NCBI GenBank assembly: GCA_028293125.1
Contig: JAQGPJ010000079.1
Coordinates: forward strand, 181,296-215,835
Direction of reading: 5' to 3'
From: Verrucomicrobiales bacterium
Lineage (GTDB): Bacteria > Verrucomicrobiota > Verrucomicrobiia > Verrucomicrobiales > V1-33
Length of the DNA: 34,540 nt
In this document: piece after piece, positions 1-34,540 of the stretch
Layout of the letters: each line of letters opens with the position of its first letter
Numbering within the stretch: position 1 is the first letter of the stretch
Translations under genes and position numbers: made by a program
Notes under the pieces: generated by a model
Database searches by the model: none
What the model was told of the DNA's origin: nothing
Seen by the model: only the letters and a program-made list of their open reading frames with translations

Positions 1-585
1 GGGAAAAACGTTGCCCAGGTGCTGTTTCACGGTTTTTTCGCTGATGTCGAGGATGAGGGCGACATCACCGTTGCTTTTCCCCTGCGCCACCCACAGCAGC
101 ACCTCCGCCTCGCGGGCGGTCAGGCCCAGCGCGTTCTGCAGAGGCAGGGGAGAACTGTAGTCGGGTAGAAAACCAGTGTGTGCCCCGGCTGCGGCCACAC
201 GCTCCTCCAGCGCCTGCGCGCGCTCCAGGCGCACCTGCACCGCCGCCAGCAGGTCATCACGCATGACGGGTTTGGTGAGGTAATCGTCCGCTCCGAAGTT
301 CATGCCGATGCGCAGGTCCGCTTTGTCGCTCCGGGCGGTCAGAAAAATAAAAGGAACGGAGGCGTGCTCCGGCTCCGCGCGCAGGGTCTGCACCACGGCA
401 TAGCCGTCCATCTCCGGCATCATCACATCGCACAGGATCAGATCCGGGCGCTGGCTGCGGGCCGCCTCCAGGCCGGTGCGGCCGTTGTCCGCGGTCAGCA
501 CCTCAAAACCCTCCATTTCCAGCATCAGCGCCACGTTGCGCCGCATGGCGGCCTGATCCTCGATCACAAGAATTCTCTTTTTCAT
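1..585 (-). CDS. Response regulator, receiver plus LuxR/NarL-type HTH (partial, cut by window edge)
   Basis: Only the first 195 residues are present; the gene continues beyond the left edge. The receiver domain spans roughly residues 4-120: acidic pair E9/D10, phospho-acceptor D53 in CDVMMPEMDG, T83 and K105 in LTKP. After a ~30-residue linker a helix-turn-helix begins near residue 154 (LTAREAEVLLWVAQGKSN, then SEKTVKQHL), which is the NarL/FixJ/LuxR pattern, so this is probably a DNA-binding transcription regulator controlled by phosphorylation. The ATG at 585 has an AAAGGA Shine-Dalgarno at 591-596, one of the few clear ones in this window. The histidine kinase at 1141-3441 lies upstream on the same strand with only an oppositely oriented globin between them, so it is the likely partner (inference). 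Confidence 0.93.
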   Translation of the reverse strand, partial: MKKRILVIEDQAAMRRNVALMLEMEGFEVLTADNGRTGLEAARSQRPDLILCDVMMPEMDGYAVVQTLRAEPEHASVPFIFLTARSDKADLRIGMNFGADDYLTKPVMRDDLLAAVQVRLERAQALEERVAAAGAHTGFLPDYSSPLPLQNALGLTAREAEVLLWVAQGKSNGDVALILDISEKTVKQHLGNVFP

Positions 586-675
586 GAAGTTCCTTTCTCA
601 GCGCGGGATCCGCCGCTGTCATCCGTCCAAAGTCGGAGTGCGGACCGGTCGGATCCGTGGTTTCATGCCCCCATC
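586..675. promoter_or_regulatory. Shared divergent promoter region of response regulator and globin
   Basis: These 90 bases separate two divergent genes and must hold both start regions unless transcription begins inside coding sequence. Visible elements are GGATCCG at 606-612 and again at 651-657, and an 8-bp palindrome GACCGGTC at 643-650. Direct repeats of this kind could be regulator sites, but this is only a suggestion. Confidence 0.35.
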
Positions 676-1104
676 GTGACTGCTGAGCAATCCTATCTTG
701 TGCGTAAAACCTGGGCGGTGCTGGAGCGGCACCGGGAGGTGACGGCGCTGACGTTTTACCAGCGGCTCTTCACGGCGCATCCGATGCTGCGCCCCCTGTT
801 CAGTCCGGACATTGAGGAGCAGGCGCGGAAGTTCACTCTCATGCTGGGCATGCTCATCAGTCTGCTGGAGCGCCCCGGGGAAATGCAGGGGACGCTGCTG
901 CGGCTGGGGGAGCGTCATGCGGGCTATGGCGTGAGGGACTGTCATTACACGCCGGTGGGCGCGGTGCTGATTGAAACCCTCCAGGAGGTGCTGGGCGCGG
1001 AGTTCACCCCGGACACGCGGGCGGCTTGGACGGCGCTTTACGCTGCGGTGGCGCAGGCCATGCAGGCGGGGGCGGCGCAGGCGGGTGAAAAAGCTTTGAA
1101 GTGA
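676..1104 (+). CDS. Single-domain globin (flavohemoglobin/Vitreoscilla-type globin domain)
   Basis: A 142-residue protein matching the globin domain of flavohemoglobins and Vitreoscilla hemoglobin, without the reductase part. Using the GTG at 676, B10 Tyr is Y28 (LTFYQRLFTAHP), CD1 Phe is F42 (RPLF), distal E7 Gln is Q49 (IEEQARKF) and the proximal F8 His is H81 (LGERHAGYG). The following HYTPVGAVLIETLQEVLG segment is typical of the G helix. Y28/Q49 is the ligand-binding pair used by this family for O2 and NO. The frame is open far upstream, but homology starts just after 676; no ATG is available in frame there and no clear Shine-Dalgarno is seen. It is divergent from the response regulator and convergent with the histidine kinase, suggesting a sensing or NO/O2 detoxification module (inference). 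Confidence 0.88.
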   Translation: MTAEQSYLVRKTWAVLERHREVTALTFYQRLFTAHPMLRPLFSPDIEEQARKFTLMLGMLISLLERPGEMQGTLLRLGERHAGYGVRDCHYTPVGAVLIETLQEVLGAEFTPDTRAAWTALYAAVAQAMQAGAAQAGEKALK

Positions 1105-1140
1105 AATGAAAGGAGAGGGCGTGCGGATTTTGGTCCTCTT

Positions 1141-3441
1141 TCACCCCTCGGCGGCGAAAAGCGGCAGCCGCACCGTGAAGACCGTGCCACCCCCCGGAGC
1201 GCCGGCCACGGAAATCTCCCCGCCATACAGTTCCACGCAGCGTTTCACGATCACCAAGCCCAGACCCGTGCCGGGGATGTCCCCCACATTGGCTCCCCGG
1301 TGGAAGGCGTCAAACACACGCGGCAGATCGCTTTCCGGAATACCCAGCCCATGGTCCCTCACGGTAAAAAGAGCGTCCGACTCTTCCCGCACGGCGGAGA
1401 AAAGCACGGTGCCGCCCTCCGCGGAGTACTTGACGGCGTTGGATAGGAGATTCGAAAAAATATGGCGCAGCAGGGTTTCATCCCCCTCCGCCCCTTTCAA
1501 ATCCCCTTGGGGCTCCCAAAGAACAGGGCAGGGGACGGAAAGCGCGGCGCACAACTCCGCGGTCAGCGCCGCCGCCAGTTGATCCAAGTCCAGCGGCAGG
1601 CGCCGGAAGTCCGCATGGCCGGACTCCGTGCGGCCCAAGGTGAGCACCTGCTCCATCAGCCCGCTCATGCGGCGGGTGGATTCATGAATATCGTCCAGCA
1701 GTTCCTGCCGCTGGCCCACATTTATGCGCTCCGTGTAGTGCCGCAGCAGCTCCACCGCGGACATGATGATGCCCAAGGGGGTGCGGAATTCATGGGAAAC
1801 CAGGCTGACAAACCGGCTTTTCAAATTCACCAGCTCCCGCTCCGTCTGCAGGGCGCGGTCCAGCTCTGTCTGCGTCCTGCGGCGCGCCTCCACTTCCTGG
1901 GAAAGACAGGTGTTGGCGGCGGCTAGCTCCCGCGTGCGGCGCTTGACCAGATAACTCAGGAAGAAAACGCCGCCCAGCCCCGCCGCGGTCACCGCCGCGC
2001 CGGCCCACAGTGCGCGCCGCAGGCCCGGCTGCATCCACAGCGGCGCCGGACCGAGGGACTTCAGCGGGGTGTGCCCGGTCAACTGTAGGTGAAACGCCCC
2101 GCCGCCGCCTTCGCCCGCCATGCCCGGGCGGGGATGGCTCAGGCAGATCCCTGTCAGTTCCAGCAGCGTGCGCGGCGCCAGCGGCGGCTGCGGCGCTCCC
2201 TCCCCCGGCGGCAGCCAAGCCTGAAACAGGGTGTCTCCGGCCTGAACATTGAGCACCCCGCGGCTGCCGCCGGAAAAATCCTCCAGCGTCTCCTGGCTCA
2301 GCACCTGGGCGCGCAGCCGCACGAGCGCGGAGTCAAAAGTTCCGGACACCGCCTTGGGCACGCTGATGGCCACCGGCTCCGGCGGGGGGCCGGACTTCAA
2401 TTTGCGGAACTCCCCATCCAGCAGCACCGGTGCCCCCGGCGCACCCTGCGGCGCACCCGCGCATTCCACCTCATCCCCTGGCTCCAGCGCGGGCTGCTCC
2501 GGGCGCTCATAGCGGAGCACGCGGGCATCCGCGCGCAGCAGGGGCTCCGCGCGCCGCACCTGCACCGGGCCAAAGTCCGTTGTCAGAAACACCCGCCCGT
2601 CCTGCGTGTCCGCCACCACCCGCCCCCGCACCAGCAGGCGCGCATCCGACGCCTCCCTCAGCCGCTTCTCCTCCGTGAGCGGGAGCGGCCGCCCGGCGAA
2701 GGGATCCGCCGCCGGCTGCCGGCGCACGCATTCCGGCCCTATGCCGACCAAGTGAAACCCGATGGGCCGCCGGTTGGCGTCCACATCGGTCCAGCACACG
2801 CCGTCCACCTCCACGGGAGATTCCAGCCACTCCACCGGCAGCCGCCCCTCAGGGAATCCCGTGGACAGGCAGAAGACACGTTGTCCCTGCGCGGCCACGG
2901 ACAGCCCCAGCACGTCCCGGTCGAGGTGCATGTCCCGGATGACGCCCCTGATGCGCACCCAGCGTCCGAAGCCCCGTCCGCGCATCATGTCCGCCACCGG
3001 CAGCGCCATGGGCTCCGGCATGGGGCCGCTCCCGGTGACCGTCACCTCCGCCTTGATGACCTGCGGCGCGAACACCGCGAAGTCCGCCGTTCCGCGCACC
3101 TCCACCAGCGTGCCGGATGGCAGCCCGCCGGCCGGCCAGGCGGAAATCTGCACGATCACCGCGTCCGTCTCATCCTGCACGTAGGCCATCCGCTGGGAGG
3201 ACATGGGCAGGGTGACGATGCCGCGCAGCCTTACGGGAAGCCGCCGTCGCAGCGCCTCCTCCCGCGGCAGCGCCAGCACCTGCGCCGCGGTGGTCAGCTC
3301 CCTCCGCGCCGCGGTGGCGGGCGGTGGCGCGGCCGGCTCCTGAGCCGGGGCCTGGAAAATGGACGCCGCTAAAAGCAGCGCCGTCGGCAGGAGCGGCAGT
3401 GAACGCGGAAGGGCAGGCGGACACGGGCGGGGAGGGGGCAT
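1141..3441 (-). CDS. Membrane sensor histidine kinase with tandem OB-like extracytoplasmic region
   Basis: A 766-residue kinase. An N-terminal hydrophobic stretch (about residues 12-33) looks like a signal sequence, followed by ~440 residues outside the membrane, one transmembrane helix at about 478-499, a short coiled coil, then HisKA and HATPase domains. The phospho-acceptor is H550 in SHEFRTPLG; the N box is HIFSNLLSNAVKYS (N668 region), G1 is DHGLGIP and G2 is GTGLGLVIVK. The extracytoplasmic part repeats beta-rich units beginning with RLRG/RIRG/LVRG/RLRA, resembling OB-like modules. I chose the ATG at 3441 rather than the further upstream start because the signal sequence begins there and GGAAAAA precedes it. 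It probably phosphorylates the regulator at 1-585. The stimulus is unknown. Confidence 0.92.
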   Translation of the reverse strand: MPPPRPCPPALPRSLPLLPTALLLAASIFQAPAQEPAAPPPATAARRELTTAAQVLALPREEALRRRLPVRLRGIVTLPMSSQRMAYVQDETDAVIVQISAWPAGGLPSGTLVEVRGTADFAVFAPQVIKAEVTVTGSGPMPEPMALPVADMMRGRGFGRWVRIRGVIRDMHLDRDVLGLSVAAQGQRVFCLSTGFPEGRLPVEWLESPVEVDGVCWTDVDANRRPIGFHLVGIGPECVRRQPAADPFAGRPLPLTEEKRLREASDARLLVRGRVVADTQDGRVFLTTDFGPVQVRRAEPLLRADARVLRYERPEQPALEPGDEVECAGAPQGAPGAPVLLDGEFRKLKSGPPPEPVAISVPKAVSGTFDSALVRLRAQVLSQETLEDFSGGSRGVLNVQAGDTLFQAWLPPGEGAPQPPLAPRTLLELTGICLSHPRPGMAGEGGGGAFHLQLTGHTPLKSLGPAPLWMQPGLRRALWAGAAVTAAGLGGVFFLSYLVKRRTRELAAANTCLSQEVEARRRTQTELDRALQTERELVNLKSRFVSLVSHEFRTPLGIIMSAVELLRHYTERINVGQRQELLDDIHESTRRMSGLMEQVLTLGRTESGHADFRRLPLDLDQLAAALTAELCAALSVPCPVLWEPQGDLKGAEGDETLLRHIFSNLLSNAVKYSAEGGTVLFSAVREESDALFTVRDHGLGIPESDLPRVFDAFHRGANVGDIPGTGLGLVIVKRCVELYGGEISVAGAPGGGTVFTVRLPLFAAEG

Positions 3442-3550
3442 GATTTTTTCCAAACCTGCGGACAATCCGCCGTCTCCGCCACCTGTAATGTGCCCGCCTC
3501 CGGCCAAAGTTCCGGAGAGAAAACGGTGAGGGGAACGCCGCGGGCTGACA

Positions 3551-3581
3551 TAAAAAAGCCGGAGAGCGCGTGCTCCCCGGC
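3551..3581 (-). terminator. Rho-independent terminator after the VCBS protein gene
   Basis: On the minus strand a 10-bp stem (one mismatch, 4-nt loop) at 3558-3581 is followed by six T residues (AAAAAA at 3552-3557 on the plus strand). It lies 20 bases after the stop of the 3601-6858 gene and upstream of the histidine kinase, so it separates the two transcription units. Confidence 0.85.
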
Positions 3582-3600
3582 CTTGCGGAATGAATGAATG

Positions 3601-6600
3601 TCAGGGGATTTCCTCGGCGAGCAGACGCAGGAAAAGGCGTTTGGTGTTCTGCGGTGTATAGGCGGTCGTGAGGATGTGAGCGGTGACACCGCCGGAGGGA
3701 ACGCTGAAGTCGGGATTCAGTCCCGTCCAGGCACCGCCGCCGGTGCGGCTGGCCAAGCTGGTCCAGTTGTTGAGTCCGGTGGCGGCCTGCACAGTCAGAC
3801 GCACATGGGAGTCGGCCATCGCCTCAATGGCAAGGGTCACGCGGCACTTCACCGGCGCCTGCGCATTTCCCAGCGGCAGCATGGCCAAGGCGTTGGCGGT
3901 GTTGAGGGCGGGCTCGTTTTTGGCGGGGTCCGTGCCCACGGCATATTCCAGAAGATTCGGCACACCGTCGCGGTCAAAGTCGGCTTCGTTGGCGCGGTCC
4001 TCCGTGCCTGCAGGGTTTCCAAAATGCGTCAGGCGCCACTGCTGCAGCGGGGTGTGGTCCGGCTTGACAGTGACCAGCGCGGTGAAGCCCGACCCCTCCA
4101 TCACGGGCACCGTCTCATCCGCGGCGGCACTGTCCAGCACCCGGCCTCTTGAGGAGATCATGGAGACGTAAAAGCGGTTGTTGGAGGCCTGCGCGGCGGT
4201 GGCGGTCAGGGTGAGGCGGATGCCCAGGTGCTGTGTGTCTCCCCCGGCGACTGGGATCAGATTGCCCAGCACCGCGTTGTAATTGATGGCCACCGTGCCG
4301 TCATCCTCCAGCGCCGCCGGCCCCGCCGCGCCAATCACCTTGCTGTCCACCGTCAGCCGGGCGCTGAGAAGCAACTGGCCCAACTCCGTTTTGCTGAGGG
4401 CCGGGCCCGGCTTCCACTGGCCGCTTCCGTTGGGGACCGCTCGGCTGAACCGCAGAGTGGCTCCGGTGAGAGCGGCCTCCTCATCCGCCAGCCATGTGGT
4501 GCCCGGCTCCCCGCTCCGGCCCTGATGAGTGGCTGACACTGTGAGCACCGATGCGCTTTGACCGGCGGCGATCACCGTCTCCGCGGCGCCGGACACTGTG
4601 GCGCGCAGCACGCGGGGGGCGTTTTTCAGGAAATGCACGTGCGTGCCGGTGGCGGCGGCCAGATCCGGAAATCCGTCGCGGTTGAGATCCATCACCTTGA
4701 TGGCCGTGAAGCCTCCGCTGACGCTGTGAAGGTCCTCGCGCTGCCAGCCGTTTTTCCAAGTGAAAAGGCTGATGCCGCCGGCGGTGGCGCAGAGGATATC
4801 ATCGCGCCCGTCGCGGTTCCAGTCCACGGTCTCCAAGGCGCGGATGGCGGAGGGGGCGGCACCGATGCCAAAGGCGCCGGCGGCGCCCGGCACCCAGTAA
4901 ACCAGTTGCCCGTTTCCGTGGACAAACACGAGTTTGTCCACGCCGTCGCCATGCAGTTTCCCCCAGGCCATCACCGGGGAATGAGGGCTGGCGGTGACGG
5001 GATGCTGCAGATCGCACATGCCGGTCCAAGGGCCTTTGAGTTGGAATCCGCGGACGCGCAGCGAACCGCCGGCGGTGCCGAGGCAGAACGGCTCATCGCC
5101 CGGACCGGCGGCCACATTGCGGGTGAGGATCGTCCGCGGCGCGGGCGAGGAGCTGTTCAGGACGTTCTGCCCCAGCCAGGTGTTTCCACTCTGATAGAGC
5201 CAGCGGAGCTGGCCCGTGGAGGCGGAGGAGGTGAGCAGGTCCATGCGGCCGTTGGCGGTGCCGAGCTGGCCGGTGGTGATGAGATTCACGCCCGTCAAAC
5301 CCGTGGCGATGGCTTCGTCCGCCCATGCGAAGGGAGCGGGGCCGTTGTTCATCGCCCGCCGCACCGCTCCGGAGGAGGGCAGAGTGTAGGCGATGTCCGG
5401 CCGCCCGTCGCGGTCCAGGTCCACCACCGTCGCGCCGCCCGGCGCCGCGCCCTGGGTGTTTTTGAAAACCGGCGCGGCCGGCACGCCGTCCTGTTCCCCA
5501 TAGCAGATCCACAGTTTGTTCTGGGAGGGGGTGACGGCCAGCAGATCGTCCAAGCCGTCCCGGTTGAAGTCCGCGCACTGAAGCTGCGTCACTCCCGCAA
5601 GCGGGTGGGTGCCGGAGGAGGCGGGCTGCGCGTCCGCCGCACGGTGATGGGAGCGGTTTTCGAAAAATACAAAACTCCCGTTGTCCATCAGCACCATGAA
5701 ATCCGTGTCGCCGTCCGAGTCGGAGTCCGCGGCCCCCACCTGCATCACCCATGAGGATAATTCCCCCAGGGTCACCGGTTGGCTCCAAGCCCCGTCGCCG
5801 TTGCCCGTGCGCATGACCAGGCTTTTGGCCGAGCCCAGGATGATGTCCATGAATCCGTCGCCGTTGGCGTCGGCGAACACCGATAGGCCGGCGATCACCC
5901 CGGCTCCACTCTCCGGCCAGGTGTGGGGGCCGTTGAAGCCGCCGGCCACGTTTCCGCTTTGGTTGTTCCACGACACGTATTTTGCATTGGCCAGTTCCGT
6001 CCAGCCGTCGCGGTTGAGGTCCACCGGGGTGGTGCCCCAGAACCAGTCGGCTGTGGAGGCGGTGAAGACACCGCTGCCGTTGTTGTCAAACAGGCGCGTG
6101 CTGGGGTGCCACAGCTCATCGTCCCCCCAATGCGCCTGGGCGCTGCACACCAGGTCCAGGTCCCCGTCATTGTCAAAATCACCCGCGCCCAGAGTGGCGT
6201 CGCTTCTGAAGCCGCTGCTTTGCAGCACACTGGCCGCGGCGAATTTTCCGGAGCCGTCATTCCAGCGGACAGCTAGGGAGCCTTTATTGACGGTGCCGGC
6301 CGCATATTCATACTGCAGCAGCGTGGCCATGTCCACATCCCCGTCCCGGTCAAAATCCCCGGCCACCAGCCGGTACTGGATATTGCCGGAGGCAAAGCCC
6401 GGATTGTGCTCGAAATCCAGACGCCAGCCCTGGGTGAAGGTTCCGCCGCCCTGGTTGAGCAGCACCGTCATGGTGAAATACCCGCTCATGCCGCCCCAGG
6501 CGTTGACCCGGAAGATATCCATATCCCCGTCGCCGTCGGCGTCCAGGGGAATGCCTGCGATGGGCTGGATCGTGGCCGGCGTCCACTGCGGCAGGGTATA

Positions 6601-6858
6601 GGATGGCAGGGTGATGGTGCCGCTTTCCGGAAACCGGGAAATCGTCGCGCCGCCGGCGTACCATTGCCGCCGGCCATTGCCCAGAAAGTCCGCCGCCACC
6701 GGCTCCTGGGTGCAGTAAAGGTAACCGCTCTCAGTGTGCAGCGCCGCGGCGGCCAGGCCCCCTGGCACAGGACGCGCCGTGAACGGGGCAGCGGACACGG
6801 ACAGAGGCAGGGACACGGCGCTCAGAGGAAGGCAAAGGAGACGAAGTGTGGTTTTCAT
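3601..6858 (-). CDS. Secreted FG-GAP/VCBS repeat protein
   Basis: A 1085-residue exported protein. Residues 1-24 form a signal peptide (MKTTLRLLCLPLSAV... ending near VSAAP). From about residue 100 to 790 there are around a dozen calcium-binding FG-GAP/VCBS blade motifs, for example DADGDGDMDIF, DFDRDGDVDMA, DFDNDGDLDLV, DANGDGFMDII, DFNRDGLDDLL, DWNRDGRDDIL and DLNRDGFPDLA, which would form one or two beta-propellers. The C-terminal ~125 residues start with DFDRDGVPNLLEYAVGTDP, a segment repeatedly seen at the end of large verrucomicrobial surface proteins. The ATG at 6858 is selected because of the signal peptide; no clear Shine-Dalgarno precedes it. Role: probably cell-surface adhesion or polymer binding; no enzymatic motif is visible. 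Confidence 0.9.
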   Translation of the reverse strand: MKTTLRLLCLPLSAVSLPLSVSAAPFTARPVPGGLAAAALHTESGYLYCTQEPVAADFLGNGRRQWYAGGATISRFPESGTITLPSYTLPQWTPATIQPIAGIPLDADGDGDMDIFRVNAWGGMSGYFTMTVLLNQGGGTFTQGWRLDFEHNPGFASGNIQYRLVAGDFDRDGDVDMATLLQYEYAAGTVNKGSLAVRWNDGSGKFAAASVLQSSGFRSDATLGAGDFDNDGDLDLVCSAQAHWGDDELWHPSTRLFDNNGSGVFTASTADWFWGTTPVDLNRDGWTELANAKYVSWNNQSGNVAGGFNGPHTWPESGAGVIAGLSVFADANGDGFMDIILGSAKSLVMRTGNGDGAWSQPVTLGELSSWVMQVGAADSDSDGDTDFMVLMDNGSFVFFENRSHHRAADAQPASSGTHPLAGVTQLQCADFNRDGLDDLLAVTPSQNKLWICYGEQDGVPAAPVFKNTQGAAPGGATVVDLDRDGRPDIAYTLPSSGAVRRAMNNGPAPFAWADEAIATGLTGVNLITTGQLGTANGRMDLLTSSASTGQLRWLYQSGNTWLGQNVLNSSSPAPRTILTRNVAAGPGDEPFCLGTAGGSLRVRGFQLKGPWTGMCDLQHPVTASPHSPVMAWGKLHGDGVDKLVFVHGNGQLVYWVPGAAGAFGIGAAPSAIRALETVDWNRDGRDDILCATAGGISLFTWKNGWQREDLHSVSGGFTAIKVMDLNRDGFPDLAAATGTHVHFLKNAPRVLRATVSGAAETVIAAGQSASVLTVSATHQGRSGEPGTTWLADEEAALTGATLRFSRAVPNGSGQWKPGPALSKTELGQLLLSARLTVDSKVIGAAGPAALEDDGTVAINYNAVLGNLIPVAGGDTQHLGIRLTLTATAAQASNNRFYVSMISSRGRVLDSAAADETVPVMEGSGFTALVTVKPDHTPLQQWRLTHFGNPAGTEDRANEADFDRDGVPNLLEYAVGTDPAKNEPALNTANALAMLPLGNAQAPVKCRVTLAIEAMADSHVRLTVQAATGLNNWTSLASRTGGGAWTGLNPDFSVPSGGVTAHILTTAYTPQNTKRLFLRLLAEEIP

Positions 6859-7091
6859 GGATGGCGTGTGGTTTGAAATGGAGGGCGGCGGGAGGCCGCG
6901 TCCGCCTCCGGCAGCCGTGCCGTCAGCGGTTCCCACTCATCCGTTCTTTATTGAAAACCGGGTATTGGACTTGCGGTGCAGGACCACCCTCCGGCGGGCG
7001 TTCCGGAACCAGGACTTTGGAAGGAGAGTCGGAGTGCCCTGCGGGTGCTTTCCACCCCCTGCGGCACCTGTTCCCGAACCGCCTCACCACC

Positions 7092-7289
7092 TCAGCGGAA
7101 CCACCGCGCCAGCAGGGAGAACAGCACGCTCAGCAGCAGCATGCTGGTCAGGGGGATCATCATTTTGAAGCCCGGACGATCGATCACGATATCGCCCGGC
7201 AGGCGGAAAAGGGGAATTTTCCCCAGCCACGGCCACGCCAGACCGACAACGATCAGCACCACTCCCAGTATGACCAGTCCCTTGCTCAT
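7092..7289 (-). CDS. DUF2905 small membrane protein
   Basis: A 65-residue protein with two hydrophobic segments (residues 4-20 and about 43-61) around the family signature KIPLFRLPGDIVIDRPGFK. This matches DUF2905, a small inner-membrane family of unknown function, at full usual length. The ATG at 7289 is chosen because the family starts a few residues before the first membrane segment; the upstream open frame lies across an unrelated regulator remnant. No operon partner is evident. Confidence 0.87.
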   Translation of the reverse strand: MSKGLVILGVVLIVVGLAWPWLGKIPLFRLPGDIVIDRPGFKMMIPLTSMLLLSVLFSLLARWFR

Positions 7290-7313
7290 GATGCCGGGAA
7301 TATAACGGCGATC

Positions 7314-7478
7314 CGTCCGCTGTCTTTCCTCGACCGCTGCCGGGGGCTGGACTGCTTCCCGGAAAGCCGCACCTTGGACCAGCACATCGCCCAGCTGCGG
7401 GGAAAGCTGGGCGACGACGCGGGATCGGCAGCTCTCATCGAAACCGTGCGCGGAGTGGGCTGCCGGTTCCGCAGTTAG
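7314..7478 (+). pseudogene. C-terminal remnant of an OmpR-type response regulator (winged HTH)
   Basis: The last ~53 residues before the TAG at 7476-7478 read SRTLDQHIAQLRGKLG, then ALIETVRGVGCRFRS. This is the recognition helix and wing of an OmpR/PhoB-type winged-helix domain (family pattern: sRtvDvHI..LR.KLg...lIeTVrGvGYrF). No receiver domain or start of that gene is found upstream; the sequence before 7314 is unrelated and shared with the DUF2905 gene on the other strand. It is therefore a decayed 3' end, probably left by a deletion or rearrangement. Confidence 0.7.
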
Positions 7479-7492
7479 GATCCCACCGCAAA

Positions 7493-7960
7493 TCACCGGG
7501 GCCCCTGCTCCTTCTTTGAGTCCCGTGCGGAAGGGGGAGGCTGTTCCTGCTCATCCCTCTCACGGAAAGCCGAGACGAGGGTGTGCGTGTCCATGAATTC
7601 ATGGATGCGGCGCACATGGTTTTCAGGCGTGAACTCAAAAAGCTGGACCCACTGATATTGAAAGCCATTGCGTGTGGATTTCACGGTCCCCTCCGTCCTG
7701 CCGAGGACAATCACATGGTCCCGGTCGCTGAAAAACTGGCCAGGGGAAAAGGCGGTGTACACCAGCGCGGGCTCCCGGTCGGCGAGGAACTGGCGGAAGC
7801 CGTCTTTGCCTTCATAAGAGGTCTGCAGGGGCACCCCCGGCAGTTCAGGCAGAATGAAAACCACGTCCTCCGCCAGCAGGCCAAGCAGGGCCTCCATGTC
7901 ACCGCTTCCAAACGCGGAGTAAAGATCCTTCACAACGCTGATATGGGAGTCATTGTCCAT
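7493..7960 (-). CDS. SnoaL-like / NTF2-fold protein
   Basis: A 155-residue protein with the cone-shaped NTF2-like pattern of SnoaL/ketosteroid-isomerase-related proteins (COG3631 type): VKDLYSAFGSGDMEALLGLLAEDVVF near residue 10, GKDGFRQFLADREP in the middle, DHVIVLGRTEGTVKSTRNGF and FTPENHVRRIHEFMDTHTLVSAF at the end, followed by a polar tail. The ATG at 7960 fits the family start; the upstream frame is low-quality sequence. It lies 106 bases downstream of the PQQ-like propeller gene on the same strand. The substrate cannot be told; such proteins are small hydrolases, isomerases or ligand binders. Confidence 0.82.
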   Translation of the reverse strand: MDNDSHISVVKDLYSAFGSGDMEALLGLLAEDVVFILPELPGVPLQTSYEGKDGFRQFLADREPALVYTAFSPGQFFSDRDHVIVLGRTEGTVKSTRNGFQYQWVQLFEFTPENHVRRIHEFMDTHTLVSAFRERDEQEQPPPSARDSKKEQGPR

Positions 7961-8066
7961 GCAGTGTCTTATGCGGAGGCCAGGAGCGTGGTCAATTCTA
8001 TTCGTATGCGGGCAGCGCACAGGTCCACCGCTCCATCCAGTCCATCCAGTAGCGGGGCCGGCCTCA

Positions 8067-9407
8067 TCAGTCCCTGACGATTTTCCAGCACCGCAGCGAG
8101 CCATGATTCCGGGCCCACACATGGCCGCGGGCGTAGGCCGGGTGGGACCAGACGACGGGGCGCTCCTTCACGTCGGGGCAGTTGGGCTCGATGATTTGGC
8201 GGCGCTGTTTTTCCTGGTAAGCCTCGGGGGTCAGGGCGGCGCGGATGAGCTCGCCCTGCTCGTTGAAAAGAATGAACTCATTGCCGGAATGACCCAGCCG
8301 GGTCAGGAAGGCGGTGGCCCAGCGCTCCTCCTTTCCGCCGGTGCCAGCAAAGGTTTCCCATTTCCGGGCACCGGTTTTCCACTCCAGACAGCGCAGCTGG
8401 CCGTAGCTGCACACACCGTAGAAATAACCGTCCACCTCCAGGGGGGTGCACATCAGGGCATTCAGATGCTCGGTGCGGCGGTCGCTTTCGCGCTCCGTTT
8501 CCCAGAGGGTGTCCGGGGTGGAGAAGTCAGGCTTCAGCCGCAGCATTTTCGATCCCCACCAGAAGCAGGTGATCAGCAGGTCGTCCCCGCGCTGGATGGG
8601 CGAGGCCATGCTGACGCCAAACCGGGTTTCCTTCGGAATGCTCCACAGCACCTTGCCCGTCACCGGATCCAAGGCGTTCACCGCCTCGCCGTGCCAGAGA
8701 ATGAGCACCTCCCGGCCGTGGTGTCGGATGATTTTCGGTGGGGCATAGCCGGCCTGCCGGGAGGAAAGCGCCCGCCATTTCTCGGTCCCTGTCAGGCGGT
8801 CCAGCGCCAGGCACGTCGTGCCGTCCCCGCCCGCCAGACAGAACAGCGTGTCACCATGCACCAGCGGATGCCCGGCGAACCCCCAGGTGGCGGTGGGGCT
8901 TTTGAAATCCGCCTTCAGATCGCGCTTCCAGACGGTTTTTCCATCCACCGCCGAGGCGCAGAGCAGGGCTCCCTCGCCGCCCAAGGCGTAAACCAAGCCC
9001 TCGTGGACAGTGGGCGTGGCCCGCGGGCCTGACGAGTAGTCGAAGGTGTAGGCGGCGCGCCATTTTTGCTCCCAAACCGTTTTGCCAGTGGCGGCATCCG
9101 CGCACAGCAGCCGCTCCTCTCCGGCCACGCCCTTACTGGTGTCGGTGACGGAGTCATCGCGGTGGAAACTCAGTAGATACACCCGGTCCTCCGTGACCGC
9201 CGGACCGGTGTAACCGCCGCCCACCGGCGCCGCCCAGACCATGCGGGCGGAGTTCAGATCAATGCGCGAAGCAAGGTCCTTCTCCTCCCACACCCCATCG
9301 CGGTCCGGACCCATCCATTGCGGCCAGGCGGCCTTGGTGTCGGCGTTGGGGCTGGCGGAGGCGCTTCCGAGAGTGAGGGTCAGCAGCAGGGTAAGGAGGG
9401 ACTTCAT
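8067..9407 (-). CDS. Secreted PQQ-binding-like beta-propeller protein
   Basis: A 446-residue protein with a signal peptide (residues 1-19) followed by WPQWMGPDRDGVWEE, the usual opening of verrucomicrobial and planctomycetal PQQ-like propeller proteins. Blade motifs recur: DAATGKTVWEQKW, ASAVDGKTVWKRDL, LDRLTGTEKWRA, LDPVTGKVLWSIPK and LEWKTGARKWETF, with GGEGALLCA and GGDGTTCLA between them. These are tryptophan-docking blades as in BamB and quinoprotein dehydrogenases; I see no dehydrogenase catalytic set, so enzymatic activity is doubtful. It is probably periplasmic. The ATG at 9407 is fixed by the signal peptide. The SnoaL-like gene follows and may be co-transcribed. Confidence 0.87.
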   Translation of the reverse strand: MKSLLTLLLTLTLGSASASPNADTKAAWPQWMGPDRDGVWEEKDLASRIDLNSARMVWAAPVGGGYTGPAVTEDRVYLLSFHRDDSVTDTSKGVAGEERLLCADAATGKTVWEQKWRAAYTFDYSSGPRATPTVHEGLVYALGGEGALLCASAVDGKTVWKRDLKADFKSPTATWGFAGHPLVHGDTLFCLAGGDGTTCLALDRLTGTEKWRALSSRQAGYAPPKIIRHHGREVLILWHGEAVNALDPVTGKVLWSIPKETRFGVSMASPIQRGDDLLITCFWWGSKMLRLKPDFSTPDTLWETERESDRRTEHLNALMCTPLEVDGYFYGVCSYGQLRCLEWKTGARKWETFAGTGGKEERWATAFLTRLGHSGNEFILFNEQGELIRAALTPEAYQEKQRRQIIEPNCPDVKERPVVWSHPAYARGHVWARNHGSLRCWKIVRD

Positions 9408-9556
9408 GCTGCCGCCTGATACGTTCAGAGAGGGCGGAGTTTGCTCACGCGTTCAAGGAGAGGGAGACGGGCCATGGATGGCCATCCGGTGAGCCTCAAT
9501 CGCCGTTGTGTGTTTGGCTTCGGATCAGGTGACCTCATGACGCCCGCGGTCGCCTT

Positions 9557-9913
9557 TCACATCAGGGTGGCGGCGATGAACCCGTCCTCAAATGAGGATT
9601 CCCACACCGTGAGGCTTTTGACTCTGTCGAGGGTGGTGAACCGGGGGCGGGCCAAGCACAGGCTGAAACCATACCGGGGATCGGGTGAGCACCGGGCACC
9701 GGGCAGAAACGAGAGCCCGCCCCGGAGCTCCACGCCGCGTTTCGTGCATTCAATCTCCACCGGTTCAAAAAAATCGAGCACGTTCTCAGGCATCCAAGGC
9801 ACCTCGTCCCGCCAAAAAAGGGCTTGGATTTCAAGCCAGATGTCTCTGCTCAGTAAATTCGGAGAGTGTTTTTTCAATCGGGGGCGGGAGTGAGTGAAGG
9901 TCAGCGTATCCAT
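9557..9913 (-). CDS. Hypothetical protein, 118 aa
   Basis: Not recognised. From the ATG at 9913 the product starts MDTLTFTHSRPRLKKHS and has an aromatic-rich middle (DIWLEIQALFWRDEVPW, then ENVLDFFEPVEIE), a possible strand region RGVELRGGLSFLPG and ends FEDGFIAATLM. No signal peptide or membrane segment is seen. The upstream in-frame extension to 10012 is possible but less likely. No Shine-Dalgarno is obvious. It stands alone between the propeller gene and a gene-free stretch, and could be a recently acquired or orphan gene. Confidence 0.5.
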   Translation of the reverse strand: MDTLTFTHSRPRLKKHSPNLLSRDIWLEIQALFWRDEVPWMPENVLDFFEPVEIECTKRGVELRGGLSFLPGARCSPDPRYGFSLCLARPRFTTLDRVKSLTVWESSFEDGFIAATLM

Positions 9914-10279
9914 CCGGCGGACAGGGACAGGACGGCGGCCTGACGATTCAGAAGAATGCCATGGCGGTGCTTGAAAATCAATATGAATTGATGAAGGTTT
10001 CTCTTCCCTCATCCACGAATGCTAAACATGGAAAAGATTGTGATTTTGCTGAAATGAAGTTTATATGATTTCGTTATCAATCATATTGCCGCAGCTCTTT
10101 TAGAGCCCGGGCAACAACCTCGCCTGAGAGAAGACCGATAGGGTCCCTGCGTTGGCCGGCTCTTCACACGATTTCAAACCCGGCTTCATTGGCTCTCACC
10201 GTCCGGGGCGTGTGCTTTTCCTTCCAAGAAAAAGTGGATACGGAAACTTCGGCGGCCTGACTTGCGGCCTCTCTCCGTG
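9914..10279. other. Gene-poor AT-rich interval
   Basis: No convincing gene is seen. The part around 10020-10085 is markedly more AT-rich than its surroundings and holds ATGATT at 10065-10070 and AATCAT at 10079-10084, an inverted repeat that could be part of a promoter or operator of the 9557-9913 gene. The remainder shows nothing recognisable. Confidence 0.4.
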
Positions 10280-10317
10280 ACACAATGGGATTGCCCGTTT
10301 AACGGGACCCATTGTGT
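10280..10317. repeat. Perfect 10-bp inverted repeat with nested inner hairpin
   Basis: ACACAATGGG at 10280-10289 pairs perfectly with CCCATTGTGT at 10308-10317. Within the loop CCCGT and ACGGG (10294-10298 and 10302-10306) pair again around TTA. It lies 82 bases past the stop of the 10399-11775 gene, but no T run follows on either strand, so a classical terminator is uncertain. A protein-binding palindrome or RNA-stabilising hairpin are alternatives. Confidence 0.6.
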
Positions 10318-10398
10318 TCGTTGGTTGGACAGCGCAGGAGCTTACGACGGGCACCCGCCCGTGTCAGACAAGAGGCCGGGGCTGCGGCTTCCCTATCC

Positions 10399-11775
10399 TC
10401 AAGGCTGCACAAAACGCGTCCAGTCGTTGGGGAAGCGCTGGCGGATCTCCTCGGTGACCGCCTCCATGGCGCGGGCGCGGGCGGTTTCATCCGGCAGCGC
10501 CCGGGCCCAGGCGACAGCGGCCTCCGGCTCGCGGGCCTGCCCCCAGGCCCGTGCCAGAGCGGTCATGGCGTCCTGGCTGGCGGGGCCGAGTCCCTGGGCA
10601 TTCAGCCAGTCGCTGGCGGCGGCGGGGTCCGGAGCGGAAGTGTTTCCCCTGATCCGGGAATTGTCGTCCACCCTGGTCCATTGGCGGATAATCCGTTCCA
10701 GCGCCTCGGCTTTGGCGGTGCTGTCCTCCTCCGGAAAACGGCTTAGATACCAGTCGGCGGCGGCGGGGGGATCCTTCTTCATCCATTGATCGGCCACGGC
10801 TTTGCTGAGGATGGTTTTCTGCTCCGGGCTCATTTCCAGCCGGTCCGCCCAGGCGGCCACCTCCCGGGGCTCCTCATGACGTAGGCGCCCTTTGACCAGA
10901 TCTCCGAGTCCGGCGGAGGCTTTGTCCCCGGAGAATGCCAGCACGCGGTTGATCAGTTCCGCAGCATCCGGTGGCCAGGAGGAGGGTTCGTTTTCAAACA
11001 TTTTCGCAAGACTGGCGGCGAGCCCCTCCGCCGCGCTGGCCCGCATGGTGGGATCTGAGATTTGCCGCGCCGCCTCCAAAGCGGTCTCTGGACGCGATGC
11101 CCCCCAGTTGCGGAAAATGGCGGCAAAGCCCGCGCCGTCCAGCTTCCCGGACCGGACCAGCGGCATCGCCTCCCGGTCCCACGCCTCCAGGGCGGCGGCG
11201 GGATCCCGCGCGGCCCAGGCTGCGAACACGGCCCCTGTGCCTGAGAGAAAGCGGAGACGCGTTTCACCTCCGGTGCCGGCTCCGTCCCGCAGCCAGATCC
11301 ACACACCGGCGGGATCGCGGGCCAGCAGCACTGGCCCCAGCAGCCGTCCCGCCATTTCCTCGGCATCGGTGCCGCCCTCCTCCAGCAGGGCATCCACCAA
11401 GGCCAGCAACTGCGGGGTGCTGAGCCGCGCCAGATCCGTGATCAGCCGGGCCTCCGCCAGCCTTGCCAGGAAGCCTCTTCCTCTGGGTATTTTCCGCAGA
11501 TTCAGAAGCGTGCTCTCCAGCAGCGCGGCGGTGGAGGCGGCGGTGACGGCATCCGCCACCGCGGTGGATTCCAGTGCCGGACCGCTTACGGTCCCCGCCG
11601 GGACGGGCGGCCCGCCGGCGGCATCGGAGTGGCTGCGGGCCTGTGTCCAAGCTTTGCCCAACCAGTGTCCAAGGCACCAGAAAAGGACTATCAGGCCCGC
11701 CAGCGTGGCAGGCAGCATCCATTTGAATGAGAAAGGCCGGCGGCGGATGACCGAAAATAAAGGGTGAAGGCTCAT
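10399..11775 (-). CDS. Membrane-anchored helical-repeat protein next to sigma factor
   Basis: A 458-residue protein of unknown function. Residues 1-19 are basic, a single transmembrane helix covers about 20-40 (LPATLAGLIVLFWCLGHWLG), and the rest is helix-rich and predicted outside the cytoplasm. It contains repeats of the kind W(G/A)xx(x)PexAxxxA, for example AAWAARDPAAALEAWDRE, NWGASRPETALEAARQI, AVADQWMKKDPPAAADW and AWGQAREPEAAVAWARALP. Similar units are in the C-terminal part of the sigma factor encoded just upstream (60-base gap, same strand), so the two are probably one operon and one system. It could be an anti-sigma or co-sensor, though no known anti-sigma domain is visible. Confidence 0.72.
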   Translation of the reverse strand: MSLHPLFSVIRRRPFSFKWMLPATLAGLIVLFWCLGHWLGKAWTQARSHSDAAGGPPVPAGTVSGPALESTAVADAVTAASTAALLESTLLNLRKIPRGRGFLARLAEARLITDLARLSTPQLLALVDALLEEGGTDAEEMAGRLLGPVLLARDPAGVWIWLRDGAGTGGETRLRFLSGTGAVFAAWAARDPAAALEAWDREAMPLVRSGKLDGAGFAAIFRNWGASRPETALEAARQISDPTMRASAAEGLAASLAKMFENEPSSWPPDAAELINRVLAFSGDKASAGLGDLVKGRLRHEEPREVAAWADRLEMSPEQKTILSKAVADQWMKKDPPAAADWYLSRFPEEDSTAKAEALERIIRQWTRVDDNSRIRGNTSAPDPAAASDWLNAQGLGPASQDAMTALARAWGQAREPEAAVAWARALPDETARARAMEAVTEEIRQRFPNDWTRFVQP

Positions 11776-11835
11776 AAGCGGGTTCTGTCAGGGAGCGGGC
11801 TCAAGGAGTTCATTGGCGAGGGCGGGGTCCTGCAC

Positions 11836-13455
11836 TCAAGCGGCGATGGAGGACGCACGCTCAGCCGGGGGCAGCATGACCAGGCTGCTGCGGGCCAGAC
11901 GCAGGGTCGCCGTCCGCGTGGCGGGATCCGCGCCGGGGGACAGACGGTCCAGCCACCACTGTGGCCGGTCGGTGATGGATTTCTCCACCGCCTTGCCGAC
12001 CAGCGCGGTCTGGCTTTCCAGCCGGCGCTCCATCTCGGCCACCGCACCCCGCTCATCACGGGCCAGCCAGTCGGCCAGCAGCGTTTCCCCTACCCCCCGC
12101 GCCGGATCAAACGGTGTCCTGCCGCTGTCGATCAGGCCGTTGGCCCAGCGGAAGGCGGCTTCGGGATTCTCCCGTCCCCAGGATTCGGCCACCGCGCGGA
12201 CCGCCTGGCCGGAAAGTTTGCCGTCCGGGCGCAGGGCGTCCGGCTTCATGAGGCGCTCCCTCGCGGCCCGCCAGTCCTCATCCGCCATGGCGCTGAAGAT
12301 CAGGCCCGACACGGATTCGAATTTGTCCGGGTTTCCCCGGAATTCCCCCAGCAGGGTGATGGCGCTCTCCGTATCGCCGGAGCTGTAGTGTGCGAGCGTG
12401 GGATACATATCCTCCGAATACATGGACCAACCGCCGTTCAGGTCCATCTGGATGGTGGAGGCGGCCTGGAGAATATCCAGCAGCGGAGGCCGGCCGCACG
12501 CCGCGCCTCCCGGAGGCGGCGGTCCCGTCCGCGAGGTGCTTGCAGAAGCGCGCGCGCTTCCCGGCTTTATCAAAGCCGCGGCAGCATTCCGGCCGGATGC
12601 CGTGCTGGCCAGCTGCCGTGCCGCCTCCGCCGCGGCCCCGGTGTGGAATTCGCTCCCTGCACTCAGGGCCAGGAGGAGCAGCGCGGCGGCAGCCGCCGCC
12701 CAGGTGATGGATTTTCCGTAGAGCATAAATTGCAGGGAGTGCCAGGACTTCGCGGCCAGTCCCAAGTGCGACGCACCGGTGACCGCGGAGCCCGCGAATT
12801 GGGAGGCTGCCGCCGCGGAGACACCGGGAGACAGCGCCTCCGCATTCAGCATCATGCCGAGGGCGGCGGCGGGAACCGCGACACCGCGCCGGCGCAGCAG
12901 GCGGGAAAGTTTTTCCAAGGCGCGGGAGGCCTGCTTCTGCACGGTGTCGTCCGCCTTGCACAGCCGTGTCCCGATATCCCGAAAACTGTGCCCCTCGTAA
13001 TACCGCAGAATCAGCAGATGGCGGTCGGACTCCGGAAGGTGCTCCAGCGCCTCATCCAGTTCCGTGAGAATGCGGTGCCGCAAGTGGGAGGGGGAGAGCG
13101 GTGGCGGCGGATTCATAACGTCGGATTCGGCGGCCAGGGAGACCATCAGGCGGTGACGGCGGGCCTCGCGCCGGCGGAGCGCGCAGGCCTCCAGCAGGGC
13201 GGCGCGGTGCAGCCAGAGATTCAGGGCTGGATGGCTCCGCAGGGAGGCCGCCTTGGCCGCCATGACCGTGAAAACCGCCTGCGCCGCCTCTTCCGCCAGG
13301 CACTGGCTGCCGCTGAGGGCCCGCTTGGCGGTGCCCAGCACCAGCCCCGCATATCGGCGCGTCAGCACATGGACGGCATCCCCGTCCCCCTGCTCCGCCC
13401 AGCGGCGGAGCAGGGTGCTGTCGCCCGCGGTTTCCAGTGAGTTCAAATCCGGCAT
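11836..13455 (-). CDS. ECF-type sigma factor fused to a transmembrane segment and repeat tail
   Basis: A 539-residue protein. Residues 12-85 match sigma region 2 (STLLRRWAEQGDGDAVHVL, YAGLVLGTAKRAL, AEEAAQAVFTVMAAKA) and 128-190 match region 4 (ALEHLPESDRHLLILRYY, then HSFRDIGTRLCKADDTVQKQ). A C-terminal extension begins with GVAVPAAALGMMLNAEAL, seen in some planctomycete/verrucomicrobial ECF factors, then a transmembrane helix at about 249-268, a low-complexity linker and helical repeats (ESWGRENPEAAFRWANGL). This places the DNA-binding part in the cytoplasm and the repeats outside. The ATG at 13455 is preferred over a GTG two codons earlier. No Shine-Dalgarno is visible. Its promoter targets are unknown. 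Confidence 0.85.
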   Translation of the reverse strand: MPDLNSLETAGDSTLLRRWAEQGDGDAVHVLTRRYAGLVLGTAKRALSGSQCLAEEAAQAVFTVMAAKAASLRSHPALNLWLHRAALLEACALRRREARRHRLMVSLAAESDVMNPPPPLSPSHLRHRILTELDEALEHLPESDRHLLILRYYEGHSFRDIGTRLCKADDTVQKQASRALEKLSRLLRRRGVAVPAAALGMMLNAEALSPGVSAAAASQFAGSAVTGASHLGLAAKSWHSLQFMLYGKSITWAAAAAALLLLALSAGSEFHTGAAAEAARQLASTASGRNAAAALIKPGSARASASTSRTGPPPPGGAACGRPPLLDILQAASTIQMDLNGGWSMYSEDMYPTLAHYSSGDTESAITLLGEFRGNPDKFESVSGLIFSAMADEDWRAARERLMKPDALRPDGKLSGQAVRAVAESWGRENPEAAFRWANGLIDSGRTPFDPARGVGETLLADWLARDERGAVAEMERRLESQTALVGKAVEKSITDRPQWWLDRLSPGADPATRTATLRLARSSLVMLPPAERASSIAA

Positions 13456-13745
13456 ACACACGGCTACTGCCGCGCCCGTGGATTTTCCGACATGAAATTT
13501 CAGGGATGCGATCTTTGATCCTGCTTCCGGCTTGCGGAGAGGTCTCTGTTTTGATCACTGGCGGTAAGGCCCGCCGCGGTGACCGCATAGCCTGGTCAGG
13601 CCCGCGCTCCAAGCATTGGAAGAATCCCAGTTTGTCTCCGTTCCGGATATAACAGGCGCGCTCCTGTAAGGATTCATGAAACTCACGGTTCCCCGGAGTG
13701 CGCCGCCGGACAGTCCCCGTTTCCACTTTTTGAGCCCAGCCAAGC

Positions 13746-15188
13746 ATGAACAGCCGACCTTTGCCCGTAAACCGCCGCCAAGTCCTGAAAACCGGTCTGC
13801 TGGCCGCCTGTGCGGCCTCCGATGCCGGAGCCCAGGAAGCACCGCCGCTTTTTGTGGAGGGCTACACCGGGCAGGTCAGTTATGCGCCGGGGGAGGAGGT
13901 GACGCTGTGCGTCTCGTGCGGCGGCCCCGTGTTCTCCGTGGAGGTCACGCGGCTGGGCGCGAAGCCCCAACAGGTCTGGAGCGCGGCGGATGTCGCCGGC
14001 AAAGCGTATCCGGTTCCGGAGAATGCCTCGTCCCATGGCTGCCAGTGGCCGGTGGCGGTCACCTTCAGGATTCCGCCGGAGTGGCGCAGCGGTTATTATC
14101 AGGTGGTGCTGCGCACGCGGGATCAGGGCGGGGGATTTACCCACCGCAACGCCCGCACGGCGGAGGCCGGGTGCTTTTTCATCCTGCGCGGGGGCGGTGC
14201 CGCGCCCCGGGCGAAGATCCTGCTGCAGCTGTCCTCGAACACTTACAATGCTTATAACAACTGGGGAGGCTTCAGCCTGTATGCCTACAACGGGCGCAAT
14301 GGAAACCAAGGCCACCGGGTGTCCTTCGAGCGCCCGCCGGCGTCGCAGTTCGGCAACTGGGAGCTGCCTTTTGTCGAATGGGCGGAGCGCCAGGGATTCG
14401 AGATGGACTACATCGCCAACAACGATCTGGAGTTCCATCCGGAGGAGTTGCAGGGCCGCTCCCTGGTCCTGAGCGTGGGGCATGATGAGTATTGGTCCGC
14501 GCCGATGCGTGACACCCTCGAGAAATTCATCGAGGCCGGAGGGAACGCCGCATTTTTCAGCGGCAACGTGTGCTGCTGGCAGGTCCGCAGTGAGGACAAG
14601 GGACGCGCGCTCACCTCGTGGAAGCAGAATTACCACTCGGATCCTGTTTATGCCGCCCGCCAGGGCTATGACCTGCTGGCCTCCCTCTGGAGCCATCATC
14701 TGATCAAACGCCCGGAAAACCAGCTGACCGGCGTGGGTTTCCTCTGGGGGGGCTATCACCGCAGCCACGGCCAGCTGATGGAGGCCAGCGGGGCGTTCAA
14801 TGTGCACCGGCCTGACCATTGGCTGCTGACCGGCACCGGCCTGAAGGCCGGCGACGCCTTTGGAGGCAAGGACACCATCGTGGGCTACGAATGCGACGGC
14901 TGTGAGTTGGAGTTCCGTGACGGCCTGCCTTTCCCCACCCACCGCGACGGCACGCCGGAGAGCTTTGAAATTGTCTGCACTGCCCCTGCGCAGTGGCATC
15001 CCGATGACTGCCAGTGGTATGACCAATGGGAAAATGGCCGCAAAGGCCATGCGGTGCTGGGAGTTCACCAGCGTGGCAAGGGCACGGTTTTCACCTGCGG
15101 CAGCACGGACTGGTCGCACGGCCTGCGGGGCGGCGATCCCGCCGTGGACCGCATCACCCGCAACCTTCTGGAAAAGCTGGCTGTATAG
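13746..15188 (+). CDS. Tat-exported N,N-dimethylformamidase beta-subunit-like protein
   Basis: A 480-residue protein. The N-terminus has a twin-arginine signal (NRRQVLKTG at 9-17, then a hydrophobic run ending near AGAQEAP). The mature part begins with a beta-sandwich-like domain (FVEGYTGQVSYAPGEEVTL) followed by the region typical of the DMFase large-subunit family: ILLQLSSNTYNAYNNWGG, SFERP, GFEMDYIANNDLE, LVLSVGHDEYWS and FFSGNVCCWQVR. The family includes DMFase itself, but most members are uncharacterised, and the glutamine-amidotransferase-like fold does not fix the substrate. The next gene starts 2 bases after the stop, so they form an operon with the heme protein; both are exported, suggesting a shared extracytoplasmic task. 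Confidence 0.83.
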   Translation: MNSRPLPVNRRQVLKTGLLAACAASDAGAQEAPPLFVEGYTGQVSYAPGEEVTLCVSCGGPVFSVEVTRLGAKPQQVWSAADVAGKAYPVPENASSHGCQWPVAVTFRIPPEWRSGYYQVVLRTRDQGGGFTHRNARTAEAGCFFILRGGGAAPRAKILLQLSSNTYNAYNNWGGFSLYAYNGRNGNQGHRVSFERPPASQFGNWELPFVEWAERQGFEMDYIANNDLEFHPEELQGRSLVLSVGHDEYWSAPMRDTLEKFIEAGGNAAFFSGNVCCWQVRSEDKGRALTSWKQNYHSDPVYAARQGYDLLASLWSHHLIKRPENQLTGVGFLWGGYHRSHGQLMEASGAFNVHRPDHWLLTGTGLKAGDAFGGKDTIVGYECDGCELEFRDGLPFPTHRDGTPESFEIVCTAPAQWHPDDCQWYDQWENGRKGHAVLGVHQRGKGTVFTCGSTDWSHGLRGGDPAVDRITRNLLEKLAV

Positions 15189-15190
15189 GA

Positions 15191-18016
15191 ATGAAAAAAA
15201 AAGGACTGATCAAAAACAAGAGTGTCAGCGATGGAATCATGGCCGGACGCCGGATCCGGGTGCGGGTCCGCCGGGCCGCGCTCCTCGGTGCCGGGGTTGT
15301 TCCCCTGCTGGCCGGAGCCGGAGCCGGGGCCGGGGCCGCGGAGTTGCTGCATGACTTCGACCGCGACGGCGTGCCGGAGAAGTTGGTCAGTGGACCGGGG
15401 ATCAATGAGATTCGCCAGCGCGATGAGGCGGGCGCGTGGAAGGCGGCGGACTATGCTCTGCCCGGAGACGGGAGCGTGGCTTTGGTGGATGCGGAGGGGA
15501 ACGATGCCGGGCTGCGGTTCGTGGATTTGAACGGCGATGGATTCGACGACATCCTGTTCTCCAATGACTCGCGCTTCGCGATTTACCTGTGGGCCAAAAA
15601 CGTGCGCCCGGAACTCGGCTGGACGCGGGGCTGGTCGCATCCTGTCAGGGAGGGGCCGCGCACCGGGGCGGCAGTGGAGCCGCCGTCCGTGGCGGGCGCG
15701 GAGGTGACGCTGGACGGAGGCGTGCTCACCATCACCCGCCCGGCCAGGGACGGGCAGCCGGCGACGGTGGAGAAAGTGCCGGCAAAAAAACTGATCGCTT
15801 TTGACATTCCCCCGCCGAAATCCCCCGCGGAGGCCTTGGAGAGTTTCCGGGTGCGGCCCGGCTTCCGGGTCGAACTCGTGGCCGCCGAGCCGCAGGTGAT
15901 CGATCCCGTGGCCTTCGACTGGGACGCCCAGGGCCGGCTGTGGGTGGTTGAAATGCGGGACTATCCCATGGGGATGGATGGTAAGGGCAAAGCCGGCGGC
16001 GTGGTGAAGCTGCTGGAGGACACCGATGGCGACGGACGTTACGAGCGCGCCACTCCCTTTCTGGAGGACATCCCCTATCCGACGGGTGTAATGCCGTGGG
16101 GGAAAGGGGTGCTGCTCACGGCAGCTCCCGATCTCTTTTACGCCGAGGACACCGATGGCGATGGCCGGGCGGACGTGCGGAAGGTGCTTTTCACCGGCTT
16201 TCATCCCGGAAACCAGCAGCACCGCTTCAATGGCTTTGACCGGGGGCTGGACGGATGGGTTTACTTGGCCAACGGGGACAGTGGCGGGGTGGTGAAGTCC
16301 ATGGCGACAGGACAGGAAATCTCCATCAGCGGGCGCGATGTGAGGCTCCGGCCGGACACCGGGGAAATCGAAACCGTCTCGTCCCAGTCCCAGTACGGGC
16401 TGCGCCGTGATGACTGGGGAAACTGGTTCGGCAACAACAACTCCACCTGGCTGTGGCACGTCACCCTGCCGGAGCATTATCTCCGCCGGAACCCGCGGCT
16501 TCCGGTGAAAAGCGTCCACCATGTGCTGGCGAACTATGAGGCGCCGACGCGGGTGTTCCCCGCCAGCGCGGCCATGGTACGGCCCAACCAGCCATGGTCC
16601 CTGAACCACGTCACCAGCGCGTGCAGCCCGGTCCCTTACCGGGATGAGCTTTTCGGCCCCGCCTTCAGCACCAGTGTCTTCATCGGCGAGCCGGTGCACA
16701 ACGCCGTGCATCGGGAGGTGCTGGAGCGGGAGGGAACCGGATTCACCAGCAGCCGCGCCGAGGGCGAGGAGAACAGTGAATTCCTTGCCAGCGCCGACAA
16801 TTGGTTCCGGCCCGTCTTCCTCAAAACCGGTCCCGACGGCGCGCTGTATGTGGCGGACATGTACCGCTTTGTGCTGGAGCATCCGGAGTGGATCGCTCCG
16901 GAAATGCAGCAGCGGCTGGATGTGCGGGCCGGGGAGGACAAAGGGCGTCTCTACCGCATCGTGCCCGAGGGGTGGAGCCGCAGGCCGGTGCCCACACTCG
17001 CGGGCCGGACCGTGGCCGAACTGGCGGCGGCGCTGGACAGTCCCAATGGATGGCAGCGGGACACCGCGATGGCGCTGCTGACGGAGCGCCGGGACCTTGC
17101 GGCGGCGGCGGTGGTACCCCTGCGGGCCCTGCTGGATCTCGCCCACGCTCCCAAAGTCCGCCTTCAGGCGCTGGCCACCTTGGGACAGCTGAAGCGGCTG
17201 GACCGGGAAATCCTGACCGCCGCCCTGACGGATCCCCATCCCGAGGTCCGGTGTGAAGCCCTGCGGCAGAGCGAGGCGTCCGCGGGGACGGAGCCCGCCC
17301 TTTTCACCGCCGTGGCGGCCTTGGCGGACGACAGTCAGGCTGAAGTGCGCCTGCAGGCCGCCTTTTCGCTCGGTGCCTGGCCACCCGCCCTGAATGAGCC
17401 GGTGCTGCACCGGCTGGCGCTGCGGGAGGACGCCGATGAATCCTTGCGGGCGGCTCTTCAGTCCTCGCTCCGGCCGGAGAGTGAATTGTTCGCTCAGTTG
17501 CAGGCGGAATCCTCCCTGCCACGGCCCGCCGCGGCGGCGGCGGTGGCCCTGACCGCCTCCTCGCCGGACCGTGAGGCGGTGATCGCCGGCTATGCCGGAG
17601 TGGGGAAAATGACGGGGGATCCGGCGCGCGGACAAGCTCATTTCCAGCAACTGTGCGCCACCTGCCACCGGCTGAGGGGCGAGGGGCAAAGCGTGGGACC
17701 GGATCTCGGGATGACCAGCTCAAAACCGGTGGACTGGCTGCTGACGGCCATCCTGGATCCCAACCAGAACGTGGAGGCCCGCTACCGCCCGTGGCTGCTG
17801 ACCCTCAAATCCGGTGATTCCCTGTCCGGGCTGGTTTCCGCCGAGACGGCGAACAACCTGGTGCTGCGCCTTCCTGGCGGTGCCGAGCACGCAGTGCTGC
17901 GCGCCGATATTCAAAAACAGGAGCCGCTGTCCATCTCCCTGATGCCGCCGGGATTTGAATCCGCCCTCAAACCCCAGGACATGGCGGACCTTCTGCTCTG
18001 GCTGCGCGGGCCATAG
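15191..18016 (+). CDS. PVC-type heme-binding CxxCH protein (propeller, HEAT-like, cytochrome c)
   Basis: A 941-residue exported protein. A basic region and hydrophobic stretch (about 20-50) act as signal. Two FG-GAP-like motifs follow (DFDRDGVPEK, DLNGDGFDDILF). The Piru/Ver N-terminal domain (TIGR02604 type), a beta-propeller related to membrane-bound dehydrogenases, runs from about 212 (SPAEALESFRVRPGFRVELV, WVVEMRDYP) to 640. A HEAT-like helical part covers about 655-790. A C-terminal cytochrome c module (TIGR02603 type) has CATCH at 822-826 for covalent heme and a probable axial Met at 918 in LMPPG. Such proteins are frequent in Planctomycetes and Verrucomicrobia, with putative electron-transfer or sugar-oxidation roles. 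The start at 15191 is 2 bases after the upstream stop; a Met at codon 17 is an alternative. Confidence 0.92.
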   Translation: MKKKGLIKNKSVSDGIMAGRRIRVRVRRAALLGAGVVPLLAGAGAGAGAAELLHDFDRDGVPEKLVSGPGINEIRQRDEAGAWKAADYALPGDGSVALVDAEGNDAGLRFVDLNGDGFDDILFSNDSRFAIYLWAKNVRPELGWTRGWSHPVREGPRTGAAVEPPSVAGAEVTLDGGVLTITRPARDGQPATVEKVPAKKLIAFDIPPPKSPAEALESFRVRPGFRVELVAAEPQVIDPVAFDWDAQGRLWVVEMRDYPMGMDGKGKAGGVVKLLEDTDGDGRYERATPFLEDIPYPTGVMPWGKGVLLTAAPDLFYAEDTDGDGRADVRKVLFTGFHPGNQQHRFNGFDRGLDGWVYLANGDSGGVVKSMATGQEISISGRDVRLRPDTGEIETVSSQSQYGLRRDDWGNWFGNNNSTWLWHVTLPEHYLRRNPRLPVKSVHHVLANYEAPTRVFPASAAMVRPNQPWSLNHVTSACSPVPYRDELFGPAFSTSVFIGEPVHNAVHREVLEREGTGFTSSRAEGEENSEFLASADNWFRPVFLKTGPDGALYVADMYRFVLEHPEWIAPEMQQRLDVRAGEDKGRLYRIVPEGWSRRPVPTLAGRTVAELAAALDSPNGWQRDTAMALLTERRDLAAAAVVPLRALLDLAHAPKVRLQALATLGQLKRLDREILTAALTDPHPEVRCEALRQSEASAGTEPALFTAVAALADDSQAEVRLQAAFSLGAWPPALNEPVLHRLALREDADESLRAALQSSLRPESELFAQLQAESSLPRPAAAAAVALTASSPDREAVIAGYAGVGKMTGDPARGQAHFQQLCATCHRLRGEGQSVGPDLGMTSSKPVDWLLTAILDPNQNVEARYRPWLLTLKSGDSLSGLVSAETANNLVLRLPGGAEHAVLRADIQKQEPLSISLMPPGFESALKPQDMADLLLWLRGP

Positions 18017-18088
18017 GCCCAGACTGGACTGGACTGAACGGACCGGAATGCCGGACGGTTGCAATCATTCCTGGGCAGAAATTTTTTC

Positions 18089-18114
18089 AGGAAAGGGAAG
18101 GGAAGGGGAAAGGA
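18089..18114 (+). repeat. Purine-only G-rich tract
   Basis: A 26-base run of only A and G with five G-runs of two to four G (AGGAAAGGGAAGGGAAGGGG and onward). It could form a two-layer G-quadruplex in DNA or in the leader RNA of the SGNH esterase gene, whose ATG is 72 bases further on. A short irregular GACTG tandem lies just before it at 18022-18036. Confidence 0.45.
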
Positions 18115-18185
18115 CCGGTCTCTGGCTGGGGCAATATCAAAGCTTACCTGAATTTTCCTTCCGTCGGAGCGTATCACGCACACTC

Positions 18186-19346
18186 ATGAACATCCCGCCG
18201 ACTTTGCTGAATCATTCCCGACCGGTCAGCCGCCGACTGAACGCCGTTTCAGGCCGATTCGGGCTGCTTCCGCTCTTCGCCATGGCTTTCTGCCTGCTCC
18301 CAATCCAAGCCTTGGCGCTGGATGTGCAGTGGCATGATGCCGGGTCGTTTGAGGTGGAGGGACGCGGCTGGGAGAAGACGGCGACTCTTTATGGCCGGCT
18401 CCCGGATTCCGCCGAGGGCAGGGTGCCGAAGACGGCGTGGGATTTAAGCAGGGACAACCCCGGCATCTGCATCCGGTTCGTCACCGATGCCCGGAACATC
18501 GCGGTCCGCTGGTCGCTTCTCCGCAGTGCCCTGGCCATGCCCCACATGGCCGCGACCGGTGTCAGCGGGGTGGACCTCTACACCCGATCCGGCAATGTCT
18601 CGTGGATCTTTGTTGGGAATGGCCGTCCCGGGCGGCAGGATAACAATATCGGCGAATTCCGTTTCCGCGGAGAGGAAAAGGCGGAGCATGAGTGCCTGCT
18701 TTACCTGCCCGCCTACAACGGAGTGAAATCGCTGGAGATCGGGGTGCCGCCGGGAGCCCGCCTGGAGAAGCCGGCCCCCCGGCCGGAGTCCCGGCGGAAA
18801 CCGGTGGTGGTCTATGGCACATCGATTGCCCAGGGGGCCTGCGCCTCACGCCCGGGGATGGTCTGCTCGGCCATCCTGGGCCGGATGCTCGACCGGCCGG
18901 TGATCAACCTGGGGTTCTCAGCCTCCGGGAACATGGAGCATCCCGTCGGAGAGGTGCTGGCGGAGATCGATGCCGCGGCCTTTGTGATCGACTGCACCTG
19001 GAACATGAGTGATGATCCCGCGCTCTACCGTGACTGTGTGCCGAAGCTGGTCCACGCCATCCGCAAACAGCGCCCCGCGGCCCCCATCATTTTTGTGGGC
19101 CAGTCGGAGATCAGGCCGGAATCGCACCCCACCAAATTCACCTTGGGGCAGGAGGCGGCGGTGCAGGCCCTTCAGTCGGAGGGGGGGCGGGGACTCATCA
19201 CCGTTCCGGGGACGGATCTGATTGGTGATGACGGCGAGGGCACTGTGGACGGCGTCCATCTTTCGGATCTCGGCATGATGCGGCAGGCACAGGTCTTGTT
19301 TCCCATCGTGAAAAAGGCTGTGGAGGGCAGTCCGTCCAAACCTTAG
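18186..19346 (+). CDS. Secreted SGNH/GDSL esterase with N-terminal GxDLY domain
   Basis: A 386-residue protein. A signal sequence spans about residues 16-45 (FGLLPLFAMAFCLLPIQALAL). The N-terminal domain carries GVDLY at 128-132, the signature of the GxDLY domain (Pfam pairing with Lipase_GDSL_3), and the C-terminal SGNH domain has nucleophile S213 in VVVYGTSIAQG, the block with G243 and N249 in GFSASGN, and the catalytic D355/H358 in DGVHLSDLG. Members of this arrangement are extracellular carbohydrate or acyl esterases. The ATG at 18186 fits the signal peptide; the nearest GGAG is about 20 bases away. It lies 169 bases after the heme-protein gene and could still belong to its transcription unit. 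Confidence 0.9.
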   Translation: MNIPPTLLNHSRPVSRRLNAVSGRFGLLPLFAMAFCLLPIQALALDVQWHDAGSFEVEGRGWEKTATLYGRLPDSAEGRVPKTAWDLSRDNPGICIRFVTDARNIAVRWSLLRSALAMPHMAATGVSGVDLYTRSGNVSWIFVGNGRPGRQDNNIGEFRFRGEEKAEHECLLYLPAYNGVKSLEIGVPPGARLEKPAPRPESRRKPVVVYGTSIAQGACASRPGMVCSAILGRMLDRPVINLGFSASGNMEHPVGEVLAEIDAAAFVIDCTWNMSDDPALYRDCVPKLVHAIRKQRPAAPIIFVGQSEIRPESHPTKFTLGQEAAVQALQSEGGRGLITVPGTDLIGDDGEGTVDGVHLSDLGMMRQAQVLFPIVKKAVEGSPSKP

Positions 19347-19447
19347 GTTTGCAGCGGCGCCGGCGTGCGGTCCGTCCACAGGTTGCAGGAGGATGGCATC
19401 CCTAAAAAGCATCGCGGGGGCACTCACGGACTGACCGGGCGCTGAAA

Positions 19448-19465
19448 CCTCCGCCTCCACGGAGG
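19448..19465. repeat. Short inverted repeat downstream of the esterase gene
   Basis: CCTCCG at 19448-19453 pairs with CGGAGG at 19460-19465 across a 6-base loop, about 100 bases after the esterase stop. No T run follows. It is the only structure noticed in the 246-base gap before the next gene. Confidence 0.3.
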
Positions 19466-19592
19466 CTTGCAATTCCCTTGTCCATCAGCGGCTCCCCGGC
19501 CTATACAGCACCGGTCCTGGCCAGCCCATGCGCTTTATCCGCAGATGGCAGGCCTCTTGCAGCCTTTCTCGGAAACTCCCGCTCCTTTCCTT

Positions 19593-20819
19593 ATGCATCA
19601 GATCGATCCCGCCCGCCTCCGGCAATTGATTCAGGAAGAGCTTCCCGAACTCATTGAGATCCGCCGGGATCTGCATCAAAACCCCGGACTGTCCTATCAG
19701 GAGACCTATGCCAGCGCCCGGGTGCGGGAGGAGCTGGCCAAGGCCTCGGTTCCGTTCCTTGGGGGACTCGCCAAAGGCCCCAAATCGGATGTCGGCACCG
19801 GGGTGGTGGCGTGGCTGCCCGGAGCGGCGGCGGCGGCGGTCGGCCTGCGCGCGGATATGGACGCGCTGCCGATCAGGGAGGAGACAGGATGCGCGCATGC
19901 CTCCGTGGTTCCCGGGGTGATGCACGCCTGCGGGCATGATGGTCACACGGCCATTCTGATCGGCGCGGCCAAAGTTCTGGCCCGGATGGCGCAGGGGAGC
20001 ACGCTGCCCCAGCCGGTCAGGTTTATTTTCCAGCCGGCGGAGGAGGGAGGTGCGGGTGCCGCCCGGATGATCGCGGACGGCTGCCTCGACGTTATGCCCT
20101 CCTCGCCGCGGGTGGGGCACATGTTCGGACTGCATGGCTGGCCAAGCGCGCCGTTGGGGGAAATTCTGACATGCGTGGGGCCTATCACGGCGGCGACCGC
20201 CTGTTTTGAGGTCACGGTGACCGGACGCGGAGGCCATGCGGCGTTTCCCCATTTCAACCAAGACCCGATTGTGGCCGCCTCCGCCATCGTGGGCGCCGTG
20301 CAGAGCATCGTGGCGCGCAATGTGGATCCCATCGCCTCCGGAGTGATTTCCGTCACACAGTTCCTGGCGGGCGACGGCGCGCACAATGTGATCCCCTCCA
20401 CGGCCACGCTGCGGGGGACGATCCGGGCGTTGGACACCGGTGTGATGGAAGTGCTGAAGCGGCGGTTCACGGAGGTCGTCTCCCTGAGCGCCGGGGCTTA
20501 TGGATGCACGACGGAAGCCACCTATGAGATCGAGGGACTGGCGGAATATCCGGTGACCATCAACAGTCCCGAGGCGGTGGGCGCGCTGAAGGCCGTCCTG
20601 CCAAAGCTGCACACCAGCCTGCAGCCCGTGATGGGCGGCGAGGATTTCGCCTTTTACAGCGCCAGGGTGCCCTCCGCGTTCTTTGTGATCGGCCTGCGGC
20701 CTCCGGGCAGGGACAGCATGCCCGGCCTGCATCATCCGCAGTTCGATTTCAATGACGACGCGCTCGGCATCGGCGTGGAGGCGTTCTGCCGGGTGGCGCT
20801 GGGCATGGCGGGGGACTGA
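19593..20819 (+). CDS. M20D amidohydrolase (N-acyl amino acid / hippurate hydrolase type)
   Basis: A 408-residue cytoplasmic metal-dependent amidohydrolase. Motifs: IEIRRDLHQNPGLSYQE near 21-37, GLRADMDALPIREETG at 84-99, HACGHDGHT at 111-119 with metal ligands C113 and H115, FQPAEEGG at 147-153 with E150/E151 (catalytic base and ligand), FGLHGWP with H181, and GLHHPQFDF near 378-386 with H381. These are the ligands of the two-metal M20D site. Enzymes in this family deacylate N-acyl amino acids such as hippurate or IAA-amino acids; the exact substrate is not determinable. The frame is open upstream; I used the ATG at 19593 because the family starts there. No Shine-Dalgarno is seen. It ends 29 bases from the convergent toxin gene. 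Confidence 0.92.
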   Translation: MHQIDPARLRQLIQEELPELIEIRRDLHQNPGLSYQETYASARVREELAKASVPFLGGLAKGPKSDVGTGVVAWLPGAAAAAVGLRADMDALPIREETGCAHASVVPGVMHACGHDGHTAILIGAAKVLARMAQGSTLPQPVRFIFQPAEEGGAGAARMIADGCLDVMPSSPRVGHMFGLHGWPSAPLGEILTCVGPITAATACFEVTVTGRGGHAAFPHFNQDPIVAASAIVGAVQSIVARNVDPIASGVISVTQFLAGDGAHNVIPSTATLRGTIRALDTGVMEVLKRRFTEVVSLSAGAYGCTTEATYEIEGLAEYPVTINSPEAVGALKAVLPKLHTSLQPVMGGEDFAFYSARVPSAFFVIGLRPPGRDSMPGLHHPQFDFNDDALGIGVEAFCRVALGMAGD

Positions 20820-20848
20820 AGCCAGGGCACATACCGTCATGGGGGATG

Positions 20849-21274
20849 TCAGATGAGTCCCTTGCGTCGCAGATCCATGAGGAAATCCGCCGGAGTCCGA
20901 ATTCCCATTCCGTAAACCTGGGGTCCCAGTGCTCCATGAAAATCCGTGCGGTCAAGCGTCAGCAGCACCGCAGCTTGGACTGCAAGAGCAGTGATGACGA
21001 CCGGCCGGTCTTTGGTTTTGGGGAAAACCAGAGCCCATTTTCCCATGCCAAGGGTATCAGGGACGATTTGAAGAGCGGGCCTGATCCAGTGCTCCCAAGC
21101 CGCCGGGGCATCGGAACTGATTTTAGGAAGATTGCGAAGGGTTTCCTGGACACAGTAACCCGAGGTGAACAGAATCCAGCCCTGCGCTGCGCTGTTACTG
21201 CAGACAAACCGCGCCGCGCCGGTGACGGAACCGGAAGCCGCCAGCAGGACACTGGTGTCCAAAAAAAGAATCAT
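20849..21274 (-). CDS. PIN-domain toxin (VapC-like)
   Basis: A 141-residue PIN-fold protein, a likely RNase. Conserved acidic positions are visible: D6 in MILFLDTSVLL, E44 in CVQETLRN, D89 in KDRPVVITAL and D108/D111 in LTLDRTDF. The ATG (21274-21272) overlaps the antitoxin stop (ATGA), which is typical of translationally coupled toxin-antitoxin pairs. The family cleaves tRNA or rRNA in several cases; the target here is unknown. Its length and sequence fit COG-level PIN proteins rather than a specific VapC subtype. Confidence 0.87.
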   Translation of the reverse strand: MILFLDTSVLLAASGSVTGAARFVCSNSAAQGWILFTSGYCVQETLRNLPKISSDAPAAWEHWIRPALQIVPDTLGMGKWALVFPKTKDRPVVITALAVQAAVLLTLDRTDFHGALGPQVYGMGIRTPADFLMDLRRKGLI

Positions 21275-21516
21275 GCGGGACGCGCGGAGGATTCAAATTC
21301 CCGCATTCCCGCCTCATCCTCCGCCATCCAGGTCTGAATTACCTGGGCAGGAATATCCCTTACAGTCACTGCTGATGCAGGGCGGAGGATAATTTCCCCG
21401 TCCCGCTCCTCAATGAGAACCAAGGGGTTGTCTCCGGATCCGAATCCGAATTTGCGGCGCAGAGCGGGTGGCAGCGTCACCGCGCCTCTTTTGGTGATAG
21501 GAACCACTGTTGTCAT
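21271..21516 (-). CDS. AbrB/SpoVT-type antitoxin
   Basis: An 81-residue protein with the swapped-hairpin AbrB pattern at its N-terminus: TVVPITKRGAVTLPPALRRKFG, then DNPLVLIEERDGEIILRP. The C-terminal part (QVIQTWMAEDEAGMREFES) is the probable toxin-binding region. It is encoded first and overlaps the PIN gene by 4 bases, as expected for a self-regulated pair. The ATG at 21516 is chosen because the motif starts there; an in-frame upstream Met would add residues outside the family. A palindrome 16 bases upstream is a likely operator. Confidence 0.87.
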   Translation of the reverse strand: MTTVVPITKRGAVTLPPALRRKFGFGSGDNPLVLIEERDGEIILRPASAVTVRDIPAQVIQTWMAEDEAGMREFESSARPA

Positions 21517-21531
21517 AAAGCACAGTCGCAT

Positions 21532-21546
21532 TGCCGCATTGCGGCA
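21532..21546. promoter_or_regulatory. Operator-like palindrome of the toxin-antitoxin pair
   Basis: TGCCGCA at 21532-21538 and TGCGGCA at 21540-21546 form a perfect 7-bp palindrome around one T, 15 bases upstream of the antitoxin ATG. It overlaps a direct repeat of GCATTGC. AbrB-type antitoxins usually repress their own operon from such sites. Confidence 0.6.
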
Positions 21547-21854
21547 CAAGTGGATTCAATTCCAAGTTTGGCAAACGATCATGGATTGACTGGCTGTGTC
21601 ACACCGGAATTAAGTCAGGAAAGCCGGAAGAGCCCGTGGTCGTTCAAGCCCCCCGGGCGGATGGCCGCGGCATGGAGAAGGTTTGAATTTGCTGGCGGGA
21701 AACCATTCCGGCAGTTATTCCGGGCCCCTCAATCCGAAGAGTCCGCGTATCGCCTGCCTTGCACGCATCTAAAGGCCCGTCACGCATCGTTCCGGACACG
21801 GGAGAAGATCCCGCAAAGCAGAACACCAACCACACACACTCAACACCCAAAACC
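21547..21854. other. Divergent intergenic region with a CA-rich leader before the zinc peptidase
   Basis: No gene is seen. TTGACT (21586-21591) is a possible -35 element for the plus strand, without a good -10 at normal spacing. The last ~35 bases before the peptidase ATG are almost only C and A (for example CCACACACACTCAACACCC), with no Shine-Dalgarno. Confidence 0.4.
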
Positions 21855-22736
21855 ATGGAATGGAAAGGCCGACGCGAAAGCGACAACGTGGAGGACGCCC
21901 GGAATCAACGCACTGTCGGAGGCGGCGGAGGAGGACTGGGAATGCTGTCCATGGTCGGCAGGATATTCGGGGCCAAAGGAATTGTGGTCGTCGCGGTGCT
22001 GGGGCTGATCGGATGGAAACTCGGCATCGTGGATCCAAGCTTCCTACTGGGCGGCGGTGCCCGCACGGTCACCAGCGGCCTGCCGGTGGACGCCAGTCCG
22101 GAGGAGCAGGAGCGGTTCCAGTTTGTGAAGGTGGTGCTGGCCGACACCGAGGATGTATGGACAGGGGAGTTTGCGAGGATCGGTCAAAAATATGAACTGC
22201 CCTCCATGAAGATCTACCGCGACCAGGTGCAGACCGGCTGCGGCGGCGGCAGCGCGCAGATGGGGCCCTTCTACTGCCCGGCGGACCGCAAGGTCTACAT
22301 CGATCTGAGTTTTTATGATGAACTGTCCAAAACCTTCAACTCGCCGGGCGATTTCGCCCAGGCCTATGTGATCGCGCATGAGGTGGGGCATCATGTGCAG
22401 AAGCTCCTTGGGGCATCCGACAAGGTCGCCGCCAGGCAGGGACGGCCCGATTTCAACGAATACTCGGTGAGGCTGGAGCTGCAGGCCGATTTTTATGCCG
22501 GCGTGTGGGCGAACCATTCAAAGAAATATCTGAATGAGGGAGATATCGAGGAGGCCATGCGCGCCGCCAACGCCATCGGCGACGATGCCATTCAGAAAAA
22601 GACCCAGGGCCGCGTGGTGCCCCATTCCTTTACTCACGGCACCTCCGAGCAGCGGATGCGGTGGTTTCAGAAAGGATTCAAAAGCGGCAGAATCGAGGAT
22701 GGGGACACCTTCACCATGTCCTATCAGAGTCTCTGA
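21855..22736 (+). CDS. Membrane-anchored neutral zinc metallopeptidase (YpfJ type)
   Basis: A 293-residue protein of the COG2321/YpfJ family. It opens with a short polar segment MEWKGRRESDNVEDAR, a glycine stretch and one membrane helix at about 36-56, the usual arrangement. The catalytic motif is HEVGHH at 175-180 (H175, E176, H179) and the probable third ligand is E208 in RLELQADFYAGVWA. GCGGGSAQMGPFYCPADRKVYIDLSF at 128-153 is characteristic, shown here only by its GPFYCP part and two cysteines. It acts in or at the membrane; substrates are unknown. Start ATG at 21855 matches the family N-terminus. A strong hairpin follows the stop. Confidence 0.93.
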   Translation: MEWKGRRESDNVEDARNQRTVGGGGGGLGMLSMVGRIFGAKGIVVVAVLGLIGWKLGIVDPSFLLGGGARTVTSGLPVDASPEEQERFQFVKVVLADTEDVWTGEFARIGQKYELPSMKIYRDQVQTGCGGGSAQMGPFYCPADRKVYIDLSFYDELSKTFNSPGDFAQAYVIAHEVGHHVQKLLGASDKVAARQGRPDFNEYSVRLELQADFYAGVWANHSKKYLNEGDIEEAMRAANAIGDDAIQKKTQGRVVPHSFTHGTSEQRMRWFQKGFKSGRIEDGDTFTMSYQSL

Positions 22737-22777
22737 CGGCATGGACAGTCCTTATTGTTATGCGCAACCGCTGTGTC

Positions 22778-22821
22778 GGAGCATCCTGACCAAGGCCGGG
22801 CATCTCTGGTCAGGATGTTCC
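22778..22821. repeat. 15-bp inverted repeat after the zinc peptidase gene
   Basis: The 15-base arms at 22778-22792 and 22807-22821 pair with one G-T wobble (core CATCCTGACCA / TGGTCAGGATG) around a 14-base loop. It starts 41 bases after the peptidase stop. There is no T run, so it may be a transcript-end hairpin processed from a factor-dependent terminator, or a protein site. The remaining gap to 23059 shows nothing else recognisable. Confidence 0.6.
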
Positions 22822-23059
22822 GGCGCCCTGCCTGCCGCCGCACAGGGCATCCCACAGTCAGGAAGGAAACCCCGGGGCCAGGCTCCCAGGGGCCTAAGGA
22901 TAAAGTCCGCGTATTGCGGGCCTGAAATGGAACCGTCCGTATGGCGCTGCATTGGCCCTACGGCCCGATTCCTGATTTCGGCATAAAGATTCAACCCGCA
23001 GCACCCGGGTCCCGCCTTGATCATGAAAGCACTCCTGCATGGTGATGCCGCAGGTGGAA

Positions 23060-23731
23060 TCAGCAGCCGCCGGCGCGCGCCCGCCAAGTGTGCCAGCCAT
23101 ACCCCACCGCGGCGGCGGCTGTCATCCCGGCCGGCACCAGCAGTGCGCCGTATCCGGCGCACTGGAAAAGAACCGCTCCCGCCACCCCTCCGCAGAGAAA
23201 CCCGGTGATCACGATGATGCTGAGCCGCACCCGCCGGCGGTCCACAGGATGCCGGCGCAGGGCATGACCCAGGGAAATCCCCAGATCGGTGAACATCCCG
23301 GAAACGTGGGTCGTGCGCACCACTGTTCCACTGTAGGTGGTGGCCATGGCATTCTGCAGGCCGCAGGCGCAGGCCGCCAGTGAATATCCCAGGGTGTTCT
23401 GATCCTTCAGCAGAGCCGCTGCCCCGCACAGCAGTCCGGACTCCAGCAGGAGCGCCACGGGATAGCGCCTTCCCAGCTTCAGGGCGGTGTCCTCAATGAT
23501 CAGCCCGCTCAGCGCGGTGCCCGCGATGAATGAGCCCAGCAGCAGGGCAAAATGGCCACCGCCTCCAAAATCCGCCTGGGAAAGAGTGATGCCCAGCATG
23601 GTGGTGGTTCCCGTCAGGTGGGTCACGCTCCGGTGCCCGGCCCCGGTCAGGCACACCGCGTTCACGATGCCGGCGATGAAGGCCAGCACCCACGCTCCCG
23701 TCCATACCCAGCGCGGCAGTTTGGAGATCAT
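23060..23731 (-). CDS. DUF1275 (YoaK-like) membrane protein
   Basis: A 223-residue integral membrane protein with about six hydrophobic segments. The N-terminus (WVLAFIAGIVNAVCLTGAG, then HLTGTTTMLGI) and the middle (AACACGLQNAMATTYSG, TTHVSGMFTDLGISLG) are the two conserved halves of the DUF1275/YoaK family, which is distantly related to transporters but has no established function. The ATG at 23731 begins MISKLPRW, in keeping with the family; the long upstream open frame is not similar to it. No operon partner. Confidence 0.88.
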   Translation of the reverse strand: MISKLPRWVWTGAWVLAFIAGIVNAVCLTGAGHRSVTHLTGTTTMLGITLSQADFGGGGHFALLLGSFIAGTALSGLIIEDTALKLGRRYPVALLLESGLLCGAAALLKDQNTLGYSLAACACGLQNAMATTYSGTVVRTTHVSGMFTDLGISLGHALRRHPVDRRRVRLSIIVITGFLCGGVAGAVLFQCAGYGALLVPAGMTAAAAVGYGWHTWRARAGGC

Positions 23732-24000
23732 GCGGCACTCAGCCTGCAAAGGACTACCGGGGCAAGCGCGGCCGCTTTTGAAAAGATCCGTTCCCGCAAG
23801 GCATGGCCCCTCCGCGCTTGGGCTGGCACCAGTGCCGCAGGATAGCCGGCCCGTCGGTTTCATCTGAAAATTCAGCGTGAATTCCGGCACCATCGGCAAC
23901 CGCAGCTCTGAAGGGATGCCTGTGGAACCTCCCCTCATCCAATGCCGCTGGATCCCGGCGGATAGAGGATGCTGAAGCTCCATGTCCGGCCGCCGGCCTG

Positions 24001-24198
24001 TCAGGCCAGCCCGCCTCTCCGCCGTCCGGCAAGCTGCAGCAGGCCCGGCGGCAGCAGCAGCAGAGCCGCCGCTCCCGGTTCCGGCATAATCTTCAGGCTG
24101 AACTCCGCCGAAGCCTGGCCGGAGAATCCAAAACCCCCCTCGTAACTGGAAAACGCGCCGACGTGGGCATTGACGGTGTAGTCGCCGGGCGCGAGCAA
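24001..24198 (-). pseudogene. Orphan C-terminus of a PEP-CTERM protein
   Basis: About 65 residues end in PEPGAAALLLLPPGLLQLAGRRR: a PEP motif, a hydrophobic helix and a basic tail, the three-part PEP-CTERM sorting signal. Before it is a beta-rich piece (APGDYTVNAHVGAFSSYEGG) like the end of a secreted domain. No signal peptide or larger domain is found upstream in the same frame, so the 5' part of the gene has been lost. Confidence 0.65.
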
Positions 24199-24582
24199 AC
24201 TTTCAGGAAATCACGGATAGGGATCCATCCCTGGGCGGACGATGCACAGAAGCGCGGGAGTTTAATACGGACCTCCGCAGTGGCGGACTGCTATTCCATG
24301 GAGGCTTGCGCAACAGGGCGGGGAGGGGGAAGCCGGAGAATGCCGGGGAACAGCAACAGGCTGCCCGTCCACCGCTCCAAAGCCGGCACCGGTCCCGCAG
24401 GACTCCCCCGCCCCGTCCCGCCCCGTGATGAGAGCGAGGATCATCCGCTCTGCTTTGCAGTGCCGGCTTTCCGGATAGGTGCCGGCTGCTGCGGCGGGGG
24501 CTGGTGGGCAGCCGGGTTCAGCATTCCTGAAAGCAGGCACCCACGGAGGCTGGGAGGGCGTGGCCACTATAGCGGGCGCATA
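24199..24582. other. Gene-free interval
   Basis: No convincing coding sequence, repeat or RNA is visible. It lies upstream of the orphan PEP-CTERM tail and may contain unrecognisable remains of its 5' end. Confidence 0.4.
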
Positions 24583-24813
24583 TCAGGCATGCCTGGATCG
24601 GGGCTCCAGCCCGGCCTTTTCCTGCATTCCATGCCGCAGAGCCTCGGACAGAATTTCCAAATAAACACGGTGCAGGCTGTCCAATTCCTCAATTGTCAGA
24701 CTGTCGCCATTCCTCACTCCTGCCTGCTCAAGCACCTTGCTGAAGGCGTCCTGCAGGGGGGCCATCTTTTCACATTCGGCAAGGAATCGCTGCTTTAAAT
24801 CGGCGTGGTTCAT
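24583..24813 (-). CDS. Small hypothetical helical protein, 76 aa
   Basis: Not recognised. The product starts MNHADLKQRFLAECEKM and appears entirely helical and charged (LTIEELDSLHRVYLEILSEAL), with no membrane segment. Composition is that of a real soluble protein. On the minus strand the region before the ATG at 24813 contains TATTGTAT, a possible -10 element. It stands alone, without a clear Shine-Dalgarno. Confidence 0.55.
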   Translation of the reverse strand: MNHADLKQRFLAECEKMAPLQDAFSKVLEQAGVRNGDSLTIEELDSLHRVYLEILSEALRHGMQEKAGLEPRSRHA

Positions 24814-25114
24814 TTGAGAGCGCGGAATACAATATAAAACGCGGTCGCTGGCAAACAGGGTGCCGAAAATAAATACAGCACTTCAGCCTTGGGTCGAAAA
24901 GCCAATCCGGCAAGAACCGGGAGCGGGCCCGGCGGGTTTCCGGGAAATGTGCCGGCAGTGGGGAATTTCCGTGAATGCGGATCTTCTCCTTGGGTGGCCG
25001 GCGGAGATAAGCTGCAGTGTTTTTCCCTCCTGCCTCCGCCCCGGCCATGGGGCGGCCCGAAGCTCCAGCCGGCAGCTGGTGTTCCGTGTCCACAGCCCGC
25101 CTTGGAGGGAATCC
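24814..25114. other. Divergent intergenic interval
   Basis: No gene seen. The part near 24820-24880 is AT-richer than its surroundings and probably includes the promoter of the 24583-24813 gene; GGAGGG at 25104-25109 serves the next plus-strand gene. Confidence 0.35.
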
Positions 25115-25420
25115 ATGAAAGCTCTCACCGCCGCCCTGGCGCTGCACGCCTTGTTTGGCCTGATTTGTCTTCACCGCGCCGTTGTCCGTGGAGAGTGGGC
25201 CCAAAGCGCCTGCGCTTTCCTGGTGGCGTCCTCAGGCGTTTACCTGGTTCTTGGCATGTTCCGGGCTCTCCGCCGTGCGGAAGCCCAGTTCGAGCGGCGG
25301 GAACAGGCGGAGGAGCGCCGCCGGGCATTCAGGGAGATGGTGAAGGCGGACCACCGGCCCGGAGCCGGCACCGGCGGCACTGGTGCCGCAAAGCCTCCCA
25401 CAGCCCATTCCGGTCCGTGA
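25115..25420 (+). CDS. Small two-helix membrane protein, 101 aa
   Basis: Not recognised. Two hydrophobic helices (about 5-24 and 30-49: LTAALALHALFGLICL and ACAFLVASSGVYLVLGM) are followed by a charged helical stretch (RALRRAEAQFERREQAEE) and a glycine/proline tail. GGAGGG lies 5 bases before the ATG, one of the strongest ribosome-binding sites in the window, which supports translation. It could be a regulator or membrane component; nothing indicates which. Confidence 0.62.
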   Translation: MKALTAALALHALFGLICLHRAVVRGEWAQSACAFLVASSGVYLVLGMFRALRRAEAQFERREQAEERRRAFREMVKADHRPGAGTGGTGAAKPPTAHSGP

Positions 25421-25462
25421 CGGGTGGACAACGGATACTCCCTCCCGATTATTTCAGGCCCG

Positions 25463-25561
25463 TTCCACGCGCCAAGGCGTTGCATCCGGCTTTCAGTAAC
25501 CATCCTTGAAAATGTCAAAAGTCCGGGTCATGCAAGACACCCGTGAAATCCCGGGCGCACG
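25463..25561 (+). repeat. Copy 1 of a duplicated leader-and-start segment
   Basis: This segment aligns to 28278-28380. Shared blocks in order: CACGCGC, AAGG, TTGCATCCGG, TAACC, GAAAATG, CAAAAG, GGTCAT, CAA, GACACCCG, AAATCCC and CGCACG. It spans the untranslated leader and the first ~17 codons of the gene that follows. Indels of one base separate the copies within the coding part. Confidence 0.7.
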
Positions 25562-26198
25562 GATTCCGAGGTTCAGCGGAAGAATCAGTGGACTCCACCC
25601 CATGGACGAAATTCAAAGACTTTCCCCGCTGGAGGCCATCCGCCACCGTCCGGAACTGTATGTCCGGCCGGATGAACCGGACACCGTTCCGGACCAGCTC
25701 CTGCAGGCTTCCCTGTGCCATCCGCTGGCGGAATTGCAGTGCGGGAGCGCCTCCCGTCTTCACATCTCCATCAGTGGCCTTTCCGCAGTCATCACCGATG
25801 ACGGGCCCGGCTGGCCGGTCCACCGGATCCATGATGGGCGGCGTTTTGCGGAGAGCCTGCTGGGGGACCTTTACGCCTGCCGGGACCACAAGCAGCACGC
25901 GGAGTTGGCAAAGTCGCTTTGCCGCATCACCCTGCCCGTGGTGGTGGCGCTCTCGGAGTGCTTCACTCTGGACATCCTGCGGGACGGGGAGCACTGGCGG
26001 CAGGTTTACCGCAACGGGAATGCGGAAGCGCCGCTTTCCTGCATCGGCTCCTGCCGTACCAGCGGCACCCGGCTGTCCTTTGTGCTGGATCAGCGGTTCT
26101 GTGACGGAGCGGTCTTTTCCGCGGAGGCGCTTTCCGTCTGGCTGGCGGCACTTCCGCCGGAGGTGCCGGGGGACGGGATCACGGTGCATGCTTCATGA
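25512..26198 (+). CDS. Stand-alone diverged GyrB/ParE-type ATPase-like domain protein
   Basis: A 228-residue protein similar to the N-terminal ATPase (GHKL) domain of GyrB/ParE only. Matches: LEAIRHRPELYV at 40-51 (GyrB: AVRKRPGMYIG), VITDDGPGWPVHRIH at 93-107 (DDGRGIP..IH), VVALSECFTLDILRDGE at 144-160 (VNALS...REG), RQVY at 163-166 and TSGTRLSF at 183-190. The ATP-binding glutamate and asparagine of the first helix (E..N) and the glycine lid GGLHGVG are absent, so ATP hydrolysis is unlikely. No transducer or TOPRIM domain follows. The ATG at 25512 lies in the leader repeat; the Met at 25602 is an alternative start. Function unknown; a gyrase-binding decoy is one guess. Confidence 0.7.
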   Translation: MSKVRVMQDTREIPGARIPRFSGRISGLHPMDEIQRLSPLEAIRHRPELYVRPDEPDTVPDQLLQASLCHPLAELQCGSASRLHISISGLSAVITDDGPGWPVHRIHDGRRFAESLLGDLYACRDHKQHAELAKSLCRITLPVVVALSECFTLDILRDGEHWRQVYRNGNAEAPLSCIGSCRTSGTRLSFVLDQRFCDGAVFSAEALSVWLAALPPEVPGDGITVHAS

Positions 26199-26757
26199 TT
26201 CATGGTTTACCGTCCGCTGTGTCCTGCTTCCAGGTTTGGCTGGTGCATGCCCGCCGCTTTGTCCGCAGTGCGGACTGAAGCCGTTTCCGGAATCAGCTCA
26301 GGGACCGGAGCGGCGGACCTATACGGAGCCTTTCTGATTTGCCAGTTGCGGAACTGATCCCAGCAGGCCGGAAGGAACAGGGCCGGCAGGATGAACGTGA
26401 GCCAGCCGGATTTTGTCCGCGGGATCAGGGAGGCTTTCCGGAGGGTGTTCTTCACGGGGGGATTTGCCGCAGGCTCCCTGAGGTGTCCACCGCCGGAATT
26501 CCGGAGCCTCCGCATGATGCACACCCCCGCTGGGACCTGAAGGAATACACGCAAAAGCAGAATGCAGGGGTGACCCAAGCCCCGTGATCCGGTGCCGTTG
26601 GTATCCCCCCACTGCACCGGAAGCCGGCAGCATGCGCTGAATCCACCCCGGCGTTTATTTCGGCGGCACCATAGGCGGCCAGCATCGTATCGATTCTGCC
26701 GGTAAGCGGATCATTGCACTCCCGGCGGCATCAGCAGGCTCACTTTTACGGATCCCC
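26199..26757. other. Gene-poor interval with only doubtful small frames
   Basis: A minus-strand frame (26207-26515, start MRRLRNSGGG, one hydrophobic stretch SGWLTFILPALFLPA) and a plus-strand 49-codon frame from 26392 (MNVSQPDFVRGIREAF) overlap each other. Neither has a good ribosome-binding site or known family, and at most one can be real. I leave both uncalled. Confidence 0.3.
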
Positions 26758-26931
26758 ATGAACCATCCATCCACGTTCCTGAGCAAGCATCGCCGCGCGG
26801 AAGCCGCGCGGATGAAAGACCTGGCCCGCCGTATTCCGCGGCTGGAGGGCTCCTCTCCATCCCCCTCTCCTTCTTTGGCACTGTCCGCGCCGGCTTCCGG
26901 ACCCGGTGCCGGGGTTCAAAAAGAAGGATGA
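26758..26931 (+). CDS. Possible small basic protein, 57 aa
   Basis: Not recognised. ATG at 26758 gives MNHPSTFLSKHRRAEAARM, a basic helical half, then a serine/proline/glycine-rich tail ending VQKEG. No Shine-Dalgarno. The pattern could be a short regulatory or DNA-binding peptide, but the length makes chance possible. Confidence 0.28.
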   Translation: MNHPSTFLSKHRRAEAARMKDLARRIPRLEGSSPSPSPSLALSAPASGPGAGVQKEG

Positions 26932-26978
26932 CCTGATGACAGCGCGCCCAATCGGAGGGCGGGGTTCCTATTTGGCTT

Positions 26979-27416
26979 TCATTGGCCGATCTCCAAAAAC
27001 TCCAACGTTTTGAGATCCATCCCGCCACCGTAAAAGTGATCTATCACCTGATGAAACACGCTTCCGGGATCCGAAATCGACGCGAAGAGGCTCATGGAGG
27101 ACCGCAGCTTCAAATCGTCCGGAGACCCCATGATTTCCCCGATCCCCGTGCCCTGATGCGCCAGCAGTGCGGCGGCGCACTCATGAAGCCTTCCGCCGAG
27201 AATCCCGTGCTCAAGGTAGGCGATGGCCTCGCGCTTTGACTGGATCGCATACTCCTGGGCCATCAGGCTATGACCAAGCCCTGCGGCCTGGGGGAAAATA
27301 TACCAAATCCAGTGGGTCCGCTTCCTTCCGCGCCGCAGCTCCCCGAGCGCGGCTTGGTAATCCCGGCTTTGCGCGGCGATAAACCGCTGCAGATGATAAG
27401 GATCAGTGTCGCTCAT
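26979..27416 (-). CDS. DUF1810 family protein
   Basis: A 145-residue protein matching DUF1810 over its full length: YHLQRFIAAQ at 7-16, the family hallmark THWIWYIFPQAAGLGHS near 34-50, then YAIQSKREAIAYLEHG and GRLHECAAALL, and the C-terminal DDLKLRSSMSLFA and FHQVIDHFYGG. The fold is a small alpha-helical (calpastatin-like) one with no assigned biochemical role; it is common in mobile and accessory regions. The ATG at 27416 (MSDTDPYHLQ) is the usual start. It stands alone. Confidence 0.92.
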   Translation of the reverse strand: MSDTDPYHLQRFIAAQSRDYQAALGELRRGRKRTHWIWYIFPQAAGLGHSLMAQEYAIQSKREAIAYLEHGILGGRLHECAAALLAHQGTGIGEIMGSPDDLKLRSSMSLFASISDPGSVFHQVIDHFYGGGMDLKTLEFLEIGQ

Positions 27417-27718
27417 GGCGTGTTTTGTTCCATGATGCGCGCAGCCCGCCCGTTGTCCAGGGCTCCGCTCCGGTGCTGGCCGTATCTGTGGCCACTTTGG
27501 CTGGTGGCCGGCAGGAGCCACAGCTGACTCCGAAAACTTTTCGGGTGGCCGCCATCAAAGAGGCTCCGGTTCCGATGGTGGATCATCGGGGATTACGATT
27601 TACGACCCGTCCTCAGGGCACCCATTATTCTTCAGAGGCGGCCGCGTGGTTTATGGCGCCCGGCATTCTCTGCGCAGGAGCCGAAAGGGTCCTCGTGGGT
27701 TTGAATTCCCTCCCTTCT
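27417..27718. other. Gene-free interval
   Basis: Nothing recognisable was found between the DUF1810 start and the end of the next minus-strand gene; it presumably carries the DUF1810 promoter. Confidence 0.35.
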
Positions 27719-28213
27719 TCATCCTGCCAACGTCCATCCCTTCCAGCCGCGCCGCTGGTGACGGAGCTTTCCCAGTCCCGCCGTCGCCCGGCACCATTCG
27801 TTGCCAGTGCCTCCGACCCGCTTCCAGACACGGTCCTCCGGCTCAAACAAGTCCGGGTGGGTCCGGACAAACTCATACAGATTCCGACCCCGCCAGACCG
27901 TGCCGTCCGGGGCCCGCAGCGCCCATTCCCGTGCGGCCGCCTGATCCGGCCCCTTCCGGCGCCTTGGATGCTCCCGCGCCGCCCGCGCCGCGCCCTCCTT
28001 GGCACGGGCGATGACTTCCGGCGTTCTGCCGATAGCCAGCGCGGCGAGAGAGGAGGGCCGGGCCGGTGAATGGTATTGGCCCACGGTCCCCGGCGCATGG
28101 CGTGCCCGCCGCCGTTTGATATAGTCCGCACTGTGGCCTGTCGCTGCGGCAATGGCCATGTTGGGCTGCCGCCAGTCGATTGCGGCCCAGTTTGTTTTCG
28201 TAGCGCGGGGCAT
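27719..28213 (-). CDS. Putative HTH protein with C-terminal NL..F / WKGW module
   Basis: A 164-residue basic protein, function unknown. The N-terminus (NWAAIDWRQPNMAIAAATGHSADYIKRRR, residues 8-36, only its core given here) resembles a helix-turn-helix that reads 'Asp-Trp, then a short helix, then a recognition helix rich in Arg'. The C-terminal half has DGTVWRGRNLYEFVRTH at about 102-118, HPDLF and GWKGWTL at 155-161, a small module found in proteins with homing-endonuclease-associated or DNA-binding roles. Charge and motifs suggest DNA binding. It starts at the ATG 28213 without visible Shine-Dalgarno. Confidence 0.6.
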   Translation of the reverse strand: MPRATKTNWAAIDWRQPNMAIAAATGHSADYIKRRRARHAPGTVGQYHSPARPSSLAALAIGRTPEVIARAKEGAARAAREHPRRRKGPDQAAAREWALRAPDGTVWRGRNLYEFVRTHPDLFEPEDRVWKRVGGTGNEWCRATAGLGKLRHQRRGWKGWTLAG

Positions 28214-28277
28214 GATAGCGGAGCTGTCACTTTATCTGATCACCTGCGCCCCGCAATAGGCATCCGGATCCGGTTGG

Positions 28278-28380
28278 TTTCACGCGCAAGGGATTTGCAT
28301 CCGGGCCTACCCTTTAACCTCCCCGAAAATGCCAAAAGCCTCCGGTCATCCAAAGACACCCGCAAAATCCCGGCCGCACG
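28278..28380 (+). repeat. Copy 2 of a duplicated leader-and-start segment
   Basis: Homologous to 25463-25561. Here the ATG at 28329 (GAAAATGCCAAAAG) is followed by two single-base insertions relative to copy 1. Allowing for these, the peptide would be MPKAPVIQDTRKIPAAR against MSKVRVMQDTREIPGAR in copy 1, so the similarity is at protein level too. Downstream sequences are unrelated. Confidence 0.68.
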
Positions 28381-28485
28381 TCGGAAGGTCCGCCGAGCGG
28401 CACAACGCCCGGAAAATCAGTCATCGCCAAGGCAAAGGACTATGTCGCCCATATTTCCTTCAAGGTTCACGGCGGGGATGCCCAG

Positions 28486-28803
28486 ATGGCCCGTGCCATC
28501 GGGCACTTCTCCAACTTCTCAAACATCTGCCTTTATGCCCTGCGGGCCTATTACCTCCTCATCCGGAAATTCTACGGGCCCGCCAACCCTCTGAGCCGCG
28601 GAACCGACAGGCTGGCACCGCCTCCCTATGAATATCTTCTTGTCCCTCTCAAGGTGGAGAAATTCCGGGAGTTCGCGGCGCTTTCGCAAAAGCTGGAGGC
28701 CAGGACCGGGAAGCAGGTCAGCATTGAACAGCTCATGGCGGGGGCTGTGGAGGGCGTTTCCATAGCTGATCTGGAAACATGCCGGATCCCTTTCCTGATC
28801 TGA
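28486..28803 (+). CDS. Hypothetical protein, 105 aa (5' end possibly frameshifted)
   Basis: Not recognised. From the ATG at 28486 it reads MARAIGHFSNFSNICLYAL, a middle part with NPLSRGTDRLAPPPYEYLLVPLKVE and a helical end (EQLMAGAVEGVSIADLETC). The frame stays open and protein-like for about 25 further codons upstream (VIAKAKDYVAHISFKVHGGD), but contains no start codon. The conserved start at 28329 (copy 2 of the leader repeat) is in another frame, so the gene probably suffered a frameshift between 28329 and ~28420. The product may thus be truncated or inactive. Confidence 0.5.
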   Translation: MARAIGHFSNFSNICLYALRAYYLLIRKFYGPANPLSRGTDRLAPPPYEYLLVPLKVEKFREFAALSQKLEARTGKQVSIEQLMAGAVEGVSIADLETCRIPFLI

Positions 28804-28939
28804 GCCGGGGATTGTTTGAAATTTATGCGGAGAATCTGACTGAAATACCCCAGGCCGGTCCGAAGCCTCCCCCTGTCCCGTGATTCCGGAAATCCCGTCC
28901 ATTCCCAAGGAGCCGGACCACTGCTATTCTCCCGGCATT

Positions 28940-30940
28940 ATGAATGCGACTTTTATTCCGGCGGCCGGACTTCTGTGCAGCCTTGCTTTCCCGGCGCTGG
29001 CCGGGAATGTCATTCTTTCCCCGGACGGGGAAATCCGGACGCTGCCAGCGGCGCGGGATGCGGCGCGCGCGTCCGGAAAGCCCGCGCGGGTGATCATGAA
29101 GGGGGGAGTGTATGAGCTGGACCAGCCGCTTTTGCTGGAGCCCGCCGACTCCGGTATCACTTGGGAGGCCGCCCCCGGCGAAAAGCCGGTTGTCTCGGGC
29201 GGGACCAGGCTTGCCCCCTTCACGGTGACGAAGGAGGGCTTGTGGGAGACACGCCTGCCCGCCGGCCTTGCGGGGACCGGGCAGTTATGGATCGGAGGAA
29301 AGCGTGCCATTCCGGCCCGCTATCCAAACACCGGTTTTCTGCGGCCCGTGGGGGTCTCGGAGCAGACAACCAACGGCGGGGGCTTCCGGCAGACCGTCAG
29401 CGTGGCGCCGGCGGACTTGGAATCGCTGAGAGCGCTGGCCGCCGATGGTGTCCGCCCGATGCAGATTCTGGTTTCCCACAAGTGGGAGAACACCCGGCGT
29501 CTGATCACGGCCTTGGACCCCGCGGGAGGAAAAATCATTACTGAAGGCAGGTCGGTCAACACCCACGCGCCCTGGGACGCCACCTCGGTTTTCACCCTTG
29601 AGCAGCATTCCGCCTTGCTGGATTCCCCCGGTGAATGGGCTCTTACGCCGGAGGGTGCCGTGCTCTACAAACCGCTGCCCGGCGAAAATCCCGCCTTGGC
29701 CGGGGCGGTGGCTTCCCGGCTTCCCCAACTGGTGATTCTGCGGGGCGGGGCGGACCAGAAAGTCCGGGACATCCGCTTCAAGGGCATCGCCTTCCTGCAT
29801 TCAGACTGGACCTGTCCGCCGGATGGATTCAATCCGCAGCAGGCGGCGGCATCCATTGAAGGGGTGATCCAAGCGGATCATGCGCAGGGTATCACCTTTG
29901 AGGATTGCGAAATCGCCCATACCGGAATCTATGGCATGTGGTTCCGCCGGGGGTGCCGGGACAACCGCATTGAACGGTGCCATGTGCACGACACTGGTGG
30001 GGGCGGCGTGCGCTTCGGGATGATGAATGCCGGGACGGATCCCGAGGATGCCACCGCCGGCAATATCCTGAACCACAGTATTGTCAGCGACGGTGGCCAC
30101 GTTTTTCCCTGCGCCACTGGAGTTTGGATTGGCCAGAGCGGGGACAACAAAGTGACCCACAACGAGATCAGCCACCATTCCTACACCGGCGTCTCCGTCG
30201 GCTGGCTCTGGGGTTATGCCGAATCCCCCGGCAAGCGCAACACCATCAACCTCAACCACATTCATCACATCGGGGACGGCCTGCTGAGCGACCTGGGAGC
30301 CGTCTACACTCTCGGTCCGTCCGAGGGAACCACCGTCAGCGGCAACCACATCCATGATGTCACGGCACTGACCTACGGCGGGTGGGGGCTTTACAACGAT
30401 GAGGGCAGCACCGGTATTCTGATGGAGAACAATGTGGTGACGCGCACCAAAAATGGCAGCTATCACCAGCATTACGGGCGCGAAAATGTCCTGCGCAACA
30501 ACATCCTCGCCTTTGCGGAGTCCGGCCAGATCCAACTGACACGCGCCGAGGACCACCTGTCCTTCAGCCTCACCGGCAACATCGTGCTCTGGCGGAGCGG
30601 TCCGGCGCTCAACGGGGACGGCTTCAAAAGCGGCAGAGTGGAAATGGACAGGAATCTTTACTGGAGCACCGATGGAGCGCCTCCCGACTTCGCGGGCATG
30701 ACCTTAAGCGCTTGGCAGGCAACGGGGCATGACAGGGGCTCGCTCGTGGCCGATCCGATGTTCAGGGACCCCGTAAAAGGCGACTGGGCCCTTGATCCGG
30801 CATCACCGGCCCTGAGGATGGGGTTCAGGCCCATCGACCTCTCAGAATCCGGCCTTTACGGTGACCCGGCGTGGACCGCCAAAGGTCAAGCGGCTCCGGA
30901 TTTCCGCACCCGGTATCCCGCGCGCCCGGAACCGGAATAA
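28940..30940 (+). CDS. Secreted right-handed parallel beta-helix protein
   Basis: A 666-residue protein with a signal peptide (residues 1-21, ending FPALAGN). Residues 25-90 (LPAARDAARASGKPARVIM, GGVYELDQPLLLEPADSG) open as in secreted polysaccharide-acting beta-helix enzymes such as GH141- or GH120-like proteins. From about 290 to 580 short beta-helix coils recur: ITFEDCEIAHTG, NRIERCHVHDTGGGG, NKVTHNEISHHSYTG, NTINLNHIHHIGDG and VSGNHIHDV. The C-terminal SLVADPMFRDP / DWALDPASPAL is also common there. A plant or algal polysaccharide is the probable substrate; the exact family needs a search. ATG at 28940 is set by the signal peptide; an AAGGAG lies too far upstream to be certain. Confidence 0.87.
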   Translation: MNATFIPAAGLLCSLAFPALAGNVILSPDGEIRTLPAARDAARASGKPARVIMKGGVYELDQPLLLEPADSGITWEAAPGEKPVVSGGTRLAPFTVTKEGLWETRLPAGLAGTGQLWIGGKRAIPARYPNTGFLRPVGVSEQTTNGGGFRQTVSVAPADLESLRALAADGVRPMQILVSHKWENTRRLITALDPAGGKIITEGRSVNTHAPWDATSVFTLEQHSALLDSPGEWALTPEGAVLYKPLPGENPALAGAVASRLPQLVILRGGADQKVRDIRFKGIAFLHSDWTCPPDGFNPQQAAASIEGVIQADHAQGITFEDCEIAHTGIYGMWFRRGCRDNRIERCHVHDTGGGGVRFGMMNAGTDPEDATAGNILNHSIVSDGGHVFPCATGVWIGQSGDNKVTHNEISHHSYTGVSVGWLWGYAESPGKRNTINLNHIHHIGDGLLSDLGAVYTLGPSEGTTVSGNHIHDVTALTYGGWGLYNDEGSTGILMENNVVTRTKNGSYHQHYGRENVLRNNILAFAESGQIQLTRAEDHLSFSLTGNIVLWRSGPALNGDGFKSGRVEMDRNLYWSTDGAPPDFAGMTLSAWQATGHDRGSLVADPMFRDPVKGDWALDPASPALRMGFRPIDLSESGLYGDPAWTAKGQAAPDFRTRYPARPEPE

Positions 30941-31228
30941 GCTTGGAAACAATTCATCCTGCACGGAAGACCGTATCCAGTGTTTACAGCTGCGGCTAAG
31001 AATGTTTCCACCACGGCACAGGCGGCGGTGGAGTCAGTGCCGGCCGGACACGGGCAATCTGCTGGAGGTCCTGCAGGAGCAGGAGAAAGCGAAGGCCGCA
31101 GAACAGAAACAGCCTGCCTGCCCGGCTTTCAGGCAGGGCTCCGCTCCGCGCTCCCGCCGGCTGGGGATGCCGGTGTCAAAGCGCTCAATGATCGAGTCGA
31201 GCAGTTCACCGGTGGCATGGACGGGGCG

Positions 31229-31798
31229 TCAGGAATCAGGGTTCCGTTCCTGCCGTGAGGCTGCCGGCGGAGGCAGACATGGCCGTGTGTCCCAGCCCCT
31301 GAGGATGGGTGCCCATGCCGTATCCACAGGTTGGATTTGCCTTCCGCCCACGAGGGCCAGCGTTTTGGCTGAAAGCCGTATCTCCTGCATTACTTCATGG
31401 CCAAACAGCGGGACACTGAACCAATGAAGCCCACCATTCACAAGCCGTGGTTTTATATCGGCCAATTTCACATTATAGGGTGCCTCCACGAATCCAAACA
31501 GTTCATCATCCTGAACAGGGCGGCGGATACTCTCAAGGCTTGCAATCATTGATGCCACCTGGCCCGGGTAACTTCCCATGAATTCAATGATTGGGAATTT
31601 TGTCGCGGAGACCGCGCAGGCCAGTTCGTGAAGATTCCCGCACGGGGCTATGGTTTCAGAGCTTTTCAGCACGATCCTGACGCGTGGCGGATCCCCTCCC
31701 TCGTCATAGCCACGGGGAATTGGGAGATCCTCGACTTCAAAGACCATTTCATGCGCTGAAATACTTAGAACTTCCTGTGCCCGAAAGTTTGCACCCAT
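31229..31798 (-). CDS. Hypothetical protein, 189 aa
   Basis: Not recognised. It starts MGANFRAQEVLSIS and has alternating strand and helix predictions (EDLPIPRGYDEGGDPP, RVRIVLKSSETIAPCG, ELACAVSATKFPIIEFMGS, GGLHWFSVPLFGHEVMQEI). No signal peptide, membrane segment or catalytic motif is visible. It could be an immunity-like or phage-derived protein, but this is a guess. The 288 bases before its 3' end (30941-31228) show only unconvincing coding traces (LLEVLQEQEKAKAAEQK). Confidence 0.52.
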   Translation of the reverse strand: MGANFRAQEVLSISAHEMVFEVEDLPIPRGYDEGGDPPRVRIVLKSSETIAPCGNLHELACAVSATKFPIIEFMGSYPGQVASMIASLESIRRPVQDDELFGFVEAPYNVKLADIKPRLVNGGLHWFSVPLFGHEVMQEIRLSAKTLALVGGRQIQPVDTAWAPILRGWDTRPCLPPPAASRQERNPDS

Positions 31799-31939
31799 AT
31801 CAATTCAGCGGCATGCCCTGCCTGCTCCGGCACTTTGCATGGTGACGGCGGGTGCCGCAAGCGGGCGGAGCCGGCATCCCCGCCGGCGGGCATTGACCTG
31901 AAGCGGGGAAAGCGCACGCGGCGGGTTCAGGAGTCGGCC

Positions 31940-32417
31940 TTACCCCTTCTTAGGCTTCTTTCTGAACTCCCATGGCGGCCCCGGCATCCCTTCCCGCCAC
32001 AGGCCGCGCTTTGCCGCCCGCGCCTCCTGCTCAGTTTGCGCCAGCGCGCGTCCTTGGAATACGCCTTGTAGTGCCACGCCATCCCGGTCCGGACCATGGC
32101 CGGATTCACTTCAGTGCCCCGTCCACGATGACGGTGGCGATAGTCCAGCCATACCGGTCCTTGCTGGTCCTTGGCAGCTCCACCGGCTTCCCAAACACCA
32201 TGGCGGACAAAGTGGCTTTGCAGTCTGCGCTATAGGCCTGCTCTAGCTCAGGCGCATTGATGCCGGCCAGGCGGACTTTGATCTGCGGTTCATTGTTGCC
32301 GGGATAAACGGTGATCGTGTCGCCATCGTGCACGCTCACCACCTTGCCGGCGGGCTGGGCTGAAGGGTGCTCGGCACAGGGGCGGCGGGCACGTCCCCGC
32401 TTCTCCGGCTCCGCCAT
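31940..32417 (-). pseudogene. Thermonuclease (SNase-type) gene broken by two frameshifts
   Basis: Three consecutive frames together read as one nuclease of the staphylococcal nuclease family: frame 1 (from ATG 32417) has VVSVHDGDTITV, VRLAGINAPELEQAY and DRYGWTIATVIVDGAL, and hits TGA at 32106-32108. Frame 2 continues VNPAMVRTGMAWHYKAYSKDA. Frame 3 continues LAQTEQEARAAKRGLW and ends GPPWEFRKKPKKG at TAA 31940-31942. One single-base loss lies near 32107-32110 and a second near 32041-32048. All expected catalytic motifs of the intact protein are present, so decay is recent. The N-terminus lacks a signal sequence and could also be altered. A sequencing error would explain one of these less easily than two. 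Confidence 0.78.
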
Positions 32418-32750
32418 TCATGGAATTCATCCCAGCAGGCATGGCAGCAGCAGGCCAACGTCCCAAAAAGCTCTGAGGAGCTGGCAGCCGAAGCCAAGCG
32501 GTATGCCCCCGGCGGGCACCGGGCATCCCTGTTGGCGGCGGCGCACTTCAAGGCCCAGCAGCAGCGGGTGGCCGCTTTGATGGAGGAGAACGCCAAAGCC
32601 GCCAAGGCATCCGAGGCCAACGCACCGGACTTCAGGGCGGCAGCCTCCTCCACGACACCGCCGGGGAGGTTCGCACGGTACGCGCAGGAGCTGGCGGCCT
32701 GGACAGCCAAGGGACGGCCCGGCCTGCCGCCACGGCTCCTCCCGGCGTGA
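32367..32750 (+). CDS. Hypothetical coiled/helical protein, 127 aa
   Basis: Not recognised. From about codon 30 on the sequence looks protein-like and helical: SSEELAAEAKRYAPGGH, ASLLAAAHFKAQQQRVAAL, MEENAKAAKASEANAPD and RYAQELAAWTAKGRP. The true start is unclear: the GTG at 32367 overlaps the 5' end of the nuclease pseudogene on the other strand, and no ATG is in frame near 32420-32470. A strong terminator 37 bases after the stop supports a real transcription unit. The helical, alanine-rich body could also be part of a phage-related protein. Confidence 0.45.
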   Translation: MLGTGAAGTSPLLRLRHSWNSSQQAWQQQANVPKSSEELAAEAKRYAPGGHRASLLAAAHFKAQQQRVAALMEENAKAAKASEANAPDFRAAASSTTPPGRFARYAQELAAWTAKGRPGLPPRLLPA

Positions 32751-32787
32751 TTGGAGTTTCTGAGGCGCAAGGAGGAAGCGGGAAAGC

Positions 32788-32819
32788 AAAGGGGTGTCCA
32801 TACTGTGGACACCCCTTTT
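32788..32819 (+). terminator. Strong hairpin terminator
   Basis: A perfect 13-bp stem (AAAGGGGTGTCCA at 32788-32800 and TGGACACCCCTTT at 32806-32818) with a 5-base loop ends in TTTT. It ends the 32367-32750 transcription unit; as it is symmetric, it could also act on the other strand. Confidence 0.82.
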
Positions 32820-32948
32820 GGCGTTTGGGTGGGCTGGTGTATCCACTGCTTACAGGAGCCCCGGCGGGTGGGCCGGGACGCCCGATGCCGGCATAGAGGA
32901 ATCGCCGAAGGCCAAATTTTTGGACACGCGGATTATGGTGCTTGGCGT

Positions 32949-33006
32949 TTCACGGGAGTGGCGTAAACGCTCCGCATAGGAGCCGGCGTCCATTCCCGCC
33001 CGTGAA
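32949..33006. repeat. Inverted repeat in the leader of small protein A
   Basis: TTCACGGG at 32949-32956 pairs with CCCGTGAA at 32999-33006, enclosing ~42 bases with a possible inner stem (GGAG...CTCC around GCGTAAACGC). It ends 11 bases before the ATG at 33018, so in RNA it could cover or expose the ribosome-binding region. No known riboswitch is recognised. Confidence 0.5.
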
Positions 33007-33017
33007 TAAACCCCATC

Positions 33018-33317
33018 ATGAACGCGTCGCTATTAAACCGGCTTCAGGGTTTGACCTCCATGTGGTGCCACCTCACGGGCCGGTCGTCGGATGACTTCAA
33101 CAGGGAGTTTTATTCGCGGCTCTGGACTCTCAACTGCTTTACGGGACAATTCCCCGACAAGATTCCAAGGGGGCTGATCTGGGCTTTTGAGGCAGCCGTC
33201 ATGGAATCTCTCTGCGGAAAGTTTTCAGAGGATGAAATTCAGCGGACGCGGATGCAGTTTTCATTGGAGGAACCGGGCGGCACGGAGGCCAGGGAATTAG
33301 CCGGCTTTCCTGAATGA
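33018..33317 (+). CDS. Small hypothetical protein A, 99 aa (paralog of 33834-34097)
   Basis: Not recognised but almost certainly real, because it aligns along its length with the protein at 33834-34097: MNASLLNRLQGL / MINEVLTDKLRM, DDFNREFYSRLWTLNCF / APFHEQFMEELDALRRF, AFEAAVMESL / LLEAKVMREF and FSEDEIQRTRMQF / FSRQEIQRLRARL. Both appear all-helical. No membrane segment. The ATG at 33018 has no clear Shine-Dalgarno and is preceded by an inverted repeat. Function unknown. Confidence 0.7.
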   Translation: MNASLLNRLQGLTSMWCHLTGRSSDDFNREFYSRLWTLNCFTGQFPDKIPRGLIWAFEAAVMESLCGKFSEDEIQRTRMQFSLEEPGGTEARELAGFPE

Positions 33318-33833
33318 CGGGAGATCGGCTCAAACTTGATCACATTTTCTGCACGGAAGATCTGCGCAGATTTGAGCACATCCCGCCATGAAGCTGCTCC
33401 GCCCCCATCCCTGCTGTAGGGTCTCTCCCTCCCGCCGGCCCCGACGCCGCCAGCATGGCATTCCGGCGCAATACCATGGCACTGAGAGGCGGAGCCTCCA
33501 AAACCGGCAGACTATCCCGGTTACCCCGCAAACCCTTCCGGAGCCCGTTCCCATCCCTGAGCGAGAACGGAATTCAGGAAGGTGGGCACGGTAAGGCAAT
33601 GAAGGCGTGGCCGCTCAGACCGGGCAACCCTTATTTTCCCGCATTGCCTTCATAATGCCAGGCGGAATAGCTATAATGCACCCTGTCCATGGAGTGAAAC
33701 CCTGGTTAAAACAATCCGGACATCCCCCTATTGTCCAATCCACCGTCCAGTCCGGCGGCCCGTCAGGAATTTCATTCTTGAGGCCGGTCATCGTCAGCCG
33801 CACCCGCTTAACAGAATGCACCCCCCTTGCGGA
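33318..33833. other. Interval with palindromes between the paralogs
   Basis: No gene is called. Structures: ATCTGCGCAGAT (33360-33371, perfect 12-bp palindrome) enclosed by GCTCAAA / TTTGAGC; and AAGGCAATG (33593-33601) facing CATTGCCTT (33642-33650). Short frames in this stretch have no family-like features. Confidence 0.4.
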
Positions 33834-34097
33834 ATGATAAATGAAGTCCTGACCGACAAGCTGCGCATGATGGTCTTTCTCTGGGATGAGCTCGCACGCG
33901 CCGGTTCCGCAGCCCCCTTCCATGAGCAGTTTATGGAGGAGCTTGACGCCCTGAGGCGCTTTCGGGAGTCTTTCCCCCAGGGTGATCCGGCTCCGCTTGC
34001 CAATCTTCTGGAGGCCAAAGTCATGCGGGAATTCAGGCTGAGGTTTTCCCGGCAGGAGATTCAACGGCTCCGCGCCCGGCTCAACCGGATGAACTGA
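33834..34097 (+). CDS. Small hypothetical protein B, 87 aa (paralog of 33018-33317)
   Basis: Similar in length and sequence to protein A (see there), with the conserved end FSRQEIQRLRARLNRMN and the central FPQGDPAPLANLLEAKVMREF. The alignment to A places the start at the ATG 33834 (MINEVLTDKLRMMVF), not the ATG at 33816. All-helical, soluble, no known domain. Two such copies a few hundred bases apart suggest a family that duplicates within this accessory region. Confidence 0.7.
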   Translation: MINEVLTDKLRMMVFLWDELARAGSAAPFHEQFMEELDALRRFRESFPQGDPAPLANLLEAKVMREFRLRFSRQEIQRLRARLNRMN

Positions 34098-34155
34098 AGG
34101 AAAAGAGTTGGCATTGCCCTGGCCGGGCATGCCGGGTGAGGGCGGATGTCTGTTT

Positions 34156-34341
34156 TCAGGATTTTCCCTTCAGCGTCCACACCGCCGCCCCATGGTGCCG
34201 CGACGGGTGGGCTCCGATGGCGCGCAGCAGGTGCACCGTCTCCCGCCGGCCGGCGCCGAAGGCCGGCATCAGGCTTTCAAGACCGCGGTGGGAAACCGCG
34301 GCTCCGTCAGTCTCCAGCTGCCGGAGTTCGGAAAGCAGCAC
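34156..34341 (-). CDS. Small hypothetical protein, 61 aa
   Basis: Not recognised. The GTG at 34341 is preceded by GAAAGG with 7-base spacing, and the product reads MLLSELRQLETDGAAVS, GLESLMPAFGAGRRETVHLLRAIG and ends VWTLKGKS. The pattern of a helical segment, a turn, another helix and a strand resembles a small winged-helix or replication-type protein, but this is not firm. The frame stays open a little upstream without ATG, so the start could be further back. Confidence 0.42.
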   Translation of the reverse strand: MLLSELRQLETDGAAVSHRGLESLMPAFGAGRRETVHLLRAIGAHPSRHHGAAVWTLKGKS

Positions 34342-34442
34342 CGCCGCGCCTTTCAGTGCTGTCCCTGTTTTCCGGACTTTCCGGTCCGAGCCAATGGAGA
34401 AGCTTTTTCAAAAGGAGGGGCATGGCGGCTGCGGATGATGCC

Positions 34443-34482
34443 GCGGCCTTGGGGGCCGCCTCCGGACCTGTAAAATATTTTA
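34443..34482. repeat. GC hairpin followed by an AT palindrome
   Basis: GCGGCC at 34443-34448 pairs with GGCCGC at 34454-34459, and TAAAATATTTTA at 34471-34482 is a perfect palindrome. The AT-rich end (34471-34510) may be a promoter region for a gene beyond the window edge. Confidence 0.4.
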
Positions 34483-34540
34483 AGGTTTCAGGTTAAAAAA
34501 TTCATAAAACCGGTCCAAGCCCGTGCGCTCTTTCAATCCG

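Follow-up and report, generated by a model that had tools for sequence, protein, structure and literature searches.

ECF sigma factors that are tethered to the membrane are already known. IutY of Pseudomonas putida (ECF243) combines an N-terminal ECF sigma domain, one transmembrane helix and a C-terminal periplasmic domain in a single chain and is released by Prc and RseP (PMC8999054, PMC5411451), and members of ECF48, ECF52 and ECF53 (e.g. SCO4117) have a C-terminal extension with a transmembrane segment and an outside part. Detergent-soluble fractions have yielded Planctomycete ECF sigma factors, many of which are WD40-tailed (PMC8567305). Verrucomicrobiales genomes encode many ECF sigma factors without a recognisable anti-sigma factor, and our literature search found no paper on tethered ECF sigma factors of Verrucomicrobia.

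We analysed a stretch of 34,540 nucleotides from a Verrucomicrobiales bacterium (the window), in which the gene of a predicted membrane-tethered ECF sigma factor (A) is followed directly by that of a predicted membrane-anchored partner (B). The features of the two genes are:

11836-13455, reverse strand: gene of the membrane-tethered ECF sigma factor (A protein; sigma domain, transmembrane helix, tail), from its open reading frame, sigma families and long paralogues
13144-13440, reverse strand: sigma region 2, residues 8-106 (structural match to 4lup; TIGR02937)
12907-13062, reverse strand: sigma region 4, residues 134-185 (PF08281, 5.5e-11; 3hug, Z 11.0)
12709-12894, reverse strand: putatively cytosolic Ala-rich linker, residues 190-251, from sequence; no Cys and no ZAS motif
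12724-12726, reverse strand: candidate internal start, an in-frame ATG (Met246) that would give a 296-aa sigma-free anchored tail
12658-12708, reverse strand: predicted transmembrane helix, residues 252-268 (hydrophobicity)
11842-12408, reverse strand: predicted extracytoplasmic alpha-helical tail, residues 352-540 (AlphaFold, pLDDT mostly 80-92)
12115-12210, reverse strand: only clear WxxxDPxAAxxW-type unit of the sigma tail, residues 418-449 (repeat HMM)
11776-11835, no strand: intergenic gap of 60 nt between the two genes, which share a strand
10399-11775, reverse strand: partner gene (B protein), an N-anchored solenoid of 458 aa (open reading frame; repeat HMM, 7.2e-24)
11650-11727, reverse strand: predicted partner transmembrane segment, about residues 17-42, N-in from the Arg/Lys ahead of it
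10408-11541, reverse strand: partner alpha-solenoid, residues 79-456 (AlphaFold, pLDDT 84.5, pTM 0.72)
11152-11250, reverse strand: partner repeat unit, residues 176-208 (repeat HMM)
10720-10821, reverse strand: partner repeat unit, residues 319-352 (repeat HMM)
10477-10629, reverse strand: partner repeat units, residues 383-433 (repeat HMM)

The sigma reading frame can start at an ATG at 13455, which gives 539 aa, or at a GTG at 13461, which gives 541 aa. Residues 29-188 match TIGR02937 at 5.9e-15, alongside the PF08281 match, and the modelled structure agrees: residues 8-106 align with region 2 of sigmaE (4lup; Z 12.2, rmsd 2.3, 94 aligned residues in VIA-align) and residues 124-195 with region 4 (3hug; 72 aligned residues). 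With regions 2 and 4 and no region 3, the hallmark of an ECF sigma-70 factor, residues 1-190 of the protein are an ECF sigma factor, as the initial annotation had held. Its further claim of a transmembrane helix after the sigma domain also stands, in that the chain has a single clearly hydrophobic segment past this domain, ITWAAAAAALLLLALSA (residues 252-268), with a Lys before it, and that nearly all homologues have an equivalent at the same distance. The hydrophobicity of the segment is moderate (KD 1.8-2.1), and the topology of both sigma factor and partner was judged from hydrophobicity and charge. Past the anchor lies a tail of ~270 aa, for which AlphaFold predicts helical hairpins over about residues 352-540; the linker, the anchor and residues 289-348 are modelled at low confidence (pTM 0.40). 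This tail is all-helical and gave no WD40 match, and it had zero Pfam or NCBIfam matches, so no FecR-type CSS anti-sigma domain was found in it. The absence of a classical anti-sigma factor, likewise proposed from the first reading, agrees with the Cys-free linker and with our failure to find a recognisable anti-sigma domain either in the linker or among the three neighbours scanned (one PQQ/BamB-like, one DMFA2_C and one unknown); no TonB-dependent receptor was recognised among these three scanned genes.

The two proteins are related through a repeat of ~33 residues with the consensus WxxxDPxAAxxW. An HMM of the repeat unit, from which both window proteins had been withheld, scores the partner at 45.9 bits (best among 982 shuffles, 6.4) and the sigma tail at 17.0 bits (best among 901 scored shuffles, 10.3), and sigma factor and partner share one unclassified repeat. 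The description of the next gene as a membrane-anchored protein of the same repeats was therefore correct: it holds about four clear units behind its predicted anchor, and its AlphaFold model is of better confidence than that of the sigma tail. For the sigma tail itself, the shared family was upheld but only the unit at 418-449 is clear, alongside degenerate helices, and the plural “repeats” is generous for this copy. Several sigma paralogues have more units.

Our analysis thus defines an unclassified repeat family. No Pfam model covers the repeat, with a sporadic HEAT_2 match at 6e-4 in one of 27 repeat proteins tested, and no Pfam family was found for the window partner when TPR, PPR and HEAT were compared. 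When the partner profile was searched against PDB sequences, the matches were only at chance level, the partner had no match in plasmids, and Foldseek returned no match at E 1e-3 or better. Structural comparison with the PDB retrieved generic helical solenoids, the best rows being PPR proteins at a Z of about 11, which is too low to single out true relatives from other helical repeats. A two-unit profile matched all 13 genomes of the family, with 68 places in the window's own genome, and 56 of 288 genomes in a phylum sample for which the cut-off was stricter and only the best candidates were scored. The carriers that we inspected are mostly anchored proteins that stand alone and measure roughly 400-860 aa. 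One of these (L036:14806-16122, L114:4683-6098, L115:5740-7020) is conserved at 54-58% between members of the genus and evolves much slower than the paired repeat proteins. At L112 and L113 (G002:C571 and C557) there are two repeat pairs, perhaps facing each other, each of which adjoins a paralogous membrane protein beginning MLNDL. A pattern scan derived from repeat alignment A6 was dropped because this alignment is too diverse.

The tethered architecture is widespread in the order. The window's own genome encodes about 15 tethered sigma factors of 500-890 aa, nine with tails of the repeat type and six with other tails, some of which look LTxxQ-like by eye. Three family members carry full-length sigma-anchor-repeat orthologues, 54-59% identical to the first and found across genera, which are encoded in named Verrucomicrobiales MAGs; when named genomes were queried with the window sigma, none matched, from which we conclude that the pair evolves fast. 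Of 190 genomes from the order, 189 had relatives in a profile search, with many open frames of 450-900 aa, although the weaker matches will include ordinary ECF sigma factors. The distance to the anchor is nearly fixed: across an independent set of 60 long tethered sigma factors from other Verrucomicrobiales families, an anchor follows region 4 in 60/60, at a median of 45 residues (25-75%: 44-47; 10-90%: 42-49), and the tails have a median length of 385 aa. In the family set, the anchor lies 33-59 residues after region 4 in 28 of 31. An excess of Pro in the anchor helices of sigma factors (17/31) over stand-alone anchors (10/31) was not significant (p=0.12).

The outside tails of this sigma-anchor chassis seem exchangeable. 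The tails attached to it at L033:11566-13086, L032:5099-6760, L171, L174 and L177 look LTxxQ-like (Spy/CpxP/CnrX type), and that of L186 has a pseudopilin-like DSWGNPF motif at its end. A secreted 901-aa RCC1-like repeat protein lies directly after a tethered sigma factor with a non-repeat tail (L032:2184-4889) and is possibly another type of partner. L224 (G054:C15) holds a direct tandem of two short-tailed tethered sigma factors with MTTTTK right before both anchors, and a decayed tethered-sigma fragment with three in-frame stops is found at G000:C88:171583-172331 (L016, L019). Candidate split genes with a TGA reported inside were discarded, the TGA being located upstream of the start or past the tail and not at the anchor.

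The initial annotation had proposed comparing neighbourhoods, and the pairing indeed recurs in other families, together with 4-nt overlaps and separate A and B classes. In the window's own genome, a repeat protein is encoded directly next, on the same strand, after six of nine repeat-tailed sigma factors and after none of the six others (Fisher p=0.028), and three of the six pairs have a 4-nt gene overlap. The independent set shows the same contrast, with the repeat in the next gene for 18/27 repeat-tailed sigma factors vs 2/26 otherwise (p=1e-5) and 4-nt overlaps in 18/53. The closest copies of the window sigma and partner (33% and 30%) come from the same-genus genome G002 and lie on two contigs. 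The one holding the partner starts within an upstream ORF, whose end is separated from the partner by about 60 nt; this is consistent with the gene order of the window without being proof of it.

Tandem pairs of anchored repeat proteins also occur without a sigma factor, and computational comparison shows that their upstream members resemble sigma tails (A) and their downstream members resemble partners (B). The A protein of L042 is closest to that of L148 (140 bits) and the A protein of L029 to those of L111 and L109, while the B protein of L042 is closest to that of L121, then to those of L148 and L137; window A and window B each match their G002 copies. There are exceptions: the solo L035 tail is similar to several B proteins, and the A and B of L137 are alike. 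A and B are thus largely separate sequence classes whose order is kept across genomes, so most pairs, L137 excepted, are not recent tandem duplicates, and the idea that each pair arose by recent duplication of the tail does not hold in general. Because sigma tails resemble A and partners resemble B, the module is best seen as an A-B receptor pair in which the sigma factor would be a cytosolic output module fused to A. Three MAGs (L129-L131) carry tethered-sigma orthologues at 54-55% identity that consist of anchor and tail, lack the sigma domain and sit behind an aldolase-like gene. At L121:4420-6001 (G004:C20), the upstream A gene is degenerate, through either a real deletion or an assembly fault: the start of region 2 is followed by a TAG, after which the sequence resumes near residue 567 of the L042-type protein. 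The B gene that follows has stayed intact (43% to L042 B).

The initial annotation had proposed to look for conserved cleavage sites near residues 249-268, and no cleavage motif was found there; the conserved feature of this region is a Met just before the anchor. The first Met of the sigma-less L129-L131 forms aligns with it. It is present in 20/31 sigma factors of the family set, in which the first 30 linker residues are nearly Met-free (5/930), and, compared with synonymous shuffles, the mRNA around it is looser by a mean of 2.2 to 2.4 kcal/mol (p=4e-5). This effect is restricted to about 10 codons on each side, and it is seen neither at 296 other internal Mets nor before the anchors of nine Met-less sigma factors nor at 58 other internal transmembrane segments. 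As the signal was found post hoc, we tested it on the independent 60. There, a Met occurs at -9 to -3 of the anchor in 53/60, and in 27/32 after dereplication at 50%, where chance would give about 0.13 each; the mRNA is looser by 1.72 kcal/mol (p=3e-6), vs 0.14 at 644 other internal Mets. Dereplication leaves +1.82 kcal/mol (p=7e-6; p=0.003 above low-structure-matched controls) and, downstream of the Met, third positions that are more often A/T (p=4e-4), although all these p-values overstate independence because the sequences share ancestry. The residues that follow are T, K, S, A and N, then Lys, which looks like the N-terminus of a signal-anchor protein. At Met246 of the window, the MFE is -4.8 against a synonymous mean of -9.8 (fraction 0.035).

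These observations suggest that the conserved Met may be an internal start yielding a sigma-free tail. Extended to a general proposal, tethered sigma genes of Verrucomicrobiales would be dual-start, encoding the full sigma-anchor-receptor and, from a conserved, Shine-Dalgarno-independent internal ATG, the anchored receptor by itself, which would join the co-translated partner solenoid, so that the ratio of products and release from the complex would set sigma output; we put this forward tentatively, and rate it somewhat short of even. The main rival to an internal start is that the Met is a relic of gene fusion, or else a protein-level motif at the membrane border, to which we give close to even chances. 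The fusion boundary of L129-L131 does fall at this Met, and the Met is missing from 9/31 sigma factors in the family and 4/60 elsewhere, only one of these four having GTG in its place; since some family members do without it, a short product cannot be universal. The Met also has no Shine-Dalgarno sequence ahead of it, but this is uninformative, as gene starts here are not enriched in such sequences and Verrucomicrobiae include some SD-scarce species (PMC10783764). Against a relic or motif, the low structure exceeds what amino-acid constraint would impose, it disappears in the Met-less family sigma factors and at other internal transmembrane segments, and third positions shift towards A/T after the Met; sequences as diverged as these should moreover have shed a synonymous-site signal left by a relic unless it was selected. 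The sole family member with a strong Shine-Dalgarno-like sequence, GGGAGGGGAGG, ahead of the pre-anchor Met (dG -11.8) is at L084:703-2283.

For the pair as a whole, we favour, with modest confidence, a two-gene envelope-signalling module in which a heteromeric A-B receptor would keep the sigma factor at the membrane until release. Gene A would join the ECF sigma domain through a linker of fixed length and a single membrane helix to an outside alpha-solenoid, and gene B, directly behind it, would supply another anchored solenoid built from this family of repeats. A and B would most likely associate laterally at the membrane's outer face, forming a receptor that holds the sigma domain at the membrane. 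A signal, or loss of the A-B contact, would release the sigma domain, most likely by site-1 and then site-2 (RseP-type) proteolysis and without an anti-sigma factor, and the internal start before the anchor may additionally give the A receptor without its sigma domain, which would set how much receptor there is per sigma factor. The initial annotation had already suggested that a signal is received outside, that sigma is released and that the two tails may interact, and we infer such reception, release and direct contact as well. The genome encodes site-2 proteases, which is weak evidence because, to our knowledge, RseP-type proteases are near universal; release by proteolysis is presumed by analogy with IutY (PMC8999054, PMC5411451). 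Counting against the module, three of the nine repeat-tailed sigma factors of the window's own genome have no partner and many repeat proteins are solitary.

We also weighed two other explanations. The same receptor pair could control a sigma factor that is active while tethered, a ligand-driven rearrangement or oligomerisation freeing regions 2 and 4, without any cleavage, for binding RNA polymerase at the membrane. The near-invariant linker length would fit mechanical coupling of this kind, and extensions of the ECF41/42/57 type are thought to work through conformational change (PMC8999054). However, a linker of ~45 residues would confine RNA polymerase to the membrane, and the only characterised fusion of a sigma factor to a transmembrane helix, IutY, is activated by cleavage (PMC8999054, PMC5411451); we regard activity in the tethered state as unlikely. 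It is quite improbable, in our judgement, that the genes are neighbours merely through tandem duplication of solenoid genes, with a partner that does not act on sigma. Repeat genes are abundant in this genome, as the 68 profile matches attest, and sigma-less tandem pairs exist, but largely separate A and B classes in an order kept across genomes (L137 being the exception) speak against this origin, as does the strong tie of pairing to the type of sigma tail (18/27 vs 2/26).

The receptor module that we favour would indicate a recurrent modular answer to the control of ECF sigma factors that lack a recognisable anti-sigma factor: a fixed linker and anchor with a swappable outside tail, to which the repeat-type tethered sigma factors add a tightly linked partner gene. 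The internal start, if true, would be an unusual in-gene tuning of a one-protein signal transducer.

The described systems resemble this module in parts. The window sigma has the single-chain layout of IutY, a match that rests on topology predicted from hydrophobicity and charge, but the IutY tail is a CSS anti-sigma domain that works with a TonB-dependent receptor, whereas the window sigma carries an alpha-solenoid as its tail and is paired with an anchored solenoid. ECF48, ECF52 and ECF53 share the extension across the membrane and differ in their zinc-finger anti-sigma domain (HxxxCxxC, between region 4 and the transmembrane segment), the corresponding residues 190-251 of the window sigma being free of Cys. 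ECF57 of Planctomycetes is similar in its large C-terminal repeat-domain extension, its many paralogues and its occurrence in PVC bacteria, yet its tails are WD40 beta-propellers and not alpha-solenoids, and its conserved Cys pair (sigma2, sigma4) is missing in the window sigma, in which Cys 54, 92 and 166 are unconserved in alignments. The LTxxQ sensors of CnrX/CnrY-CnrH and Spy/CpxP recall the LTxxQ-like helices of some paralogous tails, while the window tail is of another type; in the Cnr system, sensor, anti-sigma factor and sigma factor are separate proteins. As far as the literature searched goes, which did not include the 2021 ECF classification, the alpha-solenoid tail, the linked partner, the logic of A-B pairs and the conserved pre-anchor Met are new.

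Follow-up and report, generated by a model that had tools for sequence, protein, structure and literature searches.

A compact dimethylformamidase-like protein and a PVC-type cytochrome are encoded by a conserved gene pair in Verrucomicrobiales and relatives

In a 34,540-nucleotide stretch of a Verrucomicrobiales genome (contig JAQGPJ010000079.1; hereafter the window), a gene for a compact relative of the N,N-dimethylformamidase (DMFase) large subunit stands directly ahead of a gene for a PVC-type cytochrome protein. We find the coupling of these two genes to be well supported, and comparison of genomes makes it very likely that their products act together outside the cytoplasm. Joint action of this kind was the core of the original prediction, and it is strengthened by natural fusions of the two proteins, a conserved 4-base overlap of their genes, a conserved gene order, and pairing with several branches of cytochromes. 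Whether the two genes encode one extracytoplasmic unit, in which a hydrolase is wired to a quinoprotein-type dehydrogenase/cytochrome, we regard as evenly balanced.

The gene pair and its surroundings

The features of the pair are as follows, with positions counted from the first base of the window.

13746..15188, + strand: compact DMFase large-subunit-like protein, 480 aa, with an ATG start (PF20254, 278.9 bits against a curated cut-off of 27)
13938..15128, + strand: DMFA2_C catalytic domain, residues 65-461 (PF20254 match), with putative ligands as in Paracoccus DMFase (parDMFase; PMC7686228)
15186..15193, + strand: tight junction, read from the sequence as the stop TAG (15186-15188), two bases, and the start ATG (15191)
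15191..18016, + strand: PVC-type cytochrome protein, 941 aa, predicted to be exported (DUF7133, TIGR02604, TIGR02603)
15353..15556, + strand: FG-GAP_3 repeat segment, residues 55-122 (Pfam match)
15821..16972, + strand: predicted propeller with a PQQ sugar-dehydrogenase fold, residues 211-594 (DUF7133/TIGR02604 and model)
17129..17371, + strand: HEAT repeats, residues 647-727 (Pfam match)
17615..18007, + strand: c-type haem domain with a CATCH motif, residues 809-939 (TIGR02603 and motif reading)

The spacing of two bases between the genes is as originally predicted; a second ATG, at 15239, could also serve as the start, and the size of the gap depends on which of the two is chosen. Next downstream is an SGNH esterase with a GxDLY domain (17955-19346), the true start of which probably lies inside the ORF, followed by an M20-family amidohydrolase (19467-20819). 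Divergent from the pair is a gene for an ECF-type sigma factor, the long C-terminal region of which has no Pfam match (11836-13461, - strand), and the same strand carries a PQQ_2/BamB-like propeller (8067-9407), a SnoaL-like protein (7493-8122) and an FG-GAP protein with five matched stretches (3601-6936). In one related locus, L031, a large alpha/beta hydrolase with DLH and glucuronyl-esterase-like matches is found directly upstream of the pair (7708-9951), and the cluster to which it belongs is also present in L037, L038, L042, L043, L045, L046, L047 and L060.

The DMFase-like protein retains a putative iron site

The DMFase-like gene is the single PF20254 gene of its genome, as determined by a profile search of the contigs (6.48 Mb, 120 contigs). 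Its product begins with a Tat-like signal peptide (...NRRQVLKTGLLAAC..., with NRRQVLK), which makes the predicted Tat export plausible for the window protein. The prediction did not carry over to the family. Of 146 readable N-termini of DMFase-like proteins, 28 contain the strict motif RRx[FLVIM][LMIVF], a count that does not support Tat export as a trait of the whole family. A hydrophobic N-terminal segment was present in 138 of the 146, suggesting that export is a family trait and the Tat motif is not.

With the solved Paracoccus DMFase large subunit (6lvb; PMC7686228) the window protein shares PF20254 and the Ig-like and GATase/ThuA-like catalytic domains. At 480 residues versus 762 in the solved chain, it is without the pentraxin domain and, unlike the Paracoccus enzyme, appears to be exported, is paired with a cytochrome, and has no small subunit seen beside it. 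The profile match to 6lvb covers 2-41 and 339-554 and leaves out the region between them. A structural model of the protein (pLDDT 79.8, with low confidence at residues 167-175) matched DMFase 6lve in fold with a Z of 30.6, aligning over 401 of 751 residues, and reached a Z of 30.5 against N-acetyl-(R)-beta-phenylalanine acylase 8huy. The acylase (8huy, 8i5a) is of the same family (phmmer E 1.3e-9) and is longer, with 772-776 residues. The DMFase-like protein of L133 (2228-4789) carries about 430 extra N-terminal residues that have no Pfam match.

In Paracoccus DMFase, Fe(III) is bound by Tyr399, Tyr440 and Glu521, and His519 is essential; the 2-Tyr-1-Glu iron site is called unique in that account (PMC7686228). 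The candidate counterparts in the window protein are Tyr167, Tyr179, His246, Glu248 and Asn274, which would match the Tyr/Tyr/Glu/His/Asn set of the Paracoccus enzyme. In the profile alignment, SHPEY of 6lvb aligns with GHDEY, which contains His246 and Glu248, and a later Asn aligns with Asn274, while Tyr167 and Tyr179 were assigned by reading the motifs STLSY / S-x-NTY and GLSTY / GFSLY. HMMER placed Tyr440 of DMFase onto Tyr181 rather than Tyr179, and Tyr399 was not aligned at Tyr167. Among the 151 rows of the family alignment, Tyr179, His246, Glu248 and Asn274 are present in all 151 and Tyr167 in 150, whereas position 181 varies (Y in 120, F in 30, H in 1). The other PF20254 subfamily has a T after SLY in most of its loci, and this favours Tyr179 over Tyr181 as the ligand. 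Taken together, the conserved residues suggest that the DMFase-like protein probably holds iron. The same site residues were also found in 78 of 78 DMFase-like proteins that have no propeller neighbour. These account for 78 of 143 usable loci, and we conclude that the enzyme can exist without such a partner, which counts against reading the pair as one unit.

The second gene encodes a cytochrome with a predicted sugar-dehydrogenase-like propeller

The ORF at 15191-18016 matches DUF7133 (512.8 bits), TIGR02604 (271.9 bits, cut-off 122.2) and TIGR02603 (127.8 bits, cut-off 68.15), with further matches to FG-GAP_3, HEAT_2 and Cytochrom_C. Both TIGR models over cut-off together with its one CxxCH motif, CATCH, identify it as a PVC-type haem-binding CxxCH protein, and a SLMPPGF segment within the c-type haem domain carries a candidate Met ligand. 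With PF20254, TIGR02604 and TIGR02603 all over cut-off, the two proteins belong to the families to which they had first been assigned. The genome has 48 TIGR02604 matches in 36 frames (counted by hand), 26 over cut-off. A described protein of this type, the verrucomicrobial Lac161_ORF7, has the same domains in a TIGR02604-HEAT-cytochrome architecture and is reported to release glucose from lactose, and the available part of its account makes no mention of an oxidation test (PMC5342196). Activity on lactose in a protein like the window cytochrome hints at sugars as the substrates. Unlike proteins of the Lac161_ORF7 type, the window cytochrome has an FG-GAP-containing N-terminal part and a DMFase-like gene ahead of it.

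We compared a model of the cytochrome (pLDDT 77.3) with known structures and found PQQ sugar dehydrogenases to be its best VIA-align matches. Residues 222-595 matched 3a9g with a Z of 24.4 (rmsd 3.4 over 285 residues), and residues 211-593 matched AA12 6i1t with a Z of 24.3. Across 3a9g, 6i1t and sGDH 1qbi, the model points to a common propeller fold, with Z values of 22.5-24.4, 285-299 residues compared and 14-15% identity, and the window protein differs from these enzymes in having its own c haem and a HEAT domain. Foldseek ranked other proteins first, many of them propellers, and placed sGDH 31st. The C-terminus of the cytochrome resembles the di-haem cytochrome Kustd1711. PF07995 (the GSDH family) gave no match in the window cytochrome at E 0.001, and a few TIGR02604 frames of the same genome do match it. 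When the cytochrome profile was searched against the PDB, HEAT and cytochrome chains and no propeller were among the best 60 matches, and a GSDH protein of the genome matched no PDB chain. An hhalign comparison of the PQQ site was weak, with a match of only 29 columns at a probability of 1.6. His344 and Arg540 are invariant in 28 of 28 cytochromes, and by eye we liken them to residues of sGDH, as candidates for PQQ binding.

The pairing is conserved across families

Searches of genome contigs gave 426 relatives of the DMFase-like protein, of which we retained the best 80; 76 of these have room for a gene downstream. Titles among the best 80 of 426 include Verrucomicrobiaceae, Pedosphaera, Chthoniobacteraceae, Akkermansiaceae and Opitutae, and extend to a few records of Planctomycetota and Poribacteria and a single one of Omnitrophota. 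A same-strand PVC-type propeller lies downstream in 44 of the 76 loci, the cytochrome being close (at least 50% identity) in 34, remote (27-35%) in 10 and absent in 32. The Omnitrophota locus (L054) is a remote pair, and the Planctomycetota and Poribacteria records fall in the class without a cytochrome. Gene order is thus conserved in several families, and the neighbourhood reaches beyond this genome and its close relatives; we rejected a restriction of the pair to close relatives because of this spread.

To compare the DMFase-like genes with other genes of the same loci, we counted which gene came next in the same direction. It belonged to the cytochrome cluster for 37 of 75 DMFase-like genes versus 20 of 652 other genes. 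Two of the 37 (L035 and L039), at a distance of 1.3 kb, belong only weakly to the cluster and lie outside the 44 of 76 above. Relatedness of the loci inflates this and all other counts, which are not independent. The junction itself is also distinctive. A 4-base start/stop overlap with the DMFase-like stop, counted as a possible and hence putative start of the next frame, was found for 38 of 45 called neighbours (including L035, L039 and L049) versus 54 of 373 other co-directional neighbours, the control being limited to gaps of less than 420 bases and the observed set having no such limit. The overlap reads ATGA in 31 cases and GTGA in 7, and the junction in the window, with its 2-base gap and TAG stop, is among the looser cases. 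Chance neighbourhood was rejected by the next-gene counts, the 4-base overlap, the wider locus set and the cytochrome tree (see below).

In 7 of the 44 pairs (L006, L009, L018, L026, L034, L044 and L058) a gene of a MauG/CcpA-type cluster, cluster 8, with one or two CxxCH motifs intervenes. The L018 gene (11413-12531) has a CCP_MauG match of 146 bits, and the other members were assigned by clustering only. An eighth neighbour of this cluster, in L049, has no CxxCH in its called frame, and the L044 gene, read by eye, appears to share its frame with an esterase-like segment.

Co-occurrence in wider samples and unpaired members

We searched 386 genomes of the order and found the DMFase-like protein in 90 of them. 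A similar cytochrome, taken as a match with E 1e-190 or better (44-100% identity), is present in 25, and 21 genomes have both. The DMFase-like gene is therefore present in 21 of 25 genomes with a similar cytochrome versus 69 of 361 without one (one-sided Fisher p 4e-11 by genome and 0.007 by genus, from 2x2 tables read off by hand, with scoring confined to the best cytochrome candidates of each genome). Nine of the 94 DMFase-like matches in this sample, which lie at or near a contig end, were left out. Where both genes are present they are adjacent in 10 genomes and on different contigs in 11, and 69 of the 90 carriers of the DMFase-like gene have no similar cytochrome at the threshold used; these counts speak against a single unit. 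In a sample drawn evenly from the phylum, PF20254 was found in 8 of 288 genomes, four of them with the subfamily of the window; besides the window, the cytochrome is the next gene in L104 and L105 and is not in L113. The other PF20254 subfamily (24-30% identity) showed no such cytochrome neighbour in its ten loci.

We then considered a wider set, for which 150 of 164 loci by our own count were kept along with the window, identical matches and matches of fewer than 330 residues having been dropped. By identity classes that we set ourselves (close, at least 50%; mid, 38.5-50%; and remote), the 150 distinct loci comprise 36 close, 10 mid, 13 remote, 6 fused, 78 with none and 7 with no room, the remote class including L181 and L184, in which the match is 27% and 1.2 kb away. 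A propeller is therefore adjacent or fused in 65 of 143 usable loci, and none is found within 2.6 kb downstream in 78 of 143. We also looked for the cytochrome in the whole genomes of 50 of the 80 loci (all 32 with none, all 10 remote and 8 close). Only two genomes of the 32 unpaired loci have a near full-length cytochrome elsewhere, at 57% (G319) and 70% (G290).

Fusions and the cytochrome tree

In four genomes of the order, the DMFase-like protein and the cytochrome are joined in one polypeptide. These fusions occupy six loci, three of them complete:

L127, 4164-9110: complete fusion, 1648 aa
L129: complete fusion, 1628 aa
L130: complete fusion, 1642 aa
L128: fusion running off its contig, 1686 aa

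Each of the four matches DMFA2_C (280-297 bits), DUF7133 (301-318 bits), HEAT_2 and cytochrome c, with TIGR02604 over cut-off. L131 and L132 are like fusion frames that fill short contigs, detected by tblastn only. The propeller parts of L127 and L128 are 98% alike, and the two come from genomes of different families, suggesting transfer or a binning error.

A FastTree phylogeny of propellers (99 rows, mostly sampled via DMFase-like loci) distributes the paired cytochromes over three branches or more. The first of these, with 16 propellers in the sample, consists entirely of paired (10) or fused (6) members, and unpaired members of this branch may be unsampled. A second branch holds nine paired propellers and one unpaired, and a third, to which the window cytochrome belongs, has 36 paired propellers and, after two mislabelled rows were corrected, two that are truly unpaired. 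The label "fused" for L015, an overlapping-frame artefact, and the label "unpaired" for L001, the window's own copy, were discounted. L022 and L181/L184 pair with still other cytochrome branches. Because unpaired paralogues separate the paired branches, the tree suggests that pairing probably arose, or partners were swapped, more than once. The second and third branches may share one origin, and the number of origins is unsure because of long branches and sampling that followed DMFase-like loci. A mirror-tree correlation (r 0.90 for 36 close pairs, a value attained by 0 of 2000 permutations) was set aside, because shared ancestry explains it.

A proposed reaction and its alternatives

No described pathway that joins these families was found in the open-access literature, in agreement with the original prediction, nor was a paper there with both dimethylformamidase and Verrucomicrobia. 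Our literature searches also found no paper on ThuA with PVC heme proteins and no use of the name "PVC-type heme-binding", and a single paper that mentions TIGR02604. For the pair we infer iron, amide hydrolysis, dehydrogenase activity, a quinone cofactor, the substrate class and the path of electrons. The simplest chain would be hydrolysis, then oxidation, then transfer of electrons to periplasmic cytochromes. In the working that we consider most likely, the iron site would cleave a bond of acyl type, probably an amide, by hydrolysis in the periplasm, in a substrate that is small, polar and possibly glycosidic, and the propeller would oxidise the product freed there, or the two steps would run in reverse order. 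Electrons would exit the propeller via the C-terminal c haem of the cytochrome and, in some lineages, may also pass via the MauG/CcpA-type di-haem protein encoded between the pair. In its most specific form, an amide hydrolase with iron(III) would join a quinoprotein-type dehydrogenase/cytochrome in one periplasmic machine that deacylates its substrate and then oxidises the exposed sugar or amine. We put this forward tentatively, as possible rather than probable.

Alternatively, the propeller-cytochrome could act first, by oxidising a sugar ring in a glycoside. The DMFase-like domain, with its ThuA-like core, could then cleave or eliminate the resulting keto compound, a reaction also proposed for proteins of ThuA type. 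The DMFase-like model does match ThuA-like structures, with Z 12.2-13.2. In the window's own genome, ThuA shares frames with TIGR02604 matches (C31, 1796 aa, over cut-off; C70, 1363 aa, 52.1 bits and under cut-off), so that a GATase-like domain of ThuA instead of DMFase type accompanies a propeller of the same family. Domain III of DMFase has been likened to ThuA-like proteins (PMC7686228), and the activity of Lac161_ORF7 on lactose (PMC5342196) would also suit a glycoside. The ThuA likeness is not specific, however, because glycosidases with a similar domain match no worse (up to Z 15.3, for GH42 5xb7), and amide hydrolases are by far the closest structures (Z about 30). The residues of the amide-hydrolase site are retained, and a literature search linking ThuA with 3-keto-glycosides gave nothing relevant. 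We therefore consider oxidation before cleavage unlikely, if deserving of attention.

We also asked whether the neighbours could be co-expressed periplasmic proteins of one catabolic regulon, with no contact and no shared substrate. In favour of this, the majority of usable loci are without such a neighbour, and the other exported hydrolases around the pair vary; the fusions, the conserved 4-base overlap and the pairing with several cytochrome branches argue against it and make it improbable. That the first protein is a true dimethylformamidase for solvent amides is hardly credible even with family and site residues common to both, since the pentraxin domain is absent, no small subunit was recognised among the 20 window ORFs scanned with Pfam, and the parDMFase large subunit alone is inactive (PMC7686228).

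A Ceramidase_alk domain is found in two PVC-type cytochromes that are paralogues within the same genome; it is N-terminal in one (C113; L117 466-6117) and has its best stretch C-terminal in the other (C118; L118 649-7155). With both Ceramidase_alk and ThuA sharing frames with relatives of the cytochrome, a propeller-cytochrome coupled to some hydrolase-like domain may represent a general theme. A single periplasmic machine that joins hydrolysis and oxidation, in some species as one polypeptide, would be a route that we found described for no bacterium. If the putative site does bind iron, the 2-Tyr-1-Glu iron site would be a widespread extracytoplasmic catalyst and not a feature of DMFase only. 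The recurrent partner with a recognisable active site, together with natural fusions that fix the stoichiometry, offers a direct biochemical entry to this family.
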